From Trichaptum fuscoviolaceum (lineage: Eukaryota > Basidiomycota > Agaricomycetes > Hymenochaetales > Trichaptaceae): 64,000 bases of DNA. Made by a program: the position numbers and the translations under genes. The notes under the pieces were generated by a model. The model searched no databases and was not told where the DNA came from. It saw only the letters and a list, made by a program, of their open reading frames with translations. This document shows positions 1 through 64,000 of this stretch, piece by piece; the stretch's first letter is position 1; each line of letters starts with the position of its first letter. The stretch covers positions 2,587,424-2,651,423 of the forward strand of contig CAJSYZ010000001.1 of the NCBI GenBank assembly GCA_910574455.1. Direction: 5' to 3'.

Positions 1-1286
1 TTCCAGCAACAGAAATCTGGTATACTTGCCGTATCAAGAGTCAACGGGTTTACGACGCTATAATTCGTGTTTTTGTATTCTGCAAGGATCGAACGTCTGG
101 AGCTCTCCTTTGGGTAGTTATACCAGTCGCTTGTTTCTGGATAGGAGGTGTGGAAACTCAGACACCGCATGCGTATCGCAATGGCTCTGATGCTTACTTT
201 CAGGATCGAAGATTTCGTTCACGAATGGACTATCATCGCTGGGCTTAAGGGACCCCTTGCGGATGATCATGTGGACCTCATGCGCTCCATCTGGAGCAGG
301 CATGCACTCGAGACGTCTATGGACGTCTAGGAGACATTCAGCGGCGCTCTGTCCCGACCCCACGACTGCGATCTTAAGCGCCTTGGAGCGGCAGGGGAGT
401 CGGTTGAGGAGTGTCCCAACCGACGTCATGTAAGACGAGCTGTGGATAATAGGGACATCAGGGACACGAGCGTCCCAGGCGCTACGGGACGGAGGGAGGA
501 GAGCGGATAGTACGGGGGGAATAATTGGCGAGCCGCCTGGAGATAAGATGAGAGATTCTGATGAACAAGGCGATATTCAGCATATGAGGGAAATTTCTCA
601 TGGATTCGGAAAAATGTAATTCGTACTTGTTTGTCTTGTCACAATCTCGCCTGTCTTGATCAGACGGCTCGTTACTTCGATTAATTCTCGTTCATAGTCG
701 TCCGCGTGGACCTTGGAGATGCCGATGACTTCCTCAGCGTAGGCAACTTGAATGCCGCGCTTCTCGACCTCACGCGCGGCCCATGAGAGATAGTCTGCAA
801 ATTCGCGACGTGTAGGAATAGTTGAGCCGCGGTTGATGAAAGCCACAAGCCTGTCCTGCGAATGCAGGTAAGAAAGGAACGTCAACGGCGATGAGGGTTT
901 CCGCAGCGTGACCAAGTCCTTGAGGCAGCTGAAGGACACGCGACCAGACTTTGTTAGGGTGAACATTTGAGCATAGCTGAATATATGCACGAACCTGATC
1001 TGCATACGAGAGCCTGGAATAAGCATTCCGGGGTGCCACAGGAATTCAGCATGCTTCTCTACGAAAAGCGCTCTTTGGATGTGCTTCGCCTACAAACGAA
1101 AAGGGGCTATATCAACCAACTCAAATACCTTCAAAATTGGGTTATAATGACACTTACCTCGCCATCAGACCACTTGTCGGTGAGGGCAGCGGCGATTGCA
1201 AGGTTGGCAGGCCCAAAGCCACAGCCGAGGATGTCATAGACGTTGGCAGGTAAAGAGGGGTTCTCCATAGGTTCTGCGGAGGTCAT
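1..1286 (-). CDS. L-ornithine N5-monooxygenase, 3' end cut by window edge
   Basis: This enzyme hydroxylates the side-chain amine of ornithine using FAD, NADPH and O2, the first committed step to hydroxamate siderophores. The start is the ATG at 1286; early codons give an FAD-binding GCGFGPANLAIA motif. After an intron comes an exon with WHPGMLIPGSRMQI and then FINRGSTIPTRREFADYLSW, typical of the SidA family. Further on is the NADPH-binding VVGSGQSAAE stretch, then KPSDDSPFVNEIFDPE. A short intron (about 118-160) joins to an exon reading through EYKNTNYSVVNP to position 1, so the C-terminus is missing. It is divergent from the NRPS gene and shares its promoter region, as expected of a siderophore cluster. 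Family assignment is firm; exact exon edges are inferred by reading frame. Confidence 0.93.
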
Positions 1287-2493
1287 AAGCAAAGTATAAA
1301 GAAGGTACGGAGCAAACGGAGACAGTTATGGTTGTTGAATGTCCGACCGAGAAAGCGGTCTGCCTTTTCTAGGATCGTGCCAGCATATACGTACAGTACG
1401 CAAGTTTCATAATTATAATTGCTTGTAACCTGTGTTGAGATGTTCTGAGAACCTGAGATGGAGCTTGAGTTGCGTTCGGTAGATCGGTCAGGTCGAGGCT
1501 TTGCAATGTCCCGGGCACATGGTGGTTTCTTGAACAAAAATTTCAACAATATGCACGATGGTGAAGAGTGCTGCAAAGGAAGAGGGGCTTGGCCGTCCTG
1601 CACTCGGTGAGAACAGGGCTCGTGTGGATGCATGTTTGGGCTTCCGTAGCAACAGGCACGATATTTTACCGCTGTCTCGTAAACTGCTCTCACTCCTGAC
1701 CTGCATGCGCATGCTATTCCTACTAAACAAGGCTTTGTTCACGGGTCGAGGTGCCATTGATAGCTCTTGACTGACTAGAGACTGTGGCTTCTGTCTCCGG
1801 GATAATCTCGTGCGCCGTTTGCCAATTACACGGGGTTTCCACATTTTGCTTATACCCTCTCCGTTCTTTCGACCGGGAACTGAGGCGAAAGTCTTGAATT
1901 AGTAGATTCAGTCAAACCAAACTCTTGTGCCAATCATTTCAGCAGTGTCCAATACAGCAAAGGGAGAATGATAACTATATACCGACCCCAGATGTTGATG
2001 GATGATGGGAAGACATGGCTGAGGACGGATTGTCGAGGAGGACTGCTGTTGATTACGATGGTAGATAAGAAACCGGTTAGATCCGACCGAACGGTAGATC
2101 TTTAGATAATCGGAAATCAGAATATATCTTATCTTGATTAGATTATTTTCTCTTCCTTTTCCCTCCTGCTCAGCCCGAGTCCTCTTGGCTCCCACGGACG
2201 TGTGCTACATTTCTTTTGTTTCAGTGCTGAACTTCGAGAGCTGGCACAAGACATGACATGTGCTCTATGAGCATATCGCAGCACAGGACGTGTCTCCGAC
2301 GAAGCAACTTGAAGCGTCGGATGGCTGGGGCCGGGGAGCACCAGGAATGGACTGGAATAAGTGCGCGGCCATGCTGTCATCCAACTCCCGGATTGTGATT
2401 CAAGCAGTCTTATCCTCAGACCGACTAAAGCCCTGCCACAGCACTACTCTCTACTTATAGATCTCGTACTATAATTTGGCCCTCGGCTCTGCC
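1287..2493. promoter_or_regulatory. Divergent intergenic region between the monooxygenase and NRPS genes
   Basis: This 1.2 kb stretch separates two divergently transcribed siderophore genes and must carry both promoters. Short open frames inside it match nothing I recognise. The clearest signal is a cluster of GATA sites at 2063-2134, listed separately. Confidence 0.6.
2063..2134. promoter_or_regulatory. Cluster of three WGATAR sites, candidate iron-responsive GATA factor binding
   Basis: AGATAAG lies at 2063-2069 (plus), AGATAAT at 2104-2110 (plus) and AGATAAG on the minus strand at 2134-2128. Fungal siderophore genes are repressed under iron sufficiency by GATA factors (Urbs1, SreA, Fep1). 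Three sites in 72 bp in the shared promoter fit such control, but single WGATAR motifs are common by chance and no binding is shown. Confidence 0.45.
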
Positions 2494-5400
2494 ATGCCTG
2501 ACGCCGACATGGGTCGTTCAAACGCTGTCGACAGCACGAGCAACCTACTCGAAGGCTACAAGGTCGTCTCATTGCCTAATCTCTCAACACTTCGCCACCC
2601 GCCCGAAGAGCGGGAGACGTGTACTTTCGAAGTTCGTGAACAAGCAACGCAAACACACTTGGTTGTTGCGCTCGCCCGCTGTCTGGGTGCTTATTGCGGG
2701 GTGGGCGATGTACTTGTTGGGTGGCAGCGTGTCAAGGAAGACGCGTCGGTGGCAGGAAAGGGACTCGTGGCTGCGCGCGTATGCTGGGAAGACGAATTGT
2801 CTTGGTCAAGTCTCCTGCAAAGAATTAAGATCGTCGACATTGGCGAAGACTCTGCCAGTCTTTCTCGTTCTCTAGGGTTCGAAGAGGATGCTGGACAATC
2901 TCCGTTCCTTGCAGTTATCTCACCGGAAGCAAATTATGATCACCCCCTGGTCGCATGGCTTGATAGCAAGACGAGCACAGTCAATTTGCAATACTCTACT
3001 CTATTCTTCCACTCGTCCGCTGCAGAAATTCTGGCCTGCCACATAGACACTGTCATAAGGCACATTCTGGAGCATCCAGAAAGTATACCGAAGTCTGTCT
3101 CATTCCTCCCTCGATCGCTGTTGTCCGCTGTCGAAGAGCGCAAAGAGTCGACCTACGCCCATTTCCCTGTTGCCCGAACGGTTTCCGAGTACGTTGCGCG
3201 TACTGCGAAGTCCTGTCCCGATTGGATTGCTCTGCTCTTCTACTCTGATCTATATCGAGAAGATGCTTTGGAGCATGTCCAGAAGCTCACTTTCAATGAT
3301 TTACATTGCCGTTCCAACCAGTTTGCTGCTTACCTCTGTGACCTTGGCCTGAAGCAGGAAGACCGTGTTGCGCTGTGCATGCCGCGCGGAATAGAATTCC
3401 ACGTCTGCATGCTGGGTCTGTTGAAAGCGGGTGCTTGCTACGTCCCGGTGAGTTCTTACATGATCACCACCTTATTGATAGGACAAGACCTATTGATAGA
3501 ACTCTCCGTCTGACCACTGATCAATCCTCTTGAAATAGATTGACCCGGAGCTCCCGGATGAACGCCGAAACTTTATTGCGCATGACTCGGCAGCGCGATT
3601 CGTGTTCACAGCGGACAACATCCAGGAACATATTCAGAAAGCGCTGAGCTACCCGGAAGAGGACATCGATGTTGCGCGTCCCGAGGGCCTGGCGTACATG
3701 CTTTATACGAGTGGTACGACGGGGACGCCAAAGGGTTGTCTTCTGACGCACGAAGGCTTTGCACACGCCATCCACACGCTGAGTTGGTTCTCTAATCAGG
3801 CAGGTCCGAACAAAGGGAGATGGCCGCAGGAGGGACGCTATTTGGCCGTGGCATGTACGTTCTCCCGCTTCTCTGCTTCTATTCCCGTTCCTGTCTTCTC
3901 GTTATTCTGACCAGTGCATTGTTTTGCTCAAATCTTATTCATTCTTGGAAATGACTTTGTTCACCTCTCCGCCCCCCTTCGCGAACGTTGCCGCGATTGG
4001 GTAAAAAATGTATACAGCCGTTGCATTCGATGTGCATCTTGCGGAAACGTTCGTCCCTTTTGCTTTGGGCATGGCGCTCGTTAGTGGCCCACGCGCCCAG
4101 TTCCTCGAGGACCTACCACGGTGGATTGAAGAGATGCGCGTTACGCATATTGGGATTGTGCCCAGTCTGATCGAGGCCACGATGCTAGCTGTTGCGGAGT
4201 CCGTGGAGACGGCAGAGGACGACGGCAATGCGGAAAAATCGATGGCACTGTCGTACATTGCCAGTGGAGGAGAGAAGATGAGTGATTCAGTGAGTACTAT
4301 TTGTGCGTAGATTCATCGAGAGCTGGATCTAATATAAGAACAGATTTTGGAGAGATGGGCAGACCACCCACAGGTGACTCTTGCGAATTTCTATGGGTGA
4401 GTAGCTATTCTACGGCGTGCGGAAATATGGTTTGCTGAGTGGCCGTAGACCAAGCGAAGTAACCATTGGATGCTCTGGTCGGATGATGTCCTCGAATACA
4501 CGCAAGGAAAACGTTGGTCGAATTTGGGATAATTGCTCCGCATACGTTGTAGATGAAAACCTTGATATTCTCATACGCGGTGGTGTTGGGGAGCTCTTGG
4601 TTGGCGGCCGTCTCGTAGGTCGCGGGTATCACAATCGTCCAGACTTAACCGAGAAAGCGTTCATTAATTGGGAAGGCGGTAAAGCTTACCGAACTGGCGA
4701 TTTGGGTATGTGTTTATGTTGCCGAGCTCGCGAATTGACAGGCGAATGCTGAGAAGTCATGTTAATTTCCGCACTTTAGCTCGATTAATGCCGGACGACA
4801 CGATCGAGATCATGGGCCGCATAGATACGCAAATCAAGCTTCGTGGCGTGCGCATTGAGTCCGAGGGCATCTCTGCTGTCATTCGCAATGCCGCGAAGAG
4901 TTTCCCGGGACTGGCGAGAAAGACTGCACCCGATGTGTCGACAGTGCTAACTCGCCATCCGACTCTCCAGACCGACCAGCTCGTGTCGTTCATAGCATGG
5001 GACCCGACTGTGACAATCGCAGTCCGACGCACGGCGAAACCGAAGGTTCTGGCACATGCGCCGCGTGGCCTGATGAAAGCTTTGAGAGACGCATGTGCAA
5101 GAGAACTAGCGAGCTACATGCGCCCGGCACATATCGTGCCGCTGGACTTCCTGCCGCTGAACACGAACGGGAAGACGGACAACAAGGTCCTCATATCGAT
5201 CTTCCAAGCCGAAAGTCTGGAGGTGCTCAGCAAGGCTGGATCCGTTCGACAGGATGTAGGCGGCGAAGTCCTGCATACTCGACAGTTGACGGATACGGAG
5301 AGTAAGATTGCAGACGCTGTGGTCAATTACACGGTCATCCCCCGCGATAGGCTCTCGCCGATTTCGAACTTATTTGAGCTGGGCTTTGATTCGCTGAAGC

Positions 5401-8400
5401 TTGTGCGCCTTGCGTCAACTTTACGCTCGTCGTTCTCGGCACCATCGTCAACGATTACTATCGCTGATCTCATTCAGAATCCTACAATAGAGGAACTAGA
5501 CGCTTTGCTTACGGCAAAGCAAACTTCTACCACGAACAGTGACAAGAAGTCCTTCAGTGCCACGTTTGAAAAGACATGGAGGCCCAGATTAAAGGAGACA
5601 ATGGACCTGGGCACTGTGGAAAGCGTCTTGCCAACGTTTCCGGTGCAAGATGGGGTTCTGTACCGCTCCGCCGACCTCGATACGCTGTATATTCAGCACG
5701 TTATCCTAAAGCTCGACGAGGACATTCTTGTTGAAAGGCTAAAGAACGTTTGGGAGAGGCTTATGAGGCATCACCCGATTCTAAGGTAAGGGAAGACTCA
5801 GACTGGCATTCACTCCCTTACGCATGTTTTACCTTCAGAACCGTGTTTTATTTCTCGACGTCTATCGCACAGGTCGTGATGAAGCCAGAGGCAGTCGGAT
5901 TACCCTGGACGGAGCACGACAGAGATGTCGACGATCCAGATAGCTTTACGACGCAATTCTTCGAACAGGACGCTGGTGATATTGCCAAAGATATCAACCA
6001 CAACATTAGCATCAAGCCGCCTTTCCGGCTAAATCTGTACCGTTCAAAACCGTCTGCATGTTATCTGTCAGTAGCGATTCACCATTCTATCTACGATGGG
6101 ATGTCTCTTGAGTACCTCCTTCAAGATGTGGAGTCACTTTACAAAGACATCGAGCTATCGCCCACTGTTTCGCCCGGGCAGGTTTTGGACGAAATAAATA
6201 ATTTCAATCAAGAGGATGCTCTGCGCTTTTGGAAGGAAGTCTTTAATGGGTTTGATTGGGCCAAAATTCCGGGACGTATTGCTTCTGGTGAAGTGGCACA
6301 CACAATCTCGTTGGTATTCCACGATTCGCTTAAGTTTTGGGAGGAAATAGCGGCGAAGTCGAAGGTTTCGATCCAAGCGTTGTTGACAGCTTCGTTTGGT
6401 ACCTGTCTGGGCCGGCATCTCTACAATCATTCTGATGTAGTTTTCGGGGTTCGTTTATCTACACTTCTTTATGGTCTAGAGCTGAGTGGGAATTCTTTCT
6501 TAGGTCATTCGTTCTGGACGATCGTTCGCAGATGAGCGGTTGAATGAGTCGAGATTTCCTCTTCTCTCAGTAAATCCGATTCGTGTAAAGGCGGGTGAAG
6601 CCAGTGGTGTTTTACATGAAGTACAGCGTGACATTGGAAGAGCCTTGCCGTTCGAATTCTTTCCCCTGAGTCGTCTCCAACTAGCGTTGCGGCCCGGAAA
6701 AGCGTTATTCGAAGCGCTGTTTTCTCTTTCCATCGATGAGGGCCTAGAGAGTTCAATATGGAAAACTCTGAAGAGTGCCCAACCGGAAGCCGATGTATGT
6801 CATCATCATCAACTACCTCTTACCCTGATGTTCACAGTTTCTGTAGTACATTTTGGCTGTTGAGGTCGTTCTTGATAGAAAAGAAGGTCACGTTCGTGCA
6901 AACTGCGCTTTCACCGAACCGCTTTCGAGAACCTTTGCGAACGAACTATTGGAAGACTTAGAAGCGACCGCCAAGGCCTTGGTAGAGGGCACGAATTCAA
7001 TAAGTCGAGTTGGCAGTTCTAATGGGCAACTTTCCCCGACCCTTGTGCCTTCACAATACAGCGGCTTGGACTCTGAAGGCGAATCTTCTGATGATGAATC
7101 AGTACCCATTCATGAGGATCTTGAAACTAAGATACGAGCAGTGGTTGCGCGCTTCCTTCGTATCGAAGAGGGCAATATTCCTAGCACGGCATCGCTGATT
7201 ACTTTCGGGCTTGATTCTATCAAATCCGTTGGCCTTGTCCGAACGCTGCGGCAGGAGGGACTGAAATTAACTACTGCAGAGCTGATGCGCTACCCAACAA
7301 TCCGCCGCATTGCGGCTCGCCAGAATCCCATTGAGAGCAAGCCCGTTGACCGCGAAGAGAAACAAGCAGAGGTTTTATTGAAGGAAGCTCTGGCAGAAAT
7401 CAACGCCAATTTTGATCCTTTGTCTATCAAGCTACATGACGAAGACAACGTCGAGGTCTATCCGACTACTGAGCTACAATCCGGAATGCTGTCCCAGGTA
7501 AGTAACAGCGTATCCTTATGCCCTCACCAATTCATTAACGACCATTTTAGACTGTCGGCTCAGGAGGACGACTATATGTGCACGCCTTTCCGTTTACTTT
7601 GTCAGCTGAAGTCGACCTGGACCGCCTCAGGGTTGCTTTGCAAAAGGCCGTTCAAGCCAATAGCATCCTGCGCTCCTCCTTCCACTTTCTTTCAAACCTC
7701 GGACGTTGGGTGCAAGCTGTCCATTCGCATTCAGAGCTAGTTCTTAACGACGTTGAGCTGCACGACCCGTCTTCCTTGCTAAGTCAGGTTGAAGAGTGGA
7801 TTAGCACAATGGATTTCTCGTCGGAGGACTCATTCGCAAGACCTCCCGTTCGCGCACGTCTCTATCACACCTCTAAGGGTTCACGTACCCTCGTACTGAT
7901 GTTGCATCATGCTCTTTACGATGGAATTTCCATGGCAAGGCTATCTAACATCATGGAATCATACTACCGTGACGAAGAGCCCTCTCCGGCCTCACAGTTT
8001 ATCGACTTGCTTGGTTACTTCCTGTATCAAGAGGTTTACGGGCCACAGTATTGGCTTAACGTACTTTCGAACTTCAGACGCACGAATCTGTTGAAGATTG
8101 ATCTACCCCAATATTCCCTGAACGATCCAGCAGTCCAGTCCGATGTAACAATTCCAATCACAGCTGAGCGGTTCGGGGAGGCTTGCATGAAATTTGATGC
8201 AACTACACAATGCTTTGGTCAAGCCGCTCTGGCGAAAGTCCTTGTGAGGCTTTATGAGAAGTCGGATGTTGTGTTTGGTCGCGTTGTCTCGGGTCGCAAC
8301 ACGGTGCAAGCTGAGAACGTTATCGGGCCGATAATTGTGAGTCTCCTAGTTCGACTATCACAGACTTGTATTTTGCTCAATGCTGGCTCTACTTAGACTA

Positions 8401-10705
8401 CCCTCCCTTGTAGAGTTACGTTTTCGCCTCATATGACCAATATTAATCTCGTACGCTTGATACACCGAGGGAACTCCACGTCTCTCAAATGGCAACATTC
8501 TTCTTTAAGAGCGTTGCAGCGCAAGCTTAGATCGCCATCACTGTGGGACGCAATTATCATCTTTCAACCCGCTATAGAAGATGGCGATGGCGATGGGCCA
8601 TGGCATTTCGCGGATACAGAAGACGAGATAGCTAAGATACAGGTGAAGCTTATCCACTATTCTTGAATAATATCCTCGCTCAGTGTGTTAATAATAGTAC
8701 CCGTTGAATATCGAAATCTACCAACAAACTGATAGTGTCAATGTTAGGGCAGCTTGTCAGGCAAACTTCATGAGCAAATCAAGCCTCAAATCATTACTTG
8801 AAGATTTCGCCCATGACCTGCTGGACATTATAAACAACCCTCAGGCAATAGCTATGAAGAACCTCCCTATCTCCGACGATGACGATTTGGCTATAGGTTC
8901 AGACATTCTTAGAAAGAACTTAGACGGCAACAAAAGGCTAGCGAATGAACAATCTGACAATGATTTCCATCCAAATGCCCATTATGAACAACTGCGCGAA
9001 ATCATATCCGTATCTACGAAGGTGCCCTCATCGATTATCAGACCGAGTAGCTCATTGGTTTCCCTCGGTATCGACTCGATTTCTGCAATTCAGATTTCGT
9101 CTAAAGCTCGATTGGCTGGCATGAGTCTCCACGCCGCTGACATATTACTATGTGACACTCTCTCGGACTTGAACTCAGTGCTATCTAATGCTGGTCAGGG
9201 AATCTCCATGAACGAGGATGAGCCATCTACTCGTCCTCTGTCGCCGACCTTGAATGCGGCTCTTCTTCAGCGGGTCGGTACAAGCGCAGAATTCGTAGAC
9301 GATGTCTATCCGGCATCGGCCGGCATTAAGTGGCTGGTAGGAATGTGGCAGAAGAGTGGACGATCGCGTTTTCAGCACGCCTTTGCTTTCAGATTACCAA
9401 AAGACGTGGATAAAGATAGACTCAGAGGAGCGTGGAGTAGAGTTGCGAACGAATCTTCGATTCTTCGATCAACATTCGCTTCCGCGGATGCCTCTAACTT
9501 ACACATAATCGCATTCAAGCAATTTCCTCCTGATCGACTATGGTGCGAACGACAGTCAGATAGCGGCAGTCCTGGCCCAAAAGCCGTCGAAGAAGTGATG
9601 AAAGAACTTGTCTCTTCACCACTTACAACAGCGATACCTCCTGCACAAGGGGTATTTCTACATCACGACCACAAGCCGTATTTCATTCTACACTTACATC
9701 ATTTCCAATATGATGCCTGGAGCCTGAAACTCATACTTAATGACATCGAACGAATTTATGCGGGCAAGGAAGCAATCGGTAACAATAACTATGAGGTATT
9801 CATTCAACATTACCTCGCGAAATCTGCTCGGGAGCAGCAGAAGAATTACTGGACGACGTTTTTTCCTCTTCCCTTCATACCTTCCCTTCTCCCAAAAATC
9901 GAGATTAACAACAGCCAAGGGAGAGGCATCCTGACGCAAACTTCGGTACTTGAAAACGCGTCACTACTTCGTCGCCGAGCGCAACAGTTATCGCTTTCGT
10001 TGAATTCTGTCTTCCTGGCATGTTGGGCGAGAGCCCAAGCAGCGTATTCTCATGCCGAATGTGCAACGTTTGGTTTGTGGCATCTGGGCCGGACAGGCGA
10101 AGCGGCCAGTCTTGAAAACCTAGAATATCCTTGCATGAACGTGTTGCCTATTCATATCGATACATCTGAGGCATCGACTTCCGAGTTGTGCAATCACGTC
10201 CAGAAGATATTGCGAAGGCGTACGGCAGTGGTTGAGCAGAGTTACCTCGAAGACGTCTCAGAGTGGCTTGGTCACTCTGGTATTCTATGCAATGTCTTCG
10301 TCAACATCGTTGCGACGTATGAAGATGAAGCAGACTTGGATCCTGGAAAGGGCAAAGTTCTAGAACCAGTCAATGTGAGCTTTAAAGACAATCTACGACC
10401 TAAGCTACTGATCCTGGTTTACAATCTAGGTCCCATACTACATTCCTAACATTGCGTTCGCGGAAGCGCACTCTTCAGCGGAGAAGCTTGCCGTCTGTGA
10501 TTTGGTAGATGTAAGTATTCTGATAAATCGAGCTGAGCACATGGGTTAAAATCTCGCACAGGATGCACTGTTAGTCGACATCGTAGCTTCCGATTCCGAC
10601 ATAACTATTTCCCTCGAATTCGCGGAGGATTTCTTGCATGCAGATGGGGCTCATGAGCTCATACAAGTTTGGGCAAATATGGTTCGCGATGTTTTACATA
10701 TTTGA
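2494..10705 (+). CDS. Hydroxamate siderophore NRPS, domain order A-T-C-T-C-T-C
   Basis: This multi-exon gene encodes a peptide synthetase with one adenylation domain used iteratively. The start is the ATG at 2494. An N-terminal half-condensation-like region precedes the A domain, which shows LAYMLYTSGTTGTPKG, NFYGPSEVTIGC, YRTGDL and LPLNTNGKTDNKVL. Carrier domains follow with intact phosphopantetheine serines: FELGFDSLK (near 5380), ITFGLDSIKS (near 7205) and VSLGIDSISA (near 9070). Condensation motifs are HHSIYDG (C1), HHALYDG (C2) and HHFQYDA (C3, last Gly replaced by Ala). The last exons read VPYYIPNIAFAEAHSS to VRDVLHI and stop at 10703-10705. The single-A architecture matches known basidiomycete synthetases (Omphalotus Fso1, Ceriporiopsis CsNPS2) that build trimeric N5-acyl-N5-hydroxyornithine siderophores. 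Introns include 3447-3537 and one ending at 4017; all rejoin the frame. No break was seen. Confidence 0.93.
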
Positions 10706-10791
10706 ATTTATAAGTAATAGGATATCTTGTACGTATTCTGTAGGCGGAAGCTTAATCTGTAAATTTCAACCAGGGGTACAATGGGAAAGAT

Positions 10792-11307
10792 CTACTCACA
10801 TGTACGTTCGAGAGGTGTGACCTTCCTCGCGACATCCAAACATTCCTTTTCTAATCCTTTCAACCATATGACATCTATTCCAGCACCCGCAAGTTTCTGT
10901 GCTCCTTCGCAGTGAACAAAATCTTCCGGTTCACTCACTCCTATGATACAGCGTGCAATACCAGCCTCCACCAAGGCGTCAGCACAAGGTGCCAAGCCAG
11001 AAGTCCTGATTGAGCACGGCTCCATCGTGGTGTATACATCTGTATGCCGTAGTATGTCGGAGACGTTCAGCTGGTTATCATGCACTCCAGGGAACAGCTC
11101 TGCGAGTTCTTCTTTTGTTAGACTCCAGCTTTTTGTAAGTGCGTTTGCTTCCGCGTGCGTATTCCCTTCCAGTTCTCGAGAGAACCCTCGTGCTAAAACC
11201 ACTGGTGGGGAGTCTTTACCGAGTTTCGAGACGAGAACGCAACCGACGCAGAATGCACCTAGTTTCGGCTCGCATTTCTTTGCCTCTAGCAGGGCTTCCT
11301 TCATCAT
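10792..11307 (-). CDS. RibD/CMP-type zinc deaminase
   Basis: The 171-residue product carries the zinc and catalytic motif of the cytidine deaminase superfamily: NTHAEANAL (His ligand plus catalytic Glu) and TMEPCSIRTSGLAPCADAL (PCxxxx...C ligands). The layout resembles the deaminase half of riboflavin biosynthesis proteins (diaminohydroxyphosphoribosylaminopyrimidine deaminase), so that is the likely role, but substrate cannot be read from sequence. The stop at 10792 lies 86 bp from the convergent NRPS stop. I used the first ATG of the open frame; an upstream exon adding a few residues (in-frame DELHLS precedes it) is possible. Nothing ties it to siderophore synthesis beyond position. Confidence 0.75.
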   Translation of the reverse strand: MMKEALLEAKKCEPKLGAFCVGCVLVSKLGKDSPPVVLARGFSRELEGNTHAEANALTKSWSLTKEELAELFPGVHDNQLNVSDILRHTDVYTTMEPCSIRTSGLAPCADALVEAGIARCIIGVSEPEDFVHCEGAQKLAGAGIDVIWLKGLEKECLDVARKVTPLERTCE

Positions 11308-11711
11308 GCTCAGATGCAGTTCATCCTCTGTATATCACCATCACCGAGAGTTAAGGAAAGGCAGATTGCTAACATTGTGTTGAGCGAACCTGAAGCCATC
11401 GATGATAGAAAGAACGCTTAGGGTTAGTGGTTTGAACCCGCTTATTGAAGTCGGGGAGTACACTGGCAATAGGAATGAAAGCGCGTCGATGGCGACGAGC
11501 CACATGCTACTAGTGGTACAGAACGGCCCGGGGCGACAATCTCTATTCCAAACAATGTGCAAATAACAAACAAAACATTGAATACATGGGTAGAGTGATC
11601 TTGAGGTAAAATAGAAGTCATGATAATACATTAAGGAGGAAATGCGAGTAATTAATGTATCGCATTTTCGTCTCATAAGCTACATAGAAAGAACTGCTCT
11701 GAATAAAACCT
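11308..11711. other. Intergenic, deaminase 5' flank and GLT1 3' flank
   Basis: I see no supported gene in this 404-bp stretch. It should hold the deaminase promoter and the GLT1 3' untranslated region and polyadenylation signals. Confidence 0.5.
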
Positions 11712-14700
11712 TCATGCCTCAACCGGAACAACGTGGTGCCCATGCATGATGCTAGGCGGAGGAATAAAGTGCTATACACAAGTTAATAAACTCAGAAGTA
11801 TAGGGGGGTGAATAAAAAGAGCTTACCCGCGTCTTGATTCCACCAGCTGTGGGAAGTCTAGTTGAGCCTCCCATGAGCCATTCATCTACCTCAGCAGCAG
11901 CTCCACGACCCTCGCTGTGAAAATTGTAAGTAGAATTTAGATGCAGCATTACGTGCGGAACGTACTTAATGCCCCAAACAATGAGCGACTGCCCACGACG
12001 ACAGTCTCCCGCAGCAAACACTCCATCGATATTCGTGGAGTATTTCTGTAAAGTAATTAAGAAAAAAATGTAGGAATGATGTCAACAATATTTACCTTTG
12101 GGGGAGTCTGAATATTCGATCTCCCATCCTGCTTGACGTTGAGACCCTTTATAACCTGCGTCTCGGGGCCTAAGAACCCAAGAGCGAGGAACACAAGTTG
12201 AGCTGGGAAGAACTTCTCGGATCCGGGGACTTCCTCCATCTTCCATCGGCCGCCACTTTCTTTGGTCCACTCAACACGCACTGAACAACACTTTCAGAAA
12301 AACACGACGCTCATAGATTAGATGAAGGGACAAACCGGTGTTAAGACCCCTCAAATTGCCATCCTCGTCCAGCAGGAACTCCTTCGTCGAGATGCAGTAC
12401 TCACGAGGGTCTGTGGATGAAAGTGAATAACTACAAAATCTATTGAAGCTCTCTAACTCACCGTTTCCAAAGTGTGCAGCAACCTCCGTGTGGCCATAAT
12501 CAGTACGGAAAATGCTGAAGACAAATCAGAGAAAAAATAAATATATAGAAGATAAGGACATACCGAGGCCACTGAGGCCAAGGATTGTCTCGGCCACGCG
12601 ACGCGGGAGGCTGAGGAAGGAGTTCAAAGTTCGTGATGGACTTAGCACCATGCCGCATAGCGGTGCCAATGCAGTCATTTCCAGTGTCTCCACCTCCAAT
12701 AACGATGACATCCTTGCCCTTCGCGCTGATGTACTTCCCGTCCTCCAATTTCGAGTCAAGCAAAGATGCAGTATTGAGCTAAAGGAAAAAAGTGTCAAAA
12801 ACGAAGATGGGCTTCGTAGATTAGCTTAGCGGACCTTCAGATACTCCATTGCAAAGTGGATTCCGTTCGCATCTCTCCCTGGGATTTTAAGGTCTCTCGG
12901 CCACGTCGCACCCGTACAGATGACCAGTGCATCGTGGTCAGTCTTCAACTGACTGACTTCCACATCCACTCCGACATTCGAATTCGGGACGAACGTCTAG
13001 TGATCATCAGCGTAAGATACATAACACGTGTCAGTTATGGTAAACTTACCACACCCTCTGCAGCCATGAGGTCCAGACGGCGCTGAACGACAGACTTGTC
13101 AAGTTTCATACTGAGGCGAGCGATAGTAAGCATATGCGGAATGAGTATTTAACAGTCACATACTTCGGAATGCCATACATGAGAAGCCCTCCCATGCGAT
13201 CATTACGGTCGTAGACAGTGACTAGGTGGCCGGCTTTGTTCAGCTGGTCAGCGCAAGCTAAGCCAGCAGGTCCTGCTCCTATAATAGCCACTCGCTTTCC
13301 GGTACGATGAGCGGGAGGCTTCGGGACCATCCAGCCCATTTCAAAGCCCTAAGTGTAATCATTATATTAATATTCTCTATTCCTATATTTGTTTAAAATT
13401 CATACCTTGTCTATAATGGCACATTCTATACTCTTGATGCCTACCGGATCCTCATTGATGCCCAAGACACAGGCCCCCTCGCAGGGTGCTGGACAAACAC
13501 GCCCAGTGAATTCGGGGAAGTTATTTGTCAAAAGGAGACGGTTGAGTGCGTCTCGCCATTGTCCCTTGAAGACAAGGTCGTTCCACTTCGGAATGACATT
13601 CGAAATCGGGCAGCCAGTGTCTGACTGACAAAATGGAACTCCACAATCCATACAGCGAGCCGTCTGATACTTGAGCTCGCTTTCGTTGAGACGGGTCGAG
13701 AGTTCCTTCCAATCCTTGACGCGCTTCCGTGGAGGACGGTAAGCTTCACCAAGCCGTTTGTACTTCATGAAGCCTCGAACTTTATCTAACTTCTGCATGC
13801 GCTGTTTGCTAGCGCCTTCATCAACCATTGAGTCTTCGAGGTCAACAATTGATACATCCCTCTCCTTAGAACGTGGACGAGAAGGCGAGAGAACAGACGA
13901 AAGAGGTTCCTTAGGCTGCAGAATGTTTTCGATATTTTCACTCGCAAGATCGACTTGACTGGCGGTACGGGATGGAACAAGCTCCACTATACTTTGCCGA
14001 AGCCTTTCTTCCTTCGCCTTCGCTGCCTGTTCTTCCAATACCCGCTTGTAGTCCTGTGGCATAACACGAACAAACAAAGACAGCAGATGATGGAAGTCAT
14101 GCAGGACGCGGTCAGCGACCTCTGAACCTGTATAATGGCGATGGTCCTCAATAAGACTGCGCAACAGTGCAATTTCACGGGGATCCGTGACTTTTCCCAG
14201 TTCAACCATCTCCATATTGACTTTCGAAGCGAACGTATGCGCAGTGTCAAGTACATATGCAATGCCACCGCTCATACCAGCAGCGAAGTTACGTCCCGTT
14301 GTGCCGAGAATAACAACGCGACCTCCTGTCATGTATTCGCAGCCGTGATCACCAACTCCCTCAACAACTGCGTTTGCACCTGAATTGCGTACAGCGAAGC
14401 GTTCGGCAGCCACACCACGAATGAAAGCCTCGCCGGACGTAGCACCATACAAACATACGTTGCCAACAATGATATTTTCCTCGGCCTTGAAAGTAGAGCT
14501 CTTCGGGGGATAGACAATGAGACGTCCTCCAGATAGGCCTTTTCCGACATAGTCATTGCAGTCGCCCTCAAGTTCAATGGTAATACCAGGAGCTAGGAAT
14601 GCGCCGCATGACTGACCGGCAGAACCCTTCATCGAGATGTGGATAGTATCCTTAGGCAAACCTTCCTCTCCATACAACTTTGAAACCCTATACGAAAGTG

Positions 14701-17700
14701 TGGTTCCGAGAGCTCGATCTGTGTTCACCACGTCACAATCGATGTGAACTGGGAGCCCCTGTGTAAGGGCAGGTTCCGATTCATCGATAAACTTATTGTC
14801 CAGACGGATGTATAGCTTGTGATCTTGTTGGCGCACTTTGTAAGTTGCGGCACCTGGGCGCATTTGCCACGCCGGTTTGAGGACTGCCGATAGATCGAGA
14901 TACTTGGTCTTCGGTGTGCGGAGTGATTCGTTAACCTTCAGCATGTCCGCTCGGCCAACCATCTCATTAATGGTGCGGAATCCGAGCTTCGCCATGTGGG
15001 TACGGAGGTCTTCGGCAAGATAGTAGAAGAAATTAATGACTTGCTCCGGCTGTCCTGCGAATTTTGCCCGCAGTTGAGGGTCTTGAGTGGCTATACCGAC
15101 TGGACAAGTATTAACTATTTTACTGAGTTAGCGACGTCTTTGAAACGCGTAATTAGGGATAAACTTACGATGACACTTGCGCATCATTATGCACCCCATG
15201 GCAATCAGAGGTGTAGTTGCAAAACCCCATTCCTCAGCACCTAGGAGACATGCAATAGCAATGTCACGACCTGTACGCAACTGACCGTCCGTCTGCACGG
15301 TGACACGACCACGAAGATCATTAAGAACAAGTGTTTGGTGGGTCTCCGCCAGACCCAACTCCCAAGGTAATCCTGCGTACTTGATACCTGTCCAACGTGA
15401 AGCACCGGTGCCGCCGTCATGTCCAGATATTAGGATATGATCTGCCTTCGCCTTCGCTACACCACTAGCAACAATGCCAACACCAACCTCAGATACCAAC
15501 TTAACAGATACTCGCGAACGCGGGTTTGAGCACTTGAGGTCGTATATGAGTTGCTTTAGGTCCTCAATAGAGTAGATGTCATGATGTGGTGGAGGTGATA
15601 TAAGACCAACACCCGCCGTCGAATGGCGCGTGCGAGCGATGGATAACGAAACCTTGTGTCCAGGAAGCTCACCTCCCTCTCCAGGTTTGGCCCCTTGGGC
15701 CATTTTTATTTGAAGTTCATCCGCGTCAGAGAGGTAGTTGGATGTGACACCAAACCGTCCAGAGGCAACTTGCTTGATTGCTGAACGCATGGAGTCGCCA
15801 TTGGGTAGTCTTTGAGAGCGCTCAGCATCCTCGCCACCTTCACCCGTGTTTGACTTTCCTCCCAAACGGTTCATCGCAACAGCGAGAGTCGAGTGAGCTT
15901 CCATTGAGATGGAACCGTAAGACATGGCACCCGTGACAAAGCGGCGGACAATCTCGTTCCATGGTTCGACTTGCTCGATCGGAATCGGTGTCGCGTTTTC
16001 GAACTTGAAATCCAGAAGACCACGGAGTGTGACGCTCTTGATCTGCTCGTTTGCGTTCCGGGCGTACGCGTCAAACGCGCCCTGGTTTTTCTCACGCACG
16101 GCGTCCTGTAAGTTGGCGATGCCAGCTGGGTCGTTGATGTGGGCTTCACCACCATCACGCCAGTGATACTCGCCAGACTCAGGTAGACCAGGTGGAATGA
16201 CTGTTTCTCTAGTTGGCCAACCGCGCTCGTGGAGTTCGAATGCATCCATAGCAAGTAGGTCGAAGGTTGCGCCCTGGACGCGACTCGCGGTGCCGATAAA
16301 GCATTTGGAAATTACTTCCTCGTGAAGACCGAGCGCTTCAAAAATCTGAGCACCCTTGTAGGACTGAAGGGTTGATATACCCATTTTACTCATGACCTTC
16401 AAGATGCCATTGTCAACCGCATATCGGTAATTGTGCATGAGCTGGTCAACAGTCTTGTCGCCCTTTATTCTATTTTTATTTGCATTAGCCTTTCGATCAT
16501 CAGCGCGGAAGTATGTAACTCACAGGCCTTCTCGACCAATTTTGTGGATCGCTTCCATTGCAAGGTAGGGGCAGATAGCATCGGCGCCATAACCCACAAG
16601 CACGCAGAAGTGATGCACCTCGCGTGCTTCTCCTGTCTCGACCATGAGCGCAACCTTTGAGCGCTTTTTGTGTTGTACCAGGTGGTGATGAACACCACCG
16701 GAAGCTACCAGTGCCGAGACAGCGACGTTGTCGACTGAGACCGCACGATCCGAAAGTACAACCACCTTCACTCCATCTTCCACAGCCTGAGAAACCTCCG
16801 AAAAGATACGGTCGAGCGCTGCGACATATCCTGGAAGACCCTCCGACTTCGGGAAAGTAATGTCAATCGTGACCGATGGCCAGGAAGAATATGCGCTCTT
16901 CAGGTTTTTCATCGCATTCATCTCTTCGATTGTAAGAATGGGTGACGGTAAACAGATACGGTGACATTGCTCAGGACCGATTTCCAACAGGTTACCCTCC
17001 GGTCCAACATAGCACTCTAAGCTCATGACGATACTCTCACGAATAGGATCGATCGGTGGGTTCGTAACTTGCGCGAAAAGTTGGCGGAAATAATCGTAAA
17101 TAATGCGTGGCTGGGTCGCCATGCACGCAAGGGGAGCATCGTTACCCATGGACCCGAGCGACTCCTTTCCGTCAGTTACCATTGGAAGCATAAGAAGATG
17201 GAGCTGTTCGATTGTGTAACCAAATGCCATGAGCTTCGGATCCGTACTGAGAGAGAAACCATCGACGCTGGGCGATATAGATTGTGTACGCATAACGCGT
17301 TTGACGATATTCGGCACATTGAGGATATTCGACTCGATCCACGCTGCGAAAGGCTTTGAGCGAGCGGTTGTGAGCTTGAGCTCTCGGTCGTCGACGATAC
17401 GACCCTCTACCGTGTCAACAAGGAGCATGCGACCAGGCTTTAAGCGGCCCTTTTGCACAACCTTTTCCGGTGGGATGTAAACAGCACCTACTTCGGAGGC
17501 ACAGACCATGATATCCTCATTGGTGACAATGTAACGACATGGTCGAAGACCATTGCGATCAAGATTTGCACCGCAGTAACGGCCATCGCTGAACGCGAAG
17601 AGAGCCGGACCGTCCCAAGGTTCTTGTAGACAAGACGCCCAGTTATAAAACGCCTTCTTCTCCGCCTCCATTAGGTCGTTCCCTTGCCATGCCTCCGGGA

Positions 17701-18957
17701 TGAGCATCATGATCGCCTGAGGGAGCGTAATGACGCCGTTCACGACTAGAAGCTCGAGCACATTGTCAAAAGCCGCCGAGTCGGAGCCACCTGACTCAAT
17801 GATAGGATAAAGAAGGTCGAGCTGATCGCCAAATAACTTCGACTGGATCACTCCCTCGCGCGCGCGCATCCAGTTCTTATTGCCACGCACAGTATTAATC
17901 TCACCTATATGAATGAAAGCCGCATGTCAATCTATCTCATAAACCAACCTTTGTATGGATTATCACTAACCATTGTGAGCAGCCCATCGCATTGGCTGAG
18001 CCCTGTCCCAGCTAGGGAATGTATTTGTAGAGAATCGAGAGTGGACGAGGGCAAAGTGTGCTCGATACAAAACATGGTTCAAGTCGTGATAGTAATTATA
18101 GACTTGAGGAGGGGATAGCTGTCCTTTATACACAATATTCTTCGTAGACAAACTGCATACGTAGAACCACTTTGCGAGTGTACTTTTATATAATGGAATG
18201 AAAAAAAATTCAGCATATATTCGACATAAAAGATAAATAGAGATTCGACAAACATAGTGTGAGTGGCATGCTTGCGTAAGACATAAAGCTGTCGTTCAAA
18301 CTGCGTCTGGTCAAATGATCCATTCTGGCTGACATTTCCGTCACCATAGTGTTCCCGAAGGACAACAAAAGGTTGCAAGATCAGAGGTTCTTTGCTGCTG
18401 GATGCTGGACCAAGAATAGAACCATCGGTTGGTACTTCTCTCCAGCCCAGAACGCGAAGCCCAAGTTCGCCAGCAATTTTAGAGAAGATGGATTGCTGTC
18501 TTTGGAGTTCGATAGGGTCGTTCGGCTTGAAGAAGACATTTCCGACAGCATACTGACCAGGTTCGGGCAGAACACAGCCAATGTCCCTCTCGGCTTCGCG
18601 CTTAAAGAAATCATGAGGGATACCAGTCATAACACCGGCACCGTCACCGTCCCGACTGTCCGCTCCTGTGGCGCCACGGTGGGTCATGGCACAGAGCAGC
18701 TGGCGGGCGTCGGAGACTATCTTGTGACTGGGCTCGCCCTTGATATGGCAGATAAAGCCCACACCGCAGGCATCCCTATCGTTCTCATTGTGGTACAGAC
18801 CCTGAGAAGCTGGGAGAGCTCCCGCCCATGACTCCGGGTCTCTCTCGACTGCCTCGAAGCTGGCGATGCTGTCCGCCGTCGCAAACTCGTCGACCAGAGG
18901 GAGAGTGTCATTCTGAGGATAAAGCTGTTGAGTTAAGCGAGTTGAGCTCGCCGCCAT
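11712..18957 (-). CDS. GLT1: Glutamate synthase (NADH), fused large and small subunits
   Basis: GOGAT converts 2-oxoglutarate and glutamine to two glutamates using NAD(P)H. The ATG at 18957 precedes a propeptide of about 50 residues; the mature N-terminal nucleophile is the Cys of [16 protein letters not shown], a class II amidotransferase domain. The central and FMN-binding part shows [36 protein letters not shown] and [15 protein letters not shown], then the 3Fe-4S cysteines in CIMMRKCH joined across an intron to [13 protein letters not shown]. The C-terminal GltD-like half has [34 protein letters not shown] and the dinucleotide motif [17 protein letters not shown]. The last exon, after an intron at about 11770-11835, ends [10 protein letters not shown] and stops at 11712. 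The protein is about 2,150 residues, normal for fungal GLT1, with no lesion seen. It is cytosolic and pairs with glutamine synthetase. Confidence 0.95.
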
Positions 18958-21041
18958 GTATGCGCTTTCTGTGAGAATAGTAGAGCACGACGCAGGATGC
19001 AGCACAGATACCGGCGTCGACGTTGGAGGAGGATGACAAGCAGGAGGGAGTGAAGAAAGGAGAGGAGGAGAGTTTTGAATGAGCGGAGTACCGCTGTTTG
19101 AGGTGCACGGACCAGGCGGTTCTGCAGTTGACGCTCGCTTTCCTCCGAATTCAACCGGTCATCCGCTCCGCTCTCTCGGCCGACGTCCTGCAGCCAATCA
19201 GCGACAGCGAATTGTCTTCTTACTCAACCCACGCTAGCGCTAATTTACAGTTTCAATCACCGGCCGAGCCCTTCGGTTAGATTTACTTGTGTTGCTCATC
19301 ATTCTTTCTCTGAGCCACATCCATTCTGTACTGTTAGCTGAAGACTGCGATTATTTTGTCAGATATTAAACTAGTTGAGCTGGTTATCATGCCAGCTAGC
19401 TTCATTGCGAACCATGCGTGGCGCTTTATGACGCCTCCTCTGAGCCACTAACGGATCCGAACATATTGGCGTCTAATTTCCTTACAATTTCCGAGCGGAA
19501 TCCACTCAGCGGTTTCGGTCGAAGCTATCTGCACGGTTGACATGAATGCTAGCGACTACAGATTGCTTATCTTGTCTCTCATGCATGAGAATCTTGCTTC
19601 CTGGTATCTAAAGTTTGCAAAGTCTGGGACGGTATCGACGAGTTCAAGTTGAACTTGCCTTCAAGTTTCTAGTCAATACTCAGCCTGAGGCTTCTGCACC
19701 GGGCCGAGAATTCCGTGTAGATGTGCGTTACCATCTGTACCATACTATCATGTGACCATTCTTGCAAATTTTTTAGTCTTTTTACTGGCATTATTCAACA
19801 ACATCAATATAATACCTCTAGTTTCTTACCCACATTCTCTAGGATCTTTTCTACATGTATCTGATTTTTTTGTTATTTATTGAGCTGGTGTTAATGCATC
19901 GGCCATAGGCCGAGGTGAACAAGTCGAAAACACCCCACTTGCAAATGCGCCGGAAGTGATCGGGTCACAATTGTCACAAGGCATTTTCAGTCCCCGCCCG
20001 GCACACAAACGGCATCTTCAGCCTCTGCACAGAAGTATGCAACTACGCATTCTCTATATTGTTCAAAACTATGGATAATTACTGAGTAAGTAGACAAGGT
20101 TAATTAGTAGTTAACCATGATTATTATGTGTATAACAAAAGATTACAGGTCATCGTCTTCTCTACTCTATGCTGTGCAGGAAACTAGCTGAGTCAAATGA
20201 TGTTTATCTTGTCCCAGTGTCCGTAGGCCACAGACGTGTCCATTGTGTCCAATGTGACATTGGAAAGTACAATTAGGTGTACCTCTTCATTGCCGTTGAT
20301 AGCATCAAGAGATAAAAGTGAGATTGAGGGTGATACTGGATCAAATCAGCAACTACTAGCCATCTCAGTCAAATATCATCCTCGTGCCAGCTGTCACTTT
20401 GTGAGCTTAAAGAAAGTACCAACTCTCCGGCACTTTGCCTTCTACTTCGTGGTTCCTACCCAAAGCACCCTTCGTATACAGCTCCTACTTGGATGACACT
20501 GTCACCTACGTGACCGTCTGAGAAGAATAGGATTCGATCTCACTTCCTTCTCTCGATCTCGATCTACTCCATGTTGCGCTGAACCTCGATATAAATCGCC
20601 TAGCTGAAAGGCCATCGCAAGTGCGTGCTGAGCTATCGCTGAAGTCTATCCAGCTTGCCAACCTGGCATCTAGGTCCGTCAAAGTGGATGTTCTCCTCGG
20701 GCGACCAGTACGACTCGGAATGACTTCAATGCCTATTGACTGTAGCGGGCTAAGGAAACCGCGAGAAGAAATAGCACCGTCATCAGTAGAGCGGCCCCGT
20801 GAGCCAGTTGCAGTATAAGCCCCTGTCCGAGTTGGTGTGTGTGAAGTAAACTGTAAGTGACTCAGTTTGGGTGTAGGACGGCGTGAAAGACGAGCTGTCC
20901 CCTAAATCGAGTATTTCCGGAAGATCTGGAATGCTATCGAGATTGCGAGCAAACATCGAAGGGCACTACCGTCTCCCGAGCCACTCTCAAAGCCAGAGCG
21001 AATGCTGTACTGAAGAGAGCGAATGGTGCGTATAGACCCAG
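18958..21041. other. Intergenic, GLT1 promoter side
   Basis: About 2.1 kb with only short, unsupported open frames. The first few hundred bases upstream of 18957 should contain the GLT1 promoter. I recognise no gene, RNA or repeat in the remainder. Confidence 0.5.
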
Positions 21042-21964
21042 TCAGGAGCCCGTCACGCTCCGGTCTGAAATAGTGGACGACCTATCAATAGCCTCCCTGA
21101 GGTGATAGTCAGTTTCATGGGCGTTCACATACAACAAACATACACACCAAATAGCCCCGAACCAGCGAACTCTCTCTGCAGCACTTTCGGTTCCCAATCG
21201 TTCAATTCCACCATTGTAAATCAGCTGGAACGGGTATAGCATGTCCATTAAGTCATATGCCACGTCCTGCTCTCCTTCTCTCGCCATGTCCATCTGCCAG
21301 TGTAAACGCGCAGCAACCGTCCCGACATCATCGCTAGCACTGGCACTCCGGTGACTAGGCGCCGGTACACTTCGAATCTCATTGCAATTTATCAAGTCCA
21401 AGAGTGACTACACCTATTCCAACTCCAGGATCCAGTCACGTCAAAACCAGCGTGGAAGGGTAGAGAATAGCTTGGTATTGTTGTCAAAGGTAAGGTGGTG
21501 GTGCGTGTACGTTAAGATACCAAAGATATCCTGTTCGAAATGCCTTGGCCGTCGTTATCCATTTCGCCACATCATCACGGCTGCACGAGTCCAATAGCAA
21601 ATGCGACCAATAAGGTACAAAAGACCATGAAGAGAGGAGTTCTACATGGCAGAAAATGCGTACTACATAACAATTAATATTGCATTTAAACTTGTAGATT
21701 TAAAATAGGAACGTACCTCTTCGTTGCCTCGGATCAAACTACTCAGCTCACTCAAATCCCAGTCGGAACTAATTCTGCTCTCAGATCTTCCAGTCGTTGC
21801 GCTACGACGGCCGGAGGTCCTCTCCAGACTTCGCCTGCCTCCATTACCATTCTCACTCCCAGCTATGTTGCTTCCGCTTCCTCCAAAGTCCTTGTGTGTG
21901 GGTGGCTCGGGACTACACTTGCAATGTCTGTCGACTGTTGAGCTTCACCTGCGATGTTGATCTG
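21042..21964 (-). CDS. Possible unrecognised spliced gene or gene remnant
   Basis: Several stretches look coding on the minus strand but I do not recognise the product. One exon (near 21930-21718) reads NIAGSENGNGGRRSLERTSG and SSDWDLSELSSLIRGNEE, then a GTACGT donor. Another (about 21410-21180) contains DDVGTVAARLHWQMDMAREG and RVRWFGAIW. There a GTGTGT...CTCAG intron joins in frame to EAIDRSSTISDRSVTGS and a stop at 21042. The exon chain between these parts and a start codon could not be settled. It abuts the transposon nest, so it may be a truncated gene. Confidence 0.25.
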
Positions 21965-22024
21965 TGCCACTAAGAACTTGAAGGCTCCGAGTATGTGACT
22001 GGAGCTTGAATACTCTACAAATGA

Positions 22025-22032
22025 ACTGTATG
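22025..22032. repeat. Left 8-bp target site duplication of hAT element (ACTGTATG)
   Basis: ACTGTATG directly precedes the element and recurs directly after it at 23048-23055. An 8-bp duplication is the hallmark of hAT transposition. Confidence 0.9.
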
Positions 22033-23047
22033 TAGGGCTCTGCACCGTACCGTATACGTACACGGCCGTATTTTTTGCCCCTCAATACGGGTACGGCCCG
22101 TATGATTACGGCCCGTATAACAGCTTTTATGAGCGTCATACGGGTACGGGACGGCCGTATTACGGCTGTATACGGTCATACGGGTCATACGGGTACACAA
22201 ACCAACGAAAAAGAAGGTAAAAATGTTAGTATAATGGACTGAAAAGCATTTTGTTGTCAAAACTCACAGTTTATCTTGATCTGAGCCTCCCCCATCTTCT
22301 TCATAGGATTGTGTTGCTAAGGACAGTCCCAGCGCACAGCGTAGCGGAAGTTATTTGATGCGCCGATAGAGGGTCAGATGTCGAGGTTGGCCTCGTCCGA
22401 CACATGTAGCAATTTGTCTCTTGGGTGGCCGCCGCTCGCGGAGCCATTCATGTTCAAGACGCATTCGTATCAGCCGAGATTTGTGAAGCCGTAGTCCTGC
22501 GACATCTGCAAGCGCGAGCACGACACTCGCTGACGGAGTGAGCATAGCAAGCTCACAAGCTTGTACTGATTCATCTGTCGGAAGTGTTCAATTGCGACGC
22601 TCTTCAGCAGTGAGCACAACGAATGTGGATTCATTAGCACGTTGTCCTACACAAGAAAACAGTATCAGAAAGCGTGATAATTCCTCAGAATGTCAGCATA
22701 CGCAAACACTTACTGGTGTCTTCCAAAAATCTTGAGGATTTGTTGCGTCGACACTGTCTTGAGGCCCGAAATTGTCGATGTTGTTGGTCAACGGACGCTT
22801 ACTTGTCACGTGCTTGCACAAATCGTGGAAAAGTAAGTCTAAATGCAGTTTAAGTTTACTATATATGGTAGCTAAAAGCCGTAACCGTATACGGCCGTAT
22901 ACGGCCGTAATTTGGACTTTTAAATACGGGTACGGCCCGTATAGTTACGGGCCGTAATTTGAACAGTGAAAAGCCATTACGGGTACGGTACGGGCCGTAC
23001 CGTACCCGTACCGTATTCCGTAAATACGGTACGGTTGCGGAGCCCTA
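22033..23047. mobile_element. Non-autonomous hAT-superfamily DNA transposon (1,015 bp)
   Basis: The element starts TAGGGCTCTGCACCGTACCG and ends, read on the minus strand, TTAGGGCTC-CGCAACCGTACC, giving imperfect terminal inverted repeats of about 20 bp. It is bounded by perfect 8-bp duplications. Both ends carry dense subterminal copies and palindromes of motifs such as CGTATACGG, CGGCCGTA and TACGGGTACGG (22050-22195 and 22880-23035), the usual binding substrate for hAT transposases. The interior has no open frame I can link to a hAT transposase, so it must have been moved in trans. It lies 48 bp beyond the stop codon of the pogo-like transposase, inside or next to that older element. Confidence 0.9.
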
Positions 23048-23055
23048 ACTGTATG
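23048..23055. repeat. Right 8-bp target site duplication of hAT element (ACTGTATG)
   Basis: Exact repeat of 22025-22032 on the other side of the 1,015-bp element. Confidence 0.9.
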
Positions 23056-23094
23056 GTCAATATTATATAGACATTGTAGTTTGAATTGCAAACA

Positions 23095-25206
23095 CTAGTT
23101 GTGTTGTGCAACACTTGACCCGGCTTCTAGTTGTGCTGGCCATTGAAGGACACTTTGTGAGGAGTGGGGATGCGAAAGATTGGGTATGAAGGAGGGAATC
23201 GAAAGGAGCGGTACACTCATCTGAGCTCCCATTGGCAGCATTGAAGTGTCGCTTGCCTCTGGCAGTGTCATCTGCACTTGAAGGTCGATTGTATCAATAG
23301 CTGCCCAGCCACTGCGTCTCTGCACTGTGGTCGCAGCATTATACAAGCCAGAAAACCGTGGGTTTTGTTCAAGTTGAGGGTTTGCTTTCATGTGGTCGAT
23401 GATGCGTTGCGTAAGAGTTGCCTTTGTGCCTTCAAATGACAGTCCAAATGCACTGGCAATATCCTCCAGTTCCCCTTTCCTTTTGGCCTTCAAAGTGCCG
23501 GTAAAGACTCCAGTTGTCGCTTTTGCGCAGCGTTCGATGTTACGTTCCTCCAACACCCTCTGCTTTTCCGCTTGTACAACAGCCTCTTGTTGCTGCCTTT
23601 CCTCCCTTCTTTTCTTCTCATCTTCCCATATCTTCAGACCTTCCTCCGATGTGAGTAGAGTTGAGCCAGTGCGAAAACGTCGGTCCTTTCTCTTTTGCTT
23701 TTGATTCATACGGAACCTCATTGTGCTGAGCTCTCGTTGTACCAGAACACAGTGAGCCTCGGCAGAGTCACGTTGGGCTTCCACTTCTTCAACTGTCTCC
23801 CGTAGTCGTCGGATTTCATCCCATGCTTCACAAAGATTGAAGCCACGAACAGGCTTGACTGCATCATGAGTGGTTGATGATGCTCGAGAGGTTGTCAGGC
23901 GAGTTTGTCGAGAATTCTGAACTGGCTTGTGTGAACCCATCCTAATGTCGGCATTTTCAGAGGGACCAGCTGAGCCACTGTGGTCATCCAGAGGTGTCTC
24001 TATGTTATCTGAGATGGTGGGATATGTAGTTGTACGAGATGGAATAACGGTATCAGACTCTGAAATTTCTGAATCACTTGAAGAGTCGTTGCCATCAACA
24101 ATTGCCATAGAGGGATGCCAATCGAAGTCATCAGATGAAAGATCTGGAAAGTCTGGCATTGCAGTCGGAAATGAAGGTGGGAGATGATCCTTGATCGACG
24201 TGTCTGAGCTTGGTGCAAAGTCCTCGTGTGTAAAAATGGAAGGGTTGAGTGGCCGAATCCCAGTTTTCGCCCATGCAGCTATGATTGTCTGTGTTTGAAA
24301 GGTCATTGACCGGACTGTCAATTACTCCTTCACAACATCTTCAGTCTGGATGCTTTCACCTGTTGTAACTACAACATCATCGCATCTCTCCTCCCATCTC
24401 CGTTGAAGAGGTCCAAAGACTCCAACATCAAGAGGCTGCAGTCGGTGAGTGGTGTGTGGAGGTAAGCAGTACAAGTGAATGTCGTGTTCAATTGCTAACT
24501 CAATCATGCGGTCCGTGAGATGTGAGCCATGTCCATCCAAAATTAACAGAATTGGTCTCTTAGAAAAGTTCCTGTTCACGACATGGGGAATGAACATCTT
24601 TTCAAACCACTCTGCACAAACAAAGTCATTGGTCCAGCCATTTTCAGTTGTAGCAACCCCAAGTAGAGTATATTAGTTATTATTCTCTTAATTTAAGCCT
24701 CAAACTCACGAGTAACTTCCAGTGGTTTCAAACCATTCTGGGTGAAATGAAGCTCCTGCAAACACAAATCCTGGAGGTGAAGCAGAGCCATCGGCACAAA
24801 TACTCTCAACAACTGTGACCAGTTGCAGGTTTCCGGCCTGAAGCTTTATCGGCACTCTCTGAGACCTTGAAAAGAAGTACTTTTCCCTTCGACCCTTTCT
24901 TCCTCCACCTAATTGCAATCCTTTCTCATCCATGTTGTAGACATTTTCCCATGGAATTTGAAACTTCGAGAGTGTTTCCGACAGAGTTTTGAAGTGCTCG
25001 GTGACAACTGTAAAGTTGAATGCTTGTGCTCGTTTTGGATCGAGTCCGGATGGTCTTGCTAACTTGATCTCTGGATGTCGGACCATGAAGCCACGAAGCC
25101 ATTTTGGAGAGGGAATCCGTCCACAAAGAGCGTGAACCATTGGTTTAATTGTGCGTTTGTTAACAGCATGCCCGCAGTGTCCATGGAACATAAGCCAATC
25201 AACCAA
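23095..25206 (-). pseudogene. Pogo/CENP-B-type DDE transposase, C-terminal part, disrupted
   Basis: This is the main body of a transposase whose N-terminus lies at 36154-36389 beyond an inserted retrotransposon. It opens in the DNA-binding CENPB/Tc5 helix-turn-helix (KEDALVDWLMFHGHCGHAV across the junction, then SPKWLRGFMVRHPEI). The DDE_1 catalytic motifs follow: NMDEKGLQLG, LLILDGHGSH and RLQPLDVGVFGPLQ. A long hydrophilic tail ends at the TAG at 23095. Two further lesions are visible. An in-frame TAA at 24324-24322 interrupts the frame between DVVKE and LTVRSMTF. An intron-like segment starting at about 24710 has a clear branch site (AACTAAT) but no AG where the downstream exon begins. I did not find terminal inverted repeats. 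Non-functional as it stands. Confidence 0.85.
25202..25206. repeat. Left 5-bp target site duplication of gypsy element (ACCAA)
   Basis: ACCAA directly precedes the left LTR and recurs directly after the right LTR at 36154-36158, as expected for a Ty3/gypsy integrase. Removing the element and one copy restores the transposase reading frame. Confidence 0.95.
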
Positions 25207-25756
25207 TGTTACGTTCACGGCTTCGATGGACTTATCACGGAAATGATAAGTGACCAAAGCGTTGTTGGGTGAAGTAGCAAGTACAGTATAGAGGGTCCGC
25301 TTTGTGAGGGTCTCTATACCGGAAGTCGTGGGTGAACAGAGTCTTTGGTACGTGATTGTAAAAGACTATAGGAGGATTGACTTAAGTGTCATCCTGGGGC
25401 GCTATGTACATGGCCTTATATACTACAGAGAACAATAGAGTGGAGCAAGGAATGAAACTACATCATCGCGGGTCAGAAGTGGAGTGAGTCCGTCATAGTG
25501 GCTCTAATTAATGGAGGATGATGTCAGATCGGAGCATAGGTGGAGTAGAGTGGAGTAGAATGATGTATCATCGGAGTAGAAGGTCCTGGGGCTCTTCGGA
25601 GTGAAGGTGGAGCGAGTGGAGCCATCGGAGTGTGGAGTCGATGATGAAAGAATGATGCAATGTGTGTACGCACATGCAGGTAGAAAGGGTGAGAGAAAAA
25701 GATGAGGGGGAACATAAACAATGTGTAAACAAGGGTAAGCAGCTTGATGCGTAACA
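25207..25756 (-). repeat. 3' LTR of the gypsy element (550 bp)
   Basis: Ends in the inverted heptamers TGTTACG/CGTAACA. By eye it is identical to 35604-36153 along its whole length. Confidence 0.95.
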
Positions 25757-25831
25757 ATACCCTGTCACTAAGATTGAAATTCCGTAGTAGCATAAGAATG
25801 CGAATGCGAGAATTTCAAAAGAAAGGTACAA

Positions 25832-25920
25832 CGCTATAGGATCAAGTTAAGATCAATAAGTAAAAGCGTAAGAGAAAGATAAAATATCAGTCGCTATAGG
25901 GTCAAGTTAAAACCAATAAG
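25832..25920. repeat. Imperfect 29-bp direct repeat next to the 3' LTR
   Basis: CGCTATAGGATCAAGTTAAG... at 25832-25860 recurs at 25892-25920 with three mismatches, spaced 60 bp. It lies between the last accessory ORF and the 3' LTR, where a polypurine tract would be expected. No clean purine run abuts the LTR, so minus-strand GTGACAGGGTAT just upstream of it is the nearest candidate. Confidence 0.6.
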
Positions 25921-26879
25921 GGTTCAAGCGCTGGGTACATTGGATGAAATCGTCTGAAAAAATTAAAGTTATTAAGGAAGGTATGATATAAAGAAACAGA
26001 CTGTGGATTAGTCCAGTCGATGGGGGCATATGTCTCGGGCGAAGTGAAGTCCTCGGGTCGGGGAGTGTTGACCACATAAACTGGCGAAGATGGTTGGATA
26101 ACGATGTTGGGCGGAGTCATGTGAGGGAGTTCAGGAAGGGGAACATCCTGGGCTTGCTGATTGATCGCCTGAAGTTCTTCCTCTGTTGGTAAGTGGAGCT
26201 GTTGACGAGGGCTGGGCAGTGGCGGAGCGGATTCGAAATTGCTGAGTTGATCGAGGTCGAAGATCGGCACATGCGCTTGCTCATGGTATGCATCGGGCGC
26301 AGCCAGCGGTGGTAGCTCGAGAGGGGAGGGAGTCGTCATAGGCTGTGGTTCCGGGTCATCTGGTAAGTGTACCTGTCCATCTTTGATTTCCGATGAGAGG
26401 AGGCGCTCGAATTCGTACTCGGTGAACTGGTTCTCGAGTTGAGTAATAAGAACTTGATTCATGCGACGTACTAGCTCCTGATACTCATAAGAATCAATCT
26501 TCTGCTTCCTGAGTCGGTTGTTCTCCAAGATATCAAGCATCTTGCACAAGAGGCCATACATCTGTTGCGTAGTGTAGGTGATGTGCGGGAGTGGGCTGAC
26601 GCTGGTGTTCTTGGTGAGGTCGCGAAGTTTGCCGTTGTGGAGAAGAGCAGCTGCACACTGTCGACGGGTCTGCGAGGTCTGGATGAAGGGGAGTCCGGGG
26701 AGGAGTTGGTCGCATAGAGGGGGGAGGAGTTGGCCTTCTCTGTATCTCTGTCGGTTTGGGTGCACTCGTTTCTGTGTCGAAGTGTAATAGAGGCGTCCAG
26801 AGAGTCCGTGCCGGGTGTTGCGAGTAGCAGGCATGGGGACTAGTTCTAGTGAACCGGGCAGTACCTGCAACACTTGCAT
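25902..26879 (-). CDS. Gypsy accessory ORF D (325 aa), unknown function
   Basis: This is the last and longest of four overlapping open frames lying 3' of pol. It begins at an ATG that overlaps the end of ORF C by 34 bp in the -1 frame and stops 145 bp before the 3' LTR. The N-terminus is basic (TQKRVHPNRQRYREGQLLPP). The middle contains a helical stretch rich in Glu, Arg and Leu (LLCKMLDILENNRLRKQKID, then YEYQELVRRMNQVLITQLEN), possibly a coiled coil. The C-terminal half is proline-rich. No catalytic motif or membrane segment is seen and I recognise no family. Confidence 0.55.
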   Translation of the reverse strand: MQVLQVLPGSLELVPMPATRNTRHGLSGRLYYTSTQKRVHPNRQRYREGQLLPPLCDQLLPGLPFIQTSQTRRQCAAALLHNGKLRDLTKNTSVSPLPHITYTTQQMYGLLCKMLDILENNRLRKQKIDSYEYQELVRRMNQVLITQLENQFTEYEFERLLSSEIKDGQVHLPDDPEPQPMTTPSPLELPPLAAPDAYHEQAHVPIFDLDQLSNFESAPPLPSPRQQLHLPTEEELQAINQQAQDVPLPELPHMTPPNIVIQPSSPVYVVNTPRPEDFTSPETYAPIDWTNPQSVSLYHTFLNNFNFFRRFHPMYPALEPLLVLT

Positions 26880-27397
26880 ATGCAGATCGGGTCTTCGTCG
26901 TACGCCACAAAGTGTTGCTGCGCTGTTCCTGCGTGGCGGATGCGGCGGCCTATCCAGGGGACGTAAGGGAGCTCGAGGAGGATGTGGAGGGCTTGGAGAA
27001 TTGGGACGGCGTATTCGGGGGTGAAGAAGGTGCGGCGGAGGACTAGAGTGGTGAGCTGGGGGTGGGGGTTGAGAGTCTTGAGGCGGCGGATGTTGACAAG
27101 ATCAGTGTGGGCCGGGTCGAAGATATACTCTCGGACAAGGTCGAGAGGACTCAAAGGGGGAAGTGTAGGAGAGGGAGGGGGAGAGGGGTATTCGTTCTCG
27201 GGGTGGACGGGTGTCAGTTGCGGGTGCCATACGCCATTGTGCCAGTCGTTTGCGTGATTGCCCCAGCCTGTTACCCAGAGGGGATCAATATCCTCAACAG
27301 GTAGTAAGGGTCCGGGGTCAGTGGCGGCAAGGTGTTCCTCAGCGTCAAAGGGAGGGACTTCGAATGTTGGATTGGGAGTGTCGAAGTTGAATGGCAT
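26846..27397 (-). CDS. Gypsy accessory ORF C (183 aa), unknown function
   Basis: An ATG-initiated frame overlaps ORF B by 53 bp and ORF D by 34 bp. It is acidic and proline-rich at first (PENEYPSPPPSPTLPPLSPL), then more structured (LDLVREYIFDPAHTDLVNIR and LVLRRTFFTPEYAVPILQAL). It ends in a cysteine cluster, CICKCCRYC, which could bind metal. No known domain was recognised. The overlap pattern suggests coupled termination-reinitiation, frameshifting or splicing, none of which I can show. Confidence 0.5.
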   Translation of the reverse strand: MPFNFDTPNPTFEVPPFDAEEHLAATDPGPLLPVEDIDPLWVTGWGNHANDWHNGVWHPQLTPVHPENEYPSPPPSPTLPPLSPLDLVREYIFDPAHTDLVNIRRLKTLNPHPQLTTLVLRRTFFTPEYAVPILQALHILLELPYVPWIGRRIRHAGTAQQHFVAYDEDPICICKCCRYCPVH

Positions 27398-27964
27398 GTC
27401 GAGGGGGGATATTCTCTTTGTCAGAATCGGGGTTGTCTGTGGTGTGACTGGTCAGGGATTCCGTGGAGGTGGTTGGGCTATATGCAGGAGAAAAGGGTTC
27501 CAAGGGCGGAGGGGATGTGGAACTGTTGGAGCTAGAAGTTCGAGCGGGTGTCGGTTGCCTGTGAATGAATCTAAATCCGTTTGGAAGTTGTACTGATCCT
27601 TCGAGGTCGTTTGACTTGACCATTTGAATTAGTATATAAAGTCCTATCGAAAGGTGTGCCTGGTGTAGTGGAGTCGCATGGGTAAGAAGAGTATCAATGA
27701 AATTGATGAGGTGATTGAGCGGTGGAGTGTTGGGTTCTTCTTGTTGATGAATGAAATTGAATAGGTGGAAAATGAGTGTGGGTTGACGGTTGGTCGGAGT
27801 TTCTGCTGCTAGTGTGCGAAGGTCGTTAAGAATTTGTTCTTTGCTTATTTCTGTGGGAGGGGGAGGGTCATTACGAAGGGGTTGTGGAGATGGTATCGGA
27901 GTAGGGCGGCGGTGGTTGATATTGCGGCGTTGACGTGATAATGAACTGATTGTGCGGCCCATAT
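27345..27964 (-). CDS. Gypsy accessory ORF B (about 206 aa), unknown function
   Basis: I take the first in-frame ATG (MGRTISSLSRQRRNI, about 27964), although the frame is open farther upstream to about 28136. The product has a basic N-terminus, a hydrophobic helical middle (RQPTLIFHLFNFIHQQEE, then PLNHLINFIDTLLTHATPLH) and a Ser/Thr/Pro-rich tail. It overlaps ORF A by about 94 bp and ORF C by 53 bp. No family was recognised. Confidence 0.45.
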
Positions 27965-28167
27965 CGTACTGAAATTTCCGGGGTGTCTCTTCGATATGCG
28001 TGTGAGAACACGAAGCGTTGGTTGAAAGGCTGATAGGGTCCTGGGCCTTGGTCAATGCGTTTGAATGCTTCGATAAGGAGTAGTTCCGCAAGATCCTTGA
28101 CTTCAGGGCGGATGTCAAGTGAGAGGATGTATGCACAAACGTTAGCGAGATCGGCTGGTTTGATCAT
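27871..28167 (-). CDS. Gypsy accessory ORF A (98 aa), unknown function
   Basis: The first frame after pol starts with an ATG 159 bp beyond the pol stop. Its N-terminal half looks folded and helical (ANVCAYILSLDIRPEVKDL, then AELLLIEAFKRIDQ); the C-terminus is Pro/Tyr-rich (QYQPPPPYS). The PPPPYS stretch resembles a PPPY-type late-domain motif, which in other retroelements recruits WW-domain proteins, but that link is speculative. Confidence 0.45.
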   Translation of the reverse strand: MIKPADLANVCAYILSLDIRPEVKDLAELLLIEAFKRIDQGPGPYQPFNQRFVFSHAYRRDTPEISVRYGPHNQFIITSTPQYQPPPPYSDTISTTPS

Positions 28168-28326
28168 GGCCTGGTGGGTAGGGGAGCTTCTGGGTTCGAT
28201 GAAATACTTCTGGGGTTGTCTAGATTCCGGGTGGTGGTTGAAATTACACTCGGAGTATCGGAGGATTTTGACAGATGGCGTAGTGTACTTGTTCCGGATG
28301 GGGTAATTGGACAGATGACCGGGAGG

Positions 28327-31260
28327 TCATTTGATCCGGTGTGCCTTCTTGTATTCCGATAGAAGTTCCTGAGTATTCTCCAGTGATTGTTCCGATATCC
28401 ATTGGTTCTCTGATGTCGGGTATCCTAGCCATTTGACGAGATATTCGCGTTTCCTTGGTGGTCCTCGGTGATTGAGTATCGCTTCGACTTCAAATTCTTC
28501 TTCTCCTTCGATAAGGTCAGGTGGCGGTCGTGTGTAAGATGGTCCATGTTCGTCCGTTTCCTTGTGTGGAGTGAGAAGAGAAGCATGAAATACTGGATGT
28601 ATTTTCCAATGCTCTGGAAGATTAAGTCGATAGACATTGTCCCTGAGCTTCTTGATGATCGTAAAGGGTCCTTCTCGTTTAGATTGGAATTTCGAGGGTA
28701 TTCCGGTTCGTCTGAGGTTCCTGGCTTCTAACCATACACTTTGTCCTTCTTCCAAGGGCTGGAAGTGTGATTCCTGTGTCTCACACTGGAATTCTTGTGC
28801 GAGAGTTAGAGCTGCTTCGGCTTCGGTTCGGAGTTCCAATATCTTGATTAAGCGAGTTTGGAGTGTGGGGATGTTACTGTCGATCTCGGATTTTTCCGTA
28901 GGAAATGACGTTGGGTCGTATCCCATGAGTAATCGGAAAGGGGTCTGCTCTGTGGTGGAATGCTTGCGATTGTTGTGAGTGAATTCCATCATTGGTATGT
29001 ATCGTGACCAATGTTGGGGGTGGTTTGCTGCGTAAATTCGGAAGTATGCTTCGATCTCCTGGTTCGTTCGTTCTGCTTGTCCATCAGTTTGTGGGTGATA
29101 TGCTGTATACATAGCCTGCTTGATGTGCAGTAAGCGGCATAGCTGTCTGAATAGTGTCGATGCAAATTGGGGTCCACGATCTGAGATTATTTTCCTGGGT
29201 AATCCAAATCGTTTGTAGACATTGTCGATGTAGAGTTGTGCGGTATCGAGTGCGGTGATCGTCTTGTTGCATGGGGTGAGTACTATTGCCTTGGTGCAAT
29301 CATGGTCCACAATAACACATATGCTGTTGTAGCCATTTGATTCCGGTAGGTCGGTAATGAAATCAATATTGACTGTAGCAAAGGGGTATGTGTCTTTGTC
29401 TGCAATGATCGGGCTGAGCGGAGGTACGAGTGGATGGTGATTTATCTTCATCTGTTGGCAAATTGCGCATCCTTGCACATATTTCGAAATGAACTGCTGC
29501 ATGCGGGGCCAGTAGTAGGTGCGTCGAATCTGTTCCATTGTGTTTGCTATTCCTGGGTGATTTCGCGTAGGGAGGTCATGATGAAGTCGTAAGATGTTTC
29601 TCATGATTTCCTTGTTCTTCGGAACATAGATCTTGTTCCTAAAGTGTACAAGGTTATCCTTGATTGAGAAGTCGTTCATCTTTGGTTTCGTGAGGGGGAG
29701 TTCCTTCTGAATGAGTGTCATTGCTTTCTGAATGTCGCCTGTTTCGAGTCGAATCTTGTCATGAAGTTCGTCGATGTCAATGGTGTTTCGATCGTCATCG
29801 TCCTGTTCTTCTATTTCGGCTTCGAGTATTTCCATCTCTTGAATGAAAACCTTTTCTGGTAGAAGTGTAACTTCGTTGTTGAGTTCTCCTTCCGTTTTAA
29901 ATTGGTCGGGTCTCCGGGAAAGGGCATCGGATTGGATCATGTGTTTTCCGGGGACTGCTTGAATTTGGAGGGGGTAACGTGAAAGTTCGTTCTGCCATCG
30001 GGCTTGTCGAGGGGTTAATCGTTGGGGTTGTCGCCAATAGGTTAGGTTCTTGTGATCACAATGTACTGTGATAATGTGTGGGCTGCCTAATAGATAGTGT
30101 CGCCATGTCTGTAATGCGCGGATGATAGCAAATAGTTCCCTGTCGTATATTTGCCAGTTTCGTTGCGTCGGATTAAGTGCTTGGGAGATGTATCCAATTG
30201 GTCGCAATTGATTATCCTTGTCGAGTTGTCGTAGTACTGCACCAGTAGCTACGGCTGAAGCGTCGGTTTTGAGGTAGAATGGCTTGTTCGGGTCGGGTTG
30301 CATAAGGAGTGGTTGTTTTGAGAATAAGTCCTTGAGTGTTTGAAAAGCATGTTGTTGTCGGTTGGTCCAAACGAATGGTATGTTTTTGCGTTTTAGTTGA
30401 TCAAGGGGTCGGCATATGGTGGCATAATGGGGAATGAATCGCCTGTAGAAGTTCGTAAATCCTGTAAATGATCGTATGTCTCGTAGATTCTTTGGTGTCG
30501 GCCAGTCAACTATTCCTTGTATCTTCGTCGGGTCAGTCTTGATCTGTGACTCGGAGATAATATATCCTAGGAATGGGACTTCGGTCTGGTGGAATCGGCA
30601 TTTGGCGGGTTTGAGATATAGCTTGTGTTTCTTGAGGACGTCAAAAACTTCGAGGGTGTTCGAGATAAGTTGTTGCATAGTGGCGGCATGGATCATAATG
30701 TCGTCCATGTAAACAATACACTTGTTTTCGCGGATTTGCTTCGCAAGTATATCATTCATGAAACGTTGAAAGGTGGCGGGTGAATTGCATAGGCCAAAGA
30801 ACATAACTGTCGGTTGAAAGTGTCCTTCTTCGCAGTTGAATGCGGCTTTCCATTGGTCTTCTTCCTTGATTCGAATGTTGTGGTATCCTTGTCGAATATC
30901 GAGGGTGGTGAAGTATTTGGATCCTTGGAGTTGATTCAATAGTGTCTGGGTGTTCGGTATCGGAAATCCATCGTGGATTGTATGCTCGTTTAGATATCGA
31001 TAATCCTGAATCGGTCGGAGGGTTCCATCTTTCTTGCTGATGAAGAATAATGGTGAGGCCATTGGTGATGCGGAGGGTTTAATGAATCCTTTCTTGAGTA
31101 GGTCATTAATAAGATCACGGAGTATGGGTCTTTGGTGGTACGGAGTATTGTAGGTTTTGAAGATTTTCGGTATGAATGAGGGTTTCGTCTTGATTTCGTG
31201 ATCATAAGGTCGTGCTGGTGGATATGTTTTGGATTTCTTTTTCGGAGAAAATGTTGGCAT
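28327..31260 (-). CDS. Gypsy pol: reverse transcriptase, RNase H, integrase, chromodomain (977 aa)
   Basis: The frame opens at the ATG at 31260 and is unbroken. RT spans about residues 45-230 with LDIRQGYHNIRI and the catalytic VYMDD at 184-187. RNase H starts near FYLKTDASAVATGAVL. The integrase zinc module reads HHDLPTRNHPGIANTM to YYWP and GCAICQQ. The core follows with VNIDFITDLP, ISDRGPQF and YHPQTDGQAERTNQEIEAY. A C-terminal chromodomain (EFEVEAILNHRGPPRKREYL then VKWLGYPTSENQW) marks the element as a chromovirus, a clade that targets heterochromatin marks. The protease frame overlaps its first 59 bp in another frame; pol lies +1 relative to protease, so it needs a frameshift, reinitiation at ATG 31260, or reflects a one-base indel. 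Confidence 0.95.
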   Translation of the reverse strand: MPTFSPKKKSKTYPPARPYDHEIKTKPSFIPKIFKTYNTPYHQRPILRDLINDLLKKGFIKPSASPMASPLFFISKKDGTLRPIQDYRYLNEHTIHDGFPIPNTQTLLNQLQGSKYFTTLDIRQGYHNIRIKEEDQWKAAFNCEEGHFQPTVMFFGLCNSPATFQRFMNDILAKQIRENKCIVYMDDIMIHAATMQQLISNTLEVFDVLKKHKLYLKPAKCRFHQTEVPFLGYIISESQIKTDPTKIQGIVDWPTPKNLRDIRSFTGFTNFYRRFIPHYATICRPLDQLKRKNIPFVWTNRQQHAFQTLKDLFSKQPLLMQPDPNKPFYLKTDASAVATGAVLRQLDKDNQLRPIGYISQALNPTQRNWQIYDRELFAIIRALQTWRHYLLGSPHIITVHCDHKNLTYWRQPQRLTPRQARWQNELSRYPLQIQAVPGKHMIQSDALSRRPDQFKTEGELNNEVTLLPEKVFIQEMEILEAEIEEQDDDDRNTIDIDELHDKIRLETGDIQKAMTLIQKELPLTKPKMNDFSIKDNLVHFRNKIYVPKNKEIMRNILRLHHDLPTRNHPGIANTMEQIRRTYYWPRMQQFISKYVQGCAICQQMKINHHPLVPPLSPIIADKDTYPFATVNIDFITDLPESNGYNSICVIVDHDCTKAIVLTPCNKTITALDTAQLYIDNVYKRFGLPRKIISDRGPQFASTLFRQLCRLLHIKQAMYTAYHPQTDGQAERTNQEIEAYFRIYAANHPQHWSRYIPMMEFTHNNRKHSTTEQTPFRLLMGYDPTSFPTEKSEIDSNIPTLQTRLIKILELRTEAEAALTLAQEFQCETQESHFQPLEEGQSVWLEARNLRRTGIPSKFQSKREGPFTIIKKLRDNVYRLNLPEHWKIHPVFHASLLTPHKETDEHGPSYTRPPPDLIEGEEEFEVEAILNHRGPPRKREYLVKWLGYPTSENQWISEQSLENTQELLSEYKKAHRIK

Positions 31261-31765
31261 AGGGCATATATTCCTTTGGGATGTCGAGTTTTTCTGGTGG
31301 TGGTAGTTTCTGTTGTTTTTCTTGTTCCATTCGGGTTGAAATCGTAATCTTGTTTATGGTGATTGCATCGTTTCCCCAGTCTATCTTTGGTTTAGCTTGT
31401 TTAAACCAAGGTAGACCTAGTATAACGTCGTCTTTTGGGATATGAGTGAGGTAGAAATGTGGTGAAAGAGTGTGGGGGTGTGTGATGTGGATTCGAGTTC
31501 GTTTGGTGACACTGCCTTCTGTGTTGAGTGTACCATCGGCGTTACTGACTAGTATGGGTTTGTCGATTTTCTGCGTTTTTAGTTTGAGTTTGTTGGCTAG
31601 TTTTGAGTTGATGAAATTGAGTTGTGCTCCGGTGTCGAGTAGAGCTGAGAGTGTGTGAGGTTGTCCGTTAATGAGTACCGTGATGGGTATGCGAAAAGAG
31701 CGAGTGTTTCCGTTGATAGTGATGGTGTTGAGTTGAATCGGATTAACCAACTCGGAGTTGATCAA
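31202..31765 (-). CDS. Gypsy aspartic protease, expressed by -1 frameshift from gag
   Basis: The 187-codon frame has the retropepsin active site LLDTGAQLNFINSKLA and the later hydrophobic-hydrophobic-Gly motif DVILGLPWF. It has no ATG at its 5' end. It begins in the -1 frame exactly at the end of gag, where the slippery heptamer A AAT TTT occurs (31771-31765), giving TTG ATC AAC as the first shifted codons. The C-terminus overlaps pol. Confidence 0.88.
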   Translation of the reverse strand: MINSELVNPIQLNTITINGNTRSFRIPITVLINGQPHTLSALLDTGAQLNFINSKLANKLKLKTQKIDKPILVSNADGTLNTEGSVTKRTRIHITHPHTLSPHFYLTHIPKDDVILGLPWFKQAKPKIDWGNDAITINKITISTRMEQEKQQKLPPPEKLDIPKEYMPYANIFSEKEIQNISTSTTL

Positions 31766-32904
31766 AAATTTCCATCATCATCGTCAAAATCATTGTTGTC
31801 GTCATTGGGATCGGGCATTTCGTCTAGCATGTTGAACAATGCTTCCTGTTCCTGTCCATTGAGGTCTGTCATCATTTCATGGATCTGGATTGCGCGTTCA
31901 GCAATCAAATCGTCCGGGTCATCGGGTTCTTCGTCAAGTTCCATCGAGTTGATGTTTCGCTTCTTGAATCGTCCATTGTTTCGTCTGAAGTTGTTCTGGA
32001 ATTTCCTTGGGGATTTTCCTGAGCTTCGGAACTTCGAGGTGCGTGCGGGACGCGAAGGGCATTTGTTTGCAAAATGTCCTGCCTTCTTGCAGTAGAAACA
32101 GAGTCCATCTGCTTGCGCTTTCTTCTTTTCCTCGGGCGTAAGCTTGTTGAAGTACATCGCGTAGAGCTTGAATGATTCTTCCAAATTTTCTGGTTCCTCG
32201 GGTTGGTCTGATTCGGGTTCAGAATCTATGTCCATTTCATTGAGTCGTCGTCTGCGAAATTTGTTGAATCGAGGTCGATTATATGAGGATTGTCCATAAC
32301 GGTTGCGGAGTCGATTGAACGGGCGGTTGTCCTGATAGATCTCTTCGTATGATTTTCCTATCTTCCTGGCTGCTTCGTAGTAAGGTGCCATTATCTTTAT
32401 TCCATTGTCTGGAACTGGGATATCCTTTTGAAGTAGTGCGGTTCGCGTATGTCGCAGTAATCCATTCTTGAACATGGAAAAGAGTACTGTGAAGTCGGTA
32501 ATGTTTGCTTCACGTGCGAGTCGCTGGAAGTTATGAATGTAATCATCGATTTTGTCCGTAGGTGCTTGCTTGAGGCTAGAGAGTTCCTTGAATGCGTCGG
32601 CGATGTAATCGGTTGAGATGAAATGTGACTTGAATTTGTCCACAAATTGTTGCCAAGTCATAACCCATTGTGCATTGTCCTGTTCGTCTTTAACATTCTT
32701 TGCAAAGATTGCAGCAGGTCCTTCAGTGCAAAAGGAGAGTGCAAATCGTATTTTGCGTTGATCGGTTGCATAGTCCAAATCGTTGAGTGCCAAGTAGTTT
32801 TCAACTAGGCTAAGCCATCGGCTAGCTTCGCTTCGTTTGCCGGTAAAGTTAAAAGGTTTATTTGCTCCGGTGCCTCGCGGTTGATGGTCTGCTTGATCGG
32901 CCAT
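31762..32904 (-). CDS. Gypsy gag with CCHC zinc knuckle (380 aa)
   Basis: The ATG at 32904 is the first ATG anywhere on the predicted transcript. The product opens MADQADHQPRGTGANKPFNF and has a retrotransposon gag core (SRWLSLVENYLALNDL; MTWQQFVDKFKSHFIS). It then carries a nucleocapsid knuckle CFYCKKAGHFANKC (CX2CX4HX4C) and a basic, Arg-rich stretch, and ends in an acidic tail. The stop TGA (31764-31762) forms part of the frameshift site. The same frame is open upstream for 332 further codons with no Met, so a longer Gag could be made if initiation is not at AUG. Confidence 0.9.
   Translation of the reverse strand: MADQADHQPRGTGANKPFNFTGKRSEASRWLSLVENYLALNDLDYATDQRKIRFALSFCTEGPAAIFAKNVKDEQDNAQWVMTWQQFVDKFKSHFISTDYIADAFKELSSLKQAPTDKIDDYIHNFQRLAREANITDFTVLFSMFKNGLLRHTRTALLQKDIPVPDNGIKIMAPYYEAARKIGKSYEEIYQDNRPFNRLRNRYGQSSYNRPRFNKFRRRRLNEMDIDSEPESDQPEEPENLEESFKLYAMYFNKLTPEEKKKAQADGLCFYCKKAGHFANKCPSRPARTSKFRSSGKSPRKFQNNFRRNNGRFKKRNINSMELDEEPDDPDDLIAERAIQIHEMMTDLNGQEQEALFNMLDEMPDPNDDNNDFDDDDGNF
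31765..31771 (-). promoter_or_regulatory. Programmed -1 frameshift heptamer A AAT TTT at gag-pro junction
   Basis: In the gag frame the codons are GGA AAT TTT TGA. The heptamer A AAT TTT fits X XXY YYZ exactly, sits right before the stop, and slipping back one base enters the protease frame. Any downstream stimulatory structure was not assessed. Confidence 0.8.
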
Positions 32905-33900
32905 TTCGACTATCACTGGGGTTCCTGGGGGTGTAGGTGACGGTGGGGGTGGGGGTGGCTGTGGAAGGTTTTCCTGATCGGGGTGTTCGTCGTTTTCCAG
33001 AATTTCGGGTACAGGTGAGCTTCGGTTACTATTGTTGGCGTTAACTGATGTAGATCCTTCGGCTGAGTGTGCAGATCCTTCGGCGGTGTGTGCCGTGTCC
33101 TCGGCTTCTGAGTCTTCTTCTGATTCGTCTGAAGTTTCTGCTTCAGATTCTCGTCTGCGCCTTCTGAGTTCAGCTTCCTCTTTCTCTAGTTGCTTGAGAG
33201 TAAGGATAGTTTGTGTCTCCTGCGAAGTGTAGTTCTTGGGAAGTGGAGTCCAAGTGGGTATCCAAGTTGCGCCTTCTTCAAATCTGGTGTTGATGCGAAG
33301 TCCTTCGAATTGTCCTACAAGTTCTGGTTCTTCGGATTTGAGTTCAGAAACAGGTGCAGGTGTTTCAGCCTTCGGTTGGGTGAATGTGAGGAGTGGGGAG
33401 GTTTGTTCAGCTTTAGGTGCTGCTGCTGCTGCGTAAGATAATGAGGGTAGTGCTGTCGATTCAGCGGGTGGTGCTTCGGTTTTAGCTGGTGGTGCTTCTG
33501 GTTGAGTAGTGGTTAATGGCGAGTGTTGTGAAGGAGCGGGTGATGCAAGTTGAGAAGAAACAACTCTGGGTGAGTTAAGTCGACTGCCTGTTCTTGATGT
33601 TCTTGCAAGTATCTGGTCGATTTCTTCCTGACTGGGTTCGATTCCTGCGTACCAAGTATTAACCTGTTTGTAGTATGTGGTCGGGTTCTTGATTGTATGC
33701 GAGATTGCTCTCCAGGTGTCGTGTCCTGAGTGAAAATGAAGGTAGACTTTTCTTCTGGATTTGTCAAGTCTGTACCAGGCTCGGTTTACTGGGTCAAATT
33801 CAGCGTTTTCTGGGCGGGTAACTCCAACGGGTACTTGTGCTGCTATGGGTACGTATTTTCCTGGGACTGGTGGTCTGTCTTTCGGCGCCAGTTTAACGAG
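32905..33900 (-). CDS. Met-free open frame contiguous with gag (332 codons)
   Basis: The gag frame stays open upstream of its ATG to the TAA at 33903-33901, with no Met codon. The content is protein-like: a first region (PENAEFDPVNRAWYRLDKSR, KVYLHFHSGHDTWRAISHTI), Pro/Ala/Glu-rich repeats (EAPPAKTEAPPAES), then GLRINTRFEEGATWIPTWTP, a charged segment (KEEAELRRRRRESEAETSDE) and a proline run just before MADQ. It either encodes an N-terminal Gag extension started at a non-AUG codon or reached by readthrough or splicing, or is a decaying coding relic kept free of ATG. Confidence 0.5.
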
Positions 33901-33915
33901 TTACTGAATTTTAAT

Positions 33916-35022
33916 TCAGTTGGTGTCTTCGTTTGCTGGGGGAGTCGGAGTAACGGTTCGGCTTCCTTCTTCGGGTTCAACAGGAGGTGGAGTGATGGAT
34001 CGGATGGATGCTTCGAGAGGTGGGCTAGCAACTCGGGTGGGTGGTTCAGAGTGTAGTAGGTAACAAATACACTTCCGTATTTCGGTTGCAACGTCCTGGG
34101 ATTGTCCGGGCCAATAAACGATTGATGTGAGGTTCAAAAGGGTTTCTCTTTCGGAGAAATGATCAATGGAGTTGTCAATTTTGGTGTGGCAGATTCCAAT
34201 AAGGCCTTTGCGAAGGTAACAATTGGGAATGTATGGCTTTCCTTCGAACCAAAAGATGCCGTGTCGGTAGATCCAATTAATGGGGTCGTGTCGTATGGAG
34301 TGTAGACGGAGTTGGAGGTATTGTAGGTCGTATTTGGAGTTCTGTTGAATCGGATGAACTAATGCACTGTTGACAAGGTGCTGATAGTTGTCTTCAATTA
34401 GTTGGTCGAAGTTGGGGGCGGGAGCGGGAGCTTGATTCGCCAGATTGATTAATTGGTTGTTGTAATGTATTCTGAGTCGTCTTCCTGTCCTTTGGAAAGT
34501 TTGTCTGAGGTTTCCTAAAGTTCTGGAAGGTCCTGGAGCGGGTGTGGGAGTTCGTTCGGACGTTCGAAGTTGAGGGAAGGGACGTAGGGCTTGTTCTACG
34601 CTTGGGGGTGTAGTGATCGGAGGGTTGGAGTGATTCGGAGTCACGGGAGGTAGTAATCTGTTGTGCTCAGATACTTCGTTCCAATGGTGGCTTGGGTTCT
34701 CGAAATCTGTTCCTTCCTCGGCGGAGTATGCGTAGGTTTCCTGAGTAACGGTGGGTTCTAATCGAGGGGGTACAAGTTGATCGTAGAGGCTTTCGTTATC
34801 TTCTTGTGTTCGATGTTCGTACTCGGAATAGTCCTGTGGGTCTGTCCTGCTTTCGTCAAGTTCGGAGGGGTTATGAGGGGGTGTGTCGGATTGGTATGAA
34901 GTGGGTTGTAAGTCGTAGATGGAGACGGGGTTAAGGATGTTAATCCTTAGTACGCCTGCCAATGGTAGTTCCGTGCGATCGGCGAGTAGTATAGTAATCC
35001 TCAGGTTGGGCACTTCCTCGGG
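33916..35022 (-). CDS. Leader ORF1 of gypsy element (368 codons, no Met), with HHCC-like zinc module
   Basis: After a TAA at 35025-35023 the frame is open for 368 codons to TGA at 33918-33916. There is no ATG, so any translation starts at a non-AUG codon or depends on splicing. The first part is acidic and Pro-rich. The C-terminal part reads KPYIPNCYLRKGLIGICH, then DHFSERETLLNLTSIVYWPG and EIRKCICYLL. It parallels the integrase H2C2 module in pol (two His, YWP, Cys pair), though the Cys spacing is CxC, not CxxC. It is in the same frame as gag, separated by TGA, four codons and TAA. Confidence 0.5.
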   Translation of the reverse strand, partial: PEEVPNLRITILLADRTELPLAGVLRINILNPVSIYDLQPTSYQSDTPPHNPSELDESRTDPQDYSEYEHRTQEDNESLYDQLVPPRLEPTVTQETYAYSAEEGTDFENPSHHWNEVSEHNRLLPPVTPNHSNPPITTPPSVEQALRPFPQLRTSERTPTPAPGPSRTLGNLRQTFQRTGRRLRIHYNNQLINLANQAPAPAPNFDQLIEDNYQHLVNSALVHPIQQNSKYDLQYLQLRLHSIRHDPINWIYRHGIFWFEGKPYIPNCYLRKGLIGICHTKIDNSIDHFSERETLLNLTSIVYWPGQSQDVATEIRKCICYLLHSEPPTRVASPPLEASIRSITPPPVEPEEGSRTVTPTPPANEDTN

Positions 35023-35589
35023 TTATCAACCCTTTGAGCTACAAGAGTATGCGTGAGTGATATTAACGTCTTCGGATACCTTGTCCTTTCTGTCTTCCTA
35101 GGTTCGCTGGATAATCTGTTTCGATGTTCACCGTGTATTGCTGTTGTCTACGAGTGAGGGTATGCTTGTCTTCTGGCTGTGGCAGTTTCTGTGGTGGATG
35201 AGACCTTTCCCCTGCTTCCTTCTTCTCTTCAAGTTACGTTGGACGTGGCTAAGCTGCTTGAATGGGTCGCGATCCTCTGCTTCACGCTATCACCAACCAA
35301 ACGCGTAACAAGGACCGTAAATTCTGTCGTGAACCTGCTTAATTTCTGTGATTACTTGTCTGTCGCTTCCTTCCAAGTATAACACTGTATGCTTGGTGTA
35401 TTCGATCGTACTGTCGTTCGTATTCCTTTCGTTCCTAGATGATAGTTAGTAGACAAGGGCCAGTTGTAATACTTAACCGTCAGTATTCCGGATTGGAATG
35501 CGTAGGGTGTACCGATTTATTCTGCTGTAGAATGTGGTAGAGCGTAGAGGGGGGTGTTTCAGAGTTGAGATCGATCTCAGATGAGAAAG

Positions 35590-35600
35590 AAGTCAATCCT
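35590..35600 (-). promoter_or_regulatory. Self-priming primer binding site (AGGATTGACTT)
   Basis: Three bases downstream of the 5' LTR the sense strand reads AGGATTGACTT. It is the exact reverse complement of AAGTCAATCCT at 35780-35770 inside the LTR, near the predicted transcript start. In Tf1 of fission yeast the first 11 nt of the mRNA anneal to the primer site in the same way. No tRNA-type TGG start is present. Confidence 0.8.
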
Positions 35601-35603
35601 AAT

Positions 35604-36153
35604 TGTTACGTTCACGGCTTCGATGGACTTATCACGGAAATGATAAGTGACCAAAGCGTTGTTGGGTGAAGTAGCAAGTACAGTATAGAGGGTCCGCTTT
35701 GTGAGGGTCTCTATACCGGAAGTCGTGGGTGAACAGAGTCTTTGGTACGTGATTGTAAAAGACTATAGGAGGATTGACTTAAGTGTCATCCTGGGGCGCT
35801 ATGTACATGGCCTTATATACTACAGAGAACAATAGAGTGGAGCAAGGAATGAAACTACATCATCGCGGGTCAGAAGTGGAGTGAGTCCGTCATAGTGGCT
35901 CTAATTAATGGAGGATGATGTCAGATCGGAGCATAGGTGGAGTAGAGTGGAGTAGAATGATGTATCATCGGAGTAGAAGGTCCTGGGGCTCTTCGGAGTG
36001 AAGGTGGAGCGAGTGGAGCCATCGGAGTGTGGAGTCGATGATGAAAGAATGATGCAATGTGTGTACGCACATGCAGGTAGAAAGGGTGAGAGAAAAAGAT
36101 GAGGGGGAACATAAACAATGTGTAAACAAGGGTAAGCAGCTTGATGCGTAACA
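35604..36153 (-). repeat. 5' LTR of the gypsy element (550 bp)
   Basis: Read by eye as identical to the 3' LTR. It contains a TATATAA box on the sense strand (35819-35813). The self-priming match AAGTCAATCCT starts at 35780, about 39 bp downstream of the box, and probably marks the transcript 5' end, so U3 is about 36153-35781 and R-U5 about 35780-35604. Confidence 0.93.
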
Positions 36154-36158
36154 ACCAA
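36154..36158. repeat. Right 5-bp target site duplication of gypsy element (ACCAA)
   Basis: Exact repeat of 25202-25206. Confidence 0.95.
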
Positions 36159-36389
36159 CGCATCCTCCTTTGCTTCCGTTAAAAGTCGCTGTCTCCGGTT
36201 CACCACAAAGCTACTTTGATTCAAGTGCAGAACTCGGCGCCGAAGAGTATAATATGGCACATCAAACAGTGTTGCAGCCTCTTGAATGGTTTTGCATTGC
36301 TTACTCTGAAATGCCTTTCGGGCCTTCTCAAGTGCGGCCTCCCTGACTAAATCTGCCTCTCGAACAGCCTTATCAGCCTGATATGGCAT
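36154..36389 (-). pseudogene. Pogo/CENP-B-type transposase, N-terminal part cut off by the gypsy insertion
   Basis: From the ATG at 36389 the frame gives MPYQADKAVREADLVREAAL and then a Psq-type helix-turn-helix (CKTIQEAATLFDVPYYTLRR), followed by RQRLLTEAKEDALV. It then meets the duplicated target site and runs into the LTR. The same codons continue at 25206, so both halves belong to one gene. Transcription from this side would now read into the 5' LTR. Confidence 0.88.
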
Positions 36390-36556
36390 CCTGCATATGC
36401 TTCAATGTCAGAGCATGGTTACCAGAAGCTATATAAATAAGAGAAACCAAGAGTGGGACTTTGTATGATCCATCCTACGAAGGGTGTATTTGCAGCTTGG
36501 TCCGCAGATGAGTTCTGTCGGAGCTTAGATCGGCATAACAAGTGTAACACATGCCG

Positions 36557-36837
36557 ACAAATTCTGTCACAGTTTATGCCACAGAATTTGTTTTGCTGTT
36601 TAACAAGCTACAAGCATGCCACTGTGCATCGGAATGGCATCCGATGCACAATGGACATGTATGCTATTGGAATGTAATAAAATTTTGAGCATATATGCTC
36701 AGAATAAATCAGAATAGCCAATTACTTCTTCCTCAAAACTCATCTCTCGTAGAAATCAAGCCACATCATCATAACAAGCTCATTTTTCTCTCTTGTTTTT
36801 TCTCTACACAATAATTGTACCTATTTATGAGCTTGTG
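36557..36837. repeat. Four successive perfect inverted repeats upstream of the pogo transposase
   Basis: ACAAATTCTGT (36557-36567) pairs with 36581-36591. TGTGCATCGGA (36623-36633) pairs with 36640-36650. GAGCATATATGCTC (36687-36700) is a 14-bp palindrome. ACAAGCTCAT (about 36774-36783) pairs with ATGAGCTTGT near 36827-36836. The density within 280 bp suggests the 5' part of the pogo element or a separate miniature element. No terminal duplication was found. Confidence 0.55.
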
Positions 36838-37434
36838 AATTTTTTTTGAGCATCTGGAGCAACGTTTGAGTGCATAAAGTCTGATTTACACCTGGGGTAC
36901 TGTTTGCAAGTATGGTCACATGATAGTAGTATTTCTTCCGTGGCCAGGCCACTTTTGACAACGAACCGTCAAACTTATGTCATTGTGCATCATCCTATGC
37001 GACGATCAATGTCATCTTGAAGGCACCCACCAATTCAAACATCCTATGTATCGAGTAAAAAAGGCCGACACTCACATCCGGGCCCAGCACTCTCACATCT
37101 GCGGACTTACGGTAGTAACGACCGACATTATGGGCTGTCAATATTGACATGTGCTTAATGTAATGAACAAGAGCTTCGATAATATGCAAACCCTGCTGCG
37201 AACGTGCGGATACATGTCGGGCGAGTTCTATTTCCATCATCATGCATCAGGTCCCCAATGCTCATGTTCTCGGATGTTCGAACTTCGAAGAAGCATTCAT
37301 GAGTAGTATACAACTCTCCTTTTCTAGAGTACCGATAATCTATTAGAGCAGGTCAAAGCTCGAAGAACTCTTCCATTGTTCATAGTTAATGCGAAGGCAC
37401 ACGTTTGATGCGAACATTAGAAGAATAACAATGC

Positions 37435-37614
37435 TCAGAGACGCCTCGAAGTAGTGCTGAATAAAGCATGCTTCTCCCGAAGTTTAAAATCTTGTTCTTC
37501 TGTCCATGACTCCAGACTTGGATACGTAAAATTTACGCCAGCATCTTGAAATGACGCGTCCGGGGCAGGCTTTCCAACTTTTCCCGCATGATGATCCTGG
37601 ACCGGGGTTGCCAT
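37435..37614 (-). CDS. Small ORF (59 aa), unknown
   Basis: ATG at 37614 to TGA at 37437-37435. The sequence contains KVGKPAPDASFQDAGVNFTY and then WTEEQDFKLREKHALF, with a charged, protein-like composition and no signal peptide or membrane segment. It could be a short real gene or one exon. I do not recognise it. Confidence 0.25.
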   Translation of the reverse strand: MATPVQDHHAGKVGKPAPDASFQDAGVNFTYPSLESWTEEQDFKLREKHALFSTTSRRL

Positions 37615-38212
37615 CGGAAATCGTCTTGAAAAGAGCCGGCACTAATCGGAAAACACACAGGAATGTGCAGGATCACTGAACCCTTCAGCATGACCATGTT
37701 GTTCACGCGAGTGTATTAAATTTGCATCTCTTACGCATAAGAATGCGACAACAAGTCCTGAAGAAGGGAAGTTTCAAGTGCCATACCCATATCCACCGCT
37801 GTGGTTATTGATCATGTTCCAGATAGATCGTCGTGGGACGAGAATGGCCAGAAGCCTGGATGCTGAACAGACAGTATACGAGCAACGCATGTTGGAACAC
37901 GAGGATGATAGCAAGCTGGATTAGCTTTCGGGGTGATTTCAGGTATTACAATTTGCTGCCACGACCAGCTAAAACGAGCAAGGGGGCGCGACGCATCGCA
38001 CTGCCGAGGAGGAAAAGATGATTTGCTTCCCTGCGCTGTGTTAACTTCCCCAAAACATCAGATAGGTAAAAGCGGAAGAATTGATCCCACTACACATCAA
38101 ATAAGAATAGAGTCGACTCCTAGACGTACATGCTACAGATTACCATTCAAATTCGTCACTCGTTCGCAGAGCTTCTGCTCAGAGGAAGGATTAGGCAAAT
38201 ACGAGTGACCGG

Positions 38213-39812
38213 TTAACCGGCGCCATCATGCAAAGCACAACAAACAGCAGCTATACATGTGGATTTTGTCAGTTGGTCAGTCATTCGGAACATAGTTGAA
38301 AGTGAGAATTACCCTTGTGATGTCCGTTATATTGGCGAACAGTTTCTCCGGATGCCATCTCCCAGAGCCGGGCCACATGGTCCGAAGAGGCTACAGAAGT
38401 AATAGATACTAGCTGAGTATACTCAACCAAAACCAAGAAGTTTGAAACTTGCCTGTAACGAGATATGCGGAATCGGCACTGAATGCGCAATCCCATACCC
38501 ATCTCTGGTGTCCTTGCAAAATTTTCTCCAGTTTGAAGTCCAAAGAATGGCCAATTGACCAGATTTTAACTGTTGTATCGGCCGAGCATGTAGCGAGATA
38601 TCTAGAGAATAATGTAAAAGAACAATGCTCAGCCGCAAGCCAATAATAGAAATAATTTTTTTACTACTTCACATCAGGGCTCAAAAGACATCTCGTCAAG
38701 TATTTGTTATGCGCCTGGAACTTAGTGATGGCCTGGAACCTCGGTTGCTCAGAAGTATCTTCATTGATCTTCCAAACATAGCATTTTCCCTGTTCGAACC
38801 GAAGGGAGATGGAATAATTCACAACCACATCTAGATATGTTCAGTGTAAATCTGCAAATCACGAACCTTGTTGTTCCCAGCCACCAAGCACGAACCATCT
38901 GACGCTATGGTCACCGAGCGTATAGGAACGTCACCTGCGGGTGCCTACCTCCATGCCGAACCCATCAACATAAGCGGATATTTTACGGGTAAGTTCTAGG
39001 GCCTGACCAAGTCCAACATGCAGACATTCTCTGACAAGTCCCACTGCTTTATGCTCCCAGCCTGATCGCAAGATATCAATTCCCCTTGATTTGGGTGAAT
39101 GCAGACATCGTTCACTTATAGAAAGGCAAGCATGAGTGAAGATAGTGACATATAACAGGGCAACGTACCTGGTGCTCCATTGTCGTAATTCCGATGCACT
39201 TGTCCCGTCCTAGCTAGTTCTTGGTTGTTTAGACATTAAGAATCAAGATGTACTGGCTTTGAAAAGACTTCACCGCAGATCCCATATTTTAATTGTACCA
39301 TCTTCACTCCCAGTGACTAACCATTTCCCTTCCAGGTGAAAAGAGACCGCTGTGACGTTATTTGTATGGCCCTCAAAAATCAATAGCTACACTCATGTGT
39401 CATCCTTATGCTACCAAGGGTATTATGCGGCAGACTTACAGGGGTGTTAGATGGGCTTGATATTTCATAAATATTGACTTTCTTATGAATTGCTGCCGCC
39501 AGAAGTCGTTTGCTGAAGAAGTTTTCAGGAATGAGAGGAACATCGATATTCTTTACACACGTACTCCGGAGATATGGCGAGTCTGTTTACTTGCTGTTCG
39601 ACAGGAAAAGATTATCAGCGAACGCACAAGCCATCCCGAAAGTCGGATGAACTGGCACATACACCAGATTCACCGGATCGTGCTATAGTTCTCGAACAAA
39701 TCCCACTCCATGCTTCCCAGAATCGAATCTCATGGTCGTACGAGCCTGTGACCAGGATGACAGAGAGGTCCTGCCGCCCTGAACTGCTCTTTCCAAGGGC
39801 CTGAGTAGGCAT
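38213..39812 (-). CDS. LST8: TOR complex WD40 subunit Lst8
   Basis: Lst8 is a seven-bladed WD40 protein that binds the TOR kinase domain in TORC1 and TORC2. The ATG at 39812 is followed by [20 protein letters not shown], the standard first blade. Later exons give [50 protein letters not shown] with [10 protein letters not shown], and [20 protein letters not shown]. Next are [20 protein letters not shown] with [71 protein letters not shown], and a final exon [12 protein letters not shown] with stop at 38213. One junction (LDL to APAGDVP, near 38935-39000) uses a weak GTCAGG donor. Length is about 310-330 residues, normal for the family. At least eight short introns are inferred. Confidence 0.92.
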
Positions 39813-40925
39813 GAACCGGAGTTAATGGCAGAGAAGCAAGCGTGGTGAAATTGAGGAAGCTGAATCTCGATCTTGCTCCGGCCACGATGCGTAGGGAGGT
39901 GTAGGGAAGTTGTGGTAGTCAGTAATAACAGCCAGCGTCTCAGTGCTCAGGCTGAACAGCATTCAAGTTCATGCCTGAGTTCAAGTTATGTAATCAAACC
40001 TCCTTTCTCACAACATTAAAGTTTGCTGCAGTGTCCTGGATAATCCGGGCCTGAACTTATCCCTGAACTCGAGGCCTGCTACTTATTCCAAACTCCTGCT
40101 TTCATCTCAACGTGCTCGTCATTGTAAATTTGCTTCCGATGACAAGTCTGTGACCCTTGGGATCAAGTCAAGCTCTATTTCCTGGGGTTGAAATTTCAAG
40201 AGCATTGGATCCTGTCAAGTCGGCACTAACCTGGAATGGCCATCAACTGCAGATCTAATCAGCCGCAATCACCCTCAGCGCACCGTTTGCTACCACTGGC
40301 ACTTACGCCGGCCAGATATATTCGTTGAAGTGTTGTAGATCTACCCTTTTTCTGGATTCCTTGCGTGAAAGTTGCTGTCCTATTACGTCGTCCCTGATAG
40401 ACCCGTGCCTATAATATCTTCGATCTTAATCACAGTTTTCTCCGAGTCTACGTCCGATTGTAATGAACGAACAAGACTTCTGAACCGAACCTCCTGCTCG
40501 TTTGGAGTAATCGTCCTAATCCATGACGGCTTGCCTTGAGGTGTAGACCTTCAGGGTAACATTCGCCAACAATGTGGCCTTCAGTCTCACATTTCAACTA
40601 TCCTCGGGTGTCCGGACAGTTGATCAATCGTTCTATGGTTCTTAACTTCATTTATGGCTCTTCCTACTCAAAGCTCCCACCACGAAAGAGAAACAGCAAG
40701 AATCTCTCCTCGAATTCATGAATTCAAAGAAGGCAGCCTCATCTCCCCTGCTGTCTCGTTCGATCTCACGAAGATGACTTCCTGAAAGTCCGGGCTAGGC
40801 ACTAGTTATCCGTACAAAAGGCTCTGGCGCTCAGAGTTTACCATCACAAGAATTCTAGCTTGAGTACGTCTGCTTGACCTGAATACGACTTTGATCTCGA
40901 ACAATATTGGCGTTAGCCCCCCGCA
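39813..40925. other. Intergenic, LST8 promoter side
   Basis: I see no supported gene in this 1.1 kb. It should include the LST8 promoter and that of the small plus-strand gene starting at 40926. Confidence 0.5.
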
Positions 40926-41268
40926 ATGTCGGCGATGAATAACTTCCCTGTGAGTGTCACCGTTTACTCACCCGACTAGGTGCTTAACGCATTCTAGGCT
41001 GGGACACGCGTTTTCTTCCATGAAGCAAACGGTGCTTTGAGGTACGGGACTGTGCAACATACGGCTGTGTTGGACGACGTGCGTGCATGCAAAAGTCTGA
41101 CAGATCTGATCCTACTTAACACATGGCATTAGGGGACACAAATTGCTGGCATCCAGATTGATAATACCAGCGACGTTGTCGCAGTCCCGTGAGCTCTCTT
41201 CAGAACTTGCCTCGAATCCATTGGCTAATTCCCACCAAAGTGTCACCGTACTGAGTAAAGTCGGGTGA
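40926..41268 (+). CDS. Small four-exon gene encoding a 62-aa protein, unknown
   Basis: No single exon is long enough to stand out, but splicing is clean. Exons at 40926-40949, 40998-41078, 41133-41188 and 41241-41268 total 189 nt (63 codons with stop). Introns are 48-54 nt with GTGAGT, GTGCGT and GTGAGC donors, AG acceptors and CTTAAC or CTAATT branch sites. The product starts MSAMNNFPAGTRVFFHEANG, continues ALRYGTVQHTAVLDDGTQIA with a hydrophobic IQIDNTSDVVAVP strand, and ends VTVLSKVG. The pattern of short beta strands around a GTRVFF...YGTV...DGTQ core looks like an SH3- or Tudor-like barrel, an inference from pattern only. There is no signal peptide. I do not know its function. Confidence 0.6.
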
Positions 41269-41948
41269 ACTAGAATAAATCTATAAATCATTAGAAACCG
41301 TCGTATGGGTTTCACTGGTCTGAGATGGTACCTACGGACTTCATTAATGAAACACTTCATGGTGTAAATAGACTAGGTAGATGTGTACGCCGTTATGCAA
41401 TTCGTTTCAAGAAACCTCCTTTGTCAGTGAGTCCCTCATCGGCATGTGTGCTTCGCCCGATTGATCTTCGTCAGCTCACCTCAACAGAGCAGGTGCCACG
41501 CTTGCCGATCCCATTGCAGCGCATTCCTAGACAGGTTCCACACTTTAAATCTCGATTTAACTTCGATCACTACAGGCTCGAGGTCTGGGATGGTGGCCAT
41601 AAAGCGAGTCGTGATGATGGTGATGTGGACGATCGCTTCTCCTCTCGAACGTGTAGGAAGAGCAAGGAATGGTCGGGCGATTAGTTTTTGCCAGTAGTTA
41701 TGACAAAATACAGGTCGAGGAAGGGTTTCCTGTTACGATATAAAGTGTGATTTAGATAAAGCAATGAAGCTCGTCCTCCTTGCAGAAATAGAAAGGCTTC
41801 CGTCGCTTGAATCACATCTCGATCATTCGGGTAAATCGTAATTGAGAGTGATTAGTTCTTCGTTTTCGATAGTCGGACATTGTGACGGAATGAAGAAGTG
41901 TCCTGATTGAAGGACTGTTATATCAACTTTCAGATGTCTTCGAGCTGA
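41269..41948. other. Intergenic between the small gene and ALKBH7-like gene
   Basis: A plus-strand open frame at 41325-41684 (119 codons from an ATG) spans much of it, but its basic, low-information product matches nothing I know and it follows a complete gene, so I do not call it. No other feature is seen. Confidence 0.4.
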
Positions 41949-42873
41949 ATCAAGGGGAGCCCTTCCGGTCCTAAAACAAGACCAGGTAAGTATGTGTGCA
42001 AAGGCAGAGCGTAAAAAGCAATACCCTCATCATGATACTAATCCTCTGCCCCCCTGTAGCAAATTCACCGCGGAAGATCTCGTTTTTCAATATTGAATGC
42101 TTGTATTTGTAACGGAGTAGGTTCCTATCGCCTCATCTTCAGTTTCAATCGCCATGGTTTGAAGCGACTTACCTCTGAATATAAACGCTGCCAGATGGTA
42201 GTAGGACATCAAAGGAGTCATCTTTATCTTCAGAGTTTTCAAGCCTCATGACCCGCGGGCAACCAAGGCTAATTCCCATAATCCAGCTTCCACTCGCTTC
42301 CAGATTATCCACATGCGGAAGTATCTCACCCAAAGTACTGAGATGCAAGACATGTGTCTGTGTCTCATCCTCGGGTATAAGAGTGTTAAGCCGTTTCAAG
42401 ATTGGGAGCAATGCAGGATAATCTTCCTCGGGCCACGATGTCAAATGGGTCTCGCGGAAGTTCTTGATTACTCCGTCATAGTGACCCTGCAAATTTAACT
42501 TGAGTGAATCGCGTTCTCATGAAGCAGTATCCCGATTTACCTCTATAAACTCATACACTTCATCGGGAAGAAATAGAGAGTTGATAGACTCAGTTGCCGG
42601 TAGATTGGCCATGGTAGGATGAGAACCTATATAGGATCTTCTTCTCTTTCTAGCGCGATGTGTATCCATGACATCTAGCTTTTTAAGGCTGCTTTTCAAG
42701 AGTACGCGCTGTTCTGCCATGTTCAGAAAAAAAGGGTAGAAGGTGAACAAGTTCTTGTCAGGCATGCGGTACCCGTTGAAGAACCAGTCATAGCTTTTCA
42801 AGTTCGATGTGCTGAATGCAGCAGCCACGTTCGGTATGTGTGTGGATCGGCCAAGTCGAATTAGAAGGCTCAT
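41949..42873 (-). CDS. ALKBH7-like 2-oxoglutarate/Fe(II) dioxygenase, probably mitochondrial
   Basis: AlkB-family double-stranded beta-helix enzymes use Fe(II) and 2-oxoglutarate; ALKBH7 acts in mitochondria. Exon 1 (ATG 42873) starts MSLLIRLGRSTHIPNVAAAF, a plausible import signal, and reaches FLPDEVYEFIE. Exon 2 has HVLHLSTLGEILPHVDNLEA then SGSWIMGISLGCPRVMRL and FDVLLPSGSVYIQR; the HVD is the proximal metal pair. Exon 3 supplies the distal His and 2-oxoglutarate-binding Arg region (LLRYKYKHSILKNEIFRG; GGQRISIMMR), and a short last exon ends DRKGSP at 41949. Introns are about 50-55 nt except one of about 80 nt. All expected active-site residues are present. Assignment to the ALKBH7 branch rests on the PHVDNLEASGSWI pattern and the short length. 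Confidence 0.85.
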
Positions 42874-43138
42874 GCTTCGCGAGTGTCTAATCTGAAGAAG
42901 AACTGCTGGCCATCATAGAAAAATCCGAGTCGCACTACATAGTACCAACTCGAAAAATTTGATAAGCATTACTATGTAGTACTACTAGTTAAAGTTTGAA
43001 TTTGACAAAATAGGCAATTTTGGCTGCGTGGTACATGCCAGTGGTAACTTGACTTTGCTTCGCATTTCTCGGAATCTCCTCCCGTCTTCATCACTAATAC
43101 TGAGGCTCCGACAAAATAATCAATGTGCTTGGGACCGC

Positions 43139-44380
43139 ATGTCCACGAATGATAGAGATGGACAAGTAGAGCAAGGAAACTCTTTATACGCTGCGCTGGC
43201 TAGAACGTTTACACGTACTCTCGCATTGTACTTCTCGAGACCTGTCAGGTTGTTCAGACCTTCCAAAGGTGAACATTCGTTTTAAAGTTCCATCTATGCT
43301 TTCGCAACGGGTCACTGAATTGTGTGGATGATAGTGTCCGGATGGATGTTCCTTCGTGGCCTGGCCTCACAACGTGGAGGTTCTCTCTCTCCAAGCTTTG
43401 TAAAGGGATTGGTGCAGCAACATGGCGTGAGTGCAACATTCTTGCTACTTGTTTCTTATTGATCAACCAAACAGATCTTAGTGATTCCAAAGCATTTCAT
43501 CCCCCCCATGGCAGTTAACGCGCTTCTTGGTACAGTCCTGTGGTCGACTTACGCAGAGACGTCGGATTTGTTGCAGGGACACTTGAGGCACCCCCTTGCC
43601 CTCTCCCTTGTATCTGGCGGAGTTGCTGGCGGAGCTCAGGCCCTCGTTGCTGCCCCCGCTGAAAATCTGAGGCTTATAATAGAAAACGGTGCACACACTG
43701 GATGGTCTGCTGCTTGGAAAGATGTATTCCTTGGAACACAATCCAACGAAGCACCTAGACGAGAAAAGCTGCGCGAGGCTCGTCAAGTTCGTACTTGGAT
43801 GAAGGAAGTTAGTGAAATGGCAGGGCGTGGTTGGAATGGTTGGACCTGGGGTTTCTGTAAAGATGTTGCAGGTGTGTCTACTTTCACGTAGGTATGCTTG
43901 GTATACTGGAATCTTTATACAGGATTTTCCGTTTTCTTTTCTATGTTTGAACTTACTAGAAGGACTGCCATATCGCTAAAGGACTCTGTGGTACAACAAA
44001 TGAATAAACGAGAAGATTTCGATACAACGAGATCACATATTCCCCGCATTGTACACGGATCGGTTCTCGTATCAGGAGGGATACTTGCTGGTGGCGCTTA
44101 CGAGCTTGTAGGGAGACCCTTTGATGTAGCGCGCCGGACAGTATATCTTCATCGTGTTGCCCACCCGCACTTGACCAGTTCTGCTGCTGCGACGAAGGCG
44201 ATTTTAGACAGAGCTCGTGATGAGGGTCTTCATTCGTTCTTTCGGGCCCCCGTTGCTCATCATGAAATGCGAACGGCAAAGAATCGACTTTATTCCGCGC
44301 TGCGTGTTTTGGGTAGGATGGGTCCTTGGGGCGCTGGATTTTTGATCTGGGAAGCTTTTGGTCCCGGACTCGCAACTTAA
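43139..44380 (+). CDS. Mitochondrial carrier family protein
   Basis: Inner-membrane solute carriers have three repeats of two helices. The ATG at 43139 begins MSTNDRDGQVEQGNSLYAAL, then LARTFTRTLALYFSRPVRLF. An intron joins to SGWMFLRGLASQRGGSLSPS, another to ILVIPKHFIPPMAVNALLG. Repeat features include LSLVSGGVAGGAQALVAAPA with an ENLRLIIE stretch, and VLVSGGILAGGAYELVGRPF with DVARRTVYLH, both variants of the PxD/E-x-x-(K/R) signature. A 51-nt intron (about 43871-43921) joins KDVA to GFSVFFSMFELTRR. It ends FLIWEAFGPGLAT at 44380. The substrate cannot be read. It is about 370 residues, slightly long for the family. Confidence 0.8.
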
Positions 44381-44631
44381 TAATTCGGATCAAATATCTT
44401 AACTTCTTAATTGTATGCTTTGCATAGACCCGTATACATGTCACAAACAAGCTTTTCCCCCACCCACGACAAGACTGAGGACTGCAAGTGCTTCCAAATT
44501 TGCGAACGCGTACTAAGAATCCCGCACGTGACGGCAATCATTATGTATCAGATAAATGCGGTTTATTCGAAACCGCAGTGCATAGCACGCCGAAGTCTCT
44601 AGATCTTTCTTACTTACTACACCATACAACG

Positions 44632-46075
44632 ATGCCAGTCTGTACGCGAAACGGCTGCAAGAAAGAGTTCTCGCTCGAACAAAACAACGACGGCGATTGC
44701 GTGTATCATCCCGGCACACCTGCAAGTAGTTCAACGTACTTGGACTCCTTCTAGTGACTGACAGAAAATATGTAGGTCTTTCACGAGGGTTTGAAGTCAT
44801 GGTCTTGTTGCTCGGATATCAACAAGCCTGAACTTGACTTCGATGAATTTATGAAGATAAAGGTGCCCGAGGAATGTTAAGATAATTGAAACGTTAGTGC
44901 TAACTTCTGTAGGGATGTCAAACTAGCAAACACACGACAGAAGGATCCAAGCCTATAGCTCAGAAAGAGCCACGCGCCGCACCTTCTAACCTCCAAATCA
45001 CTCAGACAAGCGATGGAAAGGAAGTATTCACTACAGGAGCAGCACATACTCCATCACTGGCAACCAGCACTGCAAAGGCACGTACTGCCTCTCCTGCACC
45101 CCCGGCCCCAGAAGAGGAGGATGACATAGCTGTCGAAGTGAAACCGGGTGCACGGTGTAAGCGCAAAGGTTGCAATGCGGAATTTATTAGCAATGAGGAA
45201 AGTCGCTTCGGTGATGGAAAGAACGCTACATGCATATACCATCCTTCTCCGGTACGAGCTTTTATTCAGATATTCAATTGCATAAACAAATAAACCCCCA
45301 CAGCCAATTTTCCATGAAGGGAGTAAGGTAAGCTTTCCATTTTTATAACATATTCTCCTTGTTTGCTAATTTGCTGGCAGGGATACTTGTGCTGCAAGCG
45401 GCGTGTTTTGGAGTTTGATGAATTCCTCAAGATTGAAGGTTGTAAGAAAGGTCGACATTTGTTTGTACCCAAAAAGTTAGAAGAGAAGGTTCGTGGAAAT
45501 GCTGTCCTTCTACTGGTTTTTCACGTATCCCTGACGCGCTTTTCACTAATCATGCAGGAGGAAGTCGTATCCAATTGTCGAATAGACCATTATCAAACCC
45601 CTCAAAATGTTAATGTCTCCGTTTTCGCAAAGCAAACTGATAAGGAAAAAAGCGTTGTGAAGATTGAAGAGGAGCAGGTAATGGAGCATAATGTATTGTA
45701 CCTGTCCCATGTTCTGATTCTTCTTGGTCGATAAGCTTTACCTAGACTTGGTTTTCTCCGGTACGAAGCGTTTTCGTCGTACAGTTCCTCTCTACGATCG
45801 CATTGTCCCCGAGGAATCAAACTACACTATTATGGGCACCAAGGCAAGTATCGACCACCTTTTGAAAAAAATAGTTGGCTTGTGTAACATTGTATCCCAA
45901 ATAGGTTGAGCTCACATTGAAAAAGAAATATGCTCGCAGCTGGAACTTGCTCGAGAAGACGGATGAAGACATTGGTTCATTCAATCTCACCTTCGGTGTT
46001 GGAGGTAGAACAGGTACGATAGGTGCTCGTGAGCTTAATTTAGACGAGAACAATGCGCCGCGGGTGCATGTGTGA
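44632..46075 (+). CDS. CHORD-CS domain co-chaperone (CHORDC1/RAR1-like)
   Basis: CHORD proteins bind Zn2+ and Hsp90 and work with Sgt1-type partners. Exon 1 (ATG 44632) gives MPVCTRNGCKKEFSLEQNND then CVYHPG, the start of the first CHORD; the next exon gives VFHEGLKSWSCCSDINKPEL. A spacer rich in Ala/Pro precedes the second CHORD (CKRKGCNAEFISNEESRFGD, CIYHPSP, PIFHEGSKGYLCCKRRV, then EGCKKGRH). The C-terminal CS (p23-like) domain follows: NCRIDHYQTPQNVNVSVFAK, LYLDLVFSGTKRFRRTVPLY, IMGTKVELTLKKKYARSWNL. It ends RELNLDENNAPRVHV at 46075. This CHORD-CHORD-CS order is the animal and fungal form. Seven or so exons are inferred. Confidence 0.92.
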
Positions 46076-46158
46076 ACAAATGTGTAAAAGAGGGGCTTGT
46101 AGAAGAGTAGGAGCGGAGCATTATTAATCTTCTGTAACTTGCCATCTAGGTGTGTCTA

Positions 46159-49100
46159 TCATAGTTGTCCAGGCTTTTCTATCTCATCCAAAAACTGTAC
46201 AAAATCTCCTTCCCGAAGATCGTCGAAGTCTGCAAAACTCATCCCGCACTCCAAGCCCTTCTTGACTTCCGTAACATCGCGTTTTAGTATACGCAGAGTC
46301 TGGAGTGTCCCTACAGAGAAATTATAAGACCTGCATTAATACTAAGATCAAAATAGACATACCAAGATGGATGGTCTGGCCATTTCGAATAACTCTAGCC
46401 TTTCTATTTCTCTCTACCAATCCATTCGAGACTCTGCAGCCAGCAACTTTGACAATCTTGCCACCCTTTGCATGTATGTCAAACAATTGGAGCACGTTTG
46501 CTTCACCAGTTACCCGCGTTTCTAGAGTGGTTGGGAGTAACTTTATGAGTTCGCTCTTCACTTCGTCGAGAACGCTGTAGATTATTTTCGACTCAAAAAC
46601 TGTAACGCCACTCTGTGAGGCCGACTGATTCGCCATCCGCGAAACATTGACAGAGAAAGCAACAATCATTGCTGCGACAAGATCAGTTATGAAACGGCAC
46701 TAGTGCAAAATTCGGGCTCACCATCCGCGGCCTTAGCCAGCATGACATCCGTTTCTGTAACCTCACCGACGCCCGCATGAATAACTTTCGTGACGGCGTC
46801 TCTATTACCTATGCTCTCGACTGCAGCTGACAAGGCTTCCACGCTTCCACTCACATCACCCTTCAAAACGAGCCTCAGGGTCTTTGGGCCAGAATCCTTG
46901 ACTTCCTGAGGCGCACTAGTTTCGTCCACATTAGCCCTTCTATCGCGTTCCAGGCGGCGTGCATTGTTGATCGCCTCTGCATCGCTCAGAGTTGCCTCAA
47001 GGCTTCGTTTACGCAGTCGGTTATCCACGGCTTTCTTCACGTCGTCTTCTTTACCTTGAAGCACTTCGTCGCCAGCGTGGGGCAAGTCCTTCCACCCAGA
47101 GACAGTCACCGCAGTTCCTGGCACGGCGTTCTTCACCGCTTTCCCTGTTGAGTCTGTCAGGTGCCTCACTTTCGCAAATGTTGTCCCACTGATAATGAAA
47201 GAAGACGGTGTGAGGTTCCCGCGTAGCAATAGTACAGTCGCCGTGTTCCTATAAAAGTCATGTATGAGATTAATCAAGCTTCCTTCAAACTTCAGCTCAC
47301 CCCAATCCCTTCTGAACCCTGGATTCAAGTAGGTAACCTTGCGCTGGACCTTCTGCTTCTGCGCGGATATCCTGCATTTCGGCCAGCGTTGAAATAGTTT
47401 CTACCAATTCATCTAAGCCTTTGCCAGTCAAACCGGATACTTCCACGGAAGGAACGTCCCCTCCCATGACTTCGAGTTCTAATCCCTCCGCCCAAAGTGC
47501 GTTTTGGACCTTTTCCTGAGTGAAGGAAATGAGTTACACCGGACCGGACTGAGATGGAAGGATGACGACTAACGATATCTGCTTCTGGTTTATCTACCTT
47601 ATTGATAGCAACGACAACGCTGACTTTACCCTTTTCCTTCTTGATGAGATCCAATACCTCTTTTGTCTGAGGCATGACGCCATCGTCAGCAGCAACGACA
47701 AGTACAATGATATCAGTGACCTGTGCTCCTCGCGCGCGCATGGCCGAAAAGGCAGCATGACCAGGCGTATCAAGAAAAGTGATAGTTCGAGGTGTAGTCG
47801 AGTTATCCGGTATACCACGCACAGGAACGGAGAAAGCGCCAATGTGCTGTGTAATTCCACCAACTTCGCCTTTAGCAACCGATGATGAACGTAATGTATC
47901 AAGGAGTGTTGTCTTTCCATGATCAACATGTCCCATTATAGTTACGACCGGGGGGCGTTGCGGAAGAGAGGTATAATCGGGGTGCGGTGGTCTAAATCAG
48001 TTAAAGTAATTGTATTATTAAAGTATAAGGCCATCGACGACACAACTTACGGCGTATAAAGATCGAATGCAGCCTCATCATCGACTATCGGATTTCTATC
48101 GAGCTCCATGGCGAGAAGCGATGCATCGTCGGCAGAGAGCACTAATTGATCGGGCCAAAGTCTCGTTTTCCGTCTATCAATAGAATAAAAGGGTACTCAC
48201 TATGATCATAAGAAGATAAATCAGTCATATCATTCTTTCGCATACAACTCTGCAGTGTTTCTAATACAAATATGTCAGAGCTTGCTTGTCAATGTATATT
48301 AGTAAAACGCACCTAGTCGTACGCCCAGGAGTTGAGCCAGATTTCCGACCGAAATAACGCTAGGGATGAAGACGTCAAGATTCACCGGTTTGACTAGTTT
48401 CACTCGCTTCTTCTTTTTTCGTGCGTTAGATTTATCCGTATTGACACGCGAATGTCTTGGTATCTGAATGTTCTCCCCTGTTTTGAGACGCTCTACGACA
48501 GAACCGCGAGTTTTCGAACCTTCGCGTTGAGGTCGTCTAGCTCGTACACCCGATTCCCTCTCCCCAGGACCATCGGACACTTCACCCATCTCCATGATTT
48601 CTTCCTTATGGCCCCCATCACCGTTTCGGTCAATGGGACCCTCTTCCCGATCTACCTGGTGGGATTTGCGGGGATTTGCAGACAACGAGGTTTCATTATC
48701 TTCAAGGTGTGATAATGTCCGCACAGGGCCTTTCAAGTGAGGAGCCTCTTCTCTATCAAGCACTGTAGCTGACGATTTAGCAGGCCGGTTGGAAGAACTC
48801 GAAGCCGAACTAGTCGAAGGAAATTTCGGAGCCCACTTCCCCCCGCCCACTGCATCCCTACGCATTTCTCCAGTCCGAGCATTGGAAGGTTTGTTTCTCC
48901 GAGGGGGCTGCGAAGACTCATCCAGGGCACGTAGGATAGAACTACGTGGTTGTTCAGTTGAAGCTGGTCGTGCCCATTTGCTGAGATTGGGTTGGTAACT
49001 AGTCGATGAACTAGCAGCAGACGTCGGCTCCGGCTGGTTTGTCCGCAGCCATTTGTTGACGTTGGGGACTAGGGGTTGAAGCACCTCTCCTTCGAATGAG

Positions 49101-49285
49101 GTAGTCTTGTTGTCCCATTTACCTGGAAGTCGGGGCTGTATAACACTATGAATAGTCGATTAACAGCCACGTACAGATGTACTCACTGGTGGTTTGACGG
49201 CGGCTGCTGTAGCTGTAGCTACTGAACGAGCCGACGGGCCTGAGTTCAGTAGATGGTATGCATACTTTGTTTGGCGGACATGCAT
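46159..49285 (-). CDS. IFM1: Mitochondrial translation initiation factor IF-2
   Basis: This GTPase loads initiator tRNA on mitochondrial ribosomes. The ATG at 49285 starts [20 protein letters not shown], a basic serine-rich import signal, followed by a long disordered linker (exon 49135-48299). The G domain begins [20 protein letters not shown], with the switch [13 protein letters not shown], then [20 protein letters not shown] and [14 protein letters not shown] (G1, G2, G3, G4). Domains II-III include [20 protein letters not shown] and [14 protein letters not shown]. The C-terminal domain reads [20 protein letters not shown] then [20 protein letters not shown], and a last exon [20 protein letters not shown] ends EKPGQL at 46159. 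All signatures of bacterial-type IF2 are present with no break. Confidence 0.95.
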
Positions 49286-49478
49286 GGCACTACGGTGGTG
49301 TGCAAGCAAACACCTTCAAGACGCATTTGCGAGATTTCTTCTCAAACATTTTGCTTACGTCACTTACTAGTAGGCTCAGGCTGCCCTGGCAGGTACTCAG
49401 GCCGCCAGTGCGGCAGTGTGCGTCATCCGGCAAGCAGGCTATCACTGGCGCGCAAGCAAAAGTCTGCTATGAACTCAT

Positions 49479-51058
49479 ATGTTCTCTGTACGCCTTTCTA
49501 CACCTTACCTTCGAAACCTGCAATCCTTATCACAACCATATCATGCTACTCAACTCGTAGAAAAGTGTAAGGTCAAGTCTCGCCAGATTTCTCGATTTCC
49601 ACACAAAGCTCCTGGGACCAGACGAAGACTACTACGCAGGCAGCCTGTCTCAGCCGGGAAGGAACGCTCCGAGGACCTAGTAATAGAAGAAAAGCTCGAA
49701 GAACCTAGAAGCTCTCAACAACCACTAGAAAAAGAACCTACTGTTGTCACCTCGCCGCTATGGGATGAAAGTTACAAACGGCCCACGGGAAATCCTCAGG
49801 AGGGTTTAGCGAAGCTTCTTTCCAACGATATCCTTATTGTTACGCGGTAAATACGACTCTGAAAACTACTACTTTCTAACTGATGCTTATCCAGTCAGAT
49901 GGAGATGCTGAATATATTCCTAGGATTTGAGCAGACGAACAAATATGCTATATGTAAGTGTCCTAGCTAGCATATCCGTTGTCTGTACTCCGAGTCTGAT
50001 CCGGCTTCTGGAATGCGGGTAATCACGATAATAATGGGGCTATTAAGATAATGCAGAGGGGGCCGTTCTTGGGTATATAGCTGAGGAAGAGGGTAGCTTT
50101 ACTTCAACAATTTCACGCCAATTCCTTCGGACCCATCGTCCGTTCCGTGCTGTTATCATGGACACCGAAGGCACCCCAATTCTGCGGGTAAGCGATGCGA
50201 AACGAAGAACATAATTTGCCCGTATCTGACCGTCCGGTTGTTAGCTTCGCCGACCTTTCCAGTGGTTAAACTCCCGCATGTATGTTCAGCGGCTGCGAGA
50301 AGGATACGAATACACACCCGACGGAGAACCAGTCCTCAACACATTTTCTGAAGTGCAACAAAGATGGCATGCCTACCGCCGTCGATATGATTTGTTTCTG
50401 CGCGATTCTCCAAAACGTATCCTGTCGCTGGCTGGTGACCGACAACCCCAGCCCGAACCAGTGTCGTTCAGTCAATTCGCGCGTGTCGATAGTGGCTTCC
50501 TTGCGTGGACCTTCAGGCTGTACGACGCAAGAGGTGAGGTAATAGCCAAGATTACGCGGAACTTTCGAGGGCTTGGCCGAGAAGTGAGCTCTATAGTAAT
50601 GATAGTCAAGGAAAGTCATTTACGTTTACGCTTGCTCAGGTTTTTACAGATACCGGTTAGCACATATGACTTCATTAAGTTTATAGAACATACAGTAACT
50701 GATGTGGTGCTCAGGCCAATATGCACTTCGCTTCTCCCCTCCCCCAGATTCGGAGGAGTCGCGCACACCCTTGATTGTGAGAGAGCTAACTTTAGAGGAG
50801 AGGGCTGTAAGTGTCACTTCATTATGGAGAATGCATCTACTGCTCACTTCTACCTGCTGCCTAGTCGATTCTTGCTCTATCTGGTATGTGACACTCATGT
50901 GAGTGTTTTGACCTACTAACATAGGTGCAGTAAACATTGATTTTGATTATTTCTCGAGACATTCAACTTCATGGTCAGGTTCCATCCCTAGCGTTGTTTT
51001 GGCTCATTCTAACAGATCTGATTTATTAGGCCTGGGCTTGGGTTTCTCTTCATGCTAG
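49479..51058 (+). CDS. Scramblase-family mitochondrial protein (Aim25-like)
   Basis: The family resembles phospholipid scramblases; yeast Aim25 is mitochondrial. The ATG at 49479 gives an import-like MFSVRLSTPYLRNLQSLSQP. The scramblase fold follows: LLSNDILIVTR, QMEMLNIFLGFEQTNKYAIY, NAEGAVLGYIAEEEGSF, RQFLRTHRPFRAVIMDTEG, PFQWLNSRMYVQRLREG, HAYRRRYDLFLR, and FLAWTFRLYDARGEVIAKIT. Short terminal exons read VFTDTGQYALRFSPPPDSEE then TPLIVRELTLEERA, an 18-19 nt mini-exon SILALS (about 50863-50881), and GAVNIDFDYFSRHSTSW. The frame closes at TAG 51056-51058; the last 20 residues are less certain because another intron is possible. It is divergent from IF-2, with about 190 bp between the two starts. 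Confidence 0.82.
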
Positions 51059-51480
51059 AATAACGACCGTTAGATCTGGCCCGTTATCCCTAAGGTCCAT
51101 CAATCACGAAAATGCTATCAGTATGGCCCCTTGACTAATATCTAGAATACCTTTGGTTAGATTTAATCTCATTCCTCAATCTAACAGATTTATGCAATGC
51201 TCATTGGATAAAATAAAAAGACGATTGCTTCACAGGATTGAATGTCTATTTTTTAATGCGTACGGTGGGCAAGATAATGATTATTACTTCACCTACCACA
51301 CACTGGTGCATGTGAGCCTTAATATGCTTCCTATCCCAATAGGATACAAACTCGTAGACGATATCATGTGAATCATATGTAATTTTAATGCATTCAGTCA
51401 GCATCGATGAAAACGAAACTAATAACGTAACACTACAGCCCATAAATAAAAGGTGTAACTTGTGCATGAAAGGAAACTCT
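51059..51480. other. Intergenic, convergent 3' ends
   Basis: This 420-bp AT-rich stretch separates the convergent scramblase-like and GH55 genes. I see nothing in it beyond probable 3' untranslated sequence. Confidence 0.5.
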
Positions 51481-54400
51481 TTAGGAGCGAGTCCAGCTGG
51501 TAACGGTAGATTGAAGACCGTTTCTGTTGCTTGCTTGGTTGACAATCCCTTGCTCGGCAACGCTGACTTGAAAGGTGGTGCCAACAGTGGACAAACTCAT
51601 GATTGCGACAGTAGAAGATGTGTCAATATCGACAAGCTGGTTCTGGCAGTTGTTGCTGTTCAGACAAGCACCATTGAAGTCCTGATCCAAAAAAAAAATT
51701 AGCGACTATCGGTATATAACAATGACAGAAACAGGCGTCTCACCTGGAAGAAGCTGTACAACCCAGCGCCGAAGACGAAGATGTTTTGAGAATTCTGTAC
51801 ACGGAGCGCCCACGCCATTTGTTGGCCGTTCGCAAATGTCGGGTCGTTGTAATCAGTCCTCGAAGTGAAAGGCGCAGGCGGAGCCGGATTCGGTTGGAAG
51901 TAGGGCTAGGAGCTGGTGTCAGCACTTTTCCTGCCCAGTCCACAAAGCGTAAGTTACCGTTTCGGTCTGGATCAGGCCCATATAGTGGTTCTGGGCCCCT
52001 ACTAGATTGTATTGGTACAGAACGCTATGCTCCGCTACGTTCAAGTCGAGTCAGTAGAGATCAGAGACGCGATAGCTGAACCAAACGCACAAGCTTGAGT
52101 GTATAGATGGCTTGAATCAATAATGCTTCATGAAGGGCGAAATAAAGTTCTCACCAGTTCCAATTAACCACACCGGACCCGCAGACTGTGAATAGATCCC
52201 ACGCCCGCTATATGCAGTGATCTCATTGAAAGGTGGATCCAAACTGATGTCATTGAGAATATGCTTTCAAAATAATAATACAATCACTAACGAATGATCG
52301 GCTTGCCAAACCCAGGTTCCCTGTTCAATTTTTAAGTGGGGTTCACAAATTAGTGGAGTATATACGTACCTCAAGGTAAGCACTTGAAGCTGGGGTAAGA
52401 TGTAGGCCTAAGAATGCCGACATGCAGTTACTCCCGGCATTTGTTGTGTTTGCGCAATGTGTCCCGTCAAGGTTCGTCCCCAGAGCTATTCAAATTTCAA
52501 TCACTCACTACTAGCTATAGAGTAAGGCACATACCTCCTCCCAACCTAACGGGAGCGTGAGTAAGACTGACTTACGCGGGGGAAAATGCCAGGAGCCTAC
52601 CTGATATGGCTGTCCCACATCCCTGCTGCTGCTTGCTGACCAGCAGGATCGTGGACGTTCCACTCTACGACGATAGCTCCAGGGGCTTTAGGAGATGTAC
52701 AAGTCAGCCTTATCACCGGACAATTCAGTAGAAAAGGCTTTACCAGGTCCCCTCGTTGTGAATATGATGTCTGTGATCTCTACGACGCCTTGCGAGTTAG
52801 TGTCACCAACCCGTACGACCGGCTTAGGATTGTTGATGTCGCTGAATGCGGATCCACCTCCCATAATCACAGACCATGCTTCACCTACGATTTGAGTTCC
52901 AGCAGGAATGGTGATAGTAGATGAGACAAGATATGTGCCCTGATCGAAGAATATGATCTTGCAGCCAGCGTACTGGAATTGCTATAAGCGTCATTGCCCG
53001 GTGAATAATCATAAGGCTTACTTGTGCCAGTGCGTTTTTGATAGCCTGTGTATCATCTGTTTGACCGTCTCCCTTCGCCCCAAGATCCCTTATACTGACG
53101 AATTGACTAACCGCATAGTCCGCGTATTGTGGGTGTGTCTTGCTTACAATCTTCCCAGAGCTAGTTAGGAGATTACTCGCCTTCGTCGGAGCCGCCAAAG
53201 TACCCTGTACGAATCTTCCGGTGGGATTGGTCCCAGTGAAAACATTCCCTTGTACCCAATGTTGGATGGTGGTTGTTCCCCCACTAAGTACTGTGGCACC
53301 GTTTAGTACCCCGACAGCCACCGGAACGTTGTTCAACTGTATGTTGTTCAGAACGAGTGACCCCGCCAGTTGACCATTACTGGGCTGGGAGTTGCGGACA
53401 AAGATGGGGGTATTAGTCACGGTGGCATCGATGATTGCCTCCGCCCCGGCAGTCTGGTCAGCAGACGTTAAGCCCCCCGTGGACAAGTCGAAGCCAACCT
53501 ACGATTGGATGTGTCAGACGTTAATCTTCATCAACAAACATCTGAACTAAGGATCAACTTACTTGGCAATTGTTGATAGTTACGCCTTGGAAAGTCCAAC
53601 CTGGTGGAGGATTAGGTCTAGGCTAGACGTTGATAAAGAGACCACTCACCCCAATTCCATAAACCATAGAAACCTATTGAATAGCAGTATTCAGAAGCGC
53701 GGATTTAGAAAGGTGTGATCGACATACCCGTGTTCGCATTGTTTACAGTAATGTTTCGCACGGTGAACCTGTCGATCCGAGTCTCAATTAGTCGAGGCTA
53801 ATTGTTAATTAACATGCATCCCTACTGCTGGTTTCCCGCCCAGATGCCGAACATTCCTGTCTGGGTGTCAGAACCTGCACTAAAAGATGTGAAGCAGACG
53901 AATTATACCTCCGTTGAAGATCATATCTGAAATAGAGTATTAGCGTGCTAACTATCGGCTTCTTGACTCGCGCACCTCCCATAAAACCGCCGCTTCCGTT
54001 CTCCATCCATATCCCTATAAATCAGGTAAAGTAAGCGGCTTCGAGATACTGAAATCTCGTAATACCTTGATGCGCATTTCCCGCAGCAGTTGACATTTGG
54101 AACACGATATTCATTAGGGATGTCGCCTGGGATACTTGCCAATGGATACCGGTCGCGCTAGTCGACGGTGGCATCCTCGACACATCGATGACAAAGTTCC
54201 TCACGGACCGATAGCTGGATGAGAAAGCTTTGCCGTCAGGACGTAGCGAAAAGTCAGATGTCAGAGTGCTTACAAGTTGTTCTGGTTTATGTACCACTGA
54301 GCACCGCCCCCTCCAGGGATGTAAGGATCGGCGTCTGATAGTAGACGTAAGGTCTCAAACAAATATAAATAGATATATGAACTACCTATGACAGCCATGC

Positions 54401-55017
54401 CGGTGAAGCTCGCAGCAGCCAATAGTGTAGGCGGCTTCCGTGCATCACCGATGAGTTGAGTGTAGTAGTACGGAATGAGCGGAGTGGAGACAAGATAAGT
54501 TCTAGGATCATTGATTGGGTTATCATGTATGACGTGTCTCATGTGTAATGTACTCACCCTTGCGGGAAGAATACGACAGCAGGTGAAGTACTAATTCGGC
54601 AATACGATGAGGAAGTCATTTTATCCTAGCCATTTCGAATCACATACGTTGTTGAGTCGCAGTTGCCGTTTCCGCAACGGTTTCCGGAGGAGATAGCAGC
54701 ACTTCATAGCAAACATTAATGAAGATCTGGCATACGCTTGTCTGGGCATACTTGATCGCGGCAGTGTCATCCGTGACACCGTCTCCCTTGGCTCCAAAGT
54801 CCTTGACGTTGCGGAAGACCTGGTAACCGGAAGGATTCGAATTGAATGCTGCCAGACCTTGATGCTTGATATTTTGCATCCAAAATGGATCATTCGCTCC
54901 AGCTGTGCCCCCGCCCAACGGCGTGGAGCACGTCGATCCTAGTGCCAGGGACATGCTGAAGTAAGGCACGAGTGCAGTAGCGGCTAGCAAGAGCCTATTA
55001 AATGCCACGAACAACAT
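51481..55017 (-). CDS. Glycoside hydrolase family 55 exo-beta-1,3-glucanase, secreted
   Basis: GH55 enzymes cut beta-1,3-glucan, the main fungal wall polymer. The ATG at 55017 gives a signal peptide (MLFVAFNRLLLAATALVPYF, then SMSLALG). GH55 has two tandem right-handed beta-helix domains of the pectate-lyase superfold, and both start motifs are visible: FRNVKDFGAKGDGVTDDTAA near 54800 and RDLGAKGDGQTDDTQAIKNA near 53060. Between them are QLAGSLVLNNIQLNNVPVAV and GTTTIQHWVQGNVFTG. The last exon reads FNGACLNSNNCQNQLVDIDT and ends TVTSWTRS at 51481. At least ten introns of about 50-60 nt break the gene, so exon edges in the 51.7-54.6 kb part are approximate. No lesion is evident. Confidence 0.88.
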
Positions 55018-57616
55018 AGTGAGCGACAAGCGATAGGCAGAGACAAGTCAGAGCCGGCACTCGAAGGTTGCCCGACACCCCCCTCCGCGTAGAAGACGCT
55101 CATATTTATACCTACGTGCCAGAGTTTAAGTTGATTACACGATAGACAGGACCCGTACGTCAACACAGCAGACCGGAGTGAAACGAGTCGCAAGATGAAG
55201 GTTAGTTGGCGAAGCTGAACGAAGGCGACTGGCGGCTGCATTAGGTCGGATCGTCATAGTAAACAACGGCAAGCACATGCAAACACGATTTCCTTTCTTG
55301 GTAACACAGCGCACACGTCGACAGTCTTGAGAGCCGTTCTGAAGCAAAAAGTAGTCGACGAGGGCGGACCACGAGACCCTACGCCACTCAGATGCTCGGT
55401 ACATTCGTGCCCAAATTTTCCGGAGTCGTCGCAAGCGTAATGTTGTGCATCTTTCTGGTGATGTATGACCTTCTGTGCGTGTGGCTTTCTCCTAAGTTTT
55501 CTTCGCTGTCCGAGAGCTAACGCTTCTTGAACTCAATACCTCATGGTTCTGTCCTAGCCGGTTGGCGGAGATTTTCAAGCATGAACAACATTGCACACAC
55601 TCATTTGTGCAGACGATCGTTCGTCGATACACGTCACAATGTGGCGTCCGTATTGAACCTAGCAGAATTAACATTGAGGATCGTCCACTCTTCTTTGCAT
55701 GAATACTTCACCTGGAGAGGTCCGATATGGCGGGAAACGCCCCCAAAACATCTTCATAGTAGAGCAATGAGAAAAGCTCGGATCAAGGAGTTTGTTTCTT
55801 TAGTAAGTCATATGGTTGGTGGTTCTTCCGGTTTCTACAGGAATAGCGAGGTCATCTGAGGAAACTTTGTACACGTGTCTTGCTTGCGACATTAACTGCT
55901 ATTGACAGTGAACGAGCTTATTACCCCGCGACTTGAGAGGAACTGAAGGCGATGCAGGAAGAATAGAGCCACACGGGTTTGGCAGAGTACATTGGTTCCT
56001 AACGAAGCGTCGAGATCTTGTTCTTCATATTGCGCACATCCTCGGAGGCGCATTTCACCAGAAACACATGCTCGTTGACCGTCAACAGCCGAGAGAATGA
56101 ATGGTGGAGTCGTCGGTGGACTGAACTTTCGCGTACTGGACTTCTTAATACCCGGACTCCATATAGCGAGGTACGATGTAGGACATATTGTAGCCTTGTT
56201 ATACGATGTTCTATCCAAGAAGATCGTGAAGTATGCCAGCTGGATGTCGGGTTGTATTTGTATTAAAGAGGCGGGTGCTGTGCTATAGTCGAACTCTTGT
56301 ATGCGTGTGCAAGCGTTTAATTGTGGTAACATCTCTGTAGCGGCTGATCGGTCGAATTTGAGTTCGAGAAGTCGGATAGCTGTCTGGAGATGGCCTTTTG
56401 ATCCGGAATGAATGAGATAGAGTATAGCTTTAACGTGCATATAGTACCGGATGCCTCTAACATTCGCAGGAGCTGCCTCGCACCACAACTTGAAACCGCC
56501 CGTCCAGCACGAGACGAAACTTCGAATAACACAGCCTAGACACCCTGCACGATTTTGACAGTATTAGATGTAAATACACTATTGATGTTAGACGTGAATG
56601 ACTTACCTATCTGTGACGTTTGAAACTTTGAATACGTGCCATCGAAGACTCTAGAGTTGTACACTTAACAATCACGCGAGTTATAAGAATACCTTGTTAA
56701 TGTTGTACCGAACATGAGAACCTCCTATGTTTAAAGTTATGATGAAAGTCGTGTCCAATAGCAAACGGAGTAACGACTGCGCACAAGCCGGGACCACATT
56801 CGGGTCATCGTAACTACAGTAGCGAAACCACTGGCAGTATGAGAAGTTCGGCCGGAAGATGCATGCAATAATAGACCAGGAAACTCGTTCACTGGAGGAA
56901 ATGGGCCTTGAGTTAGCCAATGCTGTGAGGTCGCCAATCGGAAGGAGAGCCATGCAACCACTGGCATACGGAACATGGCTGTTCGTTGTCAAGCCATGTT
57001 GAAATTTGGCCACGGAACAAATGGTTTGATCGTGAGAAGAACTGCGATTGACGTTGCCGAGCATGCCGAAACAAAGTGCGAGTAGTTCGATGAAGAGAAT
57101 TTGTATGTTGCTGAGAGTTGACTCCTTATAACATATGAGTATAGCACTGTAAACTAATGATATAGACATACGCTCGCTCAACATGAGAATGTTTGTGTTG
57201 TATGCATAGTATAGGCAAGGCTATGCCGCAGATCTGGGATGATTGCGCCGCGTGGGAAATAGGAGGCAGTGGGCTTCAAGTTGAAGGGAGGCTAACCCCG
57301 CCCACGACCACCTGTCAGGTTTGGTGTTCCATCGCAGCGCCAACGTTCTCTTGTTCGCCCGCTCATCTCCTCTTCTCCTCCGACCACCACTATCAGTCAT
57401 TTCCCGCCTTTCTCTCTCTCTCTTTCTCCTCTATTCTAACGATCTTGAGGGGCTGGGTGGCCGAATCTCTATTTCTGCGTGGTGCTAATTATACGACCGC
57501 GACTTTGGTGCGTTGCTTCTGCCGGCGTTCGTTCAAAAAAAACAATTAAACTCACGAGTTGGTTTCCTGTTCGCCTCGCTTCAGACGCGAGTAGCATACT
57601 AGTAACGCCGCCAGTC
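55018..57616. other. 2.6-kb divergent intergenic region between two glucanase genes
   Basis: It contains the promoters of the GH55 gene (minus) and GH5 gene (plus). Minus-strand open stretches at 55892-56488 and 56681-57184 are long enough to note but show no family, signal peptide or consistent splicing that I can support. A pyrimidine-rich run (about 57385-57440) lies in the GH5 leader. Confidence 0.45.
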
Positions 57617-60340
57617 ATGGCTGAATCATCTATAAGAAACCTACGTCCTTCAGATCCCCGCTACGACCCTTTACCTTTCGAGACAGACCCCATCTCTCGT
57701 TCCTCTACACCGGCTTCGCCTCAGGCAGGTCCAGCCGCCTTCCCAATGGAAGAACTCCCATCAGGTGCTGCCCGTCCAAGGTTTCAAGGACATGCTCTTC
57801 GTGATGATGGTTCCTTCCGCAATTCTTTCGCTTCGTCTAATTACAATGCTCAATCCGTGAACTCGTCTGTGTACGCTCTCAACCCTGAGGGAGCTGGTCC
57901 CTCTTCTGATTTCCTTGCTGGCTATCGTGATGATCCAAATGCCGAATTCCAGGATCAACATGTAGCGCATGAACCAGGGTCGGATTACTTGGAGGAGAAG
58001 AGGCAAACATATGCTTCTCCTCGTCAGACGAAAAAGAAGAGATGGGTACTCATCCTTGGTGTTATTGCACTGGTGGTCGTCGTTGCAGTAGCTGTTTTGG
58101 TCCCTTTGTACTTCTTCGTCTTTAAGAGCAAGGATAAGAGCTCGTCAGGGGACACTTCAAGTAGTGATCCTGCCAGCCCCTCTGCTTCAGGCCCAAATGG
58201 CGGCGTCCGCACTGTCGTCACTGGCGGTGATGGTAGCACGGTAACAAAAGACGACGGAACAACATTCACGTACAAAAACTCGTTTGGTGGAACGTGGTAT
58301 TGGGATCCCGAGGATCCTTTCAACAATGGTGCTCGTGCTCAATCTTGGACGCCAGCGTTGAATGAAACCTTTAAATATGGTATTGACATTATCCGAGGGT
58401 GAGTCATTAACGAACGCTTATGATCAATATACTCATTTGATTCATTTTGTTCACTTAGTGTCAACATTGGTGGTTGGCTAAACACTGAGCCTGTAAGTAG
58501 TTTTATTACTTGACTTCCGTCAACAAACTAATAAAATCTGATGAAATCTCTGCTTAGTTCATGTGAGTTACGGACATTTGATGCACCACTTCTGTTTCTG
58601 TATTGACGCCATTATCGACTAGATCTCCCGCTCTTTATGAAAAATACCTTAATGCAAGCACACCTGCCATCGATGAGTGGACATTAAGTGAAAATATGCG
58701 GAGCGATACAGCAAATGGTGGAATAAGCCAACTTGAGGATCATTACAAAACTTTCATTGTAAGTCAAGATAGCTTAATAGGTGGCCGACCTTCTTATACT
58801 AACGTATATGACAGACCGAAGAAGACTTCGCTCAAATTGCTGGTGCCGGTCTCAACTTTGTTCGTATTCCTCTCCCATATTGGGCGATTGAGACTCGTGA
58901 CAGTGAGCCTTTTTTGGCGAAGACCAGTTGGACGTGAGTTTGCATTTTGTATAGGGGTTGTAGAGCGCCACTAAATGACTTCAATAGTTACTTCCTCAAG
59001 GCCGTCCAATGGGCTCGCAAGTACGGTCTCCGTATTAACCTTGATCTTCATGCACTCCCGGGAAGTCAGAATGGATGGAACCATTCGGGTCGTTTGGGTA
59101 GTGTGAATGTGCTCAATGGTCCGATGGGCTACGCCAACGCTCAGCGTTCTTTGGATTACATCCGTATTCTCGCCGAGTTCATCTCTCAGGACCAGTACAA
59201 GGATGTCGTCACTATGTTCGGTATCACGAATGAGCCTCAGGCACCTACCTTTGGCCAGGATGCTTTGTCGAGATATTATCTCCAGGCTTACGGCATGGTC
59301 CGTACTGCTGGTGGCGTAGGACAGGGTAATGGACCATTCATTTCTTACCATGATGGTTTCCTTGGTCAGAACAATTGGGCGGGTTTCCTCCCTGGTGCTG
59401 ACCGAATTGCCCTGGACACGCATCCGTACTTGTGCTTCGGTTCGCAAAGCTCAAACCCTCTTTCGTCATTCGTTACCACTCCTTGTGATGCCTGGGCAGC
59501 GAACATGAACACATCGATGTCTGCATTTGGTTTGAGCGCAGCTGGAGAATTCTCCCTTGCTGTCAACGACTGTGGTCTCTACGTCAACGGTGTTGGCCTT
59601 GGTACTCGTTATGAGGGCACTTACACCCCTGGAACGTGGCCGAAAATCGGTAGCTGTGATCCCTGGCTGGACTGGGAAAGCTGGGATGCTCCGACCAAGG
59701 CGAACTACAAGAAGCTCGCTTTGTCGAGCATGGATGCTCTGCAGGTAAGTGCATTGCAAGTTCTGTGATGTTTTCCTTTGCTGACTACTTTTATCAGAAT
59801 TGGTTCTTCTGGACATGGAAGATCGGCAACTCGTCGGTAACCGGAAAAGTTATGGCCCCCCATTGGTCTTACCAACTTGGCCTTGAGAACGGTTGGATGC
59901 CTACCGATCCGCGTGCCGCTATCGGCTCATGTGGTGGTGGTAGCCCGTTCGATGGCCCCCTTGCTCCTTCGAATACTGGCGGCTCTGGTGCCGATAGCAT
60001 TCCTGCCTCCGTTTCTTCCTCGCTCGCATGGCCACCCGCAACTCTCAGCAACGCTGGTGCTGTGACCCTCCTGCCTAGTTACACCCCTACTGGTGCCGTC
60101 CCTACGCTTCCTGGCCCGACTTTCACTGCGACAAGCGGTAAGGCGACTACAACTATCTCTGGTGGAAACGGATGGGAGAATTCTGCAGACAACGCAGGCC
60201 TCATGACCGACATCGCAGGGTGCAGCTATCTTGACCCTTGGGTTGGTAATGCCGATCCGCCATCGCCGCTCTGCTCAGCAGCAGTCAAGCGTGATGCCGT
60301 GCCTGAGCCTGTACTCACCGGCGCACCTATGTGGCGGTGA
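57617..60340 (+). CDS. GH5 exo-1,3-beta-glucosidase with type II membrane anchor
   Basis: These enzymes (Exg family, GH5_9) trim wall beta-1,3-glucan. The ATG at 57617 starts a cytosolic tail of about 140 residues with many Ser/Pro (MAESSIRNLRPSDPRYDPLP), then KKKRW and one membrane helix (VLILGVIALVVVVAVAVLVP). A Ser/Gly-rich stem precedes the catalytic domain. GVNIGGWLNTEPF and NFVRIPLPYWAIE are typical. The acid/base Glu is in VTMFGITNEPQAPTFG and the nucleophile Glu in LSAAGEFSLAVNDCG; NWFFWTWKIGNS follows after an intron. Introns between about 58400 and 58990 are short. The tail after GLENGWMPTDPRAAIGSCGG is Thr/Ser/Pro-rich and ends TGAPMWR. All catalytic residues are intact. It likely acts at the plasma membrane facing the wall, or after release. 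Confidence 0.93.
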
Positions 60341-60661
60341 AAATGAAGTTTACTTGAGGGGGTAAGTTACGGTGTAATTAATACATATTCATTGCTTTTA
60401 TTGCTCTGTATACACAATGGTTCATTGCTCTCACGTCTCGTCTCACATTGACGCTTCCGGGGTTCCGCGTAGTTCTTGTACAGACTTTCGCATTACAATC
60501 ATTTAAAAGGCCTCTTTTTTTTTTTTTTTCTTGACACTCATTTGCATGGACCTTTATTAATGACTTGTGTTTAATACGCAATCGGACTTGAACTTGCAGT
60601 AGTGGTAGTAATGATACGAAATTGAGTGGTGCTTTACATCTGAGGCCTACAATGCCTTCGT
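60341..60661. other. Intergenic, convergent 3' ends
   Basis: About 320 bp between the GH5 stop and the stop of the minus-strand inhibitor gene. It includes a run of about 18 T at 60513-60530, and nothing else notable. Confidence 0.5.
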
Positions 60662-61013
60662 CTAGTGCTCCCCGCTGGTCGTAGCATAGCGATCCTCGAG
60701 ATCCTCTTGACCTCCGTAACCGCCCTCAAAGTCCTTGTCAGCGCGAGCCGCACTGTCTTTCGCGTCTTTCGCAATTTGCTCTTTCAAAGCAGCAAGCTGC
60801 TCTTGTTCCTGTACAGAGGAGAAAGTGAATTGTGAGTTATCCGTCGAATACTGCGTTCCATGGGATGATGATCTTACCTTCTGTCTCGCATACTGTGCTT
60901 CCTCTCCTTGCTCCCTAGTTTTCCACGCATTATCCTATAGCACGTTCAAAGGTGAGAGAAGACGAATACCCCTTGAGAAAATATCTTGCCTGGCTTGTTG
61001 ATGCGGAGAACAT
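60662..61013 (-). CDS. Probable mitochondrial F1-ATPase inhibitor (IF1/Inh1-like)
   Basis: The spliced product has about 75 residues. The middle exon reads DNAWKTREQGEEAQYARQK and joins after an intron to EQEQLAALKEQIAKDAKDSA. This fits the IATP signature (KRExAxEDxYxRxxExEkLxxLKxKL), a long helix that blocks reverse ATP hydrolysis. The tail is DFEGGYGGQEDLEDRY and ends TTSGEH at 60662. The first exon (ATG 61013, MFSASTSQ) can be joined in frame only through a GC-AG intron (GCAAGA...TATAG). Reading straight through gives a presequence-like MFSASTSQARYFLKGYSSS that soon meets a stop. The short N-terminus leaves the import signal unclear, and an upstream exon is possible. A generic helical protein remains the alternative. 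Confidence 0.55.
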
Positions 61014-61215
61014 GATGGTAAGATATAAAGGCTTGACGAGGCGCAGTCAGTCTCGGTCCACCGTATTTATTGCGTCACTGGCACTGCTTCACCGGGTCCG
61101 AGTCTGGTACTTATTTCAAGGCTGTGTATTGCTACTAAAAATAGAACTTGAATGCTGTGAGCAACCTGCGTACGCTCTGCCTTTTGCAGCGACCAACACC
61201 TCCGAGTCGTAGGCG

Positions 61216-62865
61216 ATGCCAAAGATGGATACGAAAGAGGGTTATCCTGTATCCAGATATGCATCGTCTTCCCTAAGGAACAAGAGACTGATTCTCTATC
61301 TGGTGCGTCGCAGAGGTTCTCTTCAGTACAATCAATACGCGTAGGCTCTGATGAAACTTGCAATAGGAAATCATCATATTAGGCGTCCTTACGGTCTTCA
61401 TCTACCTTCAAGGTTGGAGCTTGAGGATAACCAGGAATCCTAACTATCCCCCGAGTCCACCGCGAAACGTCGAAGTGTCATTCAAGCATTTAGCGGAACA
61501 CTGTGCCCAGGCTCTGCCAATCAGTACAGATGAATTCCATTCGCGTCAAGTTGCACTTGCACGAACATTGCACGAACTCGGCGCGGCGGCATACATCGCA
61601 GAGCCAGGTGCAAACGCAGAGTTCTTCGGGAATATCTCTTCGAGCCAGTGGCATCTCTCGGAGCGGCCGTTACTACTCATAATATCTCCCGACGAAGTGG
61701 ATGGGAATGTAGCGCCGAGGATATCGATCCTCACACCGACATTCGAAGCCACACGCGCAAAGCTCCTACCTGTCTCCTCTCAGGACGTCTCCTACTTCGA
61801 CTGGCCCGAGGATTCCAATCCTTACGATATTGCTATCTCGTCTCTATCAAGCAAGTCTGGCACCATCTTTGTAGACAACTCGATTCGGAAATTCATCTCA
61901 GACGGACTTGCCGATGCGTATACGGGTGGGGATGTTCTCTCTGCGCCACTCGAGGTTCGGTCTCTGAGGGAGCGGAAATCAGCTACAGAAATCAATCTCA
62001 TGCGTTGTGCTAATGAGGTGACGCTCATGGCAATACGTGCCGCCAGGGAACACTTCTATATCGGAATGCGTGAGTCTGAAGCACAAAGACTTGTTGTCAA
62101 AGCTCTTGCGGATGCTGGTCTCAAGGGTGGATTTGCTCTTACCCTGTTTGGTGGTAAGCAGCATATAGTCTTTTCCCACCCGCCCAATGATTGACTCCCT
62201 CCCTCACAGAAAACGCAGCGCTACCACATGGTAGTGGTACAGACCGCCAGCTTGGGGCAGGCGACTTCATTCTCATCGATACCGGGGGATCTTTGCATGG
62301 GTACGAAAGCGATATCACTAGGGTTAGTCTCGCTTCCTAGCTTTTCGTTCACCCATTCTCGGGCGCTAACCTCATGGCGTAACACAAAGACGTTCGCCCT
62401 CAAAGACTCGATAATTCCAACAGGACACCTGGAGCTCTGGAACATCGTGCATTCTGCACAGCTCGCTGCTCACCGCGCGGCACGCAACGGAACACTCACA
62501 CGCCGTGTCGACGAAGCCGCGCGTGCCGTCATCACCAAAGCTGGATACGGGAGGTACTTCACTCATCGCTTAGGACATGGTGAGGTTTCCTGAGCTCTTG
62601 CTTGACATTTTGTGGGACATCGGAGATTGACACGTAAGCTTATCATCCAGGAATTGGACTGGAAGGCCATGAAGCACCTTATCTGAGAGGAGGTAGCGAC
62701 GACATTATCCGCCCGGGACATGCTTTCTCAAACGAGCCCGGCGTGTATATCGAAGGCAAAGTCGGTGTCCGGTTAGAGGATATCTTCTACGTCTCGGAGG
62801 ATGGCACCGCGGTGTTCTTGACGGAAAGGGTTGGTGGCCAGGCTACTTCACCGTGGAAGATTTGA
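61216..62865 (+). CDS. Membrane-anchored Xaa-Pro aminopeptidase (peptidase M24B)
   Basis: M24B enzymes use two metal ions to release N-terminal residues before proline. The ATG at 61216 has a TAG just upstream in frame and starts MPKMDTKEGYPVSRYASSSL. A 70-nt intron joins LILYL to EIIILGVLTVFIYLQGWSL, giving one membrane helix near residues 25-48, so this is a type II anchored form. The creatinase N domain runs VEVSFKHLAEHCAQALPIST to SEMNF-like elements. The catalytic domain shows all metal ligands: FILIDTGGSLHGYESDITRT (two Asp), THRLGHGIGLEGHEAPYL (His), FSNEPGVYIEG (Glu) and VGVRLEDIFYVSEDG (Glu). It ends GGQATSPWKI at 62865. Introns at about 62155-62210, 62322-62388 and 62582-62650 rejoin cleanly. 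The anchor suggests secretory-pathway or vacuolar work. Confidence 0.92.
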
Positions 62866-63152
62866 TCAATGCCATAACTAATATGGTGCTTCTGTAACGA
62901 ATGTATTTGCAAAGATTTCCCCCCCCTCTGTATCTTGATGCAGGAAGAATACCCGGGAACAATGATCAATTATATTGTAACTATACCAAAAAGAGACATC
63001 AAGGATAACATGCTATAAAAACAAAGGAGAGAAGTGTAGTGATCGAGAGAAACTGTACGCGCATTTGGAAAAGCTGAGGTGGGTGAGATGACAGACGCTT
63101 GTAATTATGATAAGATAAAGAGAGATGTGAGTAGCAGCTGTATTGAAAAGAC

Positions 63153-64000
63153 TCATGAGGCGACGTATTCCATGGGTCTGATAGAATCTGAATCATCAAC
63201 ACTTCCGACGTCAGGTACTGTCATTGACTGCAAACCAGACAAAAAGGACAAAGCAAAGAAGATGGCTACCCAGAGATTGCCTGACAATAGACTTTTGTTT
63301 ATGGAGAAGGCGAAGAGGCAACTATCGGAAAACAAGAATCAGTAAATGAGCCGGACGATAACAAGATGGAAAGACAACCTTGAGAATGTCGGCGCAACTG
63401 TTCGGGCAAGGCATTGGGAGAACTGGGCAAGGCCATTGGCCGTTCCAAGTGAAGTCGACCTCGGTGTAAGTTCCTTTACCAATATCATATTGAGGCTACA
63501 AAAATAAATTCAACTTTCATACTTATCATGATAGTGACTACAAAACCTACGAGAATGCCAAACATGCAATTCGACTTATTGCCAGACTAATTCCAATGCC
63601 AATCCATAGCCAGAGTCGAATTCGGGGGTCAATCATGTGGCCCAGATCATCAGTCCCACACTTGGCAAGCCTGCTTAGGAGTGGGAAGGTCAAGAAAGTA
63701 ATCGGCCAAAGCCACATACAAAACCTGTACAGGCGAGCACAGGAGTAGCGCCGGAGCAGGGGTGGCATGACAACGATCTGAATGGCGGCAGATGATATGC
63801 CTGCTATTGCGAGAGCATAGCCAATCTGAGAAACCTATTGCACGACACGATTACATTGGCTAATTCAATGGCAAGACGTAATACTCACGGAGAATGAGAG
63901 GCCCCCTGTTTCGATTGGGGAATAGCAAAATAGTACAAAGACAACGTCGAAGGCAGTTCCGACGAAGCTAAGAGCACATCCTGATGCGCAAAGACTTCGC
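63153..64000 (-). CDS. MFS transporter, 5' end beyond window edge
   Basis: Only the C-terminal half is present. From the right edge the exons read GTAFDVVFVLFCYSPIETGG, then VSQIGYALAIAGISSAAIQI with VVMPPLLRRYSCARLYRFCM and LWPITFLTFPLLSRL, LWLWIGIGISLAISRIACLA, NMILVKELTPRSTSLGTANG with LAQFSQCLARTVAP, and finally LFAFSINKSLLSGNLWVAIF before an acidic tail to the stop at 63153. The PP-x-RR...LYR loop and the SxLGTxNGLAQ helix are typical of a large fungal MFS group annotated as multidrug or tetracycline-like exporters. The substrate is unknown. Confidence 0.85.

Follow-up and report, generated by a model that had tools for sequence, protein, structure and literature searches.

Members of the Caulimoviridae encode a movement protein, have neither LTRs nor an integrase, and carry a shunt leader with short AUG ORFs. 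The glyco-Gag extension of murine leukaemia virus (MLV) is about 90 codons long. In the plant pararetrovirus RTBV (Tungrovirus), leaky scanning proceeds across ORFs I and II, an AUG-free path of about 895 nt that begins with an AUU start of the first ORF (PMC5902531, PMC3542737). In RTBV and the badnaviruses, according to the same sources, the ORF for capsid and RT is preceded by successive long ORFs that lack internal AUG, the first ORF has a non-AUG start, and the downstream ORF is reached by leaky scanning; in RTBV the two ORFs lie behind a leader that is shunted and carries short AUG ORFs. Tf1/sushi elements have a chromodomain integrase and a self-primer complementary to the primer-binding site (PBS) downstream of the 5' LTR, and the passages of PMC10085805 consulted mention neither upstream ORFs nor a long AUG-free leader for Tf1. 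Extra, captured ORFs are described in LTR retrotransposons of bdelloid rotifers (PMC5408684).

The locus analysed here, which also has extra ORFs, resembles RTBV in that long AUG-free ORFs precede gag, with a proposed non-AUG start of the first ORF and a presumed leaky-scanning route to the last. It differs in that the AUG-free path is about three times as long (about 2,880 nt), contains three ORFs, has no AUG past the putative mRNA start, and belongs to a fungal LTR retrotransposon with a chromodomain integrase. Membership of the Caulimoviridae was rejected because LTRs and an integrase are present and no AUG follows the putative mRNA start; no match to a movement protein was found in the seven proteins scanned. 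The in-frame extension of Gag, for which a CUG start like that of MLV glyco-Gag is proposed, is much longer at 328–345 codons, and two more non-AUG ORFs precede it. The first-pass annotation knew of no retroelement leader with such a property at this length; the principle of AUG-free leaky scanning is known from RTBV, and what looks out of the ordinary here is the length and the coding content. A light survey of open-licence titles and abstract openings returned no fungal LTR element with an AUG-free leader, a non-AUG gag start or an ORF upstream of gag.

The element and its predicted transcript start

The window is a stretch of 64,000 nt from Trichaptum fuscoviolaceum (contig CAJSYZ010000001.1, forward positions 2,587,424 to 2,651,423), and the focal element lies on its minus strand. 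L063 and L064 are loci of a related family (B) in the same genome; the focal element belongs to family A.

35604..36153, minus strand: 5' LTR, 550 nt, TGTTACGC...ACGTAACA
35813..35819, minus strand: TATATAA box of the putative LTR promoter, also in L063 and L064
35770..35780, minus strand: self-primer and predicted mRNA 5' end, AAGTCAATCCT, complementary to the PBS
35590..35600, minus strand: PBS, AGGATTGACTT, 3 nt past the LTR, the same in L063 and L064
32905..35786, minus strand: ATG-free stretch, 0 ATG in 2,882 nt
31762..32904, minus strand: gag from the first AUG, 380 codons plus stop, with capsid and zinc knuckle
31765..31771, minus strand: candidate -1 frameshift site A_AAT_TTT, before the gag TGA, into the protease frame
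31202..31774, minus strand: protease frame (PF13975, PF08284)
28327..31353, minus strand: pol, with RT, RNase H, integrase, SH3 (Tf2-1-like) and chromodomain
25207..25756, minus strand: 3' LTR

The two LTRs are 100% identical over 551 aligned nucleotides, and the target-site duplication TTGGT flanks the element on both sides. Gag scores 53.7 bits with PF03732, 38 bits with PF19259 and 20.1 bits with the zinc knuckle PF00098, the last slightly below its cut-off of 20.8, whereas all pol domains exceed their cut-offs (RVT_1 128.4, RT_RNaseH 123, H2C2 67, rve 39, SH3_Tf2-1 52.8 and Chromo 50.8 bits). The frameshift site is kept in all 27 of the other copies that could be aligned there (two of 29 could not), fits the heptamer rule for -1 frameshifting, and is likely to lead into the protease frame. 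With protease (in its own frame), RT, RNase H and integrase in the order of Ty3/gypsy chromoviruses, a C-terminal chromodomain, and an 11-nt self-primer exactly complementary to the PBS (the central duplex of the three-duplex 'pretzel' RNA structure that marks the group), the element is, judged by its sequence, a Tf1/sushi-like chromovirus. No relatives of pol were found in viral and prokaryote contigs.

The 11-nt self-primer is the longest complement in the LTR of the 28 nt that follow it; none of 2,000 random 28-mers from the element reached an 11-nt complement, and primer and PBS are both exact in 29 of the 30 family A copies read. It thus supports the first-pass proposal that the mRNA starts near 35780, past the last LTR ATG. 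That ATG, at 35789, begins a frame of 8 codons (MTLKSILL), the 27 nt of which recur with up to two mismatches at 149 places in the genome, 75 of them forward and 74 reverse; the 100 matches listed are all exact. We considered a conserved uORF with shunting and rejected it: the frame shares its position with the self-primer and with the region between TATA box and start, and this overlap can account for its conservation, so that the mRNA start is placed after this ATG, and as the remainder of the leader is without AUG, shunting is unnecessary.

In both families the first 225–300 nt of the leader fold more strongly than shuffled sequence (z from -2.0 to -3.8 in 150-nt windows). Beyond this, windows at z -2 number two of 37 in A and three of 35 in B, with no position seen in common, and the first 770–780 nt taken together show no stronger folding than shuffles. 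A 43-nt intron-like stretch, possibly a mini-intron, is also present in the leaders of A and B.

Absence of ATG from the path to gag

On the sense strand, no ATG occurs between that at 35789 and the gag start at 32904, as the first-pass annotation had reported. Its hand count of about 44 for the antisense strand of the same interval is close to the 45 counted here, but its expectation of about 45 for the sense strand, from uniform composition, was too high: this strand is rich in A (33%) and C (31%), with less G (17%) and T (19%), and its dinucleotides predict 20.3. In 1,000 dinucleotide shuffles the mean was 20.2 ATG (s.d. 3.5) and the minimum 10. The next-longest ATG-free runs in the window measure 462 nt (minus strand) and 378 nt (plus strand). 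ATG is the most depleted trinucleotide of the stretch by z-score (-5.6), followed by GAG (-4.8), whereas CAT, its reverse complement, is at expectation on the same strand (45 vs 43). The gag and pol of this element hold 32 and 56 ATG, respectively, and the non-coding first 776 nt of the leader none, against 6.7 expected.

This absence persists through divergence. Thirty copies of family A were read, the focal one included; they are those returned as loci when 40 matches out of 157 candidates were scored. Of these, 18 have no ATG in the leader and 12 have one to three. All the relatives compared come from one genome. In family B there is no ATG between the same landmarks in 2,766 nt (L063) and 2,752 nt (L064), and the leader is 65–70% identical to that of A over its first 1.2 kb and unalignable in the middle; a further locus, L065, has none in the 2,707 nt read. 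At one locus of a third lineage, family C (27% gag identity), the sequence read upstream of gag, 859 nt, is free of ATG throughout, with 4.0 expected. One locus of family D, an abundant gypsy family of this genome, has 504 ATG-free nucleotides before gag; avoidance of AUG itself therefore looks ordinary, and the length and coding content of the focal leader do not.

In the family A leader, two of the 156 shared (inherited) variants create an ATG; among the 228 singletons there are 15 that do so (Fisher P = 0.012), and among the 85 shared variants of gag there are 10 (P = 0.0007 against the shared variants of the leader). Relative to the substitution spectrum, the two shared gains are not significantly fewer than the 5.7 expected (P = 0.07), and the 15 singleton gains exceed the 8.4 expected. 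Synonymous shuffles that preserve the proteins gave on average 6.1 (A) and 9.6 (B) out-of-frame ATG, and never zero in 1,000. For single ORFs the probability of zero was 0.195 (A ORF1), 0.08 (A ORF2), 0.031 (A ORF3N) and 0.589 (L063 ORF1), so that not all ORFs reach significance by themselves. Because ATG is absent from two strongly diverged families and from part of one third-lineage locus, and because inherited gains of ATG are scarcer in the leader than in gag, it is well supported that selection keeps AUG out of the route to the gag start codon.

Three methionine-free ORFs and their candidate starts

About 72% of the ATG-free stretch is apparently methionine-free coding sequence, in three ORFs:

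34396..35004, minus strand: ORF1 region, proposed CUG start at 35004 (AACCUGA)
33916..34443, minus strand: ORF2, 175 codons plus stop, methionine-free, proposed CUG start at 34443 (AAUCUGG)
34066..34215, minus strand: integrase H2C2-like zinc-binding domain (PF17921) within ORF2
32905..33891, minus strand: ORF3N, in-frame N-terminal Gag extension, 329 codons, proposed CUG start at 33891 (AAACUGG)

ORF1 has 203 codons in 22 of the 30 A copies. In both families ORF2 overlaps it in the +1 frame. The focal copy lacks one nucleotide present in the other 29 and its ORF1 runs into ORF2; such fusions, each by its own 1-nt deletion, occur in two of the 30 copies, and in L064 the two ORFs are in the same frame, separated by one stop only. 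ORF2 has 175 codons in all 30 copies, and in 27 the Gag extension (328–345 codons) is uninterrupted and continues in frame into gag, with all indels found in more than one copy being multiples of 3. Shared variants fall at third codon positions in 19 of 29 cases in ORF1, 14 of 17 in ORF2, 45 of 80 in ORF3N and 78 of 85 in gag, and by codon position as 2, 2 and 3 in the ORF1/ORF2 overlap. The singletons (21 of 42, 25 of 50 and 45 of 83 in ORF1, ORF2 and ORF3N) also lean to third positions and are thus not purely neutral.

Between families A and B, protein identity is 39–41% for ORF1 and 32–34% for ORF2. PF17921 scores 21.7 bits in the focal ORF2, below its cut-off of 25.5, and 32.5 bits in family B, and its H, H, C and C residues are invariant across the three aligned sequences. 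The predicted structure of ORF2 is of low confidence (pLDDT 50 overall, about 72–74 within the domain); its first 11 PDB matches are foamy-virus and Ty3 integrases, at E-values of only 0.04–0.83, and in a profile search it matched the Gag-Pol of Ty3 (E = 0.016) and a foamy-virus integrase (E = 0.3). ORF3N is predicted at pLDDT 45. The sole match in a protein search with ORF1 plus ORF2 was a near-identical 206-aa fragment (99%, covering 49% of the query); a search with ORF3 plus gag gave no match, and no solved structure matched ORF1 plus ORF2. Pfam scans gave no match for L063 ORF1 or the L064 ORF3 extension and a chance-level match (E = 0.12) for the family C extension, which aligns weakly with that of A (18–24%; homology is not claimed). 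The constraint on codons and frames argues that all three ORFs are coding, with an integrase-like zinc-binding role conceivable for ORF2.

In each of the three ORFs an in-frame CTG is conserved between A and B, which suggests that all three start at CUG. The proposed CTGs are kept in all 29 other A copies, as are 16 of the 29 CTGs of the whole leader, so that only the comparison between A and B carries weight. CTGs with a purine at -3 and G at +4 number four in A and three in each of two B copies, and those common to both families are only the ones opening ORF2 and ORF3, the latter, with A at -3 in both, being the putative start of the Gag extension. At the ORF1 CUG there is no G in position +4, and slightly upstream of it lies a GTG that is also conserved. 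The context of the gag AUG is good in A (GAAATGG) and has C at -3 in B (CCAATGG).

Translation of gag

That three ORFs of the leader appear to be coding shifts the mechanism from passive scanning, as first proposed, to leaky scanning past cistrons with non-AUG starts; the avoidance of AUG stands, the plain leader does not. We think it probable that, as in RTBV, ribosomes scan past three CUG-started cistrons to the gag AUG. A single, presumably unspliced genomic RNA would start near 35780, with its first AUG 2.88 kb downstream, and would encode in between the methionine-free ORF1, ORF2 (integrase zinc-binding-like) and a long N-terminal Gag extension. Each upstream cistron would be initiated at an inefficient CUG, which most 40S subunits would bypass to initiate at gag. 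AUG would be kept out of every frame, coding and non-coding, because any AUG would capture scanning ribosomes.

If the leader were simply non-coding and AUG-free for scanning, its open frames would be a by-product of T- and G-poor sequence; the zero ATG of the non-coding first 776 nt and the 504-nt leader of family D would fit. This is very unlikely in view of the third-position bias in all three ORFs, which largely refutes it, the inter-family protein identities, the H2C2 domain, which in B exceeds the Pfam cut-off, the constant length of ORF2 and the ORF3N indels in multiples of 3. Base composition does lower the expectation of ATG, from 45 to 20, but composition or mutation pressure as the cause of the loss is refuted by CAT at its expected level, by the many ATG of gag and pol, and by the freedom with which singletons create ATG; we give it next to no credence.

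The +1 overlap of ORF2 with ORF1 in both families, the two fused A copies and the arrangement in L064 would also fit a single ORF1–ORF2 product made by +1 frameshifting, so that separate starts would be needed for ORF1 and ORF3 alone. We regard this as unlikely, since in A and B alike ORF2 is opened, within the overlap, by a conserved CTG whose context is strong and which would be needless for a fusion. Were gag reached by splicing, an internal promoter, an IRES or shunting, the absence of AUG would serve the upstream ORFs only, and the folded leader start and the 43-nt intron-like stretch of both families could be read in this way. We hold such a route very improbable, since without scanning there is no reason to exclude AUG through ORF3N and the non-coding parts up to gag, and since beyond the leader start strongly folded windows are few, with no place in common, and the first 770–780 nt fold overall like shuffles.

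As for leaky scanning past CUG-started cistrons, we lean slightly towards its fullest form, a clade of fungal LTR retrotransposons with a four-cistron mRNA in which three successive CUG-started, methionine-free cistrons, within 2.9 kb kept free of AUG in all frames, precede an AUG-started gag. If so, AUG-free leaky scanning, which covers about 0.9 kb in a plant pararetrovirus, would reach 2.9 kb and pass three upstream cistrons in an LTR retrotransposon, to our knowledge the longest natural path of linear scanning, and would offer a natural test of 40S scanning distance and CUG start efficiency in fungi. Conserved proteins without methionine inside an apparent untranslated leader would be missed by gene finders that require ATG, and similar genes may hide in the leaders of other retroelements.

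Under the four-cistron reading, one cistron would be an extra integrase zinc-binding module and another a Gag extension of more than 300 residues.

Absence of ATG from the leader and its conservation

The leader of the window's gypsy element and the proposed starts within it are as follows.
32905–35786, minus strand: leader, between the last LTR ATG (35789) and the gag AUG (32904)
35004, minus strand: proposed CUG start of ORF1
34443, minus strand: proposed CUG start of ORF2
33891, minus strand: proposed CUG start of ORF3N, an in-frame N-terminal extension of Gag

As the first-pass annotation had claimed, this leader contains no ATG on its sense strand, against 20.3 expected from dinucleotides, and the fewest in any of 1,000 shuffles was 10. 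The antisense count of about 44 also stood (45 were found), whereas the expectation of about 45 on the sense strand, based on uniform composition, must give way to 20.3. The next longest ATG-free run within the 64-kb window is 462 nt. ATG is the most depleted trinucleotide of the leader by z-score (−5.6), CTG, GTG, ACG and CAT being close to expectation and TTG above it. The non-coding part of the leader (776 nt) has no ATG versus 6.7 expected.

Comparison with copies and relatives, which the same annotation had proposed for Agaricomycetes and which was made here within one genome, upholds the absence. The search of the 59-Mb genome for copies of the element (family A) had 157 candidates and 40 scored matches; the 30 returned as loci, window copy included, were read. 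Eighteen of the 30 leaders have no ATG and 12 have one to three. Together the 29 other copies contain 19 ATGs versus 48.9 ± 6.3 under random substitutions of equal number and kind, in a comparison where the copies are related and the counts non-independent. Variants confined to one copy (singletons) create an ATG in the leader in 15 of 228 cases (8.4 expected from the spectrum) and those shared by two or more copies in 2 of 156 (5.7 expected, P 0.07), gains being rarer among shared variants (Fisher P 0.012); in gag, 10 of 85 shared variants do so (P 0.0007 versus the leader).

Despite identities to family A of only 39–41% in ORF1 and 32–34% in ORF2, all three copies read of family B, diverged relatives in the same genome, lack ATG: over 2,766 and 2,752 nt in two of them, and over 2,707 nt in the third, which was read from U5 onward. 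In one locus of a third lineage (C), whose gag is 27% identical to that of B, the 859 nt obtained are free of ATG (4.0 expected) and include an open in-frame reading of 286 codons ahead of the first methionine. Family D is an abundant gypsy family with a gag frame of 476 aa; its locus L067 has no ATG in the 504 nt 5′ of gag (85–588), about 3.6 being expected when scaled from 6.45 in 900 nt. The sample is one genome, with three loci for B and one incomplete locus each for C and D. From these sequences AUG avoidance seems to be a wider habit of such elements; A and B, and possibly C, are set apart by the length and coding content of the ATG-free stretch.

Methionine-free frames and their coding evidence

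The view of this region as a plain leader has to be abandoned: stop-to-stop reading found long frames without methionine, with coding evidence. The element's gag and pol, by contrast, contain 11 methionines (380 codons) and 20 (1,008 codons), respectively. ORF1, counted from its CTG, has 203 codons in 22 of the 30 copies (80, 107, 120, 150, 150, 242, 362 and 362 in the other eight); ORF2, in the +1 frame relative to ORF1 and overlapping it, has 175 codons in all 30; and ORF3N stays open over 328–345 codons and joins gag in the same frame in 27. The window copy lacks 1 nt near leader position 1315 that is present in the other 29, which fuses ORF1 and ORF2, and another copy, L023, has this fusion through a different 1-nt deletion.

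Third codon positions account for 19/29 of the variants shared among the 30 copies in ORF1, 14/17 in ORF2, 45/80 in ORF3N and 78/85 in gag. Shared variants by codon position number 2, 2 and 3 in the ORF1/ORF2 overlap, and 11, 4 and 7 in the non-coding 764 nt read in the same phase. Singletons lean in the same direction more weakly (21/42, 25/50, 45/83 and 52/82, respectively). Indels of ORF3N found in more than one copy measure 39, 3, 6 and 3 nt, and singleton indels 21, 2 and, three times, 1 nt. When synonymous codons were shuffled in 1,000 rounds with the proteins kept (A without the ORF1/ORF2 overlap; B as ORF1 from L063 plus ORF2 and ORF3N from L064), out-of-frame ATGs averaged 6.1 for A and 9.6 for B, and none of the 1,000 rounds had zero; several single segments were non-significant alone.

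Integrase_H2C2 (cut-off 25.5 bits) matches the family B ORF2 at 32.5 bits, over the cut-off, and the window's own ORF at 21.7 bits, under it. A and B have the H, H, C and C of the module unchanged, and a C-x-C pair takes the place of the usual C-x2-C. ORF2 is similar to the integrase zinc module and may have a role in modifying integration or binding nucleic acid.

Candidate CUG starts and proposed leaky scanning

All 29 CTGs of the A leader were compared with those of two B copies (22 and 20). Four in A and three in each B copy have a purine at −3 and G at +4, and only two of these strong-context CTGs lie at matching places in A and B, namely the starts of ORF2 (AATCTGG in A, AACCTGG in B) and ORF3 (AAACTGG and ACTCTGG), both in frame. 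These two motifs are present in all three B copies, and CCCAACCTGA begins ORF1 both in A and in each of the three. CTG conservation inside family A is uninformative, because 16 of the 29 are present in every one of the other 29 copies. CUG is the candidate start codon of ORF1–ORF3. PMC5778647 gives accCUGg as the MLV glyco-Gag start, and describes AUG as generally absent from the glyco-Gag extension of other gammaretroviruses.

By analogy, leaky scanning is the best fit for the leader. The model is RTBV, for which PMC5902531 and PMC3542737 describe about 895 nt, with ORF I initiating at AUU and ORFs I and II both free of internal AUG. In the present element each CUG would capture few ribosomes, and the remainder would go on to the gag AUG; with such low CUG initiation, ORF1, ORF2 and extended Gag would be minor products next to Gag as the main one.

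Windows of 150 nt fold better than shuffles at z −2 or lower in 4 of 37 cases in A and 6 of 35 in B. Folding is strongest in the first 225–300 nt of the leader in both families (window about 35490–35789; L064), which include the hairpin ACTTATCA...TGATAAGT, and the first 770–780 nt as a whole fold no better than shuffles in A or B. The predicted pattern would suit linear scanning past a structured start.

The element and its predicted mRNA start

The element measures about 10.9 kb between LTR ends, with 550-nt LTRs (identical across 551 aligned nt), a target duplication TTGGT, and Pol domains for RT, RNase H, integrase, a Tf2-1-like SH3 and a chromodomain. The sequence AGGATTGACTT, 3 nt past the 5′ LTR, is the exact complement of AAGTCAATCCT at 35780–35770 in the LTR; among 2,000 random 28-mers drawn from the element, no complement of 11 nt occurred. 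The layout corresponds to the self-primer of Tf1/sushi elements, which according to PMC10085805 is the mRNA 5′ end; by analogy the mRNA of the window element would start near 35780, past the last LTR ATG (35789), in agreement with the start proposed in the first-pass annotation. By eye, a 43-nt intron-like stretch (GT...CTAAC...AG) was noted at equivalent positions in A and B (window 35435–35477; L063 about 1801–1843); its removal by splicing would leave the AUG count unchanged.

Further downstream, one motif is a likely −1 frameshift site.
31762–31774, minus strand: A_AAT_TTT, just 5′ of the gag TGA, into the protease frame, in all 27 other alignable copies

Protease and pol are in different frames (window 31202–31353), to be explained by a second recoding site or, alternatively, by a broken frame in the window copy. 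About 2.5 kb past pol (window 25757–28326) are more open frames (272, 201, 399 and 151 aa), overlapping in different frames; a Pfam scan of three of them (272, 399 and 151 aa) gave no match. The insertion site, with flanking ORFs judged by eye, is a transposase-like ORF split by the element (window 24322–25206 and 36154–36401).
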